Shown: in pieces, positions 1-64,000 of the stretch | Layout of the letters: each line of letters begins with the position of its first letter | Numbering within the stretch: position 1 is the stretch's first letter | Source: Methanofollis tationis | GTDB lineage: Archaea; Halobacteriota; Methanomicrobia; Methanomicrobiales; Methanofollaceae | Direction: 5' to 3' | NCBI RefSeq assembly: GCF_013377755.1 | Contig: NZ_JABXWR010000001.1 | Span: 1,375,104 to 1,439,103 of the forward strand | DNA length: 64,000 bases | Position numbers and translations under genes: made by a program | Notes under the pieces: generated by a model | Told to the model about the DNA's origin: nothing | The model's input: only the letters and a program-made list of their open reading frames with translations | Database searches by the model: none

Positions 1-258
1 GCCATGGTGGCGGCCTTAAAACCCGTTGACCACGCCCGTCTCGGCGACAGTGCCGACATCTTTGCGCCGATCCGGGAGATCGACCCGGACGTGATCACCC
101 TGGGCTTCAACCAGTTCTTTGGAGAGGACGACCTGCGGCGTGCCCTGGAGATACGCGGCCTTCGCGCCGGGGTGGTCAGGATTGGCAGTTACGAAGGCCC
201 TCTTTCGAGTTCGTCCAGGATCGTGGCGGAGATCCTCGCCCGGCGCCGTCAGCCCTGA
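1..258 (+). CDS. ribL: FAD synthase RibL, C-terminal part (5' end outside window)
   Basis: This is the C-terminal portion of the archaeal FAD synthase, a cytidylyltransferase-fold enzyme that transfers a nucleotide to FMN to make FAD in the cytosol. The reading frame is open from the first base, so the N-terminal nucleotide-binding HxGH region lies to the left. What is visible fits the family: DIFAPIREIDPDVITLGFNQ matches the family's conserved core strand and loop, and EGPLSSSSRI resembles the Ser/Thr-rich motif preceding the last helix. It ends only 47 bp before the next start, so the two may be co-transcribed. Glycerol-3-phosphate cytidylyltransferase-like annotation is the main alternative. 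Confidence 0.8.
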   Translation, partial: AMVAALKPVDHARLGDSADIFAPIREIDPDVITLGFNQFFGEDDLRRALEIRGLRAGVVRIGSYEGPLSSSSRIVAEILARRRQP

Positions 259-305
259 TCCAAAATCTTATCCTCTCCTCTGCCGTAAGGGCGGTGTGGT
301 TTGAC

Positions 306-947
306 ATGGGGGAGGGGCTGAAGGCTGAGATCGAGAAACTCACGCGGTGTGCAGAAGGGCGAGGTGCGGCGGCGGCGCCGATCCGTGCGTCAGAGGTAGT
401 GGTCGCCGACTGGGTCAGGTTCAAGTGCCGTTACGGCTGCAAGGGGTATGGTAAACATCTCTCCTGTCCGCCCTATGCCCCGACGCCCGACGAGACGCGA
501 AAGATGCTGTCCGGCTACGAGACCGGGCTCCTCCTTCGCTTCGACGGCGACCCTGCGCACCCTGACCTGGGGCCGGGCGATATCCCTGACGATTTCCACG
601 CCTTTTTCCGCGACCTGATCGTCTGGGTGAACGGCACCGTCCACGCCCTTGAGAAGGTCGCCTTCTTCGACGGCTATTACAAGGCCTTCGGGTTCGGCGC
701 CTACCCCTGCATCTTCTGCGAGACCTGCATCCCCGAGGAGACCGAGGGCCCGGTCGACGCCGCCGCGAAACGCTTCTGCAGGCATGCGGACGTGATGCGC
801 CCGAGCATGGAGGCCGCGGGCATGGACGTCTTTGCGACCGCCCGCAGCGTCGGATGGCTGCTCTCCACGATCCCCTGCGAGAACATGGCCTACGGCAAGA
901 TCGTCCACGGGAAGATCACCTCGGTGGCTCTGGTCCTCATCGAGTAG
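306..947 (+). CDS. DUF2284 predicted metal-binding protein
   Basis: A 213-residue cytosolic protein of the DUF2284 family, whose members are Cys-rich, presumed to bind an iron-sulfur cluster or metal, and have no proven reaction. The cysteine pattern is clear: CRYGCKGYGKHLSCPPYAP near residue 40, then CIFCETCIPEE near residue 140 and a later Cys in CRHADVMRP. The ATG at 306 is chosen because GGCGGTG lies about 9 bases upstream; an in-frame GTG at 294 would add four residues and cannot be excluded. It is a single gene between ribL and an unrelated membrane protein, so the context gives no functional hint. Confidence 0.8.
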   Translation: MGEGLKAEIEKLTRCAEGRGAAAAPIRASEVVVADWVRFKCRYGCKGYGKHLSCPPYAPTPDETRKMLSGYETGLLLRFDGDPAHPDLGPGDIPDDFHAFFRDLIVWVNGTVHALEKVAFFDGYYKAFGFGAYPCIFCETCIPEETEGPVDAAAKRFCRHADVMRPSMEAAGMDVFATARSVGWLLSTIPCENMAYGKIVHGKITSVALVLIE

Positions 948-1023
948 AAGCGGCCGCTTTTTCCCAGATCGACGGCATCGGATACGCTGCTTGATATGGG
1001 AACGAAGCGAAAAATCATCTGAG

Positions 1024-1710
1024 ATGATCAGACCCCCCGCCCTTCAGGAAACCCTGTTCCATGCCGACCCCACGCTTGACCGGGCGGCCAGGCTCGGTAT
1101 TCCTGTCGGGCTCGCCGTCCTCTTCTTTCTCGCCCTGTTCCTGACCAGGCCGTACCCCGAGTTCCTCCTGCTCGGCGGCCTGATCCTCGCCTACCTCCTC
1201 CCGCCGGCCGGCAAGGAATCGGTGATCCCGGCAGGGCTCCTCCTGGGCGAACCCTGGTGGCTGATCGCATCGAGCACGCTCGTCATGGACCTCTGCTGCT
1301 CCCTCTTCGTCGCCCTCAACCTCGACCTTGTCCTCCGCATCCCGCTTCTCGGGCCGTTCGTCGGCCGTTTCATGGAGGGAGGCCAGGCCTTCGTCAAGGC
1401 GCGCCCCTGGCTCGAACGCCTCTCCTTCGTCGGCCTCATCATCTTTGTGATCGTCCCCTTCCAGGGATCGGGCGGGGTAAACGCCACCATACTCGGGCGG
1501 ATCCTGGGCATGGGCATCCCGGGCGCGGTGGGGTGCGTCCTGATCGGCAGCGCCATCAGCAGCTTCGGGATCGCCCTGGGCGCCGGCACCGTCCTCGCCC
1601 TCTTCAGGCAGAGCCCGGCCCTGGGCGCCGGTGCGCTGGCGGCGGTGGCGCTGGCAATCGTCGTGATGGTGCAGATCTGGCGGCGGTATCTGCAGTATAT
1701 GCGTCTTTGA
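1024..1710 (+). CDS. small multidrug export family membrane protein (PF06695 type)
   Basis: A 228-residue integral membrane protein resembling the archaeal/bacterial Sm_multidrug_ex family, whose transport role is mostly assigned by annotation. Hydrophobic segments are visible at roughly residues 22-42, 45-60, 75-100, 135-155 and 165-215. The segment VPFQGSGGVNATILGRILGM is typical of the family: a small-residue loop between membrane helices. The ATG at 1024 is used because upstream extension to 832 would enter the DUF2284 coding region in another frame. No strong ribosome binding site is seen. Substrate is unknown. Confidence 0.7.
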   Translation: MIRPPALQETLFHADPTLDRAARLGIPVGLAVLFFLALFLTRPYPEFLLLGGLILAYLLPPAGKESVIPAGLLLGEPWWLIASSTLVMDLCCSLFVALNLDLVLRIPLLGPFVGRFMEGGQAFVKARPWLERLSFVGLIIFVIVPFQGSGGVNATILGRILGMGIPGAVGCVLIGSAISSFGIALGAGTVLALFRQSPALGAGALAAVALAIVVMVQIWRRYLQYMRL

Positions 1711-1784
1711 GCCGATCGAATGGAGAACTCCGGGGTTCAGAATATTCATATCTCCCCGGGCTCAGAGAGATGTTCGGTGATGAG

Positions 1785-2477
1785 ATGATGAAGCGGACAG
1801 CGGCGCTGATTTTGATCGTCCTCCTCCTGGCGAGCCCTGCATATGCGGCAGCGGCGGGCGACCAGGGCAAGAGCGGACGTATAGTGGACGGTAATGGCAG
1901 TGCGGGCGGAAACGGCGGAGCGACTCCTGACGATGCGGCCGGGCCGGTCCAGAACCGGACGGCTGAAAAAGAGCAGAAGCATCTCCACGAGCAGGTGCGA
2001 GACCGGATCAACCAGACCTCGGCCGAAGATGAAGCCAGGGCCGAAGGCCTCAGCGGGCCTGCGCAGGCGGCGTGGAAAAACCAGAACGCCGTTCGTACCG
2101 CTGTCCACGCCTTCCTCGCCCTCGGCGACCTCGACGGCGGCATCGGCAAGAACGTCTCGGCGATCGCCCGGGAGTACAACAACTCGCTTGCGACCAGGCT
2201 CCAGGCCGAGGAGCAGATCCATCAGAATGCCGGGCTGGGGCGCTTTTTCTTCGGCGGTGACACTGAAGCGGCCGGGACGATCCTTGCAGACCTCAACAGG
2301 AGCCGGGAACAGGTCAGGGAGATGAAGCGCCTGGTTGAGAACTGCACCTGCGACAACGAGACCGGGGCCCTGCTGATGGAGCAGATCAGGGCGATGGAGC
2401 AGGAGCAGGAGCGGCTCAGGGAGCTTGCCGAGGGAGAGATCTCGGAAAAAGGGCTTTTTGGATGGATATGGAAGTGA
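1785..2477 (+). CDS. secreted coiled-coil protein, function unknown
   Basis: A 230-residue exported protein not recognised as a named family. It starts with a clear signal peptide (MMKRTAALILIVLLLASPAYA) followed by a Gly/Asn-rich linker. The rest is helical and charged, with heptad-like Glu/Gln/Arg stretches (for example EQIRAMEQEQERLRELAEGE) that suggest a coiled coil, and one CTC pair in ENCTCDNETG near residue 190. The start at 1785 is preferred over ATG 1770 because GGTGATG sits directly upstream and the signal peptide then begins at residue 1. It probably acts at the cell surface; no partner is suggested by the neighbours. Confidence 0.65.
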   Translation: MMKRTAALILIVLLLASPAYAAAAGDQGKSGRIVDGNGSAGGNGGATPDDAAGPVQNRTAEKEQKHLHEQVRDRINQTSAEDEARAEGLSGPAQAAWKNQNAVRTAVHAFLALGDLDGGIGKNVSAIAREYNNSLATRLQAEEQIHQNAGLGRFFFGGDTEAAGTILADLNRSREQVREMKRLVENCTCDNETGALLMEQIRAMEQEQERLRELAEGEISEKGLFGWIWK

Positions 2478-2489
2478 GGGGAACGTCCC

Positions 2490-2729
2490 TCACTCCGTTT
2501 TCTCTCCCTTCGCCTTTGACACCGCGCGCGCGATCAGAATGGTGGCGAGGACAGCGATGATCGTCACGATGATCGCATAGATCAGTTGTGCAGAGAGATT
2601 CTCAGTCGTTCCGAACACCTGCTTGAAGAACTCCTGTATTGCTCCGTTCCATGCCAGTGCGGCAACCAGTCCAAAGGCTGCGGCCATCAGGGCCGCAATT
2701 TTTTCAAGCACTTCTTCGTAGAACGTCAT
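2490..2729 (-). CDS. DUF5654 small membrane protein
   Basis: A 79-residue protein of the euryarchaeal DUF5654 family, function unknown. It has two predicted membrane helices, around residues 10-30 (IAALMAAAFGLVAALAWNGA) and 47-69 (AQLIYAIIVTIIAVLATILI), joined by a short loop with a FKQVFG motif, and a charged C-terminal tail. It is convergent with the secreted protein upstream and divergent from the ATPase gene at 2821, with which it shares an AT-rich 90-bp promoter region. Confidence 0.75.
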   Translation of the reverse strand: MTFYEEVLEKIAALMAAAFGLVAALAWNGAIQEFFKQVFGTTENLSAQLIYAIIVTIIAVLATILIARAVSKAKGEKTE

Positions 2730-2820
2730 ATGGCAGGATACAATATCCTCCTATTAATATATTTTCAGTGCGCCCAAGCCCTCTTATTCTTTGACCCCTA
2801 TATTCGATCGAGGGTGTCTG

Positions 2821-4068
2821 ATGAGGATTGCAGGGGTAGATATAAGGAATTTCAAGAGTTTTGGCAACGCTACGGTCACACTCGGCCGGTTCAACGTGAT
2901 CATCGGCCCGAACGCCGCGGGAAAATCGAACTTTGTCGATATCTTCTCCTTCCTCACCGACTGTGCACGGGAAGGGTTTGCCAACGCCGTCTCTCTCCAG
3001 GGGGGCGGGGAATATGTCAGGAACCTGAGGGCTGCCCCCGCGGAGACGACGGAGATCGCCGTCTCCCTTGACGCCGGCGCAGCACCGATCCGGGTCAGGT
3101 TTTTCCGGGACGGGGACCGTGTGGTCGAGGCGGTCGTCGGTTCATGCACCTACTCCCTCTCCCTCCACTGCACGGCCGCCGCCTGCACGATCGCCTCTGA
3201 GGAGATCGCCGCCGCCTGCACCTACCACCTGGTGGACGGCAACGGCTTCTCCTCCTCCCTGGGTGCGGGGGAGATCAGGCTGTCCCGGTCGGTGGACGGC
3301 GGCGTCGGCTGCACCGTGGCGCCGCAGGGCATGGCCCCTGAGCCCGACTGCACCCCTCTCGCCACCGCTCCCCTCGCCCTGGACGAGTCGATGCTCGAGA
3401 ACCCGGTGATATATCCGTCATTTTCGCCCCTCGTCTACCAGATCAGGAACTTTTTCCGGGACATCGGCCACTACGACATCGACCCACGCCTTGCAAAGCA
3501 TGCGGCCGAGATCTCGGGCCGCGCCGACCTCGACCGCGACGGCGGCAACCTGGCCGTGGTGCTCAGGGCGATCCTCTCGGACCCTGAACGGCGGCGCCGG
3601 GCCTGGGCGCATGTGCAGGAACTCCTCCCCTTCATCAGGGAGATCGGGGTGGAGCGGGTCACCGATAGATCACTCATCACCACCTTAAAGGAGGAGTACG
3701 CCGGCAGGGCGATCCCCTCCTTCCTGGTTTCGGACGGCACGATCAACCTGACGGCGCTTGTCGCCCTGCTCTATTTCGAGGACAAACCGGTCGTCATCAT
3801 CGAGGAGCCCGAACGCAACATCCACCCGAACCTGATCGCAAAACTCGTATCGATGATGCAGGACGTCGCCGAGCACCGCGGCCGCCAGATCCTCATCACC
3901 ACCCACCACCCCGAGGTCGTGAAATACGCCGGCATGCAGAACATTCTCCTCCTGAGGCGGGACCCTGACGGATATTCGGCCGTCACCCGCCCGGCAGAGC
4001 GGGAGGAGCTCGAGGTCTTCCTGGAGACGATGGGGATCGACGAACTCTATGTTCAGGATCTCCTCTGA
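2821..4068 (+). CDS. AAA/ABC-type ATPase (RecF/OLD-like), first gene of ATPase-TOPRIM pair
   Basis: A 415-residue ATPase of the AAA_21/AAA_15 kind. Visible motifs in order: MRIAGVDIRNFKSFGN (RecF-like N-terminus), Walker A IIGPNAAGKSNF near residues 25-36, a signature-like SDGTINLTALVALL near 304, Walker B PVVIIEEPERNIHPN near 322, and an H-loop ITTHHPEVVKYA near 360. The first 20 residues begin at ATG 2821, after GAGGGTG. Eleven bases separate it from a small TOPRIM-like partner. ATPase/TOPRIM pairs include anti-phage systems such as PARIS and OLD-type nucleases; a defence role here is an inference, and a housekeeping role is not excluded. Confidence 0.8.
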   Translation: MRIAGVDIRNFKSFGNATVTLGRFNVIIGPNAAGKSNFVDIFSFLTDCAREGFANAVSLQGGGEYVRNLRAAPAETTEIAVSLDAGAAPIRVRFFRDGDRVVEAVVGSCTYSLSLHCTAAACTIASEEIAAACTYHLVDGNGFSSSLGAGEIRLSRSVDGGVGCTVAPQGMAPEPDCTPLATAPLALDESMLENPVIYPSFSPLVYQIRNFFRDIGHYDIDPRLAKHAAEISGRADLDRDGGNLAVVLRAILSDPERRRRAWAHVQELLPFIREIGVERVTDRSLITTLKEEYAGRAIPSFLVSDGTINLTALVALLYFEDKPVVIIEEPERNIHPNLIAKLVSMMQDVAEHRGRQILITTHHPEVVKYAGMQNILLLRRDPDGYSAVTRPAEREELEVFLETMGIDELYVQDLL

Positions 4069-4079
4069 GGCTGATCAGG

Positions 4080-4670
4080 ATGACCGCCTCCCCCCTGTAC
4101 GTCCTCCTCGAGGGCCCTGACGACGAGCGCTTTTTCTCCAGGATCGTGCGCCCCCTCTTTGCCGAAAGGGGTTATGAGATGCGGATATGGAAATATGCCT
4201 GCGAAAAACGGCAGCTGACGATAAACCTGATCCATGCGGTCAGAAAAGGTGGCCACGCCTATATCTTCGTGAGGGATCTCGACCGGACGCCCTATGCACG
4301 CCTCAGGGTGCAGGAGACCCTGGACCGTTTCGGGCATGCGATGGATGCGGAGATGGTCGTCATCGTCGTCCCGGAGATCGAGGGGTGGTACCTTGCCGGG
4401 GTTTCTGAGGGTGCGGCCGCCCGCCTCGGTGTCTGTGTCCCGTCATGGCGGACCGACCGGATCACGAAGGAGGTGTTCAGATCCCTCATCCCGCAGGGGA
4501 TCTCCAGGATCGAGTTCATGCAGGCGATCCTGGAAGAGTATGACGTCGCCCTGGCGCGGAAAAAGAACCGTTCGTTTCGTTTTTTCATGGACTGGTTCGT
4601 TGACGGCGATCGGTTGACGGCCGGAGGAGAGAAATCACCAGATTTTTCCAGTTGCCGGGGCATAGGATGA
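4080..4670 (+). CDS. TOPRIM-like DUF4276-type protein, partner of the ATPase
   Basis: A 196-residue protein with the features of the DUF4276/TOPRIM-like group. YVLLEGPDDERFF near residues 7-19 supplies the N-terminal acidic motif, and IFVRDLDRTP near residue 62 supplies the D-x-D motif expected to hold a metal ion. VPEIEGWYLAG near 100 is also typical of the family, which usually follows an AAA ATPase gene, as here. In characterised ATPase-TOPRIM pairs the TOPRIM protein is the nuclease effector; whether this one cuts nucleic acid is not shown by the sequence. The C-terminal 30 residues look less conserved. Confidence 0.7.
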   Translation: MTASPLYVLLEGPDDERFFSRIVRPLFAERGYEMRIWKYACEKRQLTINLIHAVRKGGHAYIFVRDLDRTPYARLRVQETLDRFGHAMDAEMVVIVVPEIEGWYLAGVSEGAAARLGVCVPSWRTDRITKEVFRSLIPQGISRIEFMQAILEEYDVALARKKNRSFRFFMDWFVDGDRLTAGGEKSPDFSSCRGIG

Positions 4671-4683
4671 TCTGCTGGATGCC

Positions 4684-5190
4684 ATGACCCCAGGAAAGGA
4701 CCATCTCAAACCCTCAGAGATCGCCGATCTCGCCGGCCTCAAGGAAGACGAGGTCAGGGAATATATCGCCGAATACCCTGACCTCTTCCCGTACCGCAGC
4801 ATCGGGCCGGTCAGGCTGTACGCCCCGAAAGCCGTCGAGACCGCCAGAAAATGCGCCGAGGCGGCCCGTGAAGGCAGGCGGCCTGAGGAGACGGTCGAGG
4901 AAACGGCGTCAGTGGAGGCCCCGGCGCCGTCGCCGGTGACGCAGGCTTACCTTGATGCCCGCGACCTCAAGGACGTCGTCGCCAGACAGGAACAGCAGAT
5001 CGAGGCCCTCCGCAGGGAGATGGAGGCGCGGGAACGCGCCCTTCTCGACCGGATCGCCGCCCTCGAGGGGGCGCTCATGCGGGAACAGAAACAGGCAGCC
5101 CTCGTCGCCGAGTGGATCGATTATTTCGACGCCGAGATCGAGCGGCTCGGGCGCCCCCTGCTCGGACGTATCTTTGAAAAAAAGAGTTAG
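4684..5190 (+). CDS. MerR-like HTH plus coiled-coil protein, function unknown
   Basis: A 168-residue protein with two parts. Residues 1-60 look like a MerR/RacA-type winged helix (KPSEIADLAGLKEDEVREYI, then RLYAPKAVETARKCAEAA). After an acidic linker, residues 90-150 form a likely coiled coil (KDVVARQEQQIEALRREMEA). Such proteins bind DNA as dimers and serve as regulators or chromosome-organising factors. The gene begins 13 bp after the TOPRIM gene, so it may belong to the same transcript as regulator of the pair. Its last 4 bp overlap the convergent PEGA gene. Confidence 0.55.
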   Translation: MTPGKDHLKPSEIADLAGLKEDEVREYIAEYPDLFPYRSIGPVRLYAPKAVETARKCAEAAREGRRPEETVEETASVEAPAPSPVTQAYLDARDLKDVVARQEQQIEALRREMEARERALLDRIAALEGALMREQKQAALVAEWIDYFDAEIERLGRPLLGRIFEKKS

Positions 5191-6080
5191 TTCTTCCTGC
5201 GCAGCACGAGGAGCGCACCGAGGACGCCGAGCGCACCGAGGGCAGAGAGCGGCGAGAGCGGGGCCTTCTGTGTCACCGGGGTGAGGGTGGCGGCGATCGT
5301 GACGGTTTCCCCCTTCGCCGGGTACTGGGTGATCGATGCAGAGTAGGTCTGGTAACCGTCGGCCTGGACGCGGATCGTCTGGTACGGGGTGCCTGTCACG
5401 TAGACGCTCACCAGGAGTTCGCCGTTCTGGATCATGCCCTTGTAATCGTTGTCGAAGTAGACCTGCGCTCCCTGGACGTTGCACGTCACCAGGTATGCAC
5501 CCATGTCGCCGCCGATCGGGGACTGCTGGAGGGTGGCGGCGATGGTGACGGTCTGGCCCTTCGCCGGGTACTGCGTGATCGCTGCGGTGTAGGTCTCGTA
5601 TCCCTCGGCCTGGACGCTGATCGTCTTATACGGCGTGCCGGTGGTGTAGACGCTCACCAGGAGTTCGCCGTTCTGGATCGAACCCTTGTAGTCGTTGTCG
5701 AAGTAGACCTGCGCCCCCTGGACGTTGCACGTCACGAGGTACGCCCCCATGTCGCCGCCGATCGGCGCCTGCTGGAGGGTGGCCGTGATGTCGATGGTCT
5801 CGCCCTTCGCCGGGTGCTCGACGATCCTGGTGGTGTAGGTCTCGTATCCGTCGGCCTCGACGCTGATCGTGGTGTACGGCGTGCCTGTCACATAGACCTC
5901 CACGAGGAGGCGGCCGTCCTTGATCTCGCCTTTCAGGTCGTTGTCGAAGTAGACCTTCGCCCCGTCGACGTTGCAGTGCACGGCGTAATAGCCGATATCG
6001 CCGCCGATCTGGGCGCTTGCAAGGGGAATCATGCCCGCAACGAGCATGATACCAAGAATCATGGCGTAATTCATCCGCAT
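5187..6080 (-). CDS. secreted PEGA-repeat surface protein
   Basis: A 297-residue surface protein: signal peptide at residues 1-23, three tandem repeats of about 83 residues, and a C-terminal hydrophobic anchor followed by RRKN. Each repeat starts with GGDxGxYxVxCNVxGAxVYF and ends with a PAKGxTxTIAATL segment, the PEGA-type beta fold seen in archaeal S-layer-associated proteins. Repeats two and three are nearly identical even at DNA level, which points to recent duplication or gene conversion. The anchor resembles the archaeal C-terminal sorting type that ends in a short basic tail. A TATA-like element (TTTATACTC on this strand) lies about 75 bp upstream of the start. Confidence 0.8.
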   Translation of the reverse strand: MRMNYAMILGIMLVAGMIPLASAQIGGDIGYYAVHCNVDGAKVYFDNDLKGEIKDGRLLVEVYVTGTPYTTISVEADGYETYTTRIVEHPAKGETIDITATLQQAPIGGDMGAYLVTCNVQGAQVYFDNDYKGSIQNGELLVSVYTTGTPYKTISVQAEGYETYTAAITQYPAKGQTVTIAATLQQSPIGGDMGAYLVTCNVQGAQVYFDNDYKGMIQNGELLVSVYVTGTPYQTIRVQADGYQTYSASITQYPAKGETVTIAATLTPVTQKAPLSPLSALGALGVLGALLVLRRKN

Positions 6081-6207
6081 GATATCACTCAGTATGCGAT
6101 CTGATCCTGGAGGTTAGATAGTTTTCTATTCATGTGTGCGGAGACAATTCCAAGAGTATAAATTCTTGTGCGATCAGGCTGGATAGGTGAATTGGTATTC
6201 GGGCGAG

Positions 6208-6216
6208 GATATATAG
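6208..6216 (+). promoter_or_regulatory. TATA box for the cytosine deaminase unit
   Basis: GATATATAG is positioned so that transcription would begin near 6235-6240, about 110 bases ahead of the deaminase start. This places the 5' end of the RNA exactly at the start of a foldable leader. Confidence 0.5.
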
Positions 6217-6236
6217 TCCTGGGAATCTCGCCTTTT

Positions 6237-6341
6237 ATCCGCAGAGGGGCGAGGATAAGCCCCGGTTGTGTACTCCGTCCCGGACGGGGGTGCGGGCTTT
6301 CGTCCTCTGCCGGATCACCTACGAGTAGTCTTCTGGAGGGT
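6237..6341 (+). ncRNA. candidate structured 5' leader of the cytosine deaminase mRNA
   Basis: Three nested helices can be drawn. P1 pairs 6241-6247 with 6304-6310 (GCAGAGG/CCTCTGC) and extends by two more pairs past a bulged C. P2 pairs 6257-6262 with 6294-6299 (AAGCCC/GGGCTT). P3 pairs 6273-6279 with 6283-6289 around a CCG loop. The repeated GGCGAGGAT (6202-6210 and 6248-6256) and CTCGCC at 6227-6232 allow a competing fold. The ribosome site GGAGGG at 6335-6340 lies just outside P1. Whether it senses a ligand is unknown. Confidence 0.45.
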
Positions 6342-6347
6342 ATGCAT

Positions 6348-6782
6348 ATGGATAGGTTCATGGAGGCGGCGCTCTCTGAAGCGAAGATAGGGCTCGCAGA
6401 AGGCGGGATCCCGATAGGGTCGGTGCTGGTCAGGGACAGTCGGGTGATCGGGCGGGGGCATAACCGGCGGGTGCAGCAGGACGACCCGGTGCTCCACGCC
6501 GAGATCGACTGCCTCAGGAATGCCGGGCGGGTCGGGCGGTACGCCGACACCGTGCTCTACTCCACCCTGATGCCCTGCTATCTCTGTGCCGGGGCGGTGG
6601 TGCAGTTCGGAATATCGCGGGTGGTGGCCGGCGAGTCCAGAAACTTCGCCGGCGCCCGCTCGTTTCTGCAGGAGCACGGCGTCGAGGTGGTCGACCTCGA
6701 CCTGCCCGAATGCTACGAGATGATGGCCGCGTTTATCGCCGGGCACGGCGACCTCTGGAACGAGGATATCGGAGAACTCTGA
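6348..6782 (+). CDS. yeast-type cytosine deaminase
   Basis: A 144-residue zinc-dependent deaminase of the cytidine deaminase fold, most like fungal cytosine deaminase (FCY1), which converts cytosine to uracil in pyrimidine salvage. Zinc and catalytic motifs are present: LHAEIDCL (His and proton-shuttling Glu) near residue 47 and MPCYLCAGAV near residue 75. The C-terminal DLWNEDIGEL matches the fungal DWFEDIGE tail that shapes the active site. The ATG at 6348 is chosen because GGAGGG is seven bases upstream; ATG 6342 would be too close. Two bases separate it from the next gene. Guanine or other base deaminase activity remains possible. Confidence 0.8.
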   Translation: MDRFMEAALSEAKIGLAEGGIPIGSVLVRDSRVIGRGHNRRVQQDDPVLHAEIDCLRNAGRVGRYADTVLYSTLMPCYLCAGAVVQFGISRVVAGESRNFAGARSFLQEHGVEVVDLDLPECYEMMAAFIAGHGDLWNEDIGEL

Positions 6783-6784
6783 GG

Positions 6785-7597
6785 ATGGAACTCGACGCCA
6801 CTGCTGCACTGGTGATGGCATGGGCGTCCCCGCTGTACGACGGCGGCAGGATCAGAGATTTTTTTGATGAACTCGACCTCTCGAAGGGTGAGGATCTGCT
6901 CAGACGATGCGACGAGGTCTGCCCGTGGTACGGCGAGGTGATCCTCAACCGTAAACATCAGATCTCCCGTCTTGTTGGCCGGGAACTGGCCAGATCGCCC
7001 GAGCCCTGCCGGATCGTGATCCCTGCGGCAGGGATGAGCCCTCTTGCCCTGGAGGTCCTCGAAGAGTATCCCGACGGCGTCACCGACGTGGTGGAGATCG
7101 ATATCTCGGGTATGGAGGAGAAGCACGCCCTCTACGAGCAGGTCGCCCCTGACCTTGCCGGACGGATCGCCTGCGTCCGGGCTGATATTACGGCGCCTTC
7201 CCTGGCCCGCTATGGCGGGAGAGAGCCGGTGATCCTGGTCGTGGAAGGAGTGAGTTATTATCTCGGGCGGGAGGAGCTGGGCGGGATGATCAGCTCGTTC
7301 TGTTCGGGCAACGGCAAAAATGTCGTTGTCGTCGAGTATCTCGCCCCCTGCCAGATGGTCGCCCCACGCCGCCGCTCGCTCCCCCGCAGCGTCTTTGGCT
7401 CTATCAGGGAGGCCTGTGGGCTTGCGCCCTTCTCGGTCTACACGCCAGGAGCAATGGCCTCGGTGATCAGGGACGCCGGAGGGCGGGTGGACGCTCACTA
7501 CTCGATGGCGGCGATGGAACGGGCACGCTGCAGCGAGAACCATTTCTTCAGGTCTGACGAAGACGGCTGGATCTGGTGCACGAAGGGGCGGATCTGA
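6785..7597 (+). CDS. SAM-dependent methyltransferase-like protein (LCM-like)
   Basis: A 270-residue cytosolic protein with a Rossmann-type methyltransferase core resembling the leucine carboxyl methyltransferase/LCM-like group. RIVIPAAGMSPLALEVLE near residue 77 is the glycine-poor motif I, VVEIDIS near 103 the acidic motif II, and VILVVEGVSYYL near 150 the post-motif strand typical of LCM-like enzymes. Substrate cannot be read from the sequence. It begins two bases after the deaminase stop, so it is co-transcribed and may act on a related nucleobase product, though this is only inference. Confidence 0.6.
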   Translation: MELDATAALVMAWASPLYDGGRIRDFFDELDLSKGEDLLRRCDEVCPWYGEVILNRKHQISRLVGRELARSPEPCRIVIPAAGMSPLALEVLEEYPDGVTDVVEIDISGMEEKHALYEQVAPDLAGRIACVRADITAPSLARYGGREPVILVVEGVSYYLGREELGGMISSFCSGNGKNVVVVEYLAPCQMVAPRRRSLPRSVFGSIREACGLAPFSVYTPGAMASVIRDAGGRVDAHYSMAAMERARCSENHFFRSDEDGWIWCTKGRI

Positions 7598-7715
7598 TAT
7601 TCTGGCTTTCCAGCCGCTATTGAATCATTCCTCTTCAGACCGGCGGCCCATCTCTATTTCAGGACAGATGACCTATACAGGTGAGGGGGAGTCCTATCCT
7701 CCTTGAGGTGGCTGG

Positions 7716-8195
7716 ATGCAGGTCAGTGTCATTGCCGTGGGAAAGGTGAAGGATCGGTATATCAACGAGGGAATTGCCGAATACGAAAAACGCCTCCGTC
7801 CCTATGCGGACCTGAGGATCGTCGAGGTGCGGGACGAACGGGTGCCGAACCGCGCCTCGGCGGCCGAAGAAGGGCAGGTGAAGGTGACCGAGGGCGACCA
7901 TATCCTTGCCGCCGTTCCAGACGGCGCCCTCCTCGTCGCCCTCGACGCCGCCGGCGAGATGTGGTCGAGCGAGGACCTTGCCTCCCGGATGAAGGGGTGG
8001 GAGATCGCTGGAAAAGGAGAGATCGTATTCGTCATCGGCGGCCCGCTCGGGCTCTCGCCGGCGGTGCTCTCCCGGGCCGACGTACGTCTTTCCCTCTCCA
8101 GAATGACATTCCTGCATACGATGGTGCGGCTGATCCTGCTCGAGCAGGTCTACCGCGCCTTTCGGATCATGCGCGGGGAGCCCTACCATAAATGA
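7716..8195 (+). CDS. rlmH: 23S rRNA (pseudouridine1915-N3)-methyltransferase RlmH
   Basis: A 159-residue SPOUT methyltransferase, the usual RlmH length, which methylates N3 of pseudouridine 1915 in helix 69 of 23S rRNA. It starts with MQVSVIAVGKVKDRYINEGI, has the knot glycine motif IVFVIGGPLGLSP near residue 105, and ends with the conserved RLILLEQVYRAFRIMRGEPY HK-type tail that binds the cofactor and ribosome. The ATG at 7716 follows GAGGTGG. It is a single-gene unit; a frame-shifted overlapping reading of the same stretch is a shadow. Confidence 0.93.
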   Translation: MQVSVIAVGKVKDRYINEGIAEYEKRLRPYADLRIVEVRDERVPNRASAAEEGQVKVTEGDHILAAVPDGALLVALDAAGEMWSSEDLASRMKGWEIAGKGEIVFVIGGPLGLSPAVLSRADVRLSLSRMTFLHTMVRLILLEQVYRAFRIMRGEPYHK

Positions 8196-8227
8196 TCCGA
8201 TCGGGGAATCCTGGATATCCGGGGTTT

Positions 8228-8242
8228 CGTAATAAAATTACG
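8228..8242. repeat. inverted repeat ahead of the Hsp20-like gene
   Basis: CGTAAT-AAA-ATTACG is a perfect six-base inverted repeat directly upstream of an AT-rich TATA-like stretch (CATATTATAATTC, 8245-8257). It could be an operator or the terminator hairpin of rlmH; the lack of a T-run favours an operator. Confidence 0.3.
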
Positions 8243-8421
8243 TCCATATTATAATTCTAATCCTATCCGGGATGTCTTAAATCTCCGTCCAACCATCGCT
8301 GCCCTCCGGCCCGTTCTCTTTTCCCGGCCCGGAGTGCCTCCACCACAATGGTTTTACCGGGATGCCGAAAACCTGTACCTGGGGACGTTGTGAATACACG
8401 CACCCTGGACGGGGTAAGCAC

Positions 8422-8889
8422 ATGATCGACAAAATTCCAGACGAGGATTTCCGGGCGCTCACCGATTACCTGAAAAGCATGGTGCTTCGGGCGCTGGAAG
8501 ACACCGAGGACAAACCCGTCGCCATCGGCGTGCGCCTGCTCGTCAGGGACGGACACTGTCATGTCCTCCCGCCGACCTGGGCGCCGGCGCATCCCATCGA
8601 CGGCGAGGAGTCCGGGGAGATCAGCGAGCCGGTGGTCGAGGTGGTGGAGGTCGGCGGCAGGATCGTGGTGACCGCCGAACTGCCCGGCATGTCCCGGGAG
8701 CACGTCCGCACCTGGCAGGAGGGCTCCACCCTGGTCATCAACGCCCTGGACGGGCTGCGGCGCTACCGGCGGGCCGTCGCCCTCCCCGAGGTTCCCCTCG
8801 AGGTGGAGGCGACCTCGTTCAGGAACGGTGTCCTTGACATCTCGTTTGGACTCAAGTCGGACATGGAGGCCGGCGACCTGTACGGGTAG
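8422..8889 (+). CDS. Hsp20/alpha-crystallin-like protein
   Basis: A 155-residue protein with a degenerate small heat-shock domain. Residues 70-150 read like an alpha-crystallin beta sandwich: VVEVVEVGGRIVVTAELPGM, then STLVINALDG and RRAVALPEVPLEVEATSF, followed by NGVLDISFGL near the C-terminus. The canonical IxI tail is absent, as in GvpH-type archaeal homologues. Small Hsps hold unfolding proteins as oligomers in the cytosol. The ATG at 8422 is taken because the upstream codons to 8362 lie in the untranslated leader; no strong ribosome site is visible. Confidence 0.7.
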   Translation: MIDKIPDEDFRALTDYLKSMVLRALEDTEDKPVAIGVRLLVRDGHCHVLPPTWAPAHPIDGEESGEISEPVVEVVEVGGRIVVTAELPGMSREHVRTWQEGSTLVINALDGLRRYRRAVALPEVPLEVEATSFRNGVLDISFGLKSDMEAGDLYG

Positions 8890-9072
8890 GGTCGAGCCCG
8901 TCTCTCCCTCCCTCTCCCCCGGAACGGCTCTTTCCGGCCCGGGGCGTTCTGATTCCCTCGGTCCGCACCGGCTGTTCTCTCTTATTGCTCGTGTCGGTCC
9001 CGCCTCCTGCGGGACCTCTTCTCCTTGCTCTCCGGACGCCGCCGGTAAAAAAAGATCTCCCGGGTCCAGGAC

Positions 9073-11274
9073 TCATTCAGACCCGTTCTTTATCGCGTAG
9101 AACCCGAACGGCCGGTCGTGCCACCAGGTCGTGCCGGCGATCGCTTCTTTTGTCTGTGTGAAGAGGAGGCCCTCGAACCGCTGGTCGTCACTCTCGTCGA
9201 AGGTGTCGGCGAAGTCGATGGAGAACTCTATTTTGTAGTCTGGCCCCCACTCGGCTGACAGGGGATAGGTGTCGGTCCGCACGTAGCCGTAGACCTCGTG
9301 CTCCGCGCCGTCCTGGCCCATGTATGTCCCCTTGATATTCGGCATCCCCTCGATGTAGTCCCCGCCTGGTCCGGTCAGCACCAGCGTGCCTTTCCAGCCG
9401 TCATGGTTCATCGCATAGGTGCCGGCGAAGTCCTCGGGCTGGAAGGAGGAGACCCCGCCGACCCTGAGGGAGGGGTCACCGAAGAGCATCACCTTGTGCA
9501 TGTGGATATAGGCGTAGTACGACCTGAGGTCGACTGTGTCCATCCACTGCCTCTGGGCATAGTACCACATATACCCGAGTTTCGGCGGCTTCCACCCGAC
9601 CGAATAGGCCTCGAAGAAGTATTTGTCCAGGTCTTGCCCGCCGTACTCCATGGGATCGACGCAGCCGACGTACGCCACCGCCCCCTGCCGGTGTTTCACC
9701 AGGAATTCTTCGGCCAGAGACTCTCTGTCGTACCCGGAGGGCTGGATCGCCATCGGCTCGGGCCGGTTGGCCACCTTCGCTGTGCTGCTCCACTCGGTGT
9801 CGGCTGCCGTGCGGTAGTAGTCTGCGGGAATGCAGGAACTGATCCCGTTGTCGAAATAGAACCTGCCCGTATAGCATGAGACGGCGAACACTACCGGGAG
9901 CCGGTCGGTGTTCGTCAGGTTCGTGACGTCGGTCCACCCCTGCTGCTGGTCGAAGACCCAGCTCCATGCGAGCGGGCTGCCGTGGCCGAAGTAGTTGACG
10001 AAGCCGACCCCCTCGTTCACCGTGGCGTTGATCACGCCGGCCCGGTAGTCCCTGATATCGGCATGCGAGAACCACTGTGGGTCTTCGTAGGGCTTGACGA
10101 TCGTAAAGTCGGCGAGATAGCCGTCGAGCCGGTCCTTCTTGTCAGCGTCACCGAAGTCGCCGTCGACGAGCCAGAGGGCCCGCTCGAACCAGTCAGAACC
10201 GTAGGCCGCAAACTCGTAGTCGATCACCTTCTCCACGTAGGTCGCCACCTCGTCGGCCGTCGAGGCCGGCACCCGCCCGACCATGACGTCGGGGTACATG
10301 TTGATCCCATCGAGGTTCAGTTTCGTGAGGTTCTGCTCCGAGAAGCCGTCGAAGTCCATTTCTCCATAGATGCCGTTGCCGTTGTTGTCCCAGTCGTCGA
10401 AGTCATACGTTTCATCATAGAGGTCGGCGTAGTAGAGGTCAGAGGGGTACCATTTCGTTCCCCATTCGGTGTTGTAGGCCTTGACGTACCTGACCGGGAA
10501 GCGGTCGCAGTCCCCGACGAGCATGACGTAGACGATCCCCGCTCCCTTCCAGTAGTCGTCGATGCAGCGTTTCACCCGCTCGGGCTGGTCCCCGTCTGTG
10601 TATTGCCGCTCGATCTCTTCGAGGGTGACGATCGCCGTCGCAATGCCGGTCCGGTCTTTATGCTCCTTCAACGGCTCCAGCGCATCGACAAACTCACCGG
10701 GCGTCAGGATCAGGAGGTCGAACGCCTCAGTCGGGATGCCGCTGTCGACGGTGAGCGAGGCGTTAAAGGCGTTGTTCGTCTCGTCGGCCTCCTCGAAGGT
10801 TTCGGCGTAATCGATGGTTGCCGTGACGGAGTGCACCCCGGCCGTGGCGTTCCAGTACTCGGCCGCCCCGATGGTGAACTCTTCGCCCGGGTCGACCGGG
10901 TCACGCCGGTATATGGCGTAGCCCCCGCCGTAGACTGCATCGCCGCCGTCGATGGAGAACTCGATCCCCGGGAGCATGAAGAACCAGATGTCACCGAGGC
11001 GGGCCGGAACCAGGGATCCCGGTCCGTTGTTTCTGACGACCGCGGCGAAGGCGATGCTGTCGCCGGCCCGCGGGTTCTCCGGCAGCCAGGAGATGTTTGT
11101 TACCATAAGGTCGGGCAGAGACTCATTGTCGTTGAACATTGCGGACTCGCTCCTTTCCTGGACAATGGGCTGGCTCCCGGTGACGGCGCTGGACACCGGG
11201 GAGAAGGCGAAAAGGAGGATGCCCGCGATGATCATTATCCATAAACTGCCTGATTTCAGAATTGTTATCTTCAT
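9073..11274 (-). CDS. secreted C25 (gingipain-like) peptidase with CARDB domain
   Basis: A 733-residue exported protein. Signal peptide at residues 1-30, a CARDB-like adhesion domain at about 50-175 ([20 protein letters not shown] onward), then a caspase-fold C25 peptidase domain. The catalytic pair is visible: His in VNYFGHGSP near residue 431 and Cys in VFAVSCYTG near residue 467. A C-terminal beta-rich domain with a WWHDRPFG motif follows. Acidic Asp/Asn-rich stretches around residue 295 could bind calcium. The start at 11274 places the signal peptide at the N-terminus. A transposase gene begins only 70 bp upstream on the other strand, so its promoter region may have been altered by insertion. 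Confidence 0.85.
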
Positions 11275-11344
11275 GATTTCAGAGAATTTCGAACAACCCC
11301 ACCTCACCCAAAGTACTTTATAGTCCCGGATCGACCTTTTTCCC

Positions 11345-12295
11345 ATGAGCACGTTTACCAATTTCGCGATCCACCACGAATATGCCAGCCTTGCAGCTCT
11401 GGGTGATCGGCTGGGTGAGGTCAGCGGTCTGATCGACTGGGATGCCTTCCGCCCTCTCCTTGCTGACCTCTACACCAACGCCGAGGGGCGAGGCGGCCGT
11501 CCGAACTATGACGTCGTTCTGATGATCCGGCTGCTGGTGCTTCAGCAGTGGTATGGCCTGTCTGACCCCGAACTGGAGCGTCAGGCGACCGACCGGATCT
11601 CGTTCCGTCACTTCCTGGGATATCCGGAAACCATTCCGGATCGGTCGACGGTCTGGCTGTTCCGGGAACGCTTGGCGCAAACCGGGAAGGATACCGCGAT
11701 CTGGGATGAGTTCCAGCGGCAACTCGAAGTACAAGGGCTCGCCATCAAACGCGGTGTCATGCAGGACGCGACGTTCATCACCGCCGATCCCGGGCATGCT
11801 CCTGCCGGCACGCCCCGGGGAGATCAGGCAGAGACGCGGCGCAGCCGCGACGGCACCTGGGCCAAGAAGGGCTCGAAGTCACAGTTCGGGTACAAACTTC
11901 ACATCCTGCTCGACAAGGACAGTCAGCTGATCCGCCGGATTGAGACCACCACGGCGTCACTCCATGACAGCAGGATCGATCTCTCCCGGGAAGGTGAGAC
12001 GGTCTATCGCGATAAAGGCTATTTTGGGGTGAAACCGCAGGCATCTATGGACAAGACCATGCACCGGGCCGTTCGCAACCATCCCCTCTCCATCAAGGAG
12101 AACCGGCGGAACAAGGCCATCAGCAGAACACGATCGCTGGTGGAACGACCGTTTGCCGTGATCAAGCGGGTGTTCCATGCAGGCCACCTCATGGTCACGA
12201 CGGTTGCCAGAGTGCACGTCAAGAACATCTTCTCCTGCATGAATTTCAACTTCAGGCAACTTCTTACCCTCAAAGCGCAAGCTGCCGAGCGATAG
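11345..12295 (+). CDS. IS5-family transposase
   Basis: A 316-residue DDE transposase of the IS5 family, apparently intact. The N-terminal helix bundle ([20 protein letters not shown]) is followed by the three catalytic residues: D in VMQDATFI near residue 141, D in VYRDKGYFG near 223 and E in [13 protein letters not shown] near 264. Only a six-base inverted match (AACCCC at 11295-11300, GGGGTT at 12330-12335) brackets it, too short to fix the element's ends, and no target duplication was found. It is divergent from the C25 peptidase. Confidence 0.85.
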
Positions 12296-12580
12296 CTCTC
12301 GAGAAAATCCAAAAAACCCTCTAAATGCAGGGGTTCAGGAAGGAAACGGCTGAACAGCGAGGGGAAGAGGGCAGTCGGGAGCGAGTATCTGATGGCAGGG
12401 AGGAGTTAATCGCAATTCTCTGGTGTTTATCATCCATGCTTCTCTGGCGCATGCCCCTGTTCCCTGGCCGTGTGAACTTTTTCTCCGGCATACGATGCAG
12501 CAGTTCGTCTTACCTCTCGATATGTCTGACCCCGGCCGGGAGGCCGGAGCATCCGGCCATGATATGGCCCTCTCTCTCTC

Positions 12581-12789
12581 GATCATGTGGATTTCGCTCT
12601 CCTGGTCCTTGATGTGGGCGGGCAGATCGAGCATTCACGCGGGAGCACTACGCCCACACCGGCTTTGGGCTGTTTCTCTCCAGGGAGATCCTGGCGATCA
12701 CGGGTATCGATATCAGGGAGACCGGTACACCGGGAGAAGGCGCCCGGTTTAAATTCCGAGTTCCTGAAGGCGCCTTCAGGTGCCGGTGA
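12581..12789 (+). pseudogene. sensor histidine kinase remnant
   Basis: The 51 codons from 12634 to the stop at 12787-12789 read REHYAHTGFGLFLSREILAI then TGIDIRETGTPGEGARFKFR: the G2-box end of a HATPase domain. Just upstream, in another frame from 12587, VDFALLVLDVGGQIEH looks like the start of a PAS domain. The two parts appear fused by a large internal deletion. The rest of 12296-12903 shows no gene; it is AT- and pyrimidine-rich debris between insertion sequences. Confidence 0.6.
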
Positions 12790-12903
12790 GGGTGCCGGCC
12801 ATTCCTTTTGGTCGGCAGATAGAGATTTTGGCCAGGTTTCATGGCGTTCGGTCTGATATTTTCTTTTCATTTCTGAAACTGGGCCCAGTACTTCGCTAAT
12901 TTT

Positions 12904-13033
12904 TGCTGTGTTGCATAAGTGCCACTACCGCACCCAAAGATAGAATATGCCGGAGGCCCCGTCATTCCCTCATGCCAAAGAACAAACGATGGGGCCGTCC
13001 GTACACCGACACTCGTGATTGGAGTATATATAA
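12904..13033 (+). mobile_element. 130-bp head of an ISH1-type IS5 element
   Basis: This stretch is identical base for base to 21931-22060, the left end of the complete element further right, including the TGCTGTGTTGCATAA inverted repeat and the first 20 codons of the transposase (ATG at 12972). It is cut off exactly where the IS1634-like element begins at 13034. The missing remainder is not found on the other side of that element, so a deletion accompanied or followed the second insertion. Confidence 0.9.
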
Positions 13034-14573
13034 CCCAAACTCCTCAAGCATTAGGGAATATATCGAGTTCCAGTTTCTCCGCGATCTTCCGCACCCCCTT
13101 CGGCACCTCGGTGATCCGTCTCTCCTCCCCCGCTCCCACCGCGTACACCTTTGAGAGTTTCAGCAGCAGCCCCTGCGGTGACAGGTGCGCTGTCATCCCC
13201 GCCCTCTTGATCCGGTTCAGGATCCGGCAGTAGAGATAGAGACAGAGAAACCCGACAAAGACATGGCCGAACACCGCCGTTGCGTCCCGGAGGTAGAGCT
13301 TGTCTGCCTGGATCAAACTCTTGAACGCAGCAAAATGGTCCTCGACCAGGTTTCTCGACTTATACATCTGGTAGATCTCCTGGGGCTCCGCCTTCACCGA
13401 GGAGAGGATCAGGATCCGGCCCGCACGCTTCAGCCTCACGTTCAGCGCTTCCCGATCGATCTCTCCCTCCTCCAGCAGGCGGTAGAGGGTCTTCTCCTCT
13501 TCGACCTTCAGGTCGGCATCCTCGTAGAGATAGAGTGTCAGTCCGTCGATCTCCCTTTTACCGGCATGGATCAGCCGTTTGTGGTAGAAGAAGTGGTCGG
13601 TGAGATGGATCCTGATCTCGTACCTGGTGCTATTGCGGCGTTGCGGGAGGACGAACGGGATCTTCGCCTCGATCAGGGCTGTTTCGTTCTTCTCCGAGAC
13701 GAATCCACGATCGAGGACAAGAATGCCTCCTGGTGCTGCGATCTCGGCGAGGGATCCAACGAGAGTCGAGACATCCCTGACCGAACCCGGCAGGGCGCGG
13801 ATCATCACCGGAAGGCCGGTATCCATGGCGCTGAAGAGTGCAATGTTCACCTGGGGCAGCCAGACCCCTTCAGCGTTGTAGCCGAACTCTGCCAGGTTTA
13901 CGGTGTCGGAGGAAGAGAAGATGAACGAGAGGTCGTAGATGAGCCGGTTCGATTGTGAGGAGAGGTACTGGAACACCTGCTGCTGGGCATGACGATCGCC
14001 GCCGATCGCGGTGAGCGTACGCGAGAGAGCGCGGGGATCGCAGGACGGCGCGATCTCAAGGCCGTTATTGAGTTTCTCCCAGGCATCATTGACCCGGGAG
14101 AGCGGCGTGTACCCGGAGATCCGGGTGAAGGTGAGGGCGACGATCTCCTGCCAGTGGCCCGGGAAGGCGTCTTTCAGGATGGGGAGAAGGTCACTGGACT
14201 CTTCTTCCAGCAGGGCAGCGTTGCCATATTCGTGGATGGTGCAGGGCTGGATGGTTGGCGTTCGCGCACCTTTGGGTACCAGGCCATGATCTTTCGTGAG
14301 CCGGCCGAGGTACGTGCTCACCTTCCGGGGGGATTTGCTCGCTTTGTCGTAGACGCTTGTCGAACGGTAGACGTAGGGTTTGTCCTGGATGTACTTGATC
14401 TCAAGGCACTTCTCGCCCTTCCGGCGTTGGTCTTCCAGCCACCCGCGAGCCCACTCGTCCATATGATACAATATTAGGGAATATAATATATAGATCTTTC
14501 CATCCTGCTGGGGGCGTTCTGGAAAAGAAGCGGATAGGGGAGAGTATGTGCCCTAAATCATGCGGTGTTTGGG
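13034..14573 (-). mobile_element. IS1634-like insertion sequence
   Basis: The 1540-bp element is bounded by imperfect 23-bp inverted repeats: left CCCAAACTCCTCAAGCATTA with GGG, right (reverse complement) CCCAAACACCGCATGATTTA with GGG, 18 of 23 positions matching. No direct target duplication flanks it (left flank ATATAA, right flank TTCAAA), consistent with an adjacent deletion. It carries one transposase. Confidence 0.7.
13044..14462 (-). CDS. IS4/IS1634-like transposase
   Basis: A 472-residue DDE transposase. Catalytic residues fit LVLDRGFVSEKN (second Asp) near residue 235 and the YREK-like MYKSRNLVEDHFAAFKSLI near residue 380 that carries the Glu; the first Asp probably lies in LIYDLSFIFSSSD near 155. 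The C-terminal VFVGFLCLYLYCRILNRIKR is typical of IS1634-type enzymes. The ATG at 14462 is preferred to a TTG three codons upstream. The gene nearly fills the element and has no internal stop, so it may still be active. Confidence 0.82.
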   Translation of the reverse strand: MDEWARGWLEDQRRKGEKCLEIKYIQDKPYVYRSTSVYDKASKSPRKVSTYLGRLTKDHGLVPKGARTPTIQPCTIHEYGNAALLEEESSDLLPILKDAFPGHWQEIVALTFTRISGYTPLSRVNDAWEKLNNGLEIAPSCDPRALSRTLTAIGGDRHAQQQVFQYLSSQSNRLIYDLSFIFSSSDTVNLAEFGYNAEGVWLPQVNIALFSAMDTGLPVMIRALPGSVRDVSTLVGSLAEIAAPGGILVLDRGFVSEKNETALIEAKIPFVLPQRRNSTRYEIRIHLTDHFFYHKRLIHAGKREIDGLTLYLYEDADLKVEEEKTLYRLLEEGEIDREALNVRLKRAGRILILSSVKAEPQEIYQMYKSRNLVEDHFAAFKSLIQADKLYLRDATAVFGHVFVGFLCLYLYCRILNRIKRAGMTAHLSPQGLLLKLSKVYAVGAGEERRITEVPKGVRKIAEKLELDIFPNA

Positions 14574-14804
14574 TTCAAAAAGAATTGTAACGCAATCGTC
14601 TTGAAGGGGTGGAGAGGCGGCCCCCGGGCGGAATCGGACAGGGAGCCCGGCATATCGCCTCGCCAGATCCCGGATCGTGTTGCGTTGACCGGGGGAGATC
14701 ATGCATGGCGTGAGATACGAGGGGCGGATTGCGATGTACGGGCTACATCGCCGTCGTTCCCGGGAACGGTTATTGCACTCATATACATTTGTTCTGCCTT
14801 CCAC

Positions 14805-15842
14805 TCACCCGACGTTCGGGGCCGATCTCCTGTATATCTGGTAGAATACGACCGCGGTCAGCATCTGGAACGCGAACCCGACCGCGACCGGGAGCATCGC
14901 GAGTCCCCCGAAACTGACCGACGCTATCCCGATGGCGATGGGGAGATTTTTCATACCGGCCGAATAGGTGAGGGCAATGTTCTGGGAATGCGGGAAGAGC
15001 CGCACGCTCAGAAGATAAGCCGAGACAAACAGGATGGGGAAGATGAGGATGGTCGATGCGGCGAGCGGGACGATGGCGGCGACGTTCCTGACCATGAGCG
15101 GGACGCTGGTGTTGATCGCCATGAACATGAGCAGGACGGCCATGGTCGCGGAGACGGCAGACATGACAGGGAGGATGTGCTGCACGTTTATTGCTCTCTC
15201 CCGGTCGTGCTGCGGCCCCCGCGATTTATCATGGCCTTTCAGAGCACAGGATCTCCATTCAAGGATCTCCCGCAGGGATATGCCGATAAGGAGGGGCAGG
15301 AGGACGGTGAGGAATACCTGGACGAACATGGCAGTCGTATCAATAACCACGAACCTGCCGGCAAAGAGGAGCATGATCACCGGGATGAGGAAGGGTGCGA
15401 GAACCATCGTCACCGCATTGATGACCGTCGCGAGCGGGAGATCCCCTTTTAGCAGCCCGGTCCACACCATGGCCATACCGGCACAGGGGACCGCACCGAT
15501 AAGGACGAGGCCAACGGCAAAATCGGGATATTCCTGGAGAAACAGGAGTGCAAGGAGCCAGCACAGGAACGGTGCAAAGAGGAAATTCAACACCAGCCCG
15601 AGCGAGAGGCAGCGTGCACACCATTCCTTGAGCGAGGCGCTGAGGCTCTTGAAAGTGATGGAAAAGCCCATTGCCCCGATCATGATCACGATGAACAGCA
15701 CGCTGTACTGCTGGAGAAACCGGCCCGGTGCGGAAGAGACCAGGCCGACCGCGATCGCAATGAGAAGGGTGGAGATGATGATAATCGCGTAGTGTTCTCT
15801 CACGAACTCCGCATATCTCATGACTGCTCTTTTTAAGGTCAT
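14805..15842 (-). CDS. bile acid:sodium symporter/arsenite efflux (BASS) family transporter
   Basis: A 345-residue membrane protein with about ten hydrophobic segments, of the BASS superfamily that includes ACR3-like metalloid exporters and organic anion symporters. The segment LIGAVPCAGMAMVWTGLLKG resembles the ACR3 motif [16 protein letters not shown] of its operon neighbour, including the Cys that binds As(III) in ACR3. The last gene of the 12-gene metalloid operon, 31 bp after the UspA gene. The ATG at 15842 follows GGTGGCG; an internal ATG at 15821 is an alternative. A second, diverged arsenite pump is the favoured role. Confidence 0.75.
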   Translation of the reverse strand: MTLKRAVMRYAEFVREHYAIIIISTLLIAIAVGLVSSAPGRFLQQYSVLFIVIMIGAMGFSITFKSLSASLKEWCARCLSLGLVLNFLFAPFLCWLLALLFLQEYPDFAVGLVLIGAVPCAGMAMVWTGLLKGDLPLATVINAVTMVLAPFLIPVIMLLFAGRFVVIDTTAMFVQVFLTVLLPLLIGISLREILEWRSCALKGHDKSRGPQHDRERAINVQHILPVMSAVSATMAVLLMFMAINTSVPLMVRNVAAIVPLAASTILIFPILFVSAYLLSVRLFPHSQNIALTYSAGMKNLPIAIGIASVSFGGLAMLPVAVGFAFQMLTAVVFYQIYRRSAPNVG

Positions 15843-15873
15843 AGTGCCGCCACCATACGGTCGTTGACGATTG

Positions 15874-16740
15874 TTACCGCACCACGAGCACATGCGCCCG
15901 TGCGCCGTGGACCACCGCCCCGGTCACCCCGCCGAGGAGGGACCGAATTGCGCTGTGTCGCCCTTTCGCCCCCATGACAATGAGCGTCGGCTCAAACGTC
16001 TCCTCGACCCCCAGGATCTCGTCGATGGCGTTGCCGGTCACAAGCATCGTGACGACCTGCGGGATACCCAGGGGTTCGAAGTGCCGCTTCAGGTCGGCGA
16101 GGCGTGCGGCGTCCTTCCGGTTGAACTCCGAGATCTGTTCCTGCGAGGCTGTCCAGAGGCGGCGGGTGTCCTGGACGTGCATGATCACCAGGCGCTCGGG
16201 CCGCGCCCGGGCCATCCACTCGATGAACGGGATGCACCGCTCTGCATCCCCGGAGAAGTCGGTCAGGTAGAGGACCCGGCGGAAGATCCGATCGGTCGTG
16301 AGGGTGCAGGCGGTCGGGTCCCCCTCCTTCATCACGGCCAGGCGGAGGATCAGGAGCGGCACCGCTGCATGGGCGAGGACGTTCTCAGTCTGGCTCCCAA
16401 GGAGCATGCGAGGGATCAGAGAACGGCCGTGCGAGCCCATCACGATGAGAGACGGCGGGTTCGCCTCTGCCCGCTCCAGGATCTCGATCCAGGGGATGCC
16501 GGCGACGACCTCGGCCCCGACATCGGGAACGCCGCAGGTCTCCAGGCGTTTTTTCCACCCATCCATCACCTCGCGGTCGTGCGCATGAATGCCGGGATCG
16601 CCCGCCGTCTCGCGGATGTTGATCACGTACAGCAGTTCCACCCGCTCCACACCGAGACGGGCGATCTCCTCCACAGCCGGCGCCATCGCGGCGGCCGCAC
16701 CGTGGATCTCCAGCGGGACAAGCATTGAGTCCATCTTCAT
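15874..16740 (-). CDS. tandem universal stress protein (two UspA domains)
   Basis: A 288-residue soluble protein made of two UspA domains, residues 1-140 and 150-288. Each has an ATP-binding loop: [19 protein letters not shown] in the first and [19 protein letters not shown] in the second, the latter ending THVLVVR-like as usual. Usp proteins bind nucleotides and modulate stress responses. Its start codon overlaps the ACR3 stop (ATGA), tying it to transporter regulation in this operon. The direct partner is not shown by sequence. Confidence 0.85.
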
Positions 16741-17816
16741 GTTGGTTCACTCCTGAACATTCCCTGCGTACGCAGGCAGATTTTTACGAGCATCAGCATC
16801 ACCGGCACCTCGATCAGGACGCCGACGACCGTCGCAAGCGCCGCCCCCGACCCCAGCCCGAAGAGGATCGTCGCCGTTGCGATCGCCACCTCGAAATGGT
16901 TCGAGGCGCCGATCATCCCGGCCGGGGCGGCCTCCCGGTAGGGGAGGCCTATCCTCGGGGCCAGGACGAAATACCCCAGGGTGAAGATGAGCACCGTCTG
17001 GATGAAGAGCGGGACTGCTATCCAGAGGATCGTCAGGGGGTTCTCGACGATGACCTCGCCCTTGAAGGTGAAGAGGAGGACCAGGGTGCCGAGCAGGGCG
17101 ACGATCGAGACCGGGGTGAGCAGGTTCAAAAACCGTGTCTCAAACCAGGCCATCCCCTTCTTTGCGATGATCCACTTCCTGGTGAAGTAGCCTGCGACAA
17201 GCGGGAGGGCGACGTACACCGAGACCGAGAGGAGGATCGTCTCCCAGGGGATCGGCATGGCGTTCACGCCGAGGAGAAAACCGCCGAGCGGGGCGTAGAG
17301 CACCAGCATCGTGAGGGAGTTGATCGCCACCATGATCAGGGTGAGGCCGTCGTTGCCCTTCGCCAGGTAGCTCCACATCAGGACCATCGCCGTGCACGGG
17401 GCGATCCCGAGGAGGATGCACCCGGCAACGTAGCTCCGCCAGAGTTCGACGGTGCTCCCGTCGGCGAGCACCTCGGTCCCCGGGATGAACCCGACGAAGA
17501 CGTATCCCAGGAAGAAGGTGGCGAGGAGGTACATCGTGAAGGGCTTGACCGCCCAGTTTATGAAGAGGGTGAGGGCGACGGGTTTTGGGGTCCGGGCCGC
17601 CCTGAGCACCTCGGCAAAGTCGATCTTCACCATGATCGGGTACATCATGAAGAAGAGGGCGATCGCGATCGGGATCGAGACCTGGTAGACCGAAAACGAG
17701 TCGAGGGCGACGGCGACGCCCGGGGCGGCGCGGCCGAGGGCGATCCCGGCCACGATGCAGAGCGCCACCCAGACCGTGAGATACTTCTCGAAGGTGGAGA
17801 GGCGGCGCTCGGTCAT
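16737..17816 (-). CDS. acr3: ACR3-family arsenite efflux transporter
   Basis: A 359-residue membrane exporter with ten predicted helices that extrudes As(III), possibly also Sb(III), using the proton-motive force. The hallmark motif [20 protein letters not shown] near residue 140 contains the essential Cys; a second conserved region is [20 protein letters not shown] near 300. The ATG at 17816 follows GGTGGTGGAGCC and overlaps the DUF2703 stop by 4 bp. It is the diagnostic gene for the operon's metalloid-resistance role. Confidence 0.92.
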
Positions 17817-18199
17817 GGCTCCACCACCCGCAGTGCGGCTTTCAGGATCAGGTCGGCGGGGAGGGCCTCGTGGGTCTCGTCCCCGCAGACGATCGCCCGA
17901 CAATCTGCCTCGGTCCCGGTGATGCAGGAGCAGGAGGCGCAGGGGGTCATCTCCACCCGCACCTCGTCGAGGAGGTCCTCGATGGGGATGCCGTTGAAGA
18001 GGACCGTGTTGGACTCGGCGATCCGTTCAGGCGGGAGGACCGTCTCGGTCACCCGCACCCTGATCCGCCGGGCCGAGAGCACCGGGCGGATGGCGGCGAC
18101 GACCTCATTGAGCGTGCGCCCGGTCGCCGCACACCGTTCGCAGGTCGCATCCACGCTCTCGCCGATGTGCCGCCATTCCACGAGAAGGGTGCCGGCCAT
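17813..18199 (-). CDS. DUF2703 protein
   Basis: A 128-residue Cys-rich protein of the DUF2703 family, commonly found beside metalloid and mercury genes. It contains [11 protein letters not shown] near residue 18 and [18 protein letters not shown] near residue 85, suitable for metal or metalloid binding, and a thioredoxin-like strand pattern. Overlaps ACR3 by 4 bp. A role as arsenite chaperone or reductase partner is inference. Confidence 0.75.
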
Positions 18200-18210
18200 T
18201 CTCCCCTCCT

Positions 18211-18669
18211 CTAGCAGCCCCCGCCGCAGCCGCAGCCACCGCTTCCCGGCTTTTTCTCTTCAGGGGCGGGCTTCTTCTCTCCTTTCCCCTCCCAGGCCGC
18301 CGAAACGACCTTCTCAAGGTCGTCCTCATGGACCGTCATATCGCCGATCTTCTTGATCCCCAGTTCGGTGACCACAATGTGCTGGTCGGGCTCGATGCCC
18401 GCCCCTGCGGCGATCTTCCCGGCGCATTCGACCGGACAGCCGTCGATGACGACGATCTCGTCGGCGTCCTCGACCTTCTTCATCACCGAGGGCGTCCTGA
18501 TGGCGAGTGAGGCGGTGCAGGCCTTGTTCCCAAAGCCCTCATTCGTGAGGGCGACCGCCGCGGCGTTCGAGAGTTCGCCGACATTCGAGGCGCCCGAGCA
18601 GGCGAAGATGATCCGCTTTTGCCCGGCCGCCTCGCCGCCGCCGCAGGTGCAGGTGGGTTGATCTGCCAT
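18211..18669 (-). CDS. putative zinc-binding DGC-domain protein
   Basis: A 152-residue protein of the DGC-domain family. After an N-terminal CTCGGG stretch come IIFACSGASNVGELSNAAAV near residue 20, KACTASLAIRTPSVMKKVED near 48 and VVIDGCPVECAGKI near 74 (the DGCP signature that names the family). The C-terminus ends in GGCGCGGGC, a likely metal-binding tail. Family members are recurrent in arsenic and selenium clusters. The ATG at 18669 is five bases before the thioredoxin-like gene's end. Confidence 0.82.
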   Translation of the reverse strand: MADQPTCTCGGGEAAGQKRIIFACSGASNVGELSNAAAVALTNEGFGNKACTASLAIRTPSVMKKVEDADEIVVIDGCPVECAGKIAAGAGIEPDQHIVVTELGIKKIGDMTVHEDDLEKVVSAAWEGKGEKKPAPEEKKPGSGGCGCGGGC

Positions 18670-18674
18670 GCCCG

Positions 18675-18908
18675 TCACCCCTGCAGGATCTCCTTGAGCT
18701 CTTTCACGTCGGCCACCCGGCCCGAGACCCGCAGTTCGCCGTCGACGATCAGTGCCGGGGTCAGCATCACGCCGCGGTCCATGATGGCGGTGATATCCTC
18801 CACCTTCTCGATCTCGGCGGAGATCCCGAGCTCCGCGACCGCAGATTCGACGTTCTTTGCCAGGCGTTTGCATTTCATGCATCCGGTTCCGAGGATTTCA
18901 ATCTTCAT
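18675..18908 (-). CDS. small thioredoxin-like redox protein (MTH895 type)
   Basis: A 77-residue thioredoxin-fold protein with the CxxC active site in GTGCMKCKRLAKN near residue 10 and the cis-Pro segment GVMLTPALIVDGEL near 50. It is the archaeal short form lacking the first beta-alpha unit. Start fixed by AAAGGTGAAACC just upstream. Probably receives electrons from the FTR-like subunit encoded earlier in the operon and reduces a Cys protein such as the permease partner or an arsenical. Confidence 0.9.
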   Translation of the reverse strand: MKIEILGTGCMKCKRLAKNVESAVAELGISAEIEKVEDITAIMDRGVMLTPALIVDGELRVSGRVADVKELKEILQG

Positions 18909-19165
18909 GGTTTCACCTTTTTCTCGTACTCCCCGAGCAGGGCCGTCCGGTAGGCCGCTTCGGCCGCACGGGGGACGTAGTTGTAGACCTTGATCTGTTT
19001 CATGAGTTCTTCGGCGATTGCGTCGGCGCCGGCGAGGTGCATCCCCCGCACCTCGTCGATGGCGTCGTCGAGCATGGCGAGGCCGACGACGATTCCGCCG
19101 ACCTCGATCTGCCTGATGCGCCGCATCGCCTCGGCGGCGCAGCATGGTTTTGTGCGTTCTGCCAT
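18905..19165 (-). CDS. conserved small protein of permease/arsenic clusters
   Basis: An 86-residue soluble protein with an N-terminal CC pair (KPCCAAEAM) and a helical body ending with KVYNYVPRAAEAAYRTALLG. I recall similar short proteins beside DUF318 permeases and ArsR regulators, but no function is established. Overlaps the thioredoxin-like start by 4 bp and follows the second permease by 7 bp. Confidence 0.6.
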   Translation of the reverse strand: MAERTKPCCAAEAMRRIRQIEVGGIVVGLAMLDDAIDEVRGMHLAGADAIAEELMKQIKVYNYVPRAAEAAYRTALLGEYEKKVKP

Positions 19166-19172
19166 ATCTCCT

Positions 19173-20246
19173 TCACCCCAGGATCAGGCCGTACGCGAAC
19201 CCCGCGAGGGCCGAGAAGACGATCACGAGCACTGCATAGACGGCGGTCTTCTTCGGCCCCATGATCCGGGAGATCACCAGGAGCGAGGGCAGACTCACGC
19301 TCGGCCCGGAGAGGAGGAGGGCGAGCGCAGGGCCGCCGGCCATCACGCCCGAGGTGTAGCCGAAGGTGGTGCCGATCACCGGCACCTCCAGCAGGGTGGG
19401 CATGTACAGGATCGTCCCGACGACCGAGGCGAGCAGGGTCGACTGGAGGGAGTTCGTCCCGAAGAAGGGGCCGAAGGTCTCGGGCGGGAGGAAATAGGCG
19501 AGCATGCCGAGGGCGAAGGTGCCGACGATCAGGATCGGGAAGATCTTCTTCGTGAGGTCCCAGGTCTCCCAGCCCCACTCAGTCACCTCGTCCCGCTCGA
19601 AGAAGTAGATGAGCAGGTAGGCCGTGCCCAGGGTGAGGGCGTAGATGACCGGGAACTTGATCAGCCAGTCGGCCTGGGCGGTGCCGGCGATCAGGATCCC
19701 GACGAGCATGACCAAGAACGCCGGGACGACCCAGCGGGGGCGCTCCTCCCCGCCGCCTGCGGGCACCTGCGGCATCGCCGCCATCTTCTTCCGCGTCTCG
19801 ACGTCGTGCGAGCGGAAGAGCGCCGCCATGACAAGACCGATGACGATCGCCAGGATGACTGCAAAGACCGCCCGCGCCAGCCCCAGGTCGAAGCCGAGCA
19901 CCTTCGCCGTATAGACGATGGCCAGGATGTTGATCGCCGGCCCGGCGTACAGGAAGGTCGTCGCCGGCCCGATCCCGCTGCCCCGCTTGAAGAGCCCGGC
20001 GAACATCGGCAGGATCGTGCAGGAGCAGACGGCGAGTAACGTCCCCGAGACCGAGGCGAGGCCGTAGGCGACGCTCTTCTTCGCGTCCGGGCTGAAGTAT
20101 TTGAGGATCGCGTCCTTCTTGATGAACGTCGCAATGGCGCCGGCGATGAAGAACGCCGGGACCAGGCAGGTGAGGACGTGCTCGGCGAGGTAGCCGAGCA
20201 GGGTCTCCCACCCCATGAGGAGCGAATCAATGAGGATGTCTATCAT
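19173..20246 (-). CDS. DUF318/ArsP-type permease 2
   Basis: A 357-residue permease with about ten membrane segments. The VCSCTILPMFAGLFKRGSGI motif near residue 72 is the CxC hallmark of UPF0718/DUF318 permeases; ArsP-type members export organoarsenicals. A central hydrophilic loop at residues 155-180 separates two halves. The operon context supports metalloid or thiol-metalloid export. Start ATG 20246; upstream 48-bp gap contains GGTAGGTGAGGTG. Confidence 0.85.
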   Translation of the reverse strand: MIDILIDSLLMGWETLLGYLAEHVLTCLVPAFFIAGAIATFIKKDAILKYFSPDAKKSVAYGLASVSGTLLAVCSCTILPMFAGLFKRGSGIGPATTFLYAGPAINILAIVYTAKVLGFDLGLARAVFAVILAIVIGLVMAALFRSHDVETRKKMAAMPQVPAGGGEERPRWVVPAFLVMLVGILIAGTAQADWLIKFPVIYALTLGTAYLLIYFFERDEVTEWGWETWDLTKKIFPILIVGTFALGMLAYFLPPETFGPFFGTNSLQSTLLASVVGTILYMPTLLEVPVIGTTFGYTSGVMAGGPALALLLSGPSVSLPSLLVISRIMGPKKTAVYAVLVIVFSALAGFAYGLILG

Positions 20247-20294
20247 GATCTTCTCTCTTGTGCTGTTGGTAGGTGAGGTGTGTTCCTTCTCTTT

Positions 20295-21221
20295 TTATGC
20301 CGGGAGAATGACGCCGAAGGCGAACCCGGCAAGGACGGCGATACCGAGCACGGTGACGACGAAGGCCGCCACCAGGCGCCGCTCGAAGATCGCCGAGAGC
20401 AGCGTGATCTCCGGGATGCTCGCCCCGGCGCCGCCGATGATCAGGGCCATCACCGCCCCGGCACCCATCCCCTTCTGGAGGAGGACGGCGCTGATCGGAA
20501 TTATCGTCTCGGCCCTGATATACATTGGTATGCCGATCAGGGCGGCGGCGGGGATGGCGAGGGGATTGTCAGGCCCGGCGACCGAAACGATGAGGTCGGC
20601 CGGGACGAAACCGTAGATGAAGGCCCCGATGGCGGCGCCGAGGACGAGGTACGCGAAGACCTGGCGGAAGAGCGAGACGGCGAAGTTCAGGGCGGCGGAG
20701 AGCCGCGGGCCGTGACGCTCCGCAAAGGTGCCCCCCTCGCACCCGCACGCCGGCGCCGCCGCCATCCCCTCGACGGTTACCTCCTTCACAGAGCGGGCAA
20801 AGCCGAGCCTCGCGAGGAGGGTGGCGAGCACGAGGGCCGCGAAGAAGGTGATGACGGCATATACGGCCGTCGGCACCGGGCCGATGAGGGCGGCAAGGAG
20901 GGAGAGGATCACCGGGTTTAAGAGGGGCGAGGCGAGCAGGAAGGCCATGCAGGCGGCGAACGGGATCCGGGCGTTCAACAGCCCCACCAGGATCGGGATC
21001 GTGGAGCAGGAGCAGAAGGGCGTGAGCGCCCCGAAGACGCCGCCGAGGACGGTGGATGTGCCCTCGCCCCGTCCGGCGAGGGTCTGCCTGATCCGCTCCT
21101 CAGGGATGTAGGCATGGAGCAGACCGACCAGGAAACTGATCCCGACAAAGAGGATGATGAGTTCCCCGGCGATCACGACGAAGAACCTGCCCGCTTCAAG
21201 AAGCGTCTCAGTCAGCGCCAT
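20295..21221 (-). CDS. DUF318/ArsP-type permease 1 with CSC motif
   Basis: A 308-residue permease, paralogous in fold to the next gene but distinct in sequence. The motif LTPFCSCSTIPILVGLLNAR near residue 62 is the Cys-rich permease signature; a cytoplasmic loop carries PACGCEGGTF near residue 163, an extra metal-binding site. Eight or more hydrophobic helices. The start at 21221 follows GGAGGGAGAGCG and lies inside the end of the small CCCC gene. Two such permeases in tandem suggest a heteromer or two substrates. Confidence 0.85.
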   Translation of the reverse strand: MALTETLLEAGRFFVVIAGELIILFVGISFLVGLLHAYIPEERIRQTLAGRGEGTSTVLGGVFGALTPFCSCSTIPILVGLLNARIPFAACMAFLLASPLLNPVILSLLAALIGPVPTAVYAVITFFAALVLATLLARLGFARSVKEVTVEGMAAAPACGCEGGTFAERHGPRLSAALNFAVSLFRQVFAYLVLGAAIGAFIYGFVPADLIVSVAGPDNPLAIPAAALIGIPMYIRAETIIPISAVLLQKGMGAGAVMALIIGGAGASIPEITLLSAIFERRLVAAFVVTVLGIAVLAGFAFGVILPA

Positions 21222-21387
21222 CGCTCTCCCTCCGTTCCACGCCACAGCAGCAGCATCCGCCCTTTGCCATCTGTCGCCGCATCAGGATCATCATGCCGAT
21301 CATCAGCAGAAAACAGACGATCATGACGGCGGCAACGATCCAGAGGAGATCGGTGCCGACCGCGATCGTAATGACCTCACCGGTCAT
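21208..21387 (-). CDS. small membrane protein with Cys-rich tail
   Basis: A 59-residue protein not previously listed as a separate gene by length criteria. It has one strong membrane helix at residues 12-37 (LLWIVAAVMIVCFLLMIGMM), basic residues after it and a KGGCCCCGVERRES tail that could bind metal on the cytosolic side. Its ATG overlaps the reductase stop by three bases and its stop lies 14 bases inside the next gene, both signs of translational coupling; GGGGGTG precedes the start. It resembles FeoB-associated Cys-rich peptides only in general layout. Confidence 0.7.
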   Translation of the reverse strand: MTGEVITIAVGTDLLWIVAAVMIVCFLLMIGMMILMRRQMAKGGCCCCGVERRESDGAD

Positions 21388-21698
21388 GACGACACCCCCT
21401 GATCGTTCCTGAAGAAAAGACGGCAGTGGCAGTGCCCGTCCTCCCGAATCTCATCCCGGTGATAGATGCAGGGGCAGATGATTTTTCTGTCCTCCGCCGC
21501 GTCGCCGCTCCTGATCCGGCACGGACAGTACTGCTTCCCGAACCTGATGGCGTTTCTGGCAAGTCCGTGGATGACGGTTTCGCGTTCAGCCGGATCGGGG
21601 TTGAGTCGCCAGCCGTTGCGCGCCGCGTATCTTTCGGCCCAGGCGCGGATACGTGCCGCCGTGTCTTCCTCTTTGGTTCTGGCAATATCGGAGATCAT
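21384..21698 (-). CDS. ferredoxin:thioredoxin reductase catalytic (beta) subunit-like
   Basis: A 104-residue protein with the FTR beta-chain cysteine signature: CPC (in KQYCPCRIRS), CPC (in KIICPCIYHR) and CHC (in GHCHCRLFF), spaced about 16 and 8 residues apart. These ligate a [4Fe-4S] cluster next to a redox-active disulfide and pass electrons from ferredoxin to thioredoxin. No variable alpha subunit is nearby, as is usual in archaea. Overlaps the preceding Cys-rich gene by 4 bp. Confidence 0.9.
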   Translation of the reverse strand: MISDIARTKEEDTAARIRAWAERYAARNGWRLNPDPAERETVIHGLARNAIRFGKQYCPCRIRSGDAAEDRKIICPCIYHRDEIREDGHCHCRLFFRNDQGVSS

Positions 21699-21862
21699 TT
21701 CTCTTCAGAAAGACTTTTTTCGTCCGCTTTCGTCTCTTTCGGTACGATCTTCACGCCGCCGCAGCAGCCGCATCCGCAGTCCTGTCCACCCATCGAGCGG
21801 AGGCGGGAGAGGAACCCGCCTTCTTTCTTCACCGTATCTTTTTCGGCCAATTTCATCACCAT
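21695..21862 (-). CDS. short Cys-rich peptide, first gene of the metalloid operon
   Basis: A 55-residue protein starting at ATG 21862 or, two codons later, 21856. It is charged and contains GGQDCGCGCCGGVKIV, a CxCxCC-like metal-binding cluster, near residue 30. It has no recognised family. Being first in the operon, immediately behind the operator, it could act as a metalloid or metal scavenger. The stretch upstream of 21862 in the same frame overlaps the promoter and is unlikely to be translated. Confidence 0.6.
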   Translation of the reverse strand: MVMKLAEKDTVKKEGGFLSRLRSMGGQDCGCGCCGGVKIVPKETKADEKSLSEEK

Positions 21863-21872
21863 GGAGCAGTGT

Positions 21873-21888
21873 TTCAAATTTGTTTGAA
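21873..21888 (-). promoter_or_regulatory. predicted ArsR operator of the metalloid operon
   Basis: On the minus strand TTCAAACAAATTTGAA, a TTCA-N8-TGAA dyad that lies between the expected start of transcription and the first start codon (21862), where a bound repressor would block RNA polymerase. The TATA element (CGTATATACG) is at about 21911-21920. The whole 28-base block is shared with the exporter promoter at 24100-24127 with one mismatch. Confidence 0.6.
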
Positions 21889-21930
21889 TCTTTGATTGGC
21901 AGCGCCGGCGTATATACGTTGCGATTTCAC

Positions 21931-22995
21931 TGCTGTGTTGCATAAGTGCCACTACCGCACCCAAAGATAGAATATGCCGGAGGCCCCGTCATTCCCTCAT
22001 GCCAAAGAACAAACGATGGGGCCGTCCGTACACCGACACTCGTGATTGGAGTATATATAATGAACGTCTGGTTCGCCGCGGCGAATTCTACCTCTCCCTT
22101 GATTTCATCGACCACTGGACTGATCTCGTTTCCCGGATGAACACCGGCAAGCCCGGTCGTCCTTTTCACTATCCCGAACCCTTCATCACCTGGATGGCTT
22201 TCATTCACGTCTTCCTGCAGATGCCCTATCGCCAGATGGAGGGTTTTACCCGGAAACTCTCTATCTTTATTCCTTCCCTTGTTTCAGCAGATTATACAAC
22301 CCTTTTCCGCCGGATCAAGCGTCTTGATATCTCCCTTCGGGTTGATCCAACGATCCTCTCACGCAATGTCATCATTGCTGTCGATAGCACCGGGATCAAA
22401 GTCACCAACCGCGGGGAATGGATGCGGGAGAAGTGGAGGGTCCGGCGCGGATGGATCAAGGTCCATGCGATGATCGACATCGAAACCAATCAGATCCTTG
22501 GTCTAGAGGTCACCGACGAATCGGTTCAGGATGATGCACGGTGTATTCCCCTCCTGGATCAGGTCCAGCAGCACTGTGGCAGGGAGCATACCATACGCCG
22601 TCTTCTTGCAGATGGGGCCTATGACCGGAACGAGATCTTCAATACGCTCGAAAAACGCGGGATCCTATCGGGAATCAAGACGCGAACAGATGCAGCGACC
22701 AGATCCACCGGATCGCCCTATCGCGCCGAATGCGTACGGGAGCGAGTACGATTGGGGGGATATAGAGAGTGGGCACAGGATATCGACTATGGGATGAGAT
22801 GGAAGGCTGAAGGAGTGTTTTCCAGTGGAAAACGAATATTCGGCGAAACGGTGAGGGCGACTTCGAAGGAGGGAATGATCCGGGAGGTGAAGATGAAAAT
22901 GAACTGCTACAATATGCTGCTTACAATGGTGAAGTGAGCGAGACGGCGGAGAAAAGAGGGAGGAAGAGTACAGGAGAGAGTTATGCAACACAGCA
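21931..22995 (+). mobile_element. complete ISH1-type IS5-family insertion sequence
   Basis: The 1065-bp element has inverted ends TGCTGTGTTGCATAA (left 21931-21945; right 22981-22995 as reverse complement) and is flanked by an 8-bp target duplication GATTTCAC (21923-21930 and 22996-23003). An 8-bp duplication is characteristic of the ISH1 subgroup of IS5. Removing the element and one repeat restores a sequence that aligns without gaps to the duplicated promoter at 24100-24173, confirming the boundaries. Confidence 0.93.
21999..22937 (+). CDS. IS5-family (ISH1 group) transposase
   Basis: A 312-residue intact DDE transposase. Catalytic residues are visible: D in IIAVDSTGIKV near residue 127, D in LLADGAYDRNE near 207 and E in MRWKAEGVFSSGKRIFGE near 272. 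Start ATG 21999 is preceded by a weak ribosome site. The same first codons occur in the truncated copy at 12972. Presence of perfect ends and a clean target duplication suggests a recent, active element. Confidence 0.92.
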   Translation: MPKNKRWGRPYTDTRDWSIYNERLVRRGEFYLSLDFIDHWTDLVSRMNTGKPGRPFHYPEPFITWMAFIHVFLQMPYRQMEGFTRKLSIFIPSLVSADYTTLFRRIKRLDISLRVDPTILSRNVIIAVDSTGIKVTNRGEWMREKWRVRRGWIKVHAMIDIETNQILGLEVTDESVQDDARCIPLLDQVQQHCGREHTIRRLLADGAYDRNEIFNTLEKRGILSGIKTRTDAATRSTGSPYRAECVRERVRLGGYREWAQDIDYGMRWKAEGVFSSGKRIFGETVRATSKEGMIREVKMKMNCYNMLLTMVK

Positions 22996-23146
22996 GATTT
23001 CACCAATTTTTGAAATAGTACCTGAAGAGAGGGGATGGAAAAAGAGTGGGGATCATGCCATGCCGTTCAGGACGGAACAGCATCACGCAGGCGTTGAGAA
23101 GAGGGGCTCCCGGCAGATATCTGCCGGGATGACGCCGTAACTTCCC

Positions 23147-24036
23147 TTAAAAGATTGCGATCCCGAAATAGGCCATAATAAATTTCAGGGAGACGTACAG
23201 GAAGTACACGCCGAAGATCAGTTTCAGGGTCGCAGGGTGGAATTTCTTGATCGCGGCGGCACCGACCTGTGCGCTCACGATCGTTCCCGCGGCCAGGATC
23301 AGTCCGGCCCCGATTGCAACATACCCCTCGGCGAGCTTGATGCCCCCGCCGACGATCGCAAGGGGGATCATCGTTGCCAGCGACGTCCCCATCGTGACGT
23401 ACACCGGCGCCTCAAAGAGGTAGATCAGACCGGGAACAAGGGCATACCCCCCGCCCAGACCGACAAGCCCGGTCAGGATGCCGACCACGAACCCAAACGA
23501 TCCCTTTTTCCCCCAGATCCCGGGATGACATTTCCCTCCGGGTGCGTGATCGCCCGGTGCGCAACGCCTTCACGAATCATGCGGACCGCTGGCACCACGA
23601 ATGCCAGACCGAGGATCAGCCCTAAAAGAGCCGTTTGATCCGAGAGGAGGTCGAAGACATATGAACCGGCGATCACACCGAGAATGCCAAACCCGCCAAG
23701 CCATGCGGTGGTCTTTACATCCAGGTTTTTCCGGATCAGGTGGCCATATCCCCCGGAGATCGCGGTAAAGATCACCGCGAAAAGGGTGGTGCCTATCGCG
23801 ATGGGCACCGGATATCCCAGGTAAAAGTGGAGGATCGGCAGCATGACGCTGCAGCCCCCGGTCCCGATAATACCGCCGAGCATCCCCGCGGCCAGTCCAA
23901 CAACGAGGAGCAGAACGACCGCCATGAACGTGATAGCCGGGGCCCCTTCATGTGTGGCCATGCCCGTTGAAAACGACCAGACCGTCAGGCCGACGATGAG
24001 GGCCAGCAGAACAATTGTCGGCGCATAGTTTTTCAA
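23147..24036 (-). pseudogene. TauE/SafE-family exporter, frame broken at a GGGGGAAAAA run
   Basis: Two reading frames together make one normal TauE/SafE permease of about 295 residues. The first (24036-23473) holds the N-terminal half, with AAGMLGGIIGTGGCSVMLPI; the second (23488-23147 and back to the run) holds the C-terminal half, with GILTGLVGLGGGYALVPGL. The switch, a -1 step, maps to 23502-23514, where the coding strand reads GGGGGAAAAAGGG. The first codon is TTG at 24036; no better start is visible. The family exports sulfite, sulfonates or related anions. A sequencing indel, a recent mutation or -1 frameshifting are all possible. Confidence 0.75.
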
Positions 24037-24099
24037 GATGCTGATCTTCTCAACACTTTCAGTCTTTTTTTCTACCGTATAACCACATCCAGACCATTT

Positions 24100-24115
24100 T
24101 TCAAATTTCTTTGAA
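24100..24115 (-). promoter_or_regulatory. predicted ArsR operator of the TauE/SafE gene
   Basis: TTCAAAGAAATTTGAA on the minus strand, the second TTCA-N8-TGAA dyad. TATA-like CCTATATGTC is about 30 bases upstream on this strand. A distal element, CTATTTCAAAAATTG on the minus strand (24159-24173), also occurs in the first copy at 23004-23018, beyond the inserted element. Confidence 0.6.
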
Positions 24116-24200
24116 TCTTTGATTGGCGATCTCCCGACATATAGGTTGGGGTTTCGGCAATTTTTGAAATAGGTCTGGCAGAAGCGGGAAAAAAGAGGGA

Positions 24201-24980
24201 TCAGCCTGCCAGTTTCTGATACAGGTCGCGCAGGTTCTCCCTGTACAGGCGCCTGATCTCCTCCTCCCCGCCGGCGATCGGGTGCACCGGCACAAGATCC
24301 ATCACCTGAGCGGGGGAGAGACCCGCGTCGGTCATCGTTCGCAGGGCTCCGGCGACCATTGCAAAGAGGCCGGTGCGCGCCTCTTCAGGCGAGAGACCGA
24401 AGGAATCGGCGAGGTCGAGGAGTTCGTACCACTGGAACCAGAAATAGGTCGGACCCATGGCGGTGAGGAGGGCATAGGCCTCCAGTTTCTCCTCGTCGGT
24501 CTCGACCGTCTCGCCGAGGGGGGCAAAGAGCCTGACAAACCGCTCGCACTCTTCGGGGCGAAGACCAGGGGAGCAGGCGAAGGGGTTGTAGCCCATCCCG
24601 ACGACCGAGGGGGCGTTCGGGATCATCCTGACGACCGGGCGGGCGGCGCCGAGAACAGCGGCGATCGCGCCGATCCGCCACTTCGGCGCCAGGGAGACGA
24701 GCATCGCACCCCCCCTGAGCGCCGGGGTGATCGCCTGCAGCACCGCCCCGATCGCCGGCGGGTGGAGGGCGAGGACGACGATATCGGCCGATGCCGGTAC
24801 GGTCGGATCGTCGCCGGCGGCCTCGATCTCAGGGAACCGCTCTTTCAGCACAGCGAGCGCGGCCGGATCGGTCTCGCTGACCACAACCCGCCCGGGCATC
24901 TGACCGCCCCTCTTCCACCCGGCAAGGATGATCCCGGTCACCCTGCCGCCGCCAATGAAACCGACGCTGATATCTTCCAT
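24201..24980 (-). CDS. pyrroline-5-carboxylate reductase-like NAD(P)-binding protein
   Basis: A 259-residue protein (ATG 24980; ATG 24992 adds four residues) of the ProC-like fold. Residues 1-150 form the Rossmann domain: SVGFIGGGRVTGIILAGWKR, ADIVVLALHPPAIGAVLQ and VRMIPNAPSVVGMGYNPF, the last matching the ProC RxMPNxP motif. The helical C-terminal dimer domain follows. True proline synthesis is uncertain, since the C-terminal signature is diverged. It is divergent from the ArsR gene and shares the palindromic TATA CCCTATATAGGG. Confidence 0.7.
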   Translation of the reverse strand: MEDISVGFIGGGRVTGIILAGWKRGGQMPGRVVVSETDPAALAVLKERFPEIEAAGDDPTVPASADIVVLALHPPAIGAVLQAITPALRGGAMLVSLAPKWRIGAIAAVLGAARPVVRMIPNAPSVVGMGYNPFACSPGLRPEECERFVRLFAPLGETVETDEEKLEAYALLTAMGPTYFWFQWYELLDLADSFGLSPEEARTGLFAMVAGALRTMTDAGLSPAQVMDLVPVHPIAGGEEEIRRLYRENLRDLYQKLAG

Positions 24981-25009
24981 GGTATCCAACATCTGGATCG
25001 ATCCCTATA

Positions 25010-25022
25010 TAGGGGTTACCAT
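25010..25022. promoter_or_regulatory. shared bidirectional TATA element
   Basis: CCCTATATAGGG is a perfect 12-base palindrome in the 78-bp gap between the divergent ProC-like and ArsR genes and can serve both. For the ArsR gene it would start transcription near 25039, directly after the operator. Confidence 0.5.
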
Positions 25023-25038
25023 TTCATCATTTGTTGAA
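25023..25038 (+). promoter_or_regulatory. predicted ArsR autoregulatory operator
   Basis: TTCATCATTTGTTGAA, the third TTCA-N8-TGAA dyad in the window, lies between the TATA element and the ribosome site GGAGG at 25043. Position and match to the other two sites point to autorepression by the adjacent ArsR. Confidence 0.6.
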
Positions 25039-25058
25039 ACACTGGAGGTACGTCCCCG

Positions 25059-25427
25059 ATGGAAGAGAACGAGAGGTGCAGAGAAGAGTGCATGGCGCTC
25101 CCCGAGCAGATCGAAGCGTCGCTCTGCCGGTGCGGCGGCATCGATGGACTGGTCGAGCGTCTGCCAACCGAGGCCGCGATCGCGGCGGCGTGCGCCGTCC
25201 ACCGGGCGCTCGCCGACCCCTTCCGCCAGAAGATCCTCGCCATGCTCGCCGTCCAGCCCCTCTGCGTCTGCGTGATCAAGGCGGTGCTCGAAATTGCCGA
25301 CTCAAAACTCTCCTACCACCTCTCGGTGCTGAAAAAGGCCGGACTGATCCAGGGCGAGCAGCAGGGCAACTGGATCATCTACCGCCTCACCGATGAGGGC
25401 GAGCGGTGGGCGCCGCCCCGCACCTGA
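25059..25427 (+). CDS. arsR: ArsR-family metalloid-responsive repressor
   Basis: A 122-residue winged-helix repressor. The metal-sensing helix is PLCVCVIKAVLEIADSKLSY, close to the ELCVCDL motif of arsenic sensors, followed by the recognition helix KLSYHLSVLKKAGLI and a beta wing ending GNWIIYRLTDEG. Four more cysteines in the N-terminal 40 residues (CREEC, LCRCGG) could take part in metalloid binding. GGAGG precedes the start. Binding of As(III) to the cysteines is expected to release the three operator sites described here; the regulon is inferred. Confidence 0.88.
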   Translation: MEENERCREECMALPEQIEASLCRCGGIDGLVERLPTEAAIAAACAVHRALADPFRQKILAMLAVQPLCVCVIKAVLEIADSKLSYHLSVLKKAGLIQGEQQGNWIIYRLTDEGERWAPPRT

Positions 25428-25428
25428 A

Positions 25429-26184
25429 TCAGATCCGCCCCCCGACCGTGCGCTCGTGCAGGGCCATGGCGACCGCACCAAAGAGGAGGGCGAACCCGGC
25501 CAGGGCGACAAGGTCCACGAAGACCGGGAAGGTGTGGGTGCCCATGAGGGCGTAGCGGGCGATATCGGTGAAATAGGTGAGCGGCGAGCATACGGCCAGA
25601 GCCTGTCCCCAGAGCGGGAGTTCCTCCACCGGGACGAAGACGCCGCTGATGAAGATGAGCGGGAACTTCACCAGGGACGAGAGCATCATGACGTTCGAGG
25701 GGGTGTTCGTCGGCGGCGTCGAGAGGAGGAGGCCGAACGCTGAGAAGCAGACGGCCCCGAGGACGATCCCGGCGAGGAGGGGGAGCGGGTGGAGCGGCGA
25801 GGCCCCGGCGGCGCACCCGATCCCGACAGGAACGACGGCGATAATGAGGGTGAAGACGAGCGACGCCAGCATATCCCCGGCGACGAGCGTCCGCATCGTG
25901 ATAGGGACGGCGAGCAGGCGCTCCAGGGTCCTTGCCTGCGCCTCCCAGGGCTGGATCACCGGCGATACGGCGGTGGCGGTGAAGAAGAGGGTCATCGCCA
26001 GGAGGCCCGAGACGAGAAACGGAACCGAGAGCCCCCGGTTGCCGACGGCGAAGGCGAGGAAGAGGAAGAACGGCATGAAAAGCCCGAAGATCACCACCGG
26101 CCCCTTCGCGTAGTAGATCCTGATGTCCTTTTGTGTGATCGCAAGGGCGCGGCGCATCTGCTCGAACGGGTGCTCCGGGTTCAT
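25429..26184 (-). CDS. ABC-2 type transporter permease
   Basis: A 251-residue membrane protein with six predicted helices, of the ABC-2 exporter family (DrrB/NodJ-like). After an N-terminal cytoplasmic helix (RRALAITQKDIRIYYAKGPV) come helices at about 30-50, 58-80, 110-135, 145-165, 170-190 and 225-245. It overlaps the ATPase gene by 4 bp, forming a two-gene exporter. Substrate unknown; drug, lipid or polysaccharide are typical. Confidence 0.85.
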   Translation of the reverse strand: MNPEHPFEQMRRALAITQKDIRIYYAKGPVVIFGLFMPFFLFLAFAVGNRGLSVPFLVSGLLAMTLFFTATAVSPVIQPWEAQARTLERLLAVPITMRTLVAGDMLASLVFTLIIAVVPVGIGCAAGASPLHPLPLLAGIVLGAVCFSAFGLLLSTPPTNTPSNVMMLSSLVKFPLIFISGVFVPVEELPLWGQALAVCSPLTYFTDIARYALMGTHTFPVFVDLVALAGFALLFGAVAMALHERTVGGRI

Positions 26185-27134
26185 CGCGTCCCCTCCGTCA
26201 GTCTCAGGAATGCCTCGTCCAGGGTCGGCGCCGGGGTGTTCAGGCGCACGATCCGCAGACCCTCCCCCCCGGCAAACCCGACGAGGGCGCGGACGACGGC
26301 GTCCACGTCACCGGTTGCGATTACCCACCGGTCCCCTTCCCGGTCGGCAGAGACGATCCCGGAGAGGGCGGCAAGGGCGCCCGCCTCCACCTGACCGTCG
26401 AAACTCACCTCGACGGTGTGGAGACGCTCGATCGCCATCTTCAGGCGTTCCGGGGCGTCGAGGGCGACGATACGGCCTTTGCGCATGATCGCCACCCGGT
26501 CGCAGAGGCTGTTCGCCTCCTCCATGTTATGGGTGGTGAGGAAGATCGTCGTCCCGGCGGCGTTGAGGTCGCGGAGCATCTCCAGGATCAGGTGCGTGCT
26601 CTGGACGTCGAGCCCACTCGTCGGTTCGTCGAGAAAGAGGAGTTCAGGCTCGTGCAGGAGAGCCATCGCAAGGATGAGCCGCTGTTTCATCCCCTTCGAG
26701 AACCCCTGCACCCGGTCGTCCTGCCGGCCGGAGAGGCCAAGGGCCGCAAGAAGCGCCGCCGCCCGCTCTCCGGCCCTGGAGCGATCGAGGCCGTAGAGCC
26801 CGGCGACGAGCATCAGATTCTGCCAGGCGGTGAGGTCTGCATAGGCGTTTGTGGTCTCCGGGACGACGCCGAAGCGCTGTTTCGCCTGCACCGGCGCCCT
26901 GACGATATCGTGGCCCAGGATCCGGGCCGACCCGCCGTCGGGCCTGATCACCCCGGTAAGCATTCTGACCGTCGTCGTCTTGCCGGCGCCGTTCGGGCCG
27001 AGGAACCCGAAGACCTCGCCTTCACGCACCGAGAACGAGACGCCGTCGACCGCAGCAAAGCCGTTGAAGGTCTTTCTCAGGTCGGCGGCCTCGATGGCAC
27101 TTTCCGCGCCGTCCCTCTCCCGCACCCCGTTCAT
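26181..27134 (-). CDS. ABC transporter ATP-binding protein (DrrA-like)
   Basis: A 317-residue ATPase. Walker A is GFLGPNGAGKTTTVRML near residue 47, the signature GFSKGMKQRL near 145 (a variant of LSGGQ), Walker B LLFLDEPTSGLD near 165, and the H-loop TTHNMEEANSLCDRV near 198. A C-terminal regulatory extension of about 90 residues is typical of DrrA-type proteins. Energises the adjacent permease. Confidence 0.9.
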   Translation of the reverse strand: MNGVRERDGAESAIEAADLRKTFNGFAAVDGVSFSVREGEVFGFLGPNGAGKTTTVRMLTGVIRPDGGSARILGHDIVRAPVQAKQRFGVVPETTNAYADLTAWQNLMLVAGLYGLDRSRAGERAAALLAALGLSGRQDDRVQGFSKGMKQRLILAMALLHEPELLFLDEPTSGLDVQSTHLILEMLRDLNAAGTTIFLTTHNMEEANSLCDRVAIMRKGRIVALDAPERLKMAIERLHTVEVSFDGQVEAGALAALSGIVSADREGDRWVIATGDVDAVVRALVGFAGGEGLRIVRLNTPAPTLDEAFLRLTEGTR

Positions 27135-27178
27135 CTCCTGATCTCTCTGTGCAGGGGATCTATATAAAGGTGCGGGGG

Positions 27179-28642
27179 CTATCCCTCAGAGGAGAATCCC
27201 CGGTCGAGCGTCGCCTGACTCTCCTCGTTCAGCCCGGTGACATAGACCGATTTCCCGTGCTGCTGGTAGCGGTGGACCACCCGCGTGATCGCCTCGACCC
27301 CTGACTGGTCCCAGATATGCGAGTTCGAGAAGTCGATCCGCACCCGCGCCGGGTCGCCGGCGTAGTCGAAGAGGTCCATGAAGGCCGACATCGTCCCGAA
27401 GAAGAGCTGGCCCTTCATCGTATAGACCATCGCGCCGTCCTCCCGCAGCCTTTTCGTCGCCGAGATGACCGAGATCTTCCAGCCGAAGATGAGGGCGGCG
27501 AGGACGACCCCGGCGATGACGCCTTTTGCCAGGTCGTGCGTGGCGACGACGATGGCGACGGTGAGGAGCATCACGGCGGCGTCGCCCCGCGGGATCCTGG
27601 GCAGGTCGCGGACCGACTGCCACTCAAAGGTGCCGACGGCGACCATGATCATCACACCGACCAGGGCGGCCATCGGGATCATGGCGACGATATCACCCAG
27701 GACGATGATCAGGAAGATCAGGAAGAGACCGGCGACGAGGGAAGAGAGGCGCCCTGACCCGCCCGACCTGACGTTGATCACCGACTGGCCGATCATGGCG
27801 CACCCGGCCATGCCGCCGAAGAGACCGGCGACACAGTTTGCGATCCCCTGCCCCCGCACCTCGCGGTCGTTGTCGCTCTGCGTATCGGTCATCTCGTCGA
27901 TGATCGAGGCAGTGAGGAGGGACTCGATGAGCCCGACGATGACCAGGGTTGCCGAGTACGGGAGGATGATGAGGAGGGTGTCGAGGGTCAGCGGGACGAC
28001 CGGCAGGTGAAAGACCGGGAGGGCGCGCGTGATCTCGCCCATGCCCCCGACGGTGAGGACGTCGAGGTGGAGGGCGGCGGCGGCGGCGGTCACCGCCACG
28101 ATGGCGACGAGCGCGGGCGGGACGGCCTTCGTCAGGCGGGGGAGGAGAACGACGATGGCGAGGGTCGCCGCCACCAGGGCATAGACGGCCGGCGGCGCCC
28201 CGATGAGGAAGGGGAGCTGGGCGATGAAGATCAGGATGGCCAGGGCGTTGACAAAGCCGAGCACGACCGAGTACGGGATGAACTTTATGAACCGTCCGAC
28301 GTTTAAGAGGCCGAGAACGAGCTGGATGAACCCGGTCAGGACGGTCGCCGCCAGCAGGTATTCGAGACCGTAGTCGCGGACCAGGACGACCATGATCAGG
28401 GCCATCGAGCCGGTGGCCCCCGAGATCATGCCCGGGCGTCCGCCGGCGAAGGCGATGACCACGGCGATGCAGAAGGAGGCGTAGAGCCCGACCATCGGGT
28501 CGACGCCGGCGATGATCGAGAAGGCGATCGCCTCCGGGATCAGGGCGAGGGCCACGGTCATCCCGGCCAGGGTGTCCCCGCGGATATTGGAGAGCCACGT
28601 CTTTTTCAGCGCGCCAAAATCAGGAGATATCGTAAAATTCAC
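27179..28642 (-). CDS. SulP-family anion transporter with STAS domain
   Basis: A 487-residue transporter: 12 or so membrane helices with the SulP signature region ([20 protein letters not shown] and [20 protein letters not shown]), then a C-terminal STAS domain where [20 protein letters not shown] carries the conserved strand-helix. SulP proteins take up sulfate, bicarbonate or other anions. The C-terminus is close to the ABC gene promoter but independent. Substrate cannot be decided from the sequence. Confidence 0.88.
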
Positions 28643-28848
28643 AGCAGTTCCTCATTATTTCTGGTTCAGGAGAGGGGGGGCCGGGCCGGGAGCGCCCGGT
28701 CACCATAGGTTGCAGTACTCTTCGGCGCCCATCTTTTTGAATCTATCCCGCACCGCCGGCCGGGCGCTCCGGCACGGATTTAAGGTGCGATATCCCTCTA
28801 TAGAACTGATAGGCCGCGCCGACGCCGACCGGCCCTCTGGAGGTTCTC

Positions 28849-29274
28849 ATGTTTCATACAGTTCTTCTTGCAATAGACGGTTCGGAAAACTCCCGCCGTG
28901 CGGCCGCGACCGCCGCCGGCCTCGTCCACGACCTCGCAGGATCGTCCCTCGCCGTGGTCTACGTCGCCGCCGCGACCCCGGCCCAGTCCAGGATCATGAA
29001 GGCGAACTTCGACGTCCACGCCGTCCTCGAGGATGACGCCCGCTCGATCGCCGCCCCGATCCTCGACCTCATCGAGAAAACAGGTGTCCGGTACACCCTG
29101 GAGGTCGGGATGGGCGATCCCGCAGCGGAGATCCTCGCGACCGCCGGGCGGATCGGCGCCGACCTGATCGTGATCGGGAGCCGCGGGCTTGGCGCCCTCA
29201 AAGGGGTGGTCCAGGGGAGCGTCAGCCAGAAGGTCGCCCAGCTCGCCGCCTGCCCGGTGCTGATCGTCAAGTAG
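28849..29274 (+). CDS. universal stress protein UspA
   Basis: A 141-residue single-domain Usp. [19 protein letters not shown] at the N-terminus and the ATP-binding loop [20 protein letters not shown] near residue 108, followed by CPVLIVK, are standard. Start supported by GGAGGTTCTC. It is divergent from the SulP gene across a 206-bp gap, a frequent pairing of Usp with transporters. Confidence 0.92.
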
Positions 29275-29426
29275 AGGATCCGATCAGCTCTCTATGCGTA
29301 TCGCCCCCCGGCAAAGAGTTAATGTAGCCGGCGGGCATATGTTCCTGCAGTCAGGTGATGGAGTTCACCTTAAAACCGCCTTTTGTGCTGATAACTCCTG
29401 CTTTTCCCGCGCATCGGAGAAGTATC

Positions 29427-31166
29427 ATGCAGCCGCCGTCACACCGCCCCGACCAGCTTGACGCCGCCATCAGCCGCGTCAGGGATCTCGGGCCCGCCTA
29501 TGCCCCATACGAGAAGCGCCTCCTCACCCTCGCCAGCCGCATGGCCGCAGGACGGTTTCACCTGGCCGTCCTCGGGCAGTTCAAGCGGGGCAAGAGCACC
29601 CTCTTAAACGCCCTCATCGGCGAGGACGTCCTGCCCAGTTCGGTGATCCCGCTGACCGCCGTCCCGACCTTCATCGTCCACGGGGACGGACGTTCGGTGC
29701 GGGTTTGTTTCCTGGACAAGACAGCGGACCGGGTCGTCCGGGCCGGGAGCGCCGGCGAGATGAAGCAGGCCCTCCTCGATTACGTCGCCGAAGACCGCAA
29801 CCCCAGGAACGAGAAGAGAGTCTCGTATGTCGAGATCACGCACCCGGCCCCTCTGCTCAGGGACGTCGTGCTCATCGACACCCCGGGTATCGGCTCCACT
29901 CACCGCCACAACACCGAGATGACGCTCAATTTCCTCTCCAGGTGCGACGCCGCCCTCTTCATGGTCTCGGCCGACCCGCCGATCACCGAGGCCGAGGTCG
30001 CCTTCCTCCGCGAGGTGCAGGGCACGATCTCCCGCCTCTTCTTCCTCCTCAACAAGGTCGACTACCTCACCCCCGAGGAGCAGGAGACCGCCGTCTCCTT
30101 CCTCCGGGGCGTACTCGCCGCGGAGATCGGCGGTGACGTGACGATTTTTCCGGTCTCGGCCAGAACCGCCCTGCGGGCGCGGCAGTCCGGTGACGAGGAG
30201 GCATGGCGGCAGAGCGGGCTTGGCGCCGTCCTCGACCACCTCGTCGCCTTTCTCGTGCACGAAAAGCAGGACGTCCTCCGTGAAGCGATGGGGCGGCGGG
30301 CCCGCGAGGTCCTGGCTGAACTGCAGTTCCAGATCGAACTGGCCCTGCGGGCGCGGGAGATCCCCCTCGAAGACCTCGAAGAGAAACGCCGTCTCTTTGA
30401 GGCGACGATCCGGGAGGCCGAAGAGAGGCGGCAGGAGATCACCGATGGGGTCGAGGGCGACCGCCGCCGGGTGACCGCATTCCTGGAGGCCGAGGCCGAA
30501 CGCCTCCGCACCACCGCCACGGCGCACCTGGTGGCGGTCGCCGCCGAAGCCTCGCCTGATCTCGACGAAAAAGCCGCCGCAGACGCTCTTGCGGCGTTCA
30601 TCCCGGACTACTTCGCCGGCCTCCTCGGGGAGACCACCGCCGCGGTCGACCGGGAACTCGCTGCCAGACTGCAACGCCACCGCGACCGGATCGACGATCT
30701 CGTCGAGACGGTGCGCAGGGAGGCCGCCGCCCTCTTCGCCCTCCCGTACCCCGACCGCCCGAAGGGCGAGGTCTACGTCATCGAACGCGAGCCCTTCTGG
30801 GTTTCGCGGAAACACTGGAGCAGCGTCCTCTCCCCGGTCGCCGCCGACCTCATCGAGCGCGCCCTCCCCCGCGGCATGCGGGAGCGGCGGATCAGGGAGC
30901 GCCTCTCCAGGCAGATCGAAAGCCTTGTCCTGCACAACGTCGAGAACCTCCGCTGGGCCACGCTCCAGAACATCGACGCCGCCTTCAGGCGGTTCCGCGA
31001 AGACAGGGAAACCGACCTGGACGAGGCGATCCAGGTCACCGGAGGGGCGATACGCGCCGCCTCCGAACGGCGGCGGGAAGAGATCGAGGAGACGGCAGAG
31101 GAGATCGGCCGCTTAAAACAGGCCCTGGCGATCGTCACGGAGAGCGATCAGACCACAACGAGGTGA
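29427..31166 (+). CDS. dynamin-like GTPase
   Basis: A 579-residue bacterial-type dynamin-like protein. GTPase motifs are in order: G1 VLGQFKRGKSTLLNAL near residue 50, G2 VIPLTAVPT near 74, G3 LIDTPGIGST near 152 and G4 LLNKVDYLT near 208. The remaining 300 residues are long charged helices, with a basic paddle-like part near residue 470. Such proteins remodel membranes, often at the inner face. The ATG at 29427 follows GGAGA. It ends seven bases before eno. Confidence 0.85.
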   Translation: MQPPSHRPDQLDAAISRVRDLGPAYAPYEKRLLTLASRMAAGRFHLAVLGQFKRGKSTLLNALIGEDVLPSSVIPLTAVPTFIVHGDGRSVRVCFLDKTADRVVRAGSAGEMKQALLDYVAEDRNPRNEKRVSYVEITHPAPLLRDVVLIDTPGIGSTHRHNTEMTLNFLSRCDAALFMVSADPPITEAEVAFLREVQGTISRLFFLLNKVDYLTPEEQETAVSFLRGVLAAEIGGDVTIFPVSARTALRARQSGDEEAWRQSGLGAVLDHLVAFLVHEKQDVLREAMGRRAREVLAELQFQIELALRAREIPLEDLEEKRRLFEATIREAEERRQEITDGVEGDRRRVTAFLEAEAERLRTTATAHLVAVAAEASPDLDEKAAADALAAFIPDYFAGLLGETTAAVDRELAARLQRHRDRIDDLVETVRREAAALFALPYPDRPKGEVYVIEREPFWVSRKHWSSVLSPVAADLIERALPRGMRERRIRERLSRQIESLVLHNVENLRWATLQNIDAAFRRFREDRETDLDEAIQVTGGAIRAASERRREEIEETAEEIGRLKQALAIVTESDQTTTR

Positions 31167-32462
<1,296 letters not shown>

Positions 32463-32481
32463 AGAGAAGGCCCCTTCCGTA

Positions 32482-33144
32482 TCACCACCGCGGCCGCGCC
32501 GCCCCGAAGGCCTCGGCATACCGGCTCCCCGGCACGAGGAGGCTCCGGTAGCGGTTCAGCCCCAGGGCGATCTCGTCGTAGGCGTGCACCCGGCACTGCG
32601 AGGCGTGGCAGCGGATCGCCTCCCCTTTTTTCCCGGCAAAGCCGGTGATGTCGGTCGCCGTCGCCGGTTCCGACAGCGGCGTCCAGACCTCGTAGAGACG
32701 GATCTCTCCCACCAGGTGCGGAGTCTCGCCGAGGTCGGGGAAATGGGGCGTCCCGGCCCGCCTGACGGCGTCGATCGCCGCCGCGGCAAGGGCGGCATGG
32801 TCAGGGTGGGCATCGCCCGGGTGGTGGACATAGACGATCGCCGGGCGCACCTCCCTGACGGCGCGGCCGAGGGCGGCGACCAGGGTATAGCCCGCATAGG
32901 CGAGGCGCCCGTCGGGAAAGTCCAGGAAGACCGGCGCCTCCGCCCCCAGGACGGCGCACGCCCCCGCGGCCTCGGCCCGGCGCCGTGCGGCCGTTTCGTC
33001 TTCAGGGACGCCCAGCGCCCCGGCCTCCCCGGCGGTAGCGTAGAGCACCGTCACCCGGTCGCCGGCGGCCGCATGGAGGGCCAGGCTCCCGCCGCACCCG
33101 ATCTCGGGGTCGTCAGGGTGCGCCCCGATGGCAAGCACATGCAT
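32482..33144 (-). CDS. PIG-L family deacetylase
   Basis: A 220-residue zinc-dependent de-N-acetylase of the PIG-L/LmbE family. The zinc site is formed by AIGAHPDDPEIG at residue 8 and VYVHHPGDAHPDHAA near residue 103. Family members act on N-acetylglucosamine conjugates, such as inositol or lipid-linked sugars. It is convergent with eno and divergent from the gene at 33339; the substrate is not indicated. Confidence 0.9.
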   Translation of the reverse strand: MHVLAIGAHPDDPEIGCGGSLALHAAAGDRVTVLYATAGEAGALGVPEDETAARRRAEAAGACAVLGAEAPVFLDFPDGRLAYAGYTLVAALGRAVREVRPAIVYVHHPGDAHPDHAALAAAAIDAVRRAGTPHFPDLGETPHLVGEIRLYEVWTPLSEPATATDITGFAGKKGEAIRCHASQCRVHAYDEIALGLNRYRSLLVPGSRYAEAFGAARPRW

Positions 33145-33242
33145 GGAGGGGGATCGTCCCGGTCAGGCAAATATCTGCCGGGCAGGCGTCAGACAGGCAG
33201 ATGAATATTCACATAATCGCAAACATACACGCAAAAATCCAG

Positions 33243-33275
33243 ATTTCAAGGTAAAAGAATTTATATCCCTGAAAT
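33243..33275. promoter_or_regulatory. promoter with inverted repeat around the TATA box
   Basis: ATTTCAAGG (33243-33251) and CCCTGAAAT (33267-33275) form a nearly perfect inverted repeat separated by 15 bases that contain TTTATAT, the apparent TATA box for the gene at 33339. A regulator binding both arms would cover the promoter. Confidence 0.35.
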
Positions 33276-33338
33276 TTTATGGATGATCGCCACAAAAAAA
33301 TTTATTTTCCCCCGCGTGCACCACTCCAGGGGGACGTC

Positions 33339-34100
33339 ATGGTATCACCTGTTGAACAGCATATTTTTCATAAAACCTGGATTGATCTCTGGTTTTCCGT
33401 GCCGCACCGCTACCCGTCGCGGCCAACGCAATATGATCTTTCCTGCACACTCCACACCCTTGCCGGCGCCGTCAAGACCACCTTCGCCACCTCCCGCGCC
33501 CGGGACCTCACGGCCCGGGGAGAGCCCCCGGTGGTGCTCGACTATGCCGGGCGCACCTGTTTTCATCCCGATGCCGGTTCCCTCCCCTCGTTTCGGATCC
33601 TCACCAGAAAAACCGCCGACCCGACCTCGGTGGAATTCCTGATCGTCCCGCGGGACCGCTACTCGCTCCGCACCCTCGCAACCGACCGCGCCGCCCTCCT
33701 GGAGGTGAACCGGATGCTCGCCGCCAGGTACGGTTTTTCGGGCATGCCCTCGGCCCGGACCTGCGCCGGCTTCGACGAGGACGGCGAACCGGTCGGGCGG
33801 GTCTGGTACGGCCCGCTCTCGATGCGCTACCTGATGCGGGACCGGATCAGGACGGCGGTGAGCGACCTCTTCTCTGACAAATTCTGCTTTTTCGAAACGG
33901 TCTTCGACGAGATCCAGACCTTTCAGAACGGCGGCATGAGCGAGTATGCCGCCTCATGGCTCGACCGGGTGAACACCATCGTCGACGAGGAACTCGACCG
34001 GTTGAAGAGCGACCGCCGCACCCTCGAAAAACAGAAGCGGGCCATTCAAACCTTTCTCCACAACCTCCACCACCGGGAAGCGATGTCACGGATGCACTGA
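33339..34100 (+). CDS. hypothetical protein
   Basis: A 253-residue soluble protein I do not recognise. The N-terminal half is mixed alpha/beta with SVPHRYPSRPTQYDLSCTLH, a middle part has GRVWYGPLSMRYLMRDRIRT, and the C-terminal 60 residues are a charged helix (LDRVNTIVDEELDRLKSDRR) that may be a coiled coil. No signal peptide or membrane helix. The ATG at 33339 follows GGGGGACGTC. Convergent overlap of 15 bp with the next gene. Confidence 0.6.
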   Translation: MVSPVEQHIFHKTWIDLWFSVPHRYPSRPTQYDLSCTLHTLAGAVKTTFATSRARDLTARGEPPVVLDYAGRTCFHPDAGSLPSFRILTRKTADPTSVEFLIVPRDRYSLRTLATDRAALLEVNRMLAARYGFSGMPSARTCAGFDEDGEPVGRVWYGPLSMRYLMRDRIRTAVSDLFSDKFCFFETVFDEIQTFQNGGMSEYAASWLDRVNTIVDEELDRLKSDRRTLEKQKRAIQTFLHNLHHREAMSRMH

Positions 34101-34667
34101 ATCCCCGGCGACCGCCCGGACCTCGACCGGCATCCCGATCACCTTCAGGTAGACCAGGCGCATCCGCCGCGCCGGGTGCCAGCCGTACAGGAAAAACTGC
34201 ACCGGTTCCCAGAGGGCGACCCACCCGATGATGATGAAGCTCTCCCTGATCACGGCGGCAAACCCGTTCGCCGTCCAGGGAGTGAGAAAATGGTGCGCAG
34301 AGAGGCAGACAAAGAGGAAGAGGAGACCGATCGCCATATTGATCCGCCCCTCCCGGAACCGCAGCCGCATCTGCCGATTGCCGTTTCTGACGAGATAGGT
34401 AAAATGCGCCCTGACCGCCCGCTCCATCATGCGGGCGTTCTCCTCTGTTGCAGAGGCGGGCGGGAGATAGATGACGATCTTCATCGGCGTCTCCGGGGGC
34501 AGGTCAGAGACGGCGGCGAGGATGTAGTCCACGGCGTCCCTATCGAGTTCTTTCTCGTAGAAAGGGGCCGGATCGAAGGAGTTGAAGAACTGGGCGACCG
34601 ATGAGAGCGTCATTTCGACGAGGGTCGTCCCGCCCTCGACGCGGTAATGGGAGACGAGTTCGGTCAT
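34086..34667 (-). CDS. conserved membrane protein, function unknown
   Basis: A 193-residue protein with a soluble N-terminal domain of about 110 residues (FNSFDPAPFYEKELDRDAVD and KIVIYLPPASATEENARMME) and two predicted membrane helices at about 113-128 and 140-160, followed by a basic stretch (ARRMRLVYLKVIGM). No family is recognised. It is upstream-adjacent to hypF on the same strand, but the 36-bp spacing to that gene's stop does not prove a shared transcript. Confidence 0.6.
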   Translation of the reverse strand: MTELVSHYRVEGGTTLVEMTLSSVAQFFNSFDPAPFYEKELDRDAVDYILAAVSDLPPETPMKIVIYLPPASATEENARMMERAVRAHFTYLVRNGNRQMRLRFREGRINMAIGLLFLFVCLSAHHFLTPWTANGFAAVIRESFIIIGWVALWEPVQFFLYGWHPARRMRLVYLKVIGMPVEVRAVAGDSVHP

Positions 34668-34703
34668 GCAGGAGTGAGATTCTTTCTCTCCCTCCCAATA
34701 GGG

Positions 34704-36920
34704 TTATCTTTCATCGAGTTCAGCCGCCGCAAAGACGCACTGCCCCAAAGAGATGCACCCGTCCCCGAGGGGGTAGCGGCGGTTGACCAGGAGGGAGAAG
34801 CCCGCATCCTCGACGCACCGGCGGATCGTCTCCCTTATCGCCGCGTTGTAGGCGACGCCGCCGGAGAGGGCGACCGTTTTTATCCCGCGCTCGGCGGCGG
34901 CGTCGATCGCAAGGGCCGCCACGCCGCGGGCGAGGTTGTGCTGCACCGAGGCGGCGATCCCGCGCACGTCCCTCCCCGCCGCCCGCTCGGCCGCGGCCCG
35001 TTTCAAGAGTGCGGCGGTCTGCAGGGTCCGGCAGTTCCCCTCCCGCCCATATTCGAGGTCCCAGTCCTCCGCCCGCACCCCGTGCGCCGCCGATTCCAGC
35101 TTCATCGCCGGTTCGCCGTCGTAGGTCCGCTCCCGGCAGATCCCGAGCAGGGCGGCGGCGGCGTCGAGCACCCGTCCGGTGCTGCTGGTCCGCGCCACGT
35201 TCACCCCCCGCTCCACCTGCCTGGCGAGCACGCCCGCCTCGACCTCGCCCATGCCGCGGGCGACGAGCAGGCGCAGCGTCTCCTCCTCCGGCAGGATGCC
35301 GTAGAGCATCCGTTCGGGGTACCGGGTCGCCAGGTCGCCGCCCGGCATCGCCACCGTCTGGAGGTGGGCGACCCGTTCGAGGTGCGGCGCCGCCCCGGCA
35401 AAGACCTCGCCGCCCCAGATCGTCCCGTCGTCGCCGTAACCCACGCCGTCGATGGCGATCCCCACGCACTCCTCCCGTGTGGCGGCGGCGATATGGGCGC
35501 GGTGGTGCTGGACCGCCACGAGTTCGGCGCCGCATTCAGCCGCCAGTTCGCGGGCGTAGCGGGTCGAGAGGAACTGCGGGTGGAGGTCGTGGGCGATCAC
35601 CTCGAACGAGGCCCCGAGGAGGCGCCCGATCTTCTCCACCGTCTCCTGCAGGTAGGCGAGGGTCTGCGGGTTCCTGACATTGCCCACGTGCGGCGAGGTG
35701 ACCGCAAACCCGTTCCGGTAGATCGTCGTCGTGGCATTCAATTCAGGCCCGACGCCCAGGATGCAGCGCCCCCCGAGATCGATCGCCGCCCGCATCGGCG
35801 CCATCCCCCGCGAGAGCCTGATGATATGCCCGTCCCGCACCACCGAGTCGTCGCAGCGGTTGACGATCTCCCGGTCATGCACCAGAAACGCATCCGCCGT
35901 CCCGTGGAGGCGGGCGACGGCGTCGGCGGTGGCGGTGATCATCGGCGTCCCCGGCATGTTCGCCGAGGTCATCACCAGGAGGTCGTGGCGAAGGCGGGCG
36001 AAGAGGAGGTGGTGGAGCCCGGTGTACGGGAGCATCACCCCGATCGTGTGGAGGGAGGAGATCCCCCTGTTCCCGGCGGGGTCACGCTTCTCCATCACCA
36101 CGATCGGGTGCACGCGGTCCCGCAGCGCCCCCCAATCCTCCCCGGTCGGGGAAGCGTACCGCTCGACGGCGTCCTCCCGCACCATCACCGCCAGGGGCTG
36201 TTCGGGCCGACCCAGGCGTTCCTTCAGCACCCCCGCCGCCTCTTCGGTGCAGGCGAGGTGGAAGCCCCCGAGCCCGCGGACGGCGAGGATCTGCCCGGCG
36301 TCGAGCATCGCCGCCGCAGCGGCGACCGGGTCGGCGCACGCCGTCTCAGTCCCGTCCGGCCCCAGGAGGGCGAGCGACGGCCCGCACGACGCACAGGCGA
36401 TCGTCTGGGCGTGGTGGCGGCGGCAGGCGGGATCAGTGTACTCGGCCCCGCAGGCCGTGCAGGTCGGGAATGCGTCCATCGCCGTCCGCTCCCGGTCGTA
36501 CGGGAGGGTTTTTATGATGCTGTAGCGGGGGCCGCAGTTCACGCACGAGGTCGCCCAGTAACCCTCGTAGCGCCCGCCCGGCGTGAAAATGTCCCTGATG
36601 CAATCGTCGCAGACGGCGACGTCAGGCGGGATCATCCCGTCGAGCGACCCCTCGCCGCTCGACCGGATCACAAACCCCGGTCCCACCTCCCCGTCCAGCG
36701 GGAAAACCTCCACGGCGTCGATCGTCGAGAGGACCGTCCCCTTCGAGACCTCCCTGCAAAAATCAGAAAAGCGCGCACCGGCAGCGGCGATCTCGACCCG
36801 GCTCCCGAGGTTCTTCACCCAGCCCGAAATTGCGTATTTCTCGGCGAGAGCATAGACGAACGGCCTGAATCCAACCCCCTGCACAATACCGCGGATGACG
36901 ATTTTCCCTCTGTTTTGCAT
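34704..36920 (-). CDS. hypF: hydrogenase maturation carbamoyltransferase HypF
   Basis: A 738-residue HypF that uses carbamoyl phosphate and ATP to make the cyanide ligands of [NiFe] hydrogenases. Domain order is complete: acylphosphatase at 1-90 (GIVQGVGFRPFVYALA), two zinc fingers at 100-185 (CDDCIRD, CVNCGPRYS, CTACGAEY, CASCGPS), YrdC-like domain at 200-360 and Kae1-like domain at 370-738 (VQHHRAHIAA, ALSGGVAYNAAI). Other hyp genes are not in the window. An AT-rich element (TTTATATATCG) about 35 bp upstream can serve as TATA. Confidence 0.95.
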   Translation of the reverse strand: MQNRGKIVIRGIVQGVGFRPFVYALAEKYAISGWVKNLGSRVEIAAAGARFSDFCREVSKGTVLSTIDAVEVFPLDGEVGPGFVIRSSGEGSLDGMIPPDVAVCDDCIRDIFTPGGRYEGYWATSCVNCGPRYSIIKTLPYDRERTAMDAFPTCTACGAEYTDPACRRHHAQTIACASCGPSLALLGPDGTETACADPVAAAAAMLDAGQILAVRGLGGFHLACTEEAAGVLKERLGRPEQPLAVMVREDAVERYASPTGEDWGALRDRVHPIVVMEKRDPAGNRGISSLHTIGVMLPYTGLHHLLFARLRHDLLVMTSANMPGTPMITATADAVARLHGTADAFLVHDREIVNRCDDSVVRDGHIIRLSRGMAPMRAAIDLGGRCILGVGPELNATTTIYRNGFAVTSPHVGNVRNPQTLAYLQETVEKIGRLLGASFEVIAHDLHPQFLSTRYARELAAECGAELVAVQHHRAHIAAATREECVGIAIDGVGYGDDGTIWGGEVFAGAAPHLERVAHLQTVAMPGGDLATRYPERMLYGILPEEETLRLLVARGMGEVEAGVLARQVERGVNVARTSSTGRVLDAAAALLGICRERTYDGEPAMKLESAAHGVRAEDWDLEYGREGNCRTLQTAALLKRAAAERAAGRDVRGIAASVQHNLARGVAALAIDAAAERGIKTVALSGGVAYNAAIRETIRRCVEDAGFSLLVNRRYPLGDGCISLGQCVFAAAELDER

Positions 36921-36953
36921 TCAAGACCTGCAAAAACTTATTGTGTGATAGAG

Positions 36954-36966
36954 CGATATATAAATA
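36954..36966. promoter_or_regulatory. bidirectional TATA element between hypF and the HTH gene
   Basis: CGATATATAAATA can be read as a TATA box on both strands: it places a start near 36932 for hypF and near 36985 for the HTH gene. The latter falls inside the proposed GTG start, so the rightward gene may use another element or begin at GTG 36998. Confidence 0.4.
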
Positions 36967-36976
36967 GGGTTTTTGC

Positions 36977-37489
36977 GTGACTGGCCATATTCGGATAGTG
37001 AACGATCCCGTCGAACTCGTACCTCTGCTCCTCACCTTCAACAATCCAAAATTCAAGCAGCTCTACGAACTGCTCGATAAGAACTGGATGACTGAACAGG
37101 AGCTTGCAGAGCGGTGCGAGAGCGCCTGCGTCGCCTCATGCCTTTCCATCCTCAGGAAGGGCAACCTCATCGAGGAGCAGTGGCGGATGCCGAAACCCGG
37201 CGAAAAGCCGAGCAAAGAGTTCAGATCAACTTACAAGACCTTCAGGGCGAATTTTCAGTGCTCGATGATCGATCTCGCCGACCTGATCTATATCTCCCTC
37301 TCGACCGATGAGAACCTGCAGAAGCTGGCGTCCCATGTGGAGGACGAACTGAATTCAGGGAACACGTCCATCGCCGATATCGCACGGAAGTTTGAGGTAT
37401 CACCCCTCGTCATCAAGGCGCTCTCCAAGCGGATTCCAAACCTCGATGTGAAGGGGCAGGGACTGGTCCATGTCGGCAATGCCAGGTGA
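36977..37489 (+). CDS. archaeal HTH transcriptional regulator (ArsR-like fold)
   Basis: A 170-residue predicted DNA-binding protein. Residues 15-75 form a winged helix (FNNPKFKQLYELLDKNWMTE, ELAERCESACVASCLSILRK), and a second helical region at 110-160 includes SIADIARKFEVSPLVIKALS, which may be another HTH. The GTG at 36977 keeps the conserved RIVNDPVELV segment; GTG 36998 is the alternative. Its end overlaps the next gene by 20 bp, and the third gene overlaps in turn, so all three are one transcription unit. Confidence 0.65.
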   Translation: MTGHIRIVNDPVELVPLLLTFNNPKFKQLYELLDKNWMTEQELAERCESACVASCLSILRKGNLIEEQWRMPKPGEKPSKEFRSTYKTFRANFQCSMIDLADLIYISLSTDENLQKLASHVEDELNSGNTSIADIARKFEVSPLVIKALSKRIPNLDVKGQGLVHVGNAR

Positions 37490-38282
37490 AGACCCCCTTT
37501 CCGTGCTGCTGCGGAGCAAACGCGAGATAACCCGGTTCCAGATCCTGGTCGAGGTCGCCGAGCACCAGCCCGCGATCAGGCAGCAGGAGATCGCTGCGAA
37601 GATGGGGGTGACCCCGCAGGCGGTCTCCGAGTACATCCGCGAACTCGCCGACGACGGCTACGTATCGGCCTACGGCCGCGGCCGCTACGAGGTGACGAAG
37701 GAGGGGATCGAGTGGGTGCTCACCAACGCCGAGGTGCTGGAGAACTACGCCCGCCACGTCACCCGCGACGTCATCCAGAAAGTGCGGGTCTGGCCGGCGA
37801 TCGCCGCCGGGCCGCTGAAGGCCGGGGACCAGGTCGGCGTCTATATGCAGGGGGGCTGGCTGTATGCATCGAAAGAGGAGCGAAGTGCAATGGGAGAGGT
37901 GATCGCCGACGCCGATACGGGGCAGGACGTCGGGATCGCCCGCCTTGCCGGGCTCATCGACCACACGGAAGGAACGGTGCACGTCCTCAAGGTGCCGCGG
38001 ATCGAACGGGGCGGTTCGCGTAAAGTTGACCTTGACGGGCTGCGCAGCGTCCTTGCCGGGGTCGGCCTGGTCGGGATCGCCGGGCTCGAGGCCTCGGTGG
38101 CGCTCGCCGCCGTCGGCCGGCGGCCCGACATCTCCTTCGGCTCGCGGGAAGGCGTCATCGAGGCGGCCTTCCACGGGGTCGAGTGCGCCATCCTCATCGT
38201 CGACGAAGAGTTTACCGATTTTCTCAAACGGCTTGAGAGTGCGGGGCTGAACTACACGATCCATGACCTGATCCTCCCATGA
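37470..38282 (+). CDS. MarR-like winged-helix regulator with CRP-like C-terminal domain
   Basis: A 270-residue archaeal regulator. The N-terminal winged helix (residues 18-75) reads RFQILVEVAEHQPAIRQQEI, AAKMGVTPQAVSEYIRELAD and a wing ending YEVTKEGIEWV. The rest is an alpha/beta domain with GLVGIAGLEASVALAAVGRR, perhaps a ligand-binding module. ATG 37479 is an alternative start. It overlaps the helicase start by 4 bp, so it may control, or be needed with, the helicase. Confidence 0.75.
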   Translation: MSAMPGEDPLSVLLRSKREITRFQILVEVAEHQPAIRQQEIAAKMGVTPQAVSEYIRELADDGYVSAYGRGRYEVTKEGIEWVLTNAEVLENYARHVTRDVIQKVRVWPAIAAGPLKAGDQVGVYMQGGWLYASKEERSAMGEVIADADTGQDVGIARLAGLIDHTEGTVHVLKVPRIERGGSRKVDLDGLRSVLAGVGLVGIAGLEASVALAAVGRRPDISFGSREGVIEAAFHGVECAILIVDEEFTDFLKRLESAGLNYTIHDLILP

Positions 38283-40297
38283 CGGTCATCATCGCCCCGC
38301 AGAGAGGAGCCTATAAGCTCCTCATGTTTGACGGCAGGAGCGTGCGGGAGACCGGGGTCTTCGAGCTGGTGAAATCGGCCCGGGGCTACCGCCCGACCGA
38401 CCTGAAGACGAAACAGCCGAACCGGCGCAACTACCAGAACGTCCCGACGAAAAAGTTGATCGAGCGCCTCCGCAAGGCCGACGTCAGGATCACGAAGCCC
38501 GATCCGGCCCTGCTGGCGTTTCTCGGCGACTTCCAGATCACGCCCTCCACCGTGGACCTCTGCCGCATCTGTCTCCTGGAGGACCGGGTCACCGCCCTCT
38601 CCAAGAAAAACGCCGCAACCTTCGGGCGCGAGCGGATCTGCCTGGAGTGCGCCGAGCGCGAGATCAGGCGGGAGATGGGCTACCTCGGCCGGTTCGGCGA
38701 CCGGTCGGTCCAGCACGTCCGCTCCCTGCTGGAGTCGTACCGGGACGTGGACCGGGTGCTCGCCCTCCTCCAGCCAGAGCAGCGGGATAAGGGGCAGACC
38801 CTCTTCGACCGGCTCGAAGCAGTGAAGCCGATCGAGACCAGCCACATCACCCAGGTGGACGTCCCGCCGGCGTTCGCGAAGGTTTCCGGGGTGGAGTACC
38901 TCACGCCGGTGCAGCAGCTCGCCGTCAACGCCGGCCTCCTCGAAGGGGAAGACCTCCTGGTGGTTTCAGCCACGGCAAGCGGCAAGACGTTCATCGGCGA
39001 GATGGCCGGGATGAAAAACCTCCTCGAAGGCCGGGGGCGCCTCCTCTTCCTGGTCCCTCTCGTTGCCCTTGCAAACCAGAAATATCTCAGGTTCAAGGAG
39101 CGGTATAAGGACCTCGCCACGGTTTCCCTCCAGGTCGGCGCAAGCCGCCTCAACCTCCCGGAAACCAGGCCGGTCGGGGAGCGGAGCACCAGGGCGCAGA
39201 TCGTCGTCGGCACCTACGAGGGCCTGGACACGGTCTTCAGGAACGGCCGGGACCTGAAGGATATCGGGACGGTGGTGATCGACGAGGTCCAGAACCTGGA
39301 GGAGCCCGAGCGCGGCCACCGCCTCGATGGGCTGATCGCCCGGATCAAGTACACCTCCCCGAACGCCCAGTTCCTCTACCTCTCGGCGACGATCGGCGCC
39401 CCGAGCACCCTGGCGCACAAACTGGGAGCGCGGCTGGTCAGGTACGACAGCCGCCCGGTCCCGCTGGAGCGCCACCTCATCTTCACCGAGAAGAAAAAGA
39501 AGATCCAGTTCATCACCACCATGGTGCGCGAGGAGTTCGCCCGCCGGTCCTCGAAAGGATACCGGGGGCAGACGATCGTCTTCACCAACGCCCGCGCCCG
39601 CTGCCACACCCTCGCTGACGCTATCGGGGCGAACCTTGCCCGCCCGTATCATTCAGGGCTCACCTCGCAGGAGCGCCGGCAGGTCGAGGACCTCTTCTCC
39701 TCGCAGAAGATCGCCTGCGTGGTCACGACGGCGGCGCTTGCGGCGGGCGTGGACTTTCCCGCTTCGCAGGTGATCTTCGACGCCCTCGCGATGGGGATCA
39801 AGTGGCTCACGGTGCAGGAGTTCAACCAGATGCTCGGCCGCGCCGGGCGCCCGGACTTCCACGACGAAGGCAAGGTCGTCATCCTGGCCGAACCCGGTGC
39901 GACCTACTCCCGGACCTCGAAGGCGACCGAGGAGGAGATGGCGATCGCCCTCCTGAAGGGCGAGATGGAGGAGGTCGCCCCGGTCTACGGCGTCGAGGAG
40001 AGTTCAGAGGAGTTCGCCGCAAACGCCATCGTCTGCAAGGGCGACGGCGCCGAGATCCGCCGGATGGAGGCGGTGATGGTCGGAACGACCGAGCCGGTGC
40101 TCGACCTCCTGGTCAGCCAGAGGCTGGTGCGGTGGCAGAAGGGCCATGTCGACCTCACCGACCTGGCGATGGTGATGGCCAGGCACTTCATCGGGGTCGA
40201 GCGCCTGCTCCTGATCAAGGATCTCGTCGGGGAGAAGGACGACCCCCTGGATATCCTGGCCGAGATCGACTGCACGGTGCGGGAAACCGAACACTGA
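38279..40297 (+). CDS. DEAD/DEAH-box helicase with DUF5814 N-terminal domain
   Basis: A 672-residue superfamily 2 helicase of the archaeal DUF5814 group. Residues 1-150 are the family-specific region with a zinc-like pair DLCRICLLED and ERICLECAER. The motor follows: Walker A VVSATASGKTFIGEMA near 232, motif II VVIDEVQNLEEP near 332, SAT near 370, motif V TTAALAAGVDFPAS near 485 and motif VI QMLGRAGRP near 520. Resembles Hel308/Ski2-like enzymes that act on forked DNA or RNA; the substrate is unknown. Confidence 0.9.
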   Translation: MTVIIAPQRGAYKLLMFDGRSVRETGVFELVKSARGYRPTDLKTKQPNRRNYQNVPTKKLIERLRKADVRITKPDPALLAFLGDFQITPSTVDLCRICLLEDRVTALSKKNAATFGRERICLECAEREIRREMGYLGRFGDRSVQHVRSLLESYRDVDRVLALLQPEQRDKGQTLFDRLEAVKPIETSHITQVDVPPAFAKVSGVEYLTPVQQLAVNAGLLEGEDLLVVSATASGKTFIGEMAGMKNLLEGRGRLLFLVPLVALANQKYLRFKERYKDLATVSLQVGASRLNLPETRPVGERSTRAQIVVGTYEGLDTVFRNGRDLKDIGTVVIDEVQNLEEPERGHRLDGLIARIKYTSPNAQFLYLSATIGAPSTLAHKLGARLVRYDSRPVPLERHLIFTEKKKKIQFITTMVREEFARRSSKGYRGQTIVFTNARARCHTLADAIGANLARPYHSGLTSQERRQVEDLFSSQKIACVVTTAALAAGVDFPASQVIFDALAMGIKWLTVQEFNQMLGRAGRPDFHDEGKVVILAEPGATYSRTSKATEEEMAIALLKGEMEEVAPVYGVEESSEEFAANAIVCKGDGAEIRRMEAVMVGTTEPVLDLLVSQRLVRWQKGHVDLTDLAMVMARHFIGVERLLLIKDLVGEKDDPLDILAEIDCTVRETEH

Positions 40298-40741
40298 CCC
40301 ACCGCCGCCAGGGGGGAAAAACCAGATTTCTCCCGGTGCCGACACCCCGGAAAAAGGCGCCGTATGCCGGCCGCCCCGCACCGTTCTGCAGGACGGCCCG
40401 CCAATGGCGGCGGTGCGGACAGGTGGCCGGTATGTATTCTGGATTTTTGTGCTGCGCCCACGCACCCCCACCCATCGACCGAATATTTTAAAAGTGAACA
40501 TCGCATCCCGGGCACCACTATTTAAAAAGATCCCGGTTGCGCCCGGAGGTCCCGTGATTTTGCGCAGCCCCATTCTTTAAATACCCACCATACGCCCGGA
40601 TCTCCCGATCGTCCGCGCCGGCGAATGGCCAACAACAACCCTGTGAAATCACATTATTTTCATAAATGGAAGAAAAAGAACGATAGGAATATGTATATAC
40701 TATAATGAGAGTATAATTGAATAACGTCGGAGGATACTGGC
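40298..40741. other. 444-bp intergenic region with promoter elements
   Basis: No long gene is present. It holds several AT-rich promoter-like blocks (TATTTTAAAA near 40483, CTATTTAAAAAG near 40518, TATATACTATAAT near 40694). Between them GGAGG at 40545-40549 precedes GTG 40554 and an eight-codon reading frame ending at 40580, which could be a leader peptide. The last block is the likely promoter of the gene at 40742. Confidence 0.4.
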
Positions 40742-40933
40742 ATGGCATGTGAATGCGAAGAACAGGAAATGCAGTGGTCGTTCCTGCAGAAGATCCGGGG
40801 CGACGGCCTCGACCGCGGCAAAATGCTCAGGGGAGAAGAGGACGTGAGGGGTTTTCTTGGCAGAAATGCCGCCGACCTCCCGCCTGCAGAGGCGATGCTC
40901 CTCCGCCTCAGAAAGTTCGATCCCGGACTCTGA
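40742..40933 (+). CDS. short protein of unknown function
   Basis: A 63-residue soluble protein beginning MACECEEQEM, with a CxC pair and a helical body (RGKMLRGEEDVRGFLGRNAA). The start is well supported by GGAGGAT eight bases upstream and a promoter further upstream. No family is recognised. It is a monocistronic unit, convergent with the methyltransferase gene. Confidence 0.6.
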   Translation: MACECEEQEMQWSFLQKIRGDGLDRGKMLRGEEDVRGFLGRNAADLPPAEAMLLRLRKFDPGL

Positions 40934-40937
40934 TTTT

Positions 40938-41765
40938 TTACGTCAGGCAGACCCAGCGGTCATAAACGGCGTCGCGCTCGTTCTCCCAGACCTCAGGGCT
41001 GCGCCCCTCCTCCTCGCACCACTCCCTGACCAGATCCACCTCTTCTTTCGTGGCGACGGTGAGCAGGGCACGCTCTGAGAGACCCAGGAAGTCCCTGACA
41101 ATCCCCTCCCAGATCTCGCGGTCGAACGAGTGGATCGTCCCGAGCATCAGGGCCGCCCCATACGGTGCCGGGTCGAAATAGGCCGAGGCCATCGTGGCGT
41201 CGATGCAGGCCGTCTCGCAGGGGTCCAGGCGCCCCTGCGCAAACCCCAGAGAGAGCAGGGCCTGATCGTGGTCGAAGGCGAGCGGGTTCAGCCCGATCGA
41301 ACGGAGGCCCGCCGAACCGATCCCCGACCCGCAGCAGCAGTCCAGGCACCGTTCCCCGCTCTGCTGCCCGAAGACCTCTTTTAAGAGATCGGCGCACTTC
41401 TCCGGGCGGTCCGGCGGGATATCCTCGATCGCCGGCCGTACGCCCGTGCGGATCGCCTCGCTGTAATACTCCCGCACGGCGCGGGCCCAGACCTCCCGCT
41501 CCTCCATGAAGAGGTCGCCCCCGGTCTCCTCGAAGAAATCGATCGCCTCCTCGTGCACCGGGTGGCAGAGATAGTTCGCGACGATCCACTTCTCGTCCCA
41601 CCGGAAGGCGACGGCGAGCAGGTCCTCATCCTCGTCGACCAGGAGTTTTCCGTCATCGGGCCGGCGGAAAAATGCCGGTAGGGCCGAGTCCGGGTCCGCG
41701 AGGTCGGCAAACGATCGTTCTACAAAGGTCAGGCTCTCAAGTTCGAGTATTTCTGCTGCTTTCAT
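40938..41765 (-). CDS. SAM-dependent methyltransferase-like protein
   Basis: A 275-residue protein. The SAM-binding glycine motif is CLDCCCGSGIGSAGLRSIG near residue 142, followed by LAFDHDQALLSLG (motif II). The N-terminal 130 residues form a separate helical domain with acidic LLVDEDEDLLAVAFRWDEKW. The ATG at 41765 follows GGAG; an upstream extension would run through the neighbouring gene and is rejected. Overlaps the bactofilin-like gene by 4 bp. The methylated target is unknown. Confidence 0.7.
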   Translation of the reverse strand: MKAAEILELESLTFVERSFADLADPDSALPAFFRRPDDGKLLVDEDEDLLAVAFRWDEKWIVANYLCHPVHEEAIDFFEETGGDLFMEEREVWARAVREYYSEAIRTGVRPAIEDIPPDRPEKCADLLKEVFGQQSGERCLDCCCGSGIGSAGLRSIGLNPLAFDHDQALLSLGFAQGRLDPCETACIDATMASAYFDPAPYGAALMLGTIHSFDREIWEGIVRDFLGLSERALLTVATKEEVDLVREWCEEEGRSPEVWENERDAVYDRWVCLT

Positions 41766-42613
41766 GCTGTATCTTCTCCTCTCTCGATGCGCACGCCGTT
41801 CGGTGCGCGGATCATCCCCTCCACCAGGGCGTCCTCGTGGAGAGAAAGAGAGAGCCCGGCGACGTCCCCGAGAATATGGGCCGCAGGGGCCACGCGCACC
41901 TCCCCACCGCCTTCGACGTTGCCGTGGACCTGGGCCTTCCGCCCGATCGTGATGGGGCCGCCGGCCCGCAGACTCCCAAAAATTGTGGTGTATTCTCCGA
42001 CGCTCACGGCATTCGCCCGGATATTCCCGTGGAGACGGCACCGCTCCCCGATCCGCATCGCCGCCGGCACCGAGAAGACCTTCATGTCAAGGCTCGAGCC
42101 CGGCGGGATGACAAGCGGCGTCTCGTCCTCGGGGTCCTCCTCGCCGAAAAGTTCGTCCAGGGCACTATCGATCTCGTCGGGGTTGTCGATCTTCAGGAGG
42201 GTCATCACGTACAGGAGGAGATAGATGAACACCGGCATCGGGTTCCTGATCGAGATCCAGCCCTTCGCCTCAAACCCCCGGTCGATCTGCACCTTGTCCC
42301 CGATATCCAGGTCACCGCGGACGACCAGACGCCCGTGGATCTTTACGCCCTCCCCGAGGTAGGCGTCCTCCCCGGCAATGACATCCCCGTTGATCTCGCA
42401 CCAGTTATCGATCCTGACGTCGCCGTCTGCGACGACGCTGCCGTTCAGCGTACAGAACTCACAGACGATGACGTCTTTACCCTTCAGCCCGTAATCGATT
42501 GAGCAGCGGTCCCCGATGATGATATTCATCTCTGTCTTCAGGGTGTGCTCCTGCAGATCGGTGCCGTTGGGGAGAGAACACTGGTGGAGCCAGTCCTGAA
42601 CCCCGCTCTCCAT
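41762..42613 (-). CDS. bactofilin-like/beta-helix polymer-forming protein
   Basis: A 283-residue protein consisting of two right-handed beta-helix stretches made of short hydrophobic repeats (VIVCEFCTLNGSVVADGDVR and VSVGEYTTIFGSLRAGGPIT), separated by a segment at about 120-165 that contains VFIYLLLYVMTLLKI, a possible membrane-associated helix. Bactofilin-like proteins polymerise without nucleotides and serve as membrane scaffolds. The pairing with a methyltransferase is fixed by a 4-bp overlap. A hexapeptide acyltransferase is the alternative, but no catalytic His is evident. Confidence 0.65.
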   Translation of the reverse strand: MESGVQDWLHQCSLPNGTDLQEHTLKTEMNIIIGDRCSIDYGLKGKDVIVCEFCTLNGSVVADGDVRIDNWCEINGDVIAGEDAYLGEGVKIHGRLVVRGDLDIGDKVQIDRGFEAKGWISIRNPMPVFIYLLLYVMTLLKIDNPDEIDSALDELFGEEDPEDETPLVIPPGSSLDMKVFSVPAAMRIGERCRLHGNIRANAVSVGEYTTIFGSLRAGGPITIGRKAQVHGNVEGGGEVRVAPAAHILGDVAGLSLSLHEDALVEGMIRAPNGVRIERGEDTA

Positions 42614-42785
42614 GAACAGTAAAACTCTCGCACCAAAGCCATATGAGTCTTATCTATCTGCCGTCGGCAGACCGGAAAGACGGAGACCGAAAAAAGGTTC
42701 TTCGAGGGCGCATATGAGGAGACCCCCCGGCACCGAAAGTTAGTTCCTCACGAGAAAATAGGGCGAAACACGCACGCGAAGAAGC

Positions 42786-42792
42786 GAAAAAA
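42786..42792 (-). terminator. T-run terminator of the ribosomal operon
   Basis: Seven Ts on the minus strand directly after the rps3ae stop (CTCTTTTTTTCG), the usual archaeal termination signal. Confidence 0.55.
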
Positions 42793-42798
42793 AGAGGG

Positions 42799-43398
42799 TT
42801 AGAAGGCCATGACGACGGGCGTCTCGACCTTGCTCTTGATGATCTCGACCCGGCGGACCGGGAAGATCGCCTTGACGACCTTGAAGGCCTCCTTGGCGAG
42901 GTCGCCGGCGACGACCATCTTGGAGAACTCCTCGAAGGACATCTGGGCCGCCTGCTCGGCGACGGTCTTCATGATCGCTCCCCGGATCGCGTGCACCTGG
43001 GAGTCGTTCGCCCGGTTGATCGTGAAGCAGGTGACGGTGAGGCGCACCTTCTTGTTGTCCTTTGTCGGGACAAGGATGATGGCGTCGATCCTGGAGGTCT
43101 TCCTCTTCACGAGGCCGCGCATGTAGTCGCGGGTGATCTCGTGCCCGACGAACTCGGTATATGCGGCGTCGCCGGCCACGCTGTTCACTTTAAAGCGCAT
43201 CTTGATGTGCTGCTTTGCATAGTCCTGTGAGATCTCGCCGAGCGTGGTCTGCATCACGCGCCCCATCACCTTGGACGGGTCGGCGGAGATCGTGTCGCCA
43301 ATATAGATCTTGCCGAAGGATTCAGGGCCATAGACCTTGAACCAGGACTTGGCCTTCCAGCCTTCGACCCTCTTTCCAACCTGTTTTCTCTTTGCCAT
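42799..43398 (-). CDS. rps3ae: 30S ribosomal protein S3Ae
   Basis: A 199-residue archaeal/eukaryotic-type small-subunit protein (eS1). It starts MAKRKQVGKRVEGWKAKSWF, has GRVMQTTLGEISQDYAKQHI near residue 45 and RDYMRGLVKRKTSRIDAIIL near 88, and ends in the VETPVVMAF tail. eS1 sits at the mRNA exit of the 30S platform. It is the last gene of the rps15-DHH-pcc1-rps3ae operon. Confidence 0.96.
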   Translation of the reverse strand: MAKRKQVGKRVEGWKAKSWFKVYGPESFGKIYIGDTISADPSKVMGRVMQTTLGEISQDYAKQHIKMRFKVNSVAGDAAYTEFVGHEITRDYMRGLVKRKTSRIDAIILVPTKDNKKVRLTVTCFTINRANDSQVHAIRGAIMKTVAEQAAQMSFEEFSKMVVAGDLAKEAFKVVKAIFPVRRVEIIKSKVETPVVMAF

Positions 43399-43436
43399 GA
43401 AATCACCAGTTTTATGTATTAGAATCTCTGCTCAGG

Positions 43437-43694
43437 TCATCCTGCCAGATGCGTCATATCGTTCAGGCCGCCCGCTCGGCAAAGCGAGCACATCTCTTCT
43501 GCCATTGCGAGGTTCATCAGGTAATCGTCCACCGTTGCGGTTACCGTCCGCAGGGCGGCCCCCTCGATCGCAAAGACGACCGTACCGCCCTCGGCGGCGG
43601 TCGCCATGCCAGGGAGGTTGTCCGGGGCGAGTGAGCCGGCGACACACGTCGCAGAGGCGCTCTCCGTGCGGATCAGCCCTATAATCCCGATCAT
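43437..43694 (-). CDS. pcc1: KEOPS complex subunit Pcc1
   Basis: An 85-residue Pcc1, the dimerising subunit of KEOPS that, with Kae1, Bud32 and Cgi121, makes t6A37 on ANN-decoding tRNAs. Typical features are a long beta segment (TVVFAIEGAALRTVTATVDD) and the C-terminal helix YLMNLAMAEEMCSLC. The length is the family norm. Start ATG 43694 overlaps the DHH stop by 4 bp. The Sua5 enzyme providing the t6A precursor is also in this window. Confidence 0.8.
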   Translation of the reverse strand: MIGIIGLIRTESASATCVAGSLAPDNLPGMATAAEGGTVVFAIEGAALRTVTATVDDYLMNLAMAEEMCSLCRAGGLNDMTHLAG

Positions 43695-44908
43695 GCGGCG
43701 ATCCCCCTGAGAAAACCTTCCTCGAACTCGTCGATCCGGTCCAGGGGGATCCGGGCGCCGGCGCGGCTCCGGTGGCCGCCGCCTGACCCCCCAACCTCTG
43801 CCGCCAGGCGGCGGAGCAGGGCCTCGAGATCGAGATCGACCCCGGGAGGACAGCGCACCGAGACCTGCCAGCAGGTGCCGTTCTCCGCGACCACGGCCAC
43901 CGGCGCCGCCTGCCTGACGTCGTTTGCCAGGCAATCGGCAACGCCGCTCGCCGCCCCGGCGTCCGCGACCCGGTAGATCCGCCCGGTCTCCTCGACCCGC
44001 TCCGCCGCCATGACGGCGGCGAGCACCCGCGCCCGGTAGGCCCCGGCAACCTCCTCAGCCTCGGTGACGAGGTCTGGAGAGCGCAGGCAGACCGCAGCGG
44101 CAAGGCCGCCGCGGCCCTGCTGGCCGCAGCCGTCGATGACGGCCGCAAGGGTGCGGGCGTCGTCGATCACCTCGCGCTCGAGCCGGTAGCGCCCGCCGTA
44201 CAGGCGCGAAAAGACGGACGGCGCCGCCTCTTCTCCTGCCTCAAGCACCAGGAGGGAGAGGAGGAGATCGGTTGCGATCGCCTCCTCCCCGGCCGCCTGC
44301 TCAAGGATGCGGGTGATCTTATCCGCGTCCCCGCTGATACCGGGGATATACGGGGTGACGGCCGTCATGAGGGCTTCGCGGACCGAACCGCCCGGGAGGG
44401 CGAACCCTCTCTCCGGGACGACAAAGCCGTTTGCGATCCCTTCGTTGAGGATCTCCAGGTTCATCCCGGAAAATTTCTGGCCGTCCCCGAAGACCCCGAG
44501 CAGGGCGAGCCCTGCAAGGTCGCGGTTGTCCCCCATCTCCTGCGCCACCAGGTAGGCAGTTCCTGACGCCGTGAGTTCCTGCTCGCCGTCGATCCCGGCC
44601 AGGCGGGGGTTCACGTGGAAGGGCCCCTCGAAGTGCGGGACGTGGTGGTCGACGACCATCACGGTCCCGGGCAGATCGGCAAGGCCGGCGCCGAAATCGC
44701 AGAGCAGGGTCGAATCCGGGTGGACGATATCCTCTGTCCCGATGCCCGGCCTCACCCGCAGTCTGAACCTGCGGCCGGCGCGGAGCATCGCCTGACAGAG
44801 GATCGCCGCCGCGGCGATCCCGTCGGCGTCGTGGTGGGCGTAGACCTCGACAAAATCGGTGGCGAGGATCTGCGCGGCAACCCGTTCGGCAGCGGCCTGA
44901 ATGGACAT
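43691..44908 (-). CDS. DHH-family phosphoesterase (archaeal RecJ-like)
   Basis: A 405-residue protein of the archaeal RecJ/GAN-like group, phosphodiesterases that degrade single-stranded DNA or RNA and associate with the replisome. Metal motifs are VYAHHDADGIAAAAI near residue 23, LCDFGAG near 68, MVVDHHVPH near 84 and GVFGDGQKFSG near 140. C-terminal GGSGGGHRSRAGARIP is the DHHA1 Gly-Gly-His motif. It sits in the same ribosomal operon as in most archaea. Confidence 0.9.
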   Translation of the reverse strand: MSIQAAAERVAAQILATDFVEVYAHHDADGIAAAAILCQAMLRAGRRFRLRVRPGIGTEDIVHPDSTLLCDFGAGLADLPGTVMVVDHHVPHFEGPFHVNPRLAGIDGEQELTASGTAYLVAQEMGDNRDLAGLALLGVFGDGQKFSGMNLEILNEGIANGFVVPERGFALPGGSVREALMTAVTPYIPGISGDADKITRILEQAAGEEAIATDLLLSLLVLEAGEEAAPSVFSRLYGGRYRLEREVIDDARTLAAVIDGCGQQGRGGLAAAVCLRSPDLVTEAEEVAGAYRARVLAAVMAAERVEETGRIYRVADAGAASGVADCLANDVRQAAPVAVVAENGTCWQVSVRCPPGVDLDLEALLRRLAAEVGGSGGGHRSRAGARIPLDRIDEFEEGFLRGIAA

Positions 44909-44911
44909 GAC

Positions 44912-45370
44912 TTATCTGGAGAGGAGAATCTCGGCAGTCTCCGGCTTGTAGGTCCAGTCCTTCGCGAGCTTGCCGCTCGACCGGTAATACTTCACCAGGC
45001 GGCGCACCTTCGACTCGGTGAGCTGGAGCTGGCGCTTGTTGTGGAGATCCTTTTTGTTTTCAGCAAGGTGCTTGCGCATGCCGAGCGCCTTTGCGATGAG
45101 GTTCCTGAGGTCCTCGGGGATCTCCTGCTCGAGTCCGTTCTGGCTGAGGATCTCGCCGATCTTCTTCCCGGCCACGAGTTTCACGTCGGGAATGCCGTAC
45201 TTGTCTCTCAGGACGAACCCGATCTCGCTGCTGGATTTGCCTTTTTTACGGAGATCGACAACAACCTTCTCTGCCTCGTCCGCCGAGATGCCGGTCCATT
45301 CCGGTGCCTCGGTGCGGTACGGTGCGACTGAGCCGGACTTGCCTCTCCGCCGTGCATGCATTCGTGCCAT
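44912..45370 (-). CDS. rps15: 30S ribosomal protein S15
   Basis: A 152-residue archaeal uS15, longer than the bacterial form by an N-terminal extension ([20 protein letters not shown]). Core RNA-binding residues lie in [20 protein letters not shown] near residue 107. It binds the 16S rRNA central domain three-way junction. First gene of the operon, preceded by a 115-base leader with a striking fold. GAGGT lies six bases upstream of the start. Confidence 0.96.
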
Positions 45371-45485
45371 ATTCTACCTCATATGACAGAGTAAGTCCAG
45401 AAAAGAGCAGTACTGCTACTGACTTCCCTGTAATCCCGAGCCACTTCGGGCCGTGCCGGAACGGCACGTCGGACTTACATCGGCC
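45371..45485 (-). ncRNA. candidate multi-branch leader RNA of the rps15 operon
   Basis: Four helices can be drawn on the minus strand. P1 closes the structure: GTAAGTCC (45478-45471) with GGACTTAC (45398-45391). Inside it: P2 CGTGCCG-TTC-CGGCACG (45468-45452), P3 CCCGA-AGTGGC-TCGGG (45450-45435) and P4 AGCAG-TA-CTGCT (45417-45406). All arms are perfectly complementary. The ribosome site and start codon follow P1 directly. S15 binds three-way junctions, so autogenous control is plausible; this is inference. Confidence 0.6.
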
Positions 45486-45503
45486 AGCACATAAAAGTGC
45501 TAT

Positions 45504-45513
45504 ATATAAATCT
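45504..45513 (-). promoter_or_regulatory. TATA box of the rps15 operon
   Basis: ATTTATATATAG on the minus strand, about 25-30 bases ahead of the leader's 5' end. A small hairpin (GCAC/GTGC) spans the expected start point. Confidence 0.55.
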
Positions 45514-45577
45514 CGCTCCTCGTTCTTAAGGTTGACGGCAGAACAAAAGCGAAACCTTTAATTTCCCTCCCGAAAGT

Positions 45578-48500
45578 ATGCCCCATAAGCATACCCCCAT
45601 GATACCCCCCTTTCCCTCGCTCCGCCTCCCGGAGCGCTGGCAGATTCCCGTCCTGGCCGTCGCCGGAGTGGGAACGCTGGCGGCGACCACAATGGCGGCC
45701 GCAGCCGGAGTTACTGCCGTTGTCGCCCAGATCCTCTATATCCCGATCATCCTGGCGGTCGTCTGGTACCGCTGGCGCGGGCTTGCGGTGGTGGTCGCCA
45801 TTACCGCGGCGTATATCCCGATCCTTGGATGGTTAACCGGGTTCGCCTTCCCGGTATTCCCCGAAGCGGTCGCCCGCGCCGGTGTGATGGTCGCCGTCGC
45901 CATGGTGCTCGCGGCGCTCTCGTCCCACGTGAGCGCCCTTGCCCGCGACTATCCCGGCATCTTCCAGCACGCCGGCGGCGGATACATCATCGTCGATCAG
46001 CGGTCGCTCGCCGTTCTGGACCTGAACCTGACGGCGGCAGAGATGATCGGGTTTGCGCCGTCCGAGGTCGTGGGGCGCTCTTTCGTCTCCCTGTTTGCCG
46101 ATCCCGCAACGGCCGAAGGGACGGCAGAGGCGCTGAAGGCCGGGCAGGACCTCGACGTCCTCGAAGCGGCGCTCACGACGCGGGGCGGCGGCGTCCGCTG
46201 GGTCAGGATCGTCTCGGGTTCGCTCCCCGAAGAGCGGGCGGTCTGCACCCTCCTGGACATCTCCCGGCAGAAAGAGGACGAACGGACGATGAACGCCCTT
46301 GCCAGGCTCGCCGGGGAGAGCCCTGACCCGGTCCTCAGGATCGGACGGGGAGGGCAGATCCTCTATGCAAACGAGGCGGCGATGGCGGTCATCGGGGCCG
46401 AAGCGCCCGGGGAGAAGAGTGAAACACGGGCGGCACTCTCCCGCGCCGCCGCGGAGGCGACGGCCACCGGCGACCAGGTCGAACTCGAAGTCCAGGTCGG
46501 CGACGGGATCTTCCTGATCACGGTCTTCCCGATCGAGGGCGAGGACTACGTCAATCTCTACGGGAAGGATATCACCGGGAGAAAGGCGGCTGAGACGGCG
46601 ATCCGGCTGAACGAACAGCGTCTCGAAGCCCTGCTGAGGCTGGACCGGATGTACGACGCCCCCTTAAAGGCGATCACCGACTACGCCCTTTCCTGCGCCG
46701 TATCGATGACCGGGAGCGAGCACGGGTATTTCGCCTTCCTGGACCCGGAGGAGCGGACGCTCACGATCCAGTCCTGGTCGGACCGGGCGGTTGCGGCCTG
46801 CCGGGTGGACCACCCGAAGACCGCGTATCCTCTCGCCGAGACCGGGCTCTGGGGTGAACCGGTGCGGCAGCGCCGCACGGTGATCCTCAACGACTACGCC
46901 GCCCCCTTGCCGTTGAAGAAGGGCACCCCGCCGGGCCACCCGGCGATCAGGCGGTTTTTAAGCGTCCCGGTCTTCGAGGGAGAACGGATCGTGGCGGTGG
47001 CCGGGGTGATCAACAAGGCCGCCCCCTATGACGAGGACGACGCCCGCCAGTTCTCCCTGCTGATGACCGGGATGTGGGGGCTGGTCAGGAGGAAACAATA
47101 TTCCGACGACCTGAAGCGCTCGGAGGCCCTCTACCGCACGGTCTTCGAGGCGACCGGGACGGCGACGATGATCCTGGACGGCGACGGCACGGTCACCCAC
47201 GCCAACGCGCGGTTCAGGCATTTCGGCTACGACCCCGCTGATATCGTCGGCCGGAGCGCCTGGGCGACCATCTTCTCCGGGCCGGTACACGATCTCAGCG
47301 GGCAGTACCACCAGATGCGCCGCAACGGTGCAGACAACCTGCCGCCGATATACGAGGGAACAGTCAGGGACGCCGATGGGAAGGAGCGCGACGCCCTGGT
47401 GACCGCCGCCATGATCCCGGAGACCGACCTGAGCGTGGTCTCGGTGATGGACATCACCCCCCTGAAGGAGGCTGAGCGGGAGATTGCCGCCAGAAACCGC
47501 GAACTCGCCGCCTTTGCGGAGGTCTCGGCGATCACTTCGTCGCTTCTGCCGCTCCCCGAGCGTCTGGACGCCGCCCTGGCAAAAGTGCTGGACCTCATGG
47601 ACTTTGAGGCCGGGGCGATCTACCTCTTCGAGGGGGAGGGAGATGTCGGCGTCCGCGTCAGCCAGCGCTGGCCGGCCGATATGGAGGCGCCATACGAGAT
47701 CAGGCGGCTGGCAGTCCCCTCAGAACCGCAGTATTCGTCAGACCGGCCTGAAGGGGTCCCGCCGCATATCAGGGAAAATTTTGCGTCCTGCGCCTCGATC
47801 CCGCTGAAGGTCGGGGACGAGATCCCCGGCACCCTGAACATGGCGACGCGAAGGGAGCACGTCTTCACGACCGGGGAGCGGGAGTTCCTGGAGACCTCGG
47901 GGCGGGCGATCGGGGGGGCGGTGCTGCGGGCGCGGTTCAGCGAAGGGCTGGAGCGGGCGAACGCCGACGCCAACCTCTACCTGGATATCATGATGCACGA
48001 CATCAACAACGCCAACACGGTGGCGGCGGGCTACTGCAGCCTGCTCCTGCCCAGGCTCGCCGGGAAGGAGCACCTGATGGCGAAGAAGGTGCTCTCCGGG
48101 GTCAGGCAGAGCATCGAGATCATCATGAACGTCTCGACCTACCGCTCCCTGAGCCAGCGGGCGACGAGGGTCGAGCCGGTGCCGCTGGACGCCGTCATCA
48201 GAGGCGAGATCTCCCGGTTCTCCGAACTCGATATCAGGTACGCGGGGACGGATGCCGTTGTGATGGCCGACGACCTCCTCTCCGAGGTGTTCACGAACCT
48301 GATCGGGAATGCCGGGAAGTTCGGGGGGCCTGAGGTGACCGTCTGGATTGCGGTGGCGAAGGAGGACGACACCGTTGCGGTGACCGTGGCCGACAACGGC
48401 CCCGGCATCCCGGACGACCAGAAGGAGAACGTCTTCGGGCGGTTTGTGCGGAACGCCCCGCGGGTCTCGGGCAAGGGGCTCGGGCTCTGGATCTGCCGGA

Positions 48501-48607
48501 CCCTCGCCGAGCGCTACGGCGGGAGCATCACGGCCGGGGACCGCGTGCCGGGCAGACCCGGGGATGGTGCGGCGATCACCCTGGTGCTGCGGCGGGCTGA
48601 GGATTAA
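45578..48607 (+). CDS. membrane-anchored multi-PAS/GAF sensor histidine kinase
   Basis: A 1009-residue sensor kinase. Hydrophobic helices at about 20-115 form a MASE-like membrane part, then PAS (125-235), PAS (240-345), GAF (350-510), PAS (515-645), GAF (655-790), the phosphoacceptor helix and a HATPase domain (880-1005). The phosphoacceptor is His807 in LYLDIMMHDINNANTVAAGY, the HDINN variant common in methanogens. ATP-binding boxes: LIGNAGKFG, VADNGPGIPDD and GKGLGLWICRTLAERYGG. No response regulator is adjacent, so the partner is elsewhere. ATG 45599 is a possible shorter start. Confidence 0.9.
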   Translation: MPHKHTPMIPPFPSLRLPERWQIPVLAVAGVGTLAATTMAAAAGVTAVVAQILYIPIILAVVWYRWRGLAVVVAITAAYIPILGWLTGFAFPVFPEAVARAGVMVAVAMVLAALSSHVSALARDYPGIFQHAGGGYIIVDQRSLAVLDLNLTAAEMIGFAPSEVVGRSFVSLFADPATAEGTAEALKAGQDLDVLEAALTTRGGGVRWVRIVSGSLPEERAVCTLLDISRQKEDERTMNALARLAGESPDPVLRIGRGGQILYANEAAMAVIGAEAPGEKSETRAALSRAAAEATATGDQVELEVQVGDGIFLITVFPIEGEDYVNLYGKDITGRKAAETAIRLNEQRLEALLRLDRMYDAPLKAITDYALSCAVSMTGSEHGYFAFLDPEERTLTIQSWSDRAVAACRVDHPKTAYPLAETGLWGEPVRQRRTVILNDYAAPLPLKKGTPPGHPAIRRFLSVPVFEGERIVAVAGVINKAAPYDEDDARQFSLLMTGMWGLVRRKQYSDDLKRSEALYRTVFEATGTATMILDGDGTVTHANARFRHFGYDPADIVGRSAWATIFSGPVHDLSGQYHQMRRNGADNLPPIYEGTVRDADGKERDALVTAAMIPETDLSVVSVMDITPLKEAEREIAARNRELAAFAEVSAITSSLLPLPERLDAALAKVLDLMDFEAGAIYLFEGEGDVGVRVSQRWPADMEAPYEIRRLAVPSEPQYSSDRPEGVPPHIRENFASCASIPLKVGDEIPGTLNMATRREHVFTTGEREFLETSGRAIGGAVLRARFSEGLERANADANLYLDIMMHDINNANTVAAGYCSLLLPRLAGKEHLMAKKVLSGVRQSIEIIMNVSTYRSLSQRATRVEPVPLDAVIRGEISRFSELDIRYAGTDAVVMADDLLSEVFTNLIGNAGKFGGPEVTVWIAVAKEDDTVAVTVADNGPGIPDDQKENVFGRFVRNAPRVSGKGLGLWICRTLAERYGGSITAGDRVPGRPGDGAAITLVLRRAED

Positions 48608-48645
48608 CCTTTAATAGCGAGGAAGGGGAATATGATCTGGTACCT

Positions 48646-48716
48646 GCGATAGTAGTCTAGTGGTAGGACAGTGGCTTCCCAAGCCTCTAACTCGGGTTCG
48701 AATCCCGGCTATCGCA
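48646..48716 (+). tRNA. tRNA-Gly (anticodon CCC)
   Basis: A 71-base tRNA folds fully: acceptor GCGATAG/CTATCGC, D arm GTCT-AGTGGTA-GGAC, anticodon loop TTCCCAA with CCC at the anticodon, and T arm TCGGG-TTCGAAT-CCCGG. CCA is not encoded. The anticodon stem GTGGC/GCCTC carries one U-U mismatch at the second pair. An AT-rich TATA-like element (CTTTAATAG) lies about 30 bases upstream. Confidence 0.95.
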
Positions 48717-49052
48717 CTTCTACGGGGTAATAGATATCCCAAAAAATACCACTGTTCTCGGTGCGCGTTCACGGTTCTGCTATACTGCCCGCATCTCGGG
48801 GCACCCGCTTGAAAAAACGGCTTTATCGAAATCCCCGTACGCCGTCAGGGTGATAGGTCTCAGGTCAAGGCGGGAGCGGATCAACTGCCTTCCCCACCAG
48901 GCTCGCGGGGGGGACGTGCGCACCCGGACCACCGCTCAGGATTGCCGGGAAAGAAAGAGCGGGAAGATCTGAAGAGAGGGATCACTCCCTGCCAGCCGGC
49001 ATCACAGAAAAGGAGTTCGACAACGCCAAAATAGTGGGAAATTCCTGGCGGC
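48717..49052. other. 336-bp gene-free stretch
   Basis: Between the tRNA and the Lys-rich gene I find no convincing reading frame, RNA or repeat. Short phrases on the plus strand look like decayed coding sequence, perhaps of a transposase, but none can be assigned. Confidence 0.4.
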
Positions 49053-49190
49053 TCACTTGAGCTTTTTCTCAAGCTTCTTGAGCTTCTTCTTGGCGGCATC
49101 GCTCCCTGCAGCCGCCTGCTGCGAGAGCTCTTCTGCCTTGGCCTTCTGCACTTTTTTCAGCTTCTCCAATTGTTTCTTACTCGTTGGCAT
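49053..49190 (-). CDS. 45-residue Lys-rich helical protein
   Basis: A short basic protein: MPTSKKQLEKLKKVQKAKAE followed by ELSQQAAAGSDAAKKKLKKL and EKKLK. It is predicted to be helical and amphipathic, with nearly 40% Lys, and could bind nucleic acid. A very good ribosome site (GAGGTAAT) precedes the ATG, and the coding region ends cleanly, so it is likely real. Its family is not recognised. It lies next to a decayed transposase, but is not part of it. Confidence 0.6.
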   Translation of the reverse strand: MPTSKKQLEKLKKVQKAKAEELSQQAAAGSDAAKKKLKKLEKKLK

Positions 49191-49333
49191 ACCATTACCT
49201 CGCTTACGCGTTTGGCCCGTTCTATTTATCTTTTTTTCTTCTTATAAATACCCCGGTATCGCTGTACCAACCCAGAATATCTTCGAATACACGAAAAACG
49301 AAACGATTCAACCGACATTTCGCACCACTTTTT

Positions 49334-49567
49334 TCATGAGTAGTCATTTTCATGCGCCCTCACCAGCAGCCTCAAAATCTTCCTCAACTCCTCATTCAGG
49401 TTCGTCACCCGCTTGACCCTCCTCCCATCCTCGACCATCACAAACTCCCTCACTCTCCGAAACAGAAAAACGTCCATTTCATCGTGGGCCGTTGCGTCTG
49501 CTTCTTGGTCTGGCTGATGACCGTCTCGCCGGACCGTTTCAGATCTCTCCTCAGCCGGAACTCAGTT
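49334..49567 (-). pseudogene. C-terminal remnant of an IS4/IS1634-like transposase
   Basis: The minus strand encodes TEFRLRRDLKRSGETVISQT, KKQTQRPTMKWTFF and, after a one-base frame slip, LFRRVREFVMVEDGRRVKRV with TNLNEELRKILRLL. This is the end of a DDE transposase. Its upstream part is found at the other side of the TnpB element, showing that element inserted in the gene. Confidence 0.75.
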
Positions 49568-49569
49568 AG

Positions 49570-49640
49570 TCAACTACCCCGGCCTGAAGGCCGGGGCTTG
49601 AGACTCTATCGTGTCGATAGTTCTCGTATGGGTGGCTGAC
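49570..49640 (-). ncRNA. predicted omega RNA region at the TnpB 3' end
   Basis: In TnpB systems the guide RNA spans the 3' end of tnpB and the element's right end, and its guide is the flanking DNA. Here the GC hairpin at 49577-49596 lies ten bases beyond the tnpB stop; the predicted guide would read TGAGTTCCGGCTGAGG from the flanking transposase remnant. Boundaries are inferred by analogy. Confidence 0.45.
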
Positions 49641-50772
49641 TGCACCCCTGCACCTCCAGGGTATACCTGTAGGTGCGTGCTCTGGATTCGATGTTTTGAG
49701 CACCGATCAGATCGGCATGGAGCGAATGCCCACAACATTCGCAGACAAACGACCGTCCATTCCGATTGTTCTTGCTGATATGGTTGCACCGGGGACAGGT
49801 CTGCGAGGTATAGGCCGGATCGAGATAGATCGTCGATATACCCTTCTCTCGTGCCTTGTACTCGATGAACGTCTGGAGTTCAAAGAACGCCCAGGAATGA
49901 TGGGTGTATCGCCGCCTCTTTGAGATCTTTGTCCGATCCCCGATCCCGGAGAGATCCTCCAGCCCGATCACATCCACGTTGTTCTGAACGGCAAAAGAAA
50001 CGATCTCCTTTGAGACGCGGTGGTTCATATCAGTCATCAGCCGTCTCTCCCGGCCAGAAAGATGCTTCAGCATCCTCTTTGCCGACCGGGTGCCCTTAGA
50101 CGGTAACCGTTTCCGCATGGTAGAATAGACATTTCGGAGGTCCTTGGCTTTCCCGCCACAGAAGAACCGACATTTCCTGTCGGTCGTCGATGTAACCGCA
50201 AGGAAGTTCTGGCCGAGATCCACCCCCATGAAGGTAGAAGACTTCGTGACCTCACGGGTCTCGGTCTCTCGTTCACAACAAAGATGGAAGTAGTATGTGC
50301 CATCCAGGTGCTTCACCAGTTTTGACGCTCCGAATTTCCATGTTCCATCGAGATACTGCTCCATGTGAGGGTATCGGAAGAACCGATACTTTCTCCGGCC
50401 GTTGAGGGTTGTAAGACCGATATCGTCTCCGTCGAGGGAGAAGTCCCGCCCGAAGGAGAAGGTCATGGAGGTGGGAGCGTACATGATCTGTTGCCACACC
50501 GTCTTTTTCGCCCTGACCTGCTCCTGAAGTGTCCGGTAGGTTCCCGTGACCTGCCTGACGACATTGAAGGACATCTGGGACTTGAGACCGATCTTTTCCC
50601 GGAGAGCGGAATAGACGATCTTCTGGAGGGCGGCAGAACCCTTTGGTTTCCCGAGGTTGTGCACGACCGCAGAGACATAGTTCATCCCCTCGGTGTACGT
50701 CCATACCGTCCGGTCGAGACGATCGGGGTCAGGACAGTCCATCTTGAGGATGATGGTCTTTGCGGCGAGCAT
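49606..50772 (-). CDS. tnpB: TnpB-like RNA-guided nuclease
   Basis: A 388-residue TnpB. RuvC residues are intact: D in MGVDLGQNFLAV near residue 186, E in IGLEDLSGIG near 271 and D in LHADLIGAQN near 363. A zinc ribbon CPRC...CECC (residues 334-355) is also intact, so the nuclease should be active. TnpB cuts DNA at sites next to a TAM chosen by its guide RNA and helps the element persist. The start at 50772 is a good ATG (MLAAKTIILK). No TnpA gene accompanies it. Confidence 0.88.
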   Translation of the reverse strand: MLAAKTIILKMDCPDPDRLDRTVWTYTEGMNYVSAVVHNLGKPKGSAALQKIVYSALREKIGLKSQMSFNVVRQVTGTYRTLQEQVRAKKTVWQQIMYAPTSMTFSFGRDFSLDGDDIGLTTLNGRRKYRFFRYPHMEQYLDGTWKFGASKLVKHLDGTYYFHLCCERETETREVTKSSTFMGVDLGQNFLAVTSTTDRKCRFFCGGKAKDLRNVYSTMRKRLPSKGTRSAKRMLKHLSGRERRLMTDMNHRVSKEIVSFAVQNNVDVIGLEDLSGIGDRTKISKRRRYTHHSWAFFELQTFIEYKAREKGISTIYLDPAYTSQTCPRCNHISKNNRNGRSFVCECCGHSLHADLIGAQNIESRARTYRYTLEVQGCSQPPIRELSTR

Positions 50773-50866
50773 AAGGGCCTATTTCAATCAACAGTATTTA
50801 CCGTTGTGCTTGTGAACCGCAATTCCTCCCCGGCCTGAAGTCAGGGGACTCCTTGCGGAGTTCGTT

Positions 50867-50970
50867 GAATCGATAAACAGGCAGAGCACCATGATCATCG
50901 CCAGCGCCTGGATCCGTGAAACCTTCTTCAAAAAGATCCAGGATTTCTGTTTCGGTAGATTTTTTCCCCC
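50867..50970 (-). pseudogene. upstream remnant of the interrupted transposase
   Basis: On the minus strand the frame reads WIFLKKVSRIQALAMIMVLC then LFIDS, the segment that directly precedes EFRLRR in IS4/IS1634-like transposases. It continues in frame across the TnpB element to 49567. The remainder of this transposase is lost; the PEGA gene starts at 50990. Confidence 0.7.
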
Positions 50971-50989
50971 AAACATCTCCAGAAATAGC

Positions 50990-52447
50990 ATGGAACGTGC
51001 ACAAAGGCCACTCCCGTGGCTGATCCTCCTCCTCGCCCTCTCCCTGCTGTGCGTATCGGCCCTCGCCGATACCACGACGAACGTCACCATGGCCGAACCG
51101 ACCATGACAACCGCAGCCCCGACGACGACGGCAACCACCGCCGTTCCAACCACGACCGCCACCCCGACAAAGGCCCCGACGACCGCGGTCACGCAGGCGG
51201 TGACGACCTCGGCCACCCAGGCCATCATAGGCGGCGGCACGGGCTGGTTCGACATCCACACCAATATCGACGGCGCCGCCGTCTCCTTCGACGGGAAATA
51301 CCAGGGCACCACCGCCCAGGGCATCCTTACCGTCGCCTGGGCAAGCACCGGCACCCCGCCCGGCACCGTGACCGCCACGAAGGCCGGATACACGACGGCG
51401 CAGGAACCACTCCCGGCCGTCCCGGCCGCGGGCCACCATGCCGCCGTCTACCTCACCCTCAACCCGAACACGCCGCAGACCGGGAGCATGGGCCTCTCCT
51501 CCACGCCGGGCGGTGCGAACATCAGGATCAACGGCGTCTATTACGGCACCACCCCGCACACCGTCACCGGGCTTGCCGCCGGCACCTACCAGGTCTCGAT
51601 CGACTATCCGGGCTACGGGACCTGGACCGCTCAGGAGGAGATCGTCTCCGGCAGGATCACCTACGTCGACGCCGTCTTAAAACAGGTCCAGCAATACGGC
51701 ACGCTCTCCATCTCCAGCGTCCCGAAAGGCGCCTACATCACCCTCGACGGCGTCTATAAGGGCCCGGCCCCCGCCACGATCGGCGGCCTCGACCCCGGCT
51801 CCCATGTCGTCGAACTCAACGCCCCCGGCTACGAGGAGTGGAGCGGCCGGGCCACCGTCTATGTCGGGAAGGTCACCTCCATCTCAGAGACGCTGACCCC
51901 GAGCGCACAGCCCCCCACCGGCGCCATCTCCATCGCCTCCACCCCGGCGAGCGCCTCGGTCTCGGTCGACGGCGTCTACTATGGCCAGACGCCGGCGGGC
52001 AACCGCCTGCTCGTCAACGGCATCGCCGCCGGCCAGCACACCATCCACCTCGCCCTCGGCGGCTACGGGGACTATGACACGACCGTGACGGTCGCCGCCG
52101 GAGGGACGGCGACCCTCGACGCCGTGCTCAACGCCGGCGGCACGGGGTCGGTCTCCTTCACCTCGACACCCACCGGAGCGACGGTGTACTTCAACAACCA
52201 GCCCTATGGACTGACACCGCTGACGGTGCCCGACCTCGCGCCGGGATCGTACCCCGTCAGGATCACCTATGCCGGCTACGGGGACTGGACCGGCACCGCC
52301 CAGGTGAACGCCGGGGCGACGACGCCGGTGCAGGCCGACCTCGTCCAGGCAACACCGGCGCCCGAGGCGGCAGCCTCCCCCCTGCTCCCGGCCCTCGCCC
52401 TCCTCCTTGGCGGCGTCCTCGTCGCCCTCAGGGTGCGGCGGGCGTAA
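50990..52447 (+). CDS. secreted PEGA-domain surface protein
   Basis: A 485-residue surface protein: signal peptide at residues 1-27, a Thr/Pro-rich stalk at 28-80 likely to be O-glycosylated, then five PEGA-like repeats of about 70-75 residues, each containing a (V/I)x(I/V)(D/N)GxYYGxTP-like turn and GYG(D/E)(W/Y) box, and a C-terminal membrane anchor (LLPALALLLGGVLVALRVRR). The ATG at 50990 places the signal sequence at the start. Likely an S-layer-associated or adhesive protein. Confidence 0.82.
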   Translation: MERAQRPLPWLILLLALSLLCVSALADTTTNVTMAEPTMTTAAPTTTATTAVPTTTATPTKAPTTAVTQAVTTSATQAIIGGGTGWFDIHTNIDGAAVSFDGKYQGTTAQGILTVAWASTGTPPGTVTATKAGYTTAQEPLPAVPAAGHHAAVYLTLNPNTPQTGSMGLSSTPGGANIRINGVYYGTTPHTVTGLAAGTYQVSIDYPGYGTWTAQEEIVSGRITYVDAVLKQVQQYGTLSISSVPKGAYITLDGVYKGPAPATIGGLDPGSHVVELNAPGYEEWSGRATVYVGKVTSISETLTPSAQPPTGAISIASTPASASVSVDGVYYGQTPAGNRLLVNGIAAGQHTIHLALGGYGDYDTTVTVAAGGTATLDAVLNAGGTGSVSFTSTPTGATVYFNNQPYGLTPLTVPDLAPGSYPVRITYAGYGDWTGTAQVNAGATTPVQADLVQATPAPEAAASPLLPALALLLGGVLVALRVRRA

Positions 52448-52460
52448 TTCTCCCCCCGAC

Positions 52461-52468
52461 TTTTTTTT
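52461..52468 (+). terminator. T8 terminator of the PEGA gene
   Basis: Eight Ts follow the PEGA stop by 14 bases (CCGACTTTTTTTTCG), a strong archaeal termination signal. Confidence 0.6.
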
Positions 52469-52501
52469 CGTATCCGGTTGCAAAGAGAGATAAGACCGGG
52501 G

Positions 52502-52519
52502 AGTTAACAATTGTTAACT
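52502..52519. promoter_or_regulatory. 18-bp perfect palindrome upstream of the moaD/thi cluster
   Basis: AGTTAACAATTGTTAACT is a perfect palindrome located 21-38 bases before the moaD-like start, overlapping the expected transcription start. Its position suggests a repressor operator controlling the sulfur-carrier/thiamine cluster. No regulator gene is adjacent. Confidence 0.6.
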
Positions 52520-52539
52520 TCACCGGGGAGAGGGAGAGC

Positions 52540-52818
52540 ATGATCGTACAGGTCAGGGCATTTGCCTGGATGCGGGAGATATTCGGCGCCGAGCGCACGC
52601 TTGAGGTCCCGGAAGGGGCCGCCCTCTCCACCCTCCTCCAGGTGCTCGGCGAAGAGTCCGGGGCGGCGCACCGGGCGCTCTTCGACGGCGGCGGCGCCCT
52701 GAACGGGCACGTGGTCCTGATGCTGAACAGGAAGCGGGTGAACCACGCCGACGTCCCGGCGCTGACCCTCGCGGCCGGAGACGAGGTCGCCCTCTTCCCC
52801 CCGGTCGCCGGGGGCTGA
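52540..52818 (+). CDS. MoaD/ThiS-like ubiquitin-fold sulfur carrier
   Basis: A 92-residue beta-grasp protein ending VAGG, the C-terminal Gly-Gly that is adenylated and thiocarboxylated. IVQVRAFAWMREIFGAERTL and LNGHVVLMLNRKRVNHADVP fit the MoaD family. It may serve molybdopterin synthase with the MoaE encoded downstream, thiazole synthesis, or SAMP-like protein tagging. The E1-like enzyme in the same cluster is the obvious activator. Confidence 0.82.
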   Translation: MIVQVRAFAWMREIFGAERTLEVPEGAALSTLLQVLGEESGAAHRALFDGGGALNGHVVLMLNRKRVNHADVPALTLAAGDEVALFPPVAGG

Positions 52819-52935
52819 GGAGGGAGGACGGACAGGCAACGCCCTGCCTCGTGCCCGGACCGGAAGCCCTCAATTCCAGGAAGTCGTAGAACTACGGGAG
52901 GAGGTGCGCCCCACCCGGCGACACCCGGAGATTTC

Positions 52936-53757
52936 ATGGAGCATATCATGGACGGAAGAATCTGTGCGGAGATCCTTGAGCAGGTGCGGTCGAGGCGCCC
53001 GCTCGTGCACCACATCACCAACACCGTGACGATCAACGACTGCGCCAACATCACGCTCTGCGCCGGGGCGGCGCCGGTGATGGCCGAAGCCCCCGAGGAG
53101 TCGGCCGAGATGGCGGCGGTGGCGGGAGCGCTCGTCCTGAACATCGGGACGCTCTCGACGGCCCAGGTGGCGTCGATGATCCTTGCCGGGCGGCGGGCGA
53201 ACGAGTGCGGCGTCCCGGTGGTCCTGGACCCGGTCGGCGCCGGGGCGACCCGGATGCGCACCGACGCCGTGCTAAGGATCCTCCAGGAGGTACAGGTCGC
53301 CGTCCTGAAGGGGAACGCCGGGGAGATCGGCGTTCTCGCCGGCACCGGCGGGACGGTGCGGGGCGTGGACTCCTGCGGGATCGTCGGCGACGCCGTGGAC
53401 GCGGCGGTCGCCTGCGCCCTCGCCACCGGGACGGTGGTCTCGATGACCGGGGCGACCGACGTCGTCACCGACGGGAGGCGCGTCCTCCTGGTCGAGAACG
53501 GGAACCCGATGATGGACCGCCTCTCGGGCACCGGGTGCATGGCCGCCTCGGTCACCGGGGCGTTTGCGGCGGTGGAGGGCGATCGCCTCCTCTCCTCGGC
53601 CTCGGCCCTCGCCGCCTTCGGGCTTGCCGGCGAACGGGCGGCGGCGCAGGCCCGCGGGCCGTACTCCTTCAGGACGGCCCTCTTCGACGAACTCTCTGCC
53701 ATGAAGCTGGCAGACCTGGCGGCCGGGGCGCGGGTGAGGGCACGCCATGGGGTATGA
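52936..53757 (+). CDS. thiM: hydroxyethylthiazole kinase ThiM
   Basis: A 273-residue ribokinase-fold kinase phosphorylating 5-(2-hydroxyethyl)-4-methylthiazole in thiamine salvage. [20 protein letters not shown] near residue 24 binds the thiazole; [16 protein letters not shown] near 96 and [18 protein letters not shown] near 194 carry the catalytic Cys/Gly-rich anion hole and phosphate site. A shorter start at 52948 is possible. Overlaps thiE by 11 bp. Its 117-bp leader has no recognisable TPP riboswitch. Confidence 0.93.
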
Positions 53758-54388
53758 CCTCTACGTGATCACCGACGCCGGGATCGGCCGCGGCCGTTCT
53801 CATCCAGAACAGGCCAGCCTGGCCGTCGAGGGCGGGGCTGATGTGGTCCAGCTGCGGGACAAGGCGCTCGCCCCCCGCGACCTCCTCGCCACGGCCCGCG
53901 AGGTGCGGAGGGTCGTCCATGCGGCCGGCGCCCTCTTCATCGTCAACGACCACCTGGAGGTCGCCCTCGCCGCCGGGGCCGACGGTGTCCACCTCGGGCA
54001 GGGCGACCTCCCGGTGGGGGCGGCGCGCTCGATCGTCCCCTCCGACTTCATCCTGGGTGTTTCAGTCGGAAACGCCGCCGAAGCCGCCCTTGCCGTCGAG
54101 GGCGGGGCCGACTACGTCGCCCTCAGCCCCACCTTCGCCACCGGGTCGAAGGCCGACGCCGGGCCCGGCCGCGGCCTCGATACCCTGCGGGCGGTCAGAG
54201 CGGCAGTCCCGGCCCCGTTGATCGCGATCGGCGGGATCGGCCCGGCGAACGTCGGCGAGGTGGTCAGGGCCGGGGCCGACGGGATCGCCGTCATCTCGGC
54301 GGTCGTCGGGCAGGAGGACCCAGTCGGGGCGGCACGGCGGATGAAGGCGCTCGTCGTTGCCGCGAAAGGAGGCGATCGGCGGTGCTGA
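53747..54388 (+). CDS. thiE: thiamine-phosphate synthase ThiE
   Basis: A 213-residue TIM-barrel enzyme that joins HMP-pyrophosphate and thiazole phosphate to thiamine phosphate. Pyrophosphate/pyrimidine motifs are [15 protein letters not shown] near residue 33, [20 protein letters not shown] near 63 and the phosphate loops [14 protein letters not shown] near 125 and [14 protein letters not shown] near 162. Start overlaps thiM; end overlaps the E1 gene by 7 bp. Confidence 0.93.
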
Positions 54389-55125
54389 ACGAGAGCGAAG
54401 GCGAGCGCTACCGCCGGCAGACGATGATCTTCGGCGAGGAGGGGCAGGAGCGGTTGAAGAGGGCGACGGTCTTTATCGCCGGGACCGGCGGCCTCGGGTG
54501 CCCGATCGCCCTCTACCTCGCCGCCGCCGGCGTCGGCCGGATCCGCCTGGCCGACAGGGACACCGTCGACCTCTCCAACCTGAACAGGCAGGTGCTCCAC
54601 GGGACGCCCGACCTCGGGCGCCCGAAGGTCGTCTCGGCGGCCGAGAAACTCGCCGCCCTCAACCCGGAGATCGCCGTGGAGGCAATCCGGACCGTCATCG
54701 ACGCCGCCACCGTCGCCGGCCTCGCCGCCGGCGCCGATGTGATCGTGGATGCCATGGACAACTTCGAGACCCGCTACCTCCTCAACGGTGCGGCGGTCGA
54801 GCGCGGGATACCCCTGGTCCACGGCGGGATCTCCGGGTTCTTCGGGCAGGCGACGACGGTCATCCCGGGGAGGACGCCGTGCCTCCGCTGCCTCTTCCCC
54901 GTCCCCCCGCCGGACGAGACCTTCCCGGCCCTCGGGACCACCGCCGGCGTGATCGGGCTCGTGCAGGCGAACGAGACGATCAAGTACCTCACCGGCAGCG
55001 GCGACCTCCTCGCCGGGCGTCTCCTGCTCTGGGACGGGGCGAGGTCCACGATGGAGACGATCCCGGTGGAGCGGCAGGCGGGGTGCCCTGCATGCGGGCA
55101 CCTGCACGAAGAGGTGAGACCATGA
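54382..55125 (+). CDS. HesA/MoeB/ThiF-type E1-like adenylyltransferase
   Basis: A 247-residue E1-like enzyme that adenylates the C-terminus of ubiquitin-fold carriers. ATP motif FIAGTGGLGCPIALYLAAAG near residue 30, acidic LADRDTVDLSNLNRQVLHG near 55, catalytic region GGISGFFGQATTVIPG near 150 and two CxxC zinc pairs (CLRCLF, CPACGH). The GTG start is used because it overlaps thiE by 7 bp. It could serve MoaD, ThiS-like or SAMP proteins. Confidence 0.88.
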   Translation: MLNESEGERYRRQTMIFGEEGQERLKRATVFIAGTGGLGCPIALYLAAAGVGRIRLADRDTVDLSNLNRQVLHGTPDLGRPKVVSAAEKLAALNPEIAVEAIRTVIDAATVAGLAAGADVIVDAMDNFETRYLLNGAAVERGIPLVHGGISGFFGQATTVIPGRTPCLRCLFPVPPPDETFPALGTTAGVIGLVQANETIKYLTGSGDLLAGRLLLWDGARSTMETIPVERQAGCPACGHLHEEVRP

Positions 55126-55526
55126 TAGATGTCAGGCATGACGATTTCAACATAAACGAGATGATCGAGCGGGCGAAAGACCCGTCGATGGGCGCCCTGG
55201 TCACCTTCCTCGGCGTGGTGCGGGACGACGAGATCGAGCGGATCGAGCTGGAGGCCTACCGGGAGGCGGCGGTGCAGGAACTCGAAGCGATCCGCAACGA
55301 GGCGTTTGCCGCCCACGAGATCGCTTCGGTGGCGATCGTCCACCGGATCGGGCCCCTGCAGGTGGGGGAGAACATCCTCCTGATCATCGTCGGCGCCGGT
55401 CACCGGCGGGAGGCGTTTGCTGCCTGCGAATATATCCTGGAAGAGATCAAGCGACGCCTCCCCATCTGGAAGAAGGAGTTTGAAAAGGGCGGGGGGACCA
55501 GGTGGGTGCCGGGGAACGCCGGGTGA
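55122..55526 (+). CDS. moaE: molybdopterin synthase catalytic subunit MoaE
   Basis: A 134-residue MoaE that, with thiocarboxylated MoaD, inserts sulfur into precursor Z to form molybdopterin. Family landmarks: GALVTFLGVVRDDE near residue 24, IHRIGPLQVGENILLI-like segment near 74, HRREAFAACEYILEEIKRRL near 91, and the catalytic Lys pair LPIWKKEFEKGG near 113. Starts by ATGA overlap with the E1 gene, so MoaD, E1 and MoaE are in one transcript. Confidence 0.93.
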   Translation: MIDVRHDDFNINEMIERAKDPSMGALVTFLGVVRDDEIERIELEAYREAAVQELEAIRNEAFAAHEIASVAIVHRIGPLQVGENILLIIVGAGHRREAFAACEYILEEIKRRLPIWKKEFEKGGGTRWVPGNAG

Positions 55527-55527
55527 T

Positions 55528-55725
55528 TCAGAGGAAGCGTTCGCAGACCAGGTGCTTTTCCGGGTCGATCACAAAGGCGCCCGGGTCGGCAAGCAGGTCG
55601 AGGGGGTTGACGCCCATGGCGACCAGTTCGTCCAGGGCGAAGTCCCTGAGCCTTAACTCGCCGTCTTTCCGGTAGGTCACCTCGATCCCGTTCACCCTTT
55701 TCTCGGCGCCGACGATATCGAACAT
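55528..55725 (-). CDS. conserved small hypothetical protein
   Basis: A 65-residue protein of beta-alpha character: MFDIVGAEKRVNGIEVTYRK, then DGELRLRDFALDELVAMGVN and PEKHLVCERFL. I do not recognise a named family. It converges with moaE, separated by one base. It is likely real because codon use and length are regular, but its function is unknown. Confidence 0.5.
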   Translation of the reverse strand: MFDIVGAEKRVNGIEVTYRKDGELRLRDFALDELVAMGVNPLDLLADPGAFVIDPEKHLVCERFL

Positions 55726-55965
55726 ACCCCCATCTCCTCATGCTCCGGGATAAGGGTTGTCCCGGGGCAGACACACCTGCAGGGAGCAGAGGCAGCCGGT
55801 GGGCGGCCCTCGCCCCCCGGGGCCTGCCGGGCAACTACGTGCGCCGTGCGCAATTCTGCCCGGAAATGGACGGTCTCCCACCACACACCTTAAGTTGTTC
55901 CGCGGTCAATATTCACCGTACAGATAGGAGGGGGCGGGGGTCGGACGCCCCGCCTCTGCACGCGC

Positions 55966-56667
55966 ATGGAAGAGCCAGAACACCTGCAGAGCCTCAATAT
56001 CCTCGAACTGTATGCGCTCAGCATCATCGCAGAGAACCAGCCCGGCGTGCTGCGGGATATCGCCGCGGTGATGGCGGCGAACGCCGTGAACGTGGTGACC
56101 GTGCAGCAGTCGATCATGCCCTCGGGCGCCCATGCCGGGGACGCCCTCTTCTACTTCGAGGTGGAGTGCGCCGGCGGGATCGGGCGGGCGCTCGCCGACC
56201 TCCTCAGCATCCCGACCGTCCGCCACGTCTCGACGAACGACACCTTCTCCCGGATCTTCGGGTCGCGGGTGATCATCATCGGCGGCGGCGCCCAGGTCGC
56301 CCAGGTGGCCCTCGGTGCGGTGAACGAGGCCGACCGCCACAATATCAGGGGCGAACGGATCTCGGTGGACACGATCCCGCTCGTCGGCGAGAAAGATCTC
56401 TCCGAGGCGGTGGACGCCGTCGCCCGCCTGCCGAGGGCGTCGATCCTGGTGCTGGCGGGATCGATCATGGGCGGGGCGATCACCGAGGCGGTCGAGCGGG
56501 TCCGTGCGGCCGGGATCCCGGTCATCGCCCTGAAGATGGCCGGCAGTGTCCCGAAGCACGCCGACCTCGTGGTCACCGACCCGATCCAGGCAGGCGTTTT
56601 TGCCGTGATGCACGTCTCGAAACGTGCGGTCTTCGATATCAACCGCGTCCGCGGTCAGGAGTTCTAA
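55966..56667 (+). CDS. DUF5612 protein with N-terminal ACT domain
   Basis: A 233-residue archaeal protein. Residues 12-85 form an ACT regulatory domain (ALSIIAENQPGVLRDIAAVM, VTVQQSIMPSGAHAGDALFY), and the rest is an alpha/beta domain with VIIIGGGAQVAQVALGAVNE near 98 and ILVLAGSIMGGAITEAVERV near 160, assigned to DUF5612. ACT domains bind amino acids, so it may be an amino-acid-controlled regulator. It ends in a TAATG overlap with sua5. Confidence 0.8.
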   Translation: MEEPEHLQSLNILELYALSIIAENQPGVLRDIAAVMAANAVNVVTVQQSIMPSGAHAGDALFYFEVECAGGIGRALADLLSIPTVRHVSTNDTFSRIFGSRVIIIGGGAQVAQVALGAVNEADRHNIRGERISVDTIPLVGEKDLSEAVDAVARLPRASILVLAGSIMGGAITEAVERVRAAGIPVIALKMAGSVPKHADLVVTDPIQAGVFAVMHVSKRAVFDINRVRGQEF

Positions 56668-57248
56668 TGGACACAGCGATCATCCATAAAGCGGTGCAGG
56701 TGCTCAGGCGCGACGGGCTTGTGGTCTACCCCACCGACACGATCTACGGCCTCGGGGCCGACGCCCTCTCGGAATACGCCATCGAACGGGTGTACGAGGC
56801 GAAGATGCGGCCGCGCGCGATGCCGGTCTCGGTGGCGGTCTCGGATTGCGAGATGCTCTCGGCGATCGCCGTCGTGGACCGGGCGGCCGACGCCTTCATC
56901 GACCGGTTCCTGCCGGGCCCGGTGACGGTCGTGCTGCGGGCGAAGTCATGCCTGCCCGAGATCCTCACCGGGGGGACGGGCCTTGTCGGGATCCGTTTCC
57001 CTGACCACCCGGTCGCCCTTGCGATCATCAGGGAACTCGACGCCCCGATCACGGCGACCTCGGCGAACGTCCACGGCGGGCCCGACCCGGTGACCGTCAA
57101 CGATGTCCATGTCCCGCACGACCTGCTCATCGACGGCGGGCACCTCCCGGGGACGCCGAGCACGGTGGTGGACCTGGTGCACCGGCAGGTGCTCAGGGTG
57201 GGGGCAGAGATCGAGGAGGTCGCCGGGTTTCTTGCGGAGATGCCATGA
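56667..57248 (+). CDS. threonylcarbamoyl-AMP synthase (Sua5/YrdC/YciO)
   Basis: A 193-residue Sua5-domain enzyme that makes threonylcarbamoyl-AMP from threonine, bicarbonate and ATP, the precursor of tRNA t6A. Motifs: VVYPTDTIYGLGADALSEYA near residue 17, PVSVAVSD near 50, FLPGPVTVVLRAK near 78, VGIRFPDHPVALAII near 105 and PITATSANVHGGP near 127. It is the short form without the C-terminal Sua5 domain. KEOPS Pcc1 elsewhere in the window works on its product. Confidence 0.9.
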   Translation: MDTAIIHKAVQVLRRDGLVVYPTDTIYGLGADALSEYAIERVYEAKMRPRAMPVSVAVSDCEMLSAIAVVDRAADAFIDRFLPGPVTVVLRAKSCLPEILTGGTGLVGIRFPDHPVALAIIRELDAPITATSANVHGGPDPVTVNDVHVPHDLLIDGGHLPGTPSTVVDLVHRQVLRVGAEIEEVAGFLAEMP

Positions 57249-58171
57249 TGCCGATCAGGTTGCGCGATTTTATCGAGGACGACGGGGGGTTGATCTTCGC
57301 CGTCTCTGCCTATGACAACACCGAGCGGGCCGGGTGCGTGCTCCGCTACGTCCCGGACCCTGCAGGAGAACGGGTGGATCCCGAGGGGCGGCGGTATACG
57401 AAACTCGATTTCGAGCCGGCATATGAGTACATCAGGGAGCACCGGCCCGAGTACCTCGATCACCTCCACCGGGTGCCGGCGGACCGGATCGCCCGGGTCT
57501 ACAAGCCCGAGGAGAGGATGGACTGGATCGCCTCCCGTGACCCGAGAGTGCGCCGTCTCCTCTCCCTCTTCGACCTGCCGGCAGGGAAGGTGGGATGCAC
57601 GGGGTCGCGGCTGATCGGCGTGGAGAACGCCGCTTCAGATATCGACCTGGTCGTCTACGGAGGGGCGTGGTTCTCGGCGCAGGCGCAGCTTGCACGCCTT
57701 GTTCAGACCGGGACCCTGCCCGCGATGTCCGAGGAGATGTGGCGGAAGGTCTACGAGAAGCGGGTCCCGGAGATCTCGTTTGATACGTTCGTGCTCCACG
57801 AGGCGCGGAAGTGGAACCGGGGCGAGTTCGGCGACACCTATTTCGACCTGCTCTATACGCGGGACTACGACGCCCTGGCCTCGGCGCCAGCAGGGCGGGG
57901 GCGGGAGATCGGGCGGGGCCGGATTGAGGCCCTGGTGACCGACGCCTCCCAGTCGTTCGATTCCCCGGCGGTCTACGAGGTGGAGCACGAGACGGTCTCG
58001 CGGGTGATCTCGTTCACCCACACCTATTCAGGGCAGGCGCTGGCCGGCGAGACGATCGAGGCGGTCGGGGTGCTCGAGGAGCACGGCGATACGCAATGGC
58101 TCATCGTGGGCACGACCCGCGAGGCGCGGGGCGAGTATATCGTCTCGAAGACGCTGTTAGAGCAGGTCTGA
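57245..58171 (+). CDS. nucleotidyltransferase-domain protein
   Basis: A 308-residue archaeal protein with a DNA polymerase beta-like nucleotidyltransferase core. The GS motif and catalytic acids are in VGCTGSRLIGVENAASDIDL, with VVYGG following, near residue 118; a third carboxylate probably lies in ISFDTFVLHEAR near 178. The N-terminal 100 residues hold a separate domain and the C-terminal part is beta-rich. Substrate unknown; tRNA or protein nucleotidylation are known roles in the family. Overlaps sua5 by 4 bp. Confidence 0.75.
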   Translation: MMPIRLRDFIEDDGGLIFAVSAYDNTERAGCVLRYVPDPAGERVDPEGRRYTKLDFEPAYEYIREHRPEYLDHLHRVPADRIARVYKPEERMDWIASRDPRVRRLLSLFDLPAGKVGCTGSRLIGVENAASDIDLVVYGGAWFSAQAQLARLVQTGTLPAMSEEMWRKVYEKRVPEISFDTFVLHEARKWNRGEFGDTYFDLLYTRDYDALASAPAGRGREIGRGRIEALVTDASQSFDSPAVYEVEHETVSRVISFTHTYSGQALAGETIEAVGVLEEHGDTQWLIVGTTREARGEYIVSKTLLEQV

Positions 58172-58834
58172 AAGACGCCGCGGCCCGGGAGAGCAGCGCT
58201 CCCCGTGCGGGCAGCGGGCGCACGGCGGGTTGAGGGGTTTTCCCGGGATCGTTCCCGCCTCCACTTCTTTTGCAGCGGCGATCGCCCTGAGCATCGCACG
58301 CCGGTCGCGGGGGCCGGGCGTGCAGAAGCGGATGACGCCTGACGGGACGTATTCCACCCACCCGCCGGGGACGTCGATGCCGAGCGTCTCCCGGACGCAG
58401 GCGGCGTAGCAGGCAATGCGCAGACGGTCTGCCCCGTGGACCCCGGCGACCGGCGCTTCGCTCGACCGGGTGATCGCAAAACCGGGAAGGGCCGGGTCGG
58501 CCTTGTCGACGGTGCCCCTGATCCCGAGGGTGGGAGAGGAGACCGGGACGTCGGTGTCCGAGAAGGGGATCCATTCCACATCTGTGCAGGCCTCGATGCA
58601 CTGGGCGAAGAGGGCGTGTTCGGCCTCGCCGGCGTACGGGAGGACGGCGGCGATCTCGGCCCAGACGGCCGGCGGGTCGAGGGGGCCCATACCGAGGTGG
58701 TAGGAGACCTGTTTGCAGACGGCGTAGCGCGGCGGCTCTTCGTGCTCTTCCTGCCTATCGAGGTAGAGGCGGAGGGGGCAGAAATGGGCGGCGGTCACGG
58801 CCGAGATGCCGGTGAGGCCATCGTCTTTTCCCAT
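58157..58834 (-). CDS. orphan Cas4-like PD-(D/E)XK protein
   Basis: A 225-residue protein with the Cas4 fold outline: an N-terminal Cys (AHFCPLRLYL near residue 19), an acidic motif LGIRGTVDKADPAL near 108, and a C-terminal NPPCARCPHGERC that supplies three more cysteines for a [4Fe-4S] cluster. The expected catalytic EVK segment reads GFAITRSSEAPVAG, lacking the Lys. There is no CRISPR array or other cas gene in the window. A house-keeping exonuclease relative, or an inactive one, is likely. Convergent overlap of 15 bp with the nucleotidyltransferase. Confidence 0.7.
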   Translation of the reverse strand: MGKDDGLTGISAVTAAHFCPLRLYLDRQEEHEEPPRYAVCKQVSYHLGMGPLDPPAVWAEIAAVLPYAGEAEHALFAQCIEACTDVEWIPFSDTDVPVSSPTLGIRGTVDKADPALPGFAITRSSEAPVAGVHGADRLRIACYAACVRETLGIDVPGGWVEYVPSGVIRFCTPGPRDRRAMLRAIAAAKEVEAGTIPGKPLNPPCARCPHGERCSPGPRRLSDLL

Positions 58835-58874
58835 TGCAAAAACCCTTAATTCCTATCCCCTTATATGTTATGCT

Positions 58875-59168
58875 ATGTCTCAGCACGAGATCTCGGTCAA
58901 TATCCCCCAGGCGCTCGACCCGGTCTATGCGAACCGGATCCAGGTCGCATACAAGGAGGACGAGTTCACCTTCATGTTCCTGCACGAGATCCCGGGCACG
59001 AACCAGGCCCGGGCGAAGTCGATCGTCTCCATTACGCCGAAGCACGCGAAGAACCTCCTCGCCGTGCTCTCAAGGAGCATGAAGGACTACGAGGAGAAGT
59101 ACGGCGCCATCCAGGCGCCGACCGAGAAGGTCGGGGACACGAACGTGACGATGCGGGGCTATTCTTAA
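58875..59168 (+). CDS. DUF3467 protein
   Basis: A 97-residue protein of the DUF3467 family, conserved in bacteria and archaea with unknown function. It contains YANRIQVAYKEDEFTFMFLH near residue 20, IVSITPKHAKNLLAVLSRSM near 55 and a final KVGDTNVTMRGYS. The ATG at 58875 begins at SQHEISVN, which fits the family N-terminus. It is divergent from the Cas4-like gene and followed by a T7 terminator at 59174-59180. Confidence 0.85.
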   Translation: MSQHEISVNIPQALDPVYANRIQVAYKEDEFTFMFLHEIPGTNQARAKSIVSITPKHAKNLLAVLSRSMKDYEEKYGAIQAPTEKVGDTNVTMRGYS

Positions 59169-59234
59169 CACCCTTTTTTTCCGCCGGTTTTATATAGGAG
59201 AATTGTCTCCCCTCTCGTCAGAGGGCAGGGGAGC

Positions 59235-60878
59235 ATGATCCGCCAGATGGGCAGGTACCGCCAGATCACCGGGATACTGGTGAAGTATGGGCTTGGCGCC
59301 CTGATCACAGGCATCCGCCTCCCCCTGCCAGGTCGACGGGCGGCAGAACGCCCGGACGGCGCCGACCCGCTGTACCGCCGGATCCGCCTGGCGCTCGAAG
59401 AACTCGGTCCCACCTTCATCAAGTTCGGGCAGATCCTGAGCACCAGGCGCGAGGTGCTGCCGGGCCCGCTCATCGAAGAACTGAGCCTCCTGACCGACAC
59501 CGTCGCCCCCCTGCCCTTTGAGACGATCCGCCCGACCATAGAGGACCTGTGCGGCCCGATCGCAACCGCTTTTGCATCGTTCGACGAGACCCCGGTGGCC
59601 GCGGCGTCGCTTGCGCAGGTGCACCGGGCGGTGCTGAAGGACGGGACCGTCGTGGCCGTCAAGGTGCAGCGTCCGGGAATCAGGCGGGTGATCGAGGACG
59701 ACATCGATATCCTGGAGTATTTCGCCAGACAGATCGAGCGGCGCCGCCCCGACCTTGCGGTCTATAACCCCGCCGGCCTTGTACAGGAGTTCGCCGCCCA
59801 GATCAGGAGAGAACTCGACTTCGTGCAGGAGGGCAAGAACGCCGGCGCCCTTGCCCGAAACCTCAGGGGGTCGCCGGGCGTCGTCATCCCGCGTATCTAC
59901 CCTGACTATTCAGGGCCGCTGGTCCTGACAATGGACTACATCGACGGCGTGCGGGTGGACGACGCCGACGGGATCCGGGCGATCGGGGTCTCGCCTGAGG
60001 AGGTGACCGACACCCTGCTCTCGGCCTATCTCAAGCAGGTCTTCGAGGACGGGTTCTTCCATGCCGATCCCCATCCCGGAAACCTCCTGGTGACAGAAAC
60101 CGGGGCGCTCGCCTTTGTCGACTTCGGGACCGTCGGGATCCTCCGCCCTGAACGGCGCGACGCCTTTCTCCGCCTGGTCGCCGGGATCGTGGACGAGGAC
60201 AGCGATGCGATCGTCGACGCCTACCGGGACCTGGGGATCGTCATCCCGGATCGGGCGGTCGACCTCTTCAAGGACGAGATCTATGCCACCCTCATGGGAC
60301 CGGGGTCGTACGGGATCGGGGAGGTGGATATTGCCGGGGTGATGGAGGAGATCCCGGCAACCCTGAGACGCTATCACCTCAAGGTGCCGCTCCCGATGAT
60401 GCAGGTGATCAAGGTCCTCCTCTTTCTGATGGCGATCTGCCGGGACCTCGACGAGTCGTTCAATTTTACGGCCCGGGCCGGCCCGGGCATCAGGGCAATC
60501 CGCAGGCGGCAGGTCTTCTCCATGGATGGCGCAGACGCCCTCGCAAAGGCGATCGGGCAGCAGGTCAGGGACACCACCGAAATCCCGGGCGCGGTCAACG
60601 CCGCCCTCAGGAAACTCTCCGCCGGTCAGATCTCTCTCGCGGTCGGGAGTCCTGAGCTGGACGCCCTGGGCGCTTCGATCAGGTATGCCGCAAACGTCAC
60701 CCTGATCGGGATGGTCGCGGCCGCCTTCGTCCTGGGGTCGGCGCTGGTGATCTTCTCCTCCGAACCCCCGGCAGGTCCGGGGCTCTGCTCGATGATCTCC
60801 TCGATGACGCTCTCGGGTTTCCTGGTGGCGGTCCTCATCGCCGTCGCCGCCGCCTATGCCGCCCTGAAGCGGCGCTGA
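59235..60878 (+). CDS. UbiB/ABC1 family atypical kinase
   Basis: A 547-residue protein-kinase-like enzyme. The family KxGQ motif is in GPTFIKFGQILSTRREVLPG near residue 60, the Ala-rich nucleotide loop in VAAASLAQVHRAVLKDG near 123, VVAVKVQRPGI with the kinase Lys near 140, HADPHPGN near 279, and DFG-like FVDFGTVG near 296. Two membrane helices at the C-terminus (about 485-505, 520-543). UbiB proteins support isoprenoid lipid biosynthesis; it sits 52 bp ahead of the carotenoid genes. Confidence 0.88.
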   Translation: MIRQMGRYRQITGILVKYGLGALITGIRLPLPGRRAAERPDGADPLYRRIRLALEELGPTFIKFGQILSTRREVLPGPLIEELSLLTDTVAPLPFETIRPTIEDLCGPIATAFASFDETPVAAASLAQVHRAVLKDGTVVAVKVQRPGIRRVIEDDIDILEYFARQIERRRPDLAVYNPAGLVQEFAAQIRRELDFVQEGKNAGALARNLRGSPGVVIPRIYPDYSGPLVLTMDYIDGVRVDDADGIRAIGVSPEEVTDTLLSAYLKQVFEDGFFHADPHPGNLLVTETGALAFVDFGTVGILRPERRDAFLRLVAGIVDEDSDAIVDAYRDLGIVIPDRAVDLFKDEIYATLMGPGSYGIGEVDIAGVMEEIPATLRRYHLKVPLPMMQVIKVLLFLMAICRDLDESFNFTARAGPGIRAIRRRQVFSMDGADALAKAIGQQVRDTTEIPGAVNAALRKLSAGQISLAVGSPELDALGASIRYAANVTLIGMVAAAFVLGSALVIFSSEPPAGPGLCSMISSMTLSGFLVAVLIAVAAAYAALKRR

Positions 60879-60929
60879 GAGAGAATGGTATTTATACTGG
60901 GATTTGCATGCTCTGTTCGGAGGGGGACG

Positions 60930-62408
60930 ATGAAGGCAGCAATTGTAGGTGCAGGTTTCGGCGGACTTTCAGCCGCGGCACTGCTGGCAAAAGAGGGTTT
61001 TGACGTCGAGGTGATCGAGAAGAACGAGCAGCCCGGCGGGAGGGCGAGCGTTTACAGCGAGAAGGGGTTCACCTTTGATATGGGGCCGTCGTGGTACCTG
61101 ATGCCCGACGTCTACGAGACGTTCTTTGCGGCGTTCGGAAAGAAGCCAGAGGATTTTTATACGCTGAAACGCCTGGACCCCGCGTACCGCATCTTCTTCG
61201 GCGACGGCGACCCGGTCGATATCAGGGCAGATCTCGAGGAGGACTATGCCCTCTTCGACTCCTTCGAGGAGGATGGAGGGGAGAAGCTGCGGGCGTACCT
61301 CGCCTCGGCAAAAGAGATGTACGACCTTTCCATCAACGAACTGCTCTACCGGGACTACCGCTCGATCTTCGACTTTCTTAACGGGCGGTTGATCATGCAG
61401 GGGAGCAGGCTGCATATCTTCGAGAACCTGGGCACCTTTGTCAGGCGTCATTTCGAGAGCGACCGTGCGCAGAAGATCGTCCAGTACTCGATCGGTTTTC
61501 TCGGCGGGGCCCCGCAGAACACCCCATCCTTCTACCACATCATGTCCCACATCGATATGACGATGGGGGTCTGGTACCCGGACGGCGGGATCAGGGCGGT
61601 GGCCGGAGGTATCGCCGAACTCGCCCGATCCTACGGCGCGGAGATCTCTCTGGACGAACCGGTGCGGCGGATCGAAGTGGAGGGAAAGAGGGCGACCGGG
61701 GTTGTTACGGAGAAGGGGCGGCATGACGCCGATCTCGTCCTGGTGAATGCCGATTATGCCCATGCAGAACTGGACCTGCTGGATGCGGCGCACCGGACGT
61801 ACCCGGAGAAATACTGGCGGTCCCGTGTGCTCGCCCCTTCGGCCTTCGTGATCTATCTCGGGCTTGACCGGGAGGTGCCGGCCCTTGCCCACCACACGCT
61901 CTTCCTTGACCGGGACTGGGAGGCAGGGTTCGAGCGGATCTTCGATCCGAACCGGGCGGCGTGGCCGGAGAACCCATCGTACTACGTCAACGTCCCGTCC
62001 CGGACCGACCCGACTGCCGCACCGCCGGGCTCTGAGACTCTCTTCATCCTGGTGCCCCTTGCGCCCGGCCTTGAGGACACGCCCGCACTCAGGGAACGTC
62101 TGTACACCCGTATCCTCGACGACCTGGAGGCGAAGATCGGGGAGGAACTCAGGGACGCCGTGGTGGTGAAGCGGATCTTTGCCCTGAACGATTTTGCCGA
62201 GCGCTACAACGCCTACCGCGGGACGGCGCTCGGCCTCTCGCACACGCTCCTCCAGACGGCGCTCTGGCGGCCGGCGCACCTGAGCCGGAAGGTCGGGAAC
62301 CTCTACTACACCGGGCAGTACACCCACCCGGGGATCGGGGTGCCGATGACCCTGATCTCCTCGACGATCGTGGCCAGGGAGATCGCAGAACGTCACCCCC
62401 GCGGGTGA
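60930..62408 (+). CDS. crtI: phytoene desaturase CrtI-like
   Basis: A 492-residue flavoprotein that desaturates phytoene toward lycopene at the membrane. FAD motif MKAAIVGAGFGGLSAAALLA at residues 1-20, the second FAD loop EKNEQPGGRASVYSEKGF near 37-54, substrate region FTFDMGPSWYLMPDVYETFF, and the C-terminal signature YYTGQYTHPGIGVPMTLISS near 455. GGAGGGGGACG precedes ATG 60930; the upstream extension is rejected. Next gene, crtB, overlaps the stop by GTG or follows by 15 bases. Confidence 0.92.
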   Translation: MKAAIVGAGFGGLSAAALLAKEGFDVEVIEKNEQPGGRASVYSEKGFTFDMGPSWYLMPDVYETFFAAFGKKPEDFYTLKRLDPAYRIFFGDGDPVDIRADLEEDYALFDSFEEDGGEKLRAYLASAKEMYDLSINELLYRDYRSIFDFLNGRLIMQGSRLHIFENLGTFVRRHFESDRAQKIVQYSIGFLGGAPQNTPSFYHIMSHIDMTMGVWYPDGGIRAVAGGIAELARSYGAEISLDEPVRRIEVEGKRATGVVTEKGRHDADLVLVNADYAHAELDLLDAAHRTYPEKYWRSRVLAPSAFVIYLGLDREVPALAHHTLFLDRDWEAGFERIFDPNRAAWPENPSYYVNVPSRTDPTAAPPGSETLFILVPLAPGLEDTPALRERLYTRILDDLEAKIGEELRDAVVVKRIFALNDFAERYNAYRGTALGLSHTLLQTALWRPAHLSRKVGNLYYTGQYTHPGIGVPMTLISSTIVAREIAERHPRG

Positions 62409-62422
62409 GGAGGCAGAGGAGG

Positions 62423-63259
62423 ATGGTATCGCCTGTTCATTTCAGGATCTTCAGGCGGGGGAGCACGACGTACTTCTACAGCACGCTCTTTTTTCCCCGG
62501 AGGGTGAGAGAGGACGTCTTTGTCCTGTACTCGTTCGTCAGGACGGCCGACAACTTTGTCGATGCCGTCCCCCAGGAGGCTGCGGCGTTCTACGCCTTCA
62601 GGGACGGCTACCGCCGGGCGCTTGAGGGGGAGGCGACGGGCGATCCGGTCATCGATCCCTTCGCCGCTCTGGTCGGGAGCAGAGAGATCGATCCGGCGTG
62701 GGTGGAGGCTTTTCTCGCCTCCATGGAGAGCGATCTCTGGAAAGGGCGGTACGAGACGATCGAGGAACTCGAAGGGTATCTGTACGGATCATCTGAGGTG
62801 GTCGGGATGATGATGGCGCGGGTGATGGACCTCCCTGACGCCGCCCTGCCGGCGGCCCGCGCCCTGGGGAAGGCGATGCAGTATATCAACTTCATCAGGG
62901 ATATCCCGGAAGACCTCTCCCTCGGGCGGACCTATCTGCCGGCGGCGGAGATGGCGGCGTTCGGGCTCGGTTCGCTCGAGGAGCGGGAGACGGCGGCCGC
63001 ACCCCGCGCCTTTGAGGCGTTTATCGCCGCCCAGATCGACCGGTATCTCGCCTGGCAGGAGGAGGGGGAGGCGGGGTTTGAGTATATCCCGCGCCGGTCC
63101 CTCATACCGGTGAAGACGGCCTCTGATCTCTACCGCTGGACGGCCCTGCAGATCCTGGCCGACCCGACGGTCGTCTACCGGCGGAAGGTAAAACCGTCGC
63201 CGCCGCGAGCGGTCCTCAGGGCGGTCGCCAACGCCGTTGCACCGGGCGATCTGCGATGA
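62423..63259 (+). CDS. crtB: phytoene synthase CrtB-like
   Basis: A 278-residue squalene/phytoene synthase that condenses two GGPP molecules to phytoene. The first aspartate-rich site is SFVRTADNFVDAVPQE near residue 37, and the second is MQYINFIRDIPEDLSLGRTY near 150; the segment GSSEVVGMMMARVM lies between them. ATG 62423 is supported by GAGGAGG; GTG 62405 is too far upstream of it. Ends with ATGA overlap into the UbiA gene, so the three genes are co-transcribed. Confidence 0.92.
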   Translation: MVSPVHFRIFRRGSTTYFYSTLFFPRRVREDVFVLYSFVRTADNFVDAVPQEAAAFYAFRDGYRRALEGEATGDPVIDPFAALVGSREIDPAWVEAFLASMESDLWKGRYETIEELEGYLYGSSEVVGMMMARVMDLPDAALPAARALGKAMQYINFIRDIPEDLSLGRTYLPAAEMAAFGLGSLEERETAAAPRAFEAFIAAQIDRYLAWQEEGEAGFEYIPRRSLIPVKTASDLYRWTALQILADPTVVYRRKVKPSPPRAVLRAVANAVAPGDLR

Positions 63260-64000
63260 ACCCGCTCCTCACCCTTGCGCTCTCGGTCTCGCGGTTCAGG
63301 TTCTGGATCTATACGGGCGGGACCTATGTGGTCGGCTATGCCCTGGGGATGGGGTCGTGGGAGGCGTTTCTGCTCCCTTCGTATGCAGTATATCTGTTTT
63401 ATTTCTTTTTTCCGGCGAATGTATTCATATACGGCGTCAACGATCTCTGGGACCGTGAGACAGACCTGAAAAATCCGAAGAAGGGTGAGAGGGAGCACCT
63501 GCTCGAGGAGCGGGAGTGGCGGTCGCTGGTGGTCCTGCTCCTCGGGGTCTCGGCCCTCAGCGCCGCCCTCCTGGTCTCCCAGACGATGGCGGAGCGGGCG
63601 GTCTTCTGCGCCTTTCTCTTTCTCTCGTATTTTTACAGCGCCCCGCCCCTCAGGTTCAAGGAGGTGCCGGTCCTCGATTTCTCCTCGAACATGCTCTACA
63701 TCATGCCGGGGGTCTTCGGGTATCTCCTGGCGTCGGGATCGTTCCCGCCTCTCCTCCTGATCGCGGCCGGGTATTTTCATATTGCGGCGATGCACCTCTT
63801 CTCGGCGATCCCTGACATCGGGTGCGATCGCGAGGCCGGGATCACGACGACGGCGGTCGTGCTCGGGGAGCGGCGGTCCCTGGCCCTCTGCCTGGTGTTC
63901 TGGTCGGCGTGTGCGGCGCTGGTCCTCTTCCTTGCCGGGCTCCACCCGCTGGCCCTGCCGGTGCTGCTCTTTCCCGCCGTCCCGCTCGCCCTCCTGCTGG
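63256..64000 (+). CDS. UbiA prenyltransferase, lycopene-elongase-like (3' end outside window)
   Basis: At least 248 residues of an integral membrane prenyltransferase. SRFRFWIYTGGTYVVGYALG at the N-terminus and two acidic motifs, GVNDLWDRETDLKNPKK near residue 60 and SAIPDIGCDREAGITTTAVV near 180, match haloarchaeal lycopene elongases, which add C5 units to lycopene for C50 carotenoids. The NDxxDxxxD pattern binds magnesium and dimethylallyl diphosphate. The position right behind crtI and crtB supports this. A digeranylgeranylglyceryl phosphate synthase-like role is less likely. Confidence 0.78.
   Translation, partial: MNPLLTLALSVSRFRFWIYTGGTYVVGYALGMGSWEAFLLPSYAVYLFYFFFPANVFIYGVNDLWDRETDLKNPKKGEREHLLEEREWRSLVVLLLGVSALSAALLVSQTMAERAVFCAFLFLSYFYSAPPLRFKEVPVLDFSSNMLYIMPGVFGYLLASGSFPPLLLIAAGYFHIAAMHLFSAIPDIGCDREAGITTTAVVLGERRSLALCLVFWSACAALVLFLAGLHPLALPVLLFPAVPLALLL

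Follow-up and report, generated by a model that had tools for sequence, protein, structure and literature searches.

The rps15 operon and its catalogued leader

The window, i.e. the whole stretch of 64,000 nucleotides from Methanofollis tationis analysed here, carries on its minus strand an operon whose first gene is rps15 (44912-45370; PF08069 and PF00312), encoding the presumed autoregulator. The same operon contains a gene for a DHH/DHHA1 (RecJ-like) protein (43691-44908, Pfam match) and rps3ae (42799-43398, PF01015). An earlier note on this DNA had named the operon rps15-DHH-pcc1-rps3ae; rps15, DHH/DHHA1 and rps3ae are confirmed by Pfam, but the small ORF called pcc1 has no Pfam match. All leader elements described below lie on the minus strand as well, and a Shine-Dalgarno-like GAGGU is read from the sequence at 45376-45380.

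The region directly upstream of rps15, which starts at 45370 and is followed by the DHH and S3Ae genes, matches the Rfam family RF03137, "S15-Methanomicrobia ribosomal protein leader", at 45501-45430 (-) with 70.6 bits (cmscan, Rfam 15; gathering cut-off 42.2 bits). The match is full-length (model 1-74). The window shows no match to RF03143 (S15-Halobacteria) at the gathering threshold, where overlapping matches of the same clan are reported once and the best here is RF03137. The family is present in 209 of 232 genomes of the class. It was predicted by Eckert and Weinberg in 2020 with S15 as the likely ligand and with rps15, recJ and rps3ae as the regulated genes; they likened it to the 16S junction (rRNA mimicry), and their main text mentions poly-U stretches after the motif (PMC7247131). 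The leader is thus an S15 ribosomal protein leader of the known family RF03137 and is not new, and its binding of S15 is a published prediction. A search of the available literature on the RF03137 leader found no paper later than that of Eckert and Weinberg. The idea of an undescribed leader, raised in the earlier note, is rejected by RF03137 and PMC7247131; an S15-type autoregulatory leader had been inferred there correctly, but archaeal equivalents had been described already by Eckert and Weinberg (RF03137 and RF03143).

The 5' end of the mRNA was predicted from conserved spacing. In 96 aligned leaders a T/T/A peak is found at -29/-28/-27 relative to the G of AGCAC, corresponding in the window to T45529, T45528 and A45527 of a predicted TATA box CTTAAGA (45524-45530), and an element of this type keeps a fixed spacing upstream of the AGCAC hairpin in the 96 homologues. 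Together with base conservation, this TATA spacing places the predicted transcription start at the A of AGCAC (45501), the first base of the RF03137 match; the base at position -1 to the G is A in 74 of the 96 leaders, with C before it in 50. With the start predicted at about 45501, the leader is probably about 131 nt long with a further 5' hairpin (45501-45486), and probably does not begin at 45485 as had been supposed. The earlier note had looked for contrary evidence in a start mapped inside its outer helix; the predicted start falls upstream of that helix. TTTATATATA, just before the 5' hairpin, was considered as the promoter, in which case this hairpin would be DNA only. It was rejected because the conserved element of fixed spacing is CTTAAGA further upstream, and because relatives of the same genus (L070, L074 and L077) lack the proximal TATATA. 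A gene for a PAS/GAF histidine kinase (45578-48607, +) is transcribed divergently; some 75 nt separate its beginning from the predicted rps15 start, so that two promoters share a short intergenic region.

Two helices competing for one strand

Three strands of eight bases are central to the leader. Strand a, GUAAGUCC (45471-45478), is identical in 125 of 140 leaders. In the catalogued RF03137 fold, a (45478-45471) pairs with strand b, GGGAUUAC (45437-45430), which forms the 3' end of the Rfam model and closes the proposed rRNA-like three-way junction for S15; b reads GGGATTAC in 132 of the 140 leaders and GGGATTGC in the other 8. Strand c, GGACUUAC (45391-45398), lies 31 nt past the end of the model and competes with b for a. 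The helix of GUAAGUCC 45478-45471 with GGACUUAC 45398-45391 is the 8-bp outer helix exactly as drawn in the earlier note. Since all eight bases of a are used in both a:b and a:c, the two helices exclude each other.

The closed fold with a:c is both the MFE and the centroid structure of 45485-45371 (-46.3 kcal/mol; z = -3.09 against dinucleotide shuffles, 2 of 200 of which are as good). It encloses hairpins at 45468-45452 (7 bp), 45450-45435 (5 bp) and 45429-45399. The three hairpins had been described as perfect and all helices as uninterrupted, which does not apply to the third, consisting of 7 bp and 5 bp with a small internal loop in the MFE structure. The first, P2 (CGUGCCG-UUC-CGGCACG, 45452-45468), is supported by the fold and belongs to the Rfam junction, and all five of its pairs tested change on both sides. 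The second, P3 (CCCGA/UCGGG, 45435-45450), occurs in the closed fold and uses the GGG of b, a region paired differently by Rfam. When each helix was enforced in turn, a:c had a median advantage of 5.4 kcal/mol over a:b and was the more stable in 91 of 94 leaders; for the leader in the window the margin is about 4.3 kcal/mol. All energies were computed without protein or tertiary contacts. The multi-branch fold of the earlier note is real, but it is a competitor using the same 5' strand and not the proposed S15-binding fold.

Conservation of c was assessed in leaders from 37 genera and six families, of which 140 out of 141 could be extracted. To avoid circularity, the position of c was set by its similarity to the c consensus, and complementarity to a played no part in this. 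Of the 140 leaders, 136 keep at least six of the eight a:c pairs and 127 at least seven, and the six families of the class are all represented; these counts include as paired six leaders in which c has a bulge of one base. Among 99 distinct leaders, 75% have a Watson-Crick run of at least six bases complementary to a in the interval from b to the start codon, compared with 12% of dinucleotide shuffles; the coding regions, examined over their first 100 nt, have no such run. The a:c helix had been drawn without knowledge of the catalogued fold and proves to be kept by homologous leaders; it is a second conserved predicted structure, in competition with the catalogued one proposed for protein binding. 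In L052, L053 and L080 (genera g31 and g26) the junction is intact and c is not recognisable, a possible loss of the switch. Five leaders of genus g38 (L064-L068) are divergent, with P0, P1b and c (P0 and P1b are described below) differing in sequence; their c is only partly complementary to a, and an extra CCG/CGG pairing closes the helix. A P1b-like helix is possible there in several registers and was left out of the counts.

Over ten pairs including two flanking ones, a:c is 86% paired in 59 distinct leaders. Column-wise, it shows 14 double-change cells (58 of 500 shuffles as high) and a covariation score reached by 15 of 500 shuffles. The weakness of this covariation reflects how little a varies, presumably owing to constraint by S15; a:b is nearly invariant as well and conserved in all leaders. 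Some compensatory changes, to which the earlier note had looked for support, are found in the outer helix at the fifth base of a, which forms G-C, G-U and A-U pairs with c, though column-wise they are weak. Wherever this base is A, c has U opposite it (9 of 9), though C is commoner at that position of c (70 of 92), and about five changes of the two bases (a5/c4) are placed on the rps15 tree; b cannot explain the co-occurrence, since a:b has a mismatch at this base. Tree-based sign tests of a5/c4 and of P1b had too few independent pairs.

Further evidence comes from swapping strands between genera, a comparison of own with swapped duplexes in which bulges and flanks are permitted. When a and c come from the same leader, their duplex is better than a swapped one by 1.84 kcal/mol (z -5.5, 0 of 2000, 29 of 35 genera), a significance that is an upper bound because relatedness among genera is ignored. 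Control segment pairs show no effect, and the flanks of a and c co-vary too (z -2.7, 10 of 2000). By the same test the arms of the 5'-terminal hairpin P0 (AGCAC...GUGCU, 45486-45501), which is part of the Rfam match, co-vary (z -6.1, 0 of 2000), and the distance from P0 to a ranges from 20 to 42 nt among leaders. P0 as a DNA operator was rejected on the ground of this varying distance and of the co-variation of its arms.

Downstream elements and the proposed switch

Between b and c lies a terminator-like hairpin T (45399-45429), supported by the fold and by co-variation of its arms between genera (z -3.7), which ends in a UUUU tract (45401-45404). In 89 of 99 leaders the 16 nt preceding c include a tract of at least four U, compared with about 13% of shuffles. 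In archaea one U4 by itself terminates weakly; aCPSF1 binding took a minimum of two such tracts, and a hairpin is not strictly needed for termination (PMC8716108). In four leaders of genus g9 (L115, L116, L119 and L120) the loop of T is enlarged by some 45-50 nt of inserted sequence that forms hairpins of its own, and the arms, the U-tract and c are kept.

The 5' arm of T is shared with a proposed outer helix P1b, formed by CUGRC just before a and GUCAG just after b. In the window these are CUGGC (45483-45487), of which two bases are shared with the 3' arm of P0, and GUCAG (45419-45423). P1b is paired in 95-97% of cells and gives z -3.7 in the genus swap, and it is scarcely predicted from energy alone. 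We propose that P1b would extend a:b past a purine-rich internal loop, by analogy with h22 of the genome's own 16S rRNA (GGGAUCGGGAGAGGUGAG / CUCACCAGAACGACUCCGAC). On rRNA, the site of S15 includes a second contact, roughly one turn away from the junction (PMC4684408). When h22 is set beside the leader, matching GGGAU and CCGAC strands and purine-rich loops are seen; a sequence-only alignment of the leader to this 16S was not significant and failed to find h22.

The helices a:b and a:c, their conservation and their mutual exclusion are established at the level of sequence, and the leader probably works as a two-state switch. We consider it rather probable that it is an S15 autoregulatory leader with two exclusive folds, controlled by S15, whose competing helix has been overlooked. 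The binding fold with a:b would form first, as the RNA is made, and its three-way junction would copy the h20-h21-h22 site of S15 in 16S rRNA; P1b (CUGGC:GUCAG) may extend it and break the terminator-like hairpin. Surplus S15 would trap this fold and lower the expression of rps15-DHH-rps3ae. With little S15 present, c would displace b and the operon would be expressed, the closed fold removing the junction and enclosing P2, P3 and T. The cost of opening the closed fold would let S15 bind its own mRNA only once the rRNA is saturated. S15 binding, the direction of control and the output step are inferred. As the output, early 3'-end formation at the conserved U-tract appears preferable to a block of the ribosome site in this order, because the U-tract is conserved and co-variation with the ribosome site is absent. 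Strand c cannot directly control termination at the U-tract, as it is transcribed after it. Exposure of the U-tract as a fold-dependent change was rejected, there being no consistent difference between the folds.

It is distinctly unlikely, in our judgement, that only the catalogued a:b helix matters, with c conserved because, for example, it binds a protein or belongs to a terminator, and its match to a arising as a by-product. The conservation of a:b in all leaders, its fit to the Rfam model and to the published rRNA mimicry, and the weak column-wise covariation of a:c agree with such a view; against it are the co-variation of a and c in the genus swap (z -5.5) and of their flanks (z -2.7, 10 of 2000), the co-occurrence at a5/c4, and an analogous competitor of different sequence in Halobacteria. 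Action on translation, where the S15-bound fold would free strands that mask the Shine-Dalgarno or S15 would block the ribosome, seems unlikely. The ribosome site lies 10-20 nt from c in several families, as in the window, and the competitor helix of Halobacteria ends 9-12 nt before AUG, but c is 66-217 nt from AUG in family f3 and part of f5. The predicted opening of the Shine-Dalgarno in the binding fold is lower in 30 of 94 leaders, as this explanation would have it, but it is higher in 10 and hardly changed in the rest. No leader element co-varies with the ribosome-site region, and masking of the Shine-Dalgarno by leader strands was rejected on these two results.

The U-tract also allows the reverse of the proposed control, a bacterial-style attenuation in which T and UUUU terminate when there is little S15 and S15 prevents this through P1b, activating the operon. 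T does resemble an intrinsic terminator and shares its 5' arm with P1b, but positive feedback is unusual for a ribosomal protein, archaeal termination is not strictly hairpin-dependent (PMC8716108), and U4 is absent from some leaders; we hold this to be quite improbable. A still different view would make another product of the operon, e.g. S3Ae, the regulator. The operon encodes two ribosomal proteins, and S15 was assigned by Eckert and Weinberg from precedent ("Prior") and rRNA similarity (PMC7247131), yet the junction resembles the S15 site of 16S rRNA, both as published and in our own reading of the 16S, and rps15 comes first in the operon; we consider a regulator other than S15 very improbable.

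The Halobacteria family and other S15 leaders

The sister family RF03143 is present in 144 of 146 Halobacteria genomes, and its model leaves a conserved 5' GGGAA unpaired. The control genome of Haloferax volcanii, a laboratory species amenable to genetics, carries RF03143. In a sample of 59 distinct leaders from 45 genera, the 5' sequence GGGAAC.GCAC..CCGCA is complementary to a downstream GCGG..GUGC.GUUCC, and in 53 of 57 the resulting competitor helix stops 9-12 nt short of AUG. Duplex energies average -28.5 in the leaders and -15.2 in shuffles, 58 of the 59 leaders do better than 95% of their own shuffles, and the genus swap gives z -3.5 (0 of 2000). The GGGAA/GUUCC complementarity is seen in the Halobacteria rps15 leaders L194-L203 and L258-L327. 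From the TATA spacing, the transcription start is predicted at GGGAA. A putative competitor strand outside the Rfam model is common to both families, in which its sequence and position differ, and its pairing would explain the conserved unpaired GGGAA of the RF03143 model.

RF03143 resembles the leader in the window in its predicted ligand, related junction, operon and downstream competitor of a 5' strand, but its helix order is different and its competitor also pairs with the mRNA 5' end (GGGAA), directly before AUG. Its two folds are nearly equal in energy, unlike those of RF03137, with a median difference of 0.35 kcal/mol and the binding fold dominant in 39 of 59 leaders, and a U-tract is not a general feature of the Halobacteria leaders. 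One output mechanism may not serve both classes, since the fold energies and the U-tract differ in Halobacteria, where the helix at the start codon points to translation or the 5' end as the output. We lean slightly towards the view that the S15 leaders of Methanomicrobia and Halobacteria are protein-controlled two-state switches in which a downstream competitor withdraws the rRNA-like site, the competitor of Halobacteria tying the mRNA 5' end to the bases before the start codon.

RF03137 itself is the same RNA as the leader in the window, with P0, a:b, P2 and P3 before rps15-recJ-rps3ae, but its model stops at b and is without P1b, the terminator-like hairpin and c. Bacterial rpsO leaders (Geobacillus, Thermus and E. 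coli) mediate S15 autoregulation by mimicking the three-way junction and/or the GU/GC motif of 16S h22, and that of E. coli uses a pseudoknot (PMC4684408). They are proven experimentally, whereas the control exerted by the leader in the window is predicted from sequence; the comparison is one of proposed function, not of sequence or structural homology. As far as the available literature and Rfam show, the conserved competitor helix is new; the supplement of PMC7247131 may mention part of it. Only a small number of cis-acting RNA regulators have been described in archaea. The conserved competitor strand offers a concrete, testable switching mechanism for S15 leaders already described, and both Rfam models, RF03137 and RF03143, are cut short at the 3' end.

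Elsewhere in the window, a fluoride riboswitch (RF01734, 29345-29407, +, 49.7 bits) lies directly before a gene for a 603-aa dynamin-like GTPase (29355-31166) and overlaps the first codons of its longest ORF reading. A dynamin-like GTPase is an unusual downstream gene for a fluoride riboswitch.
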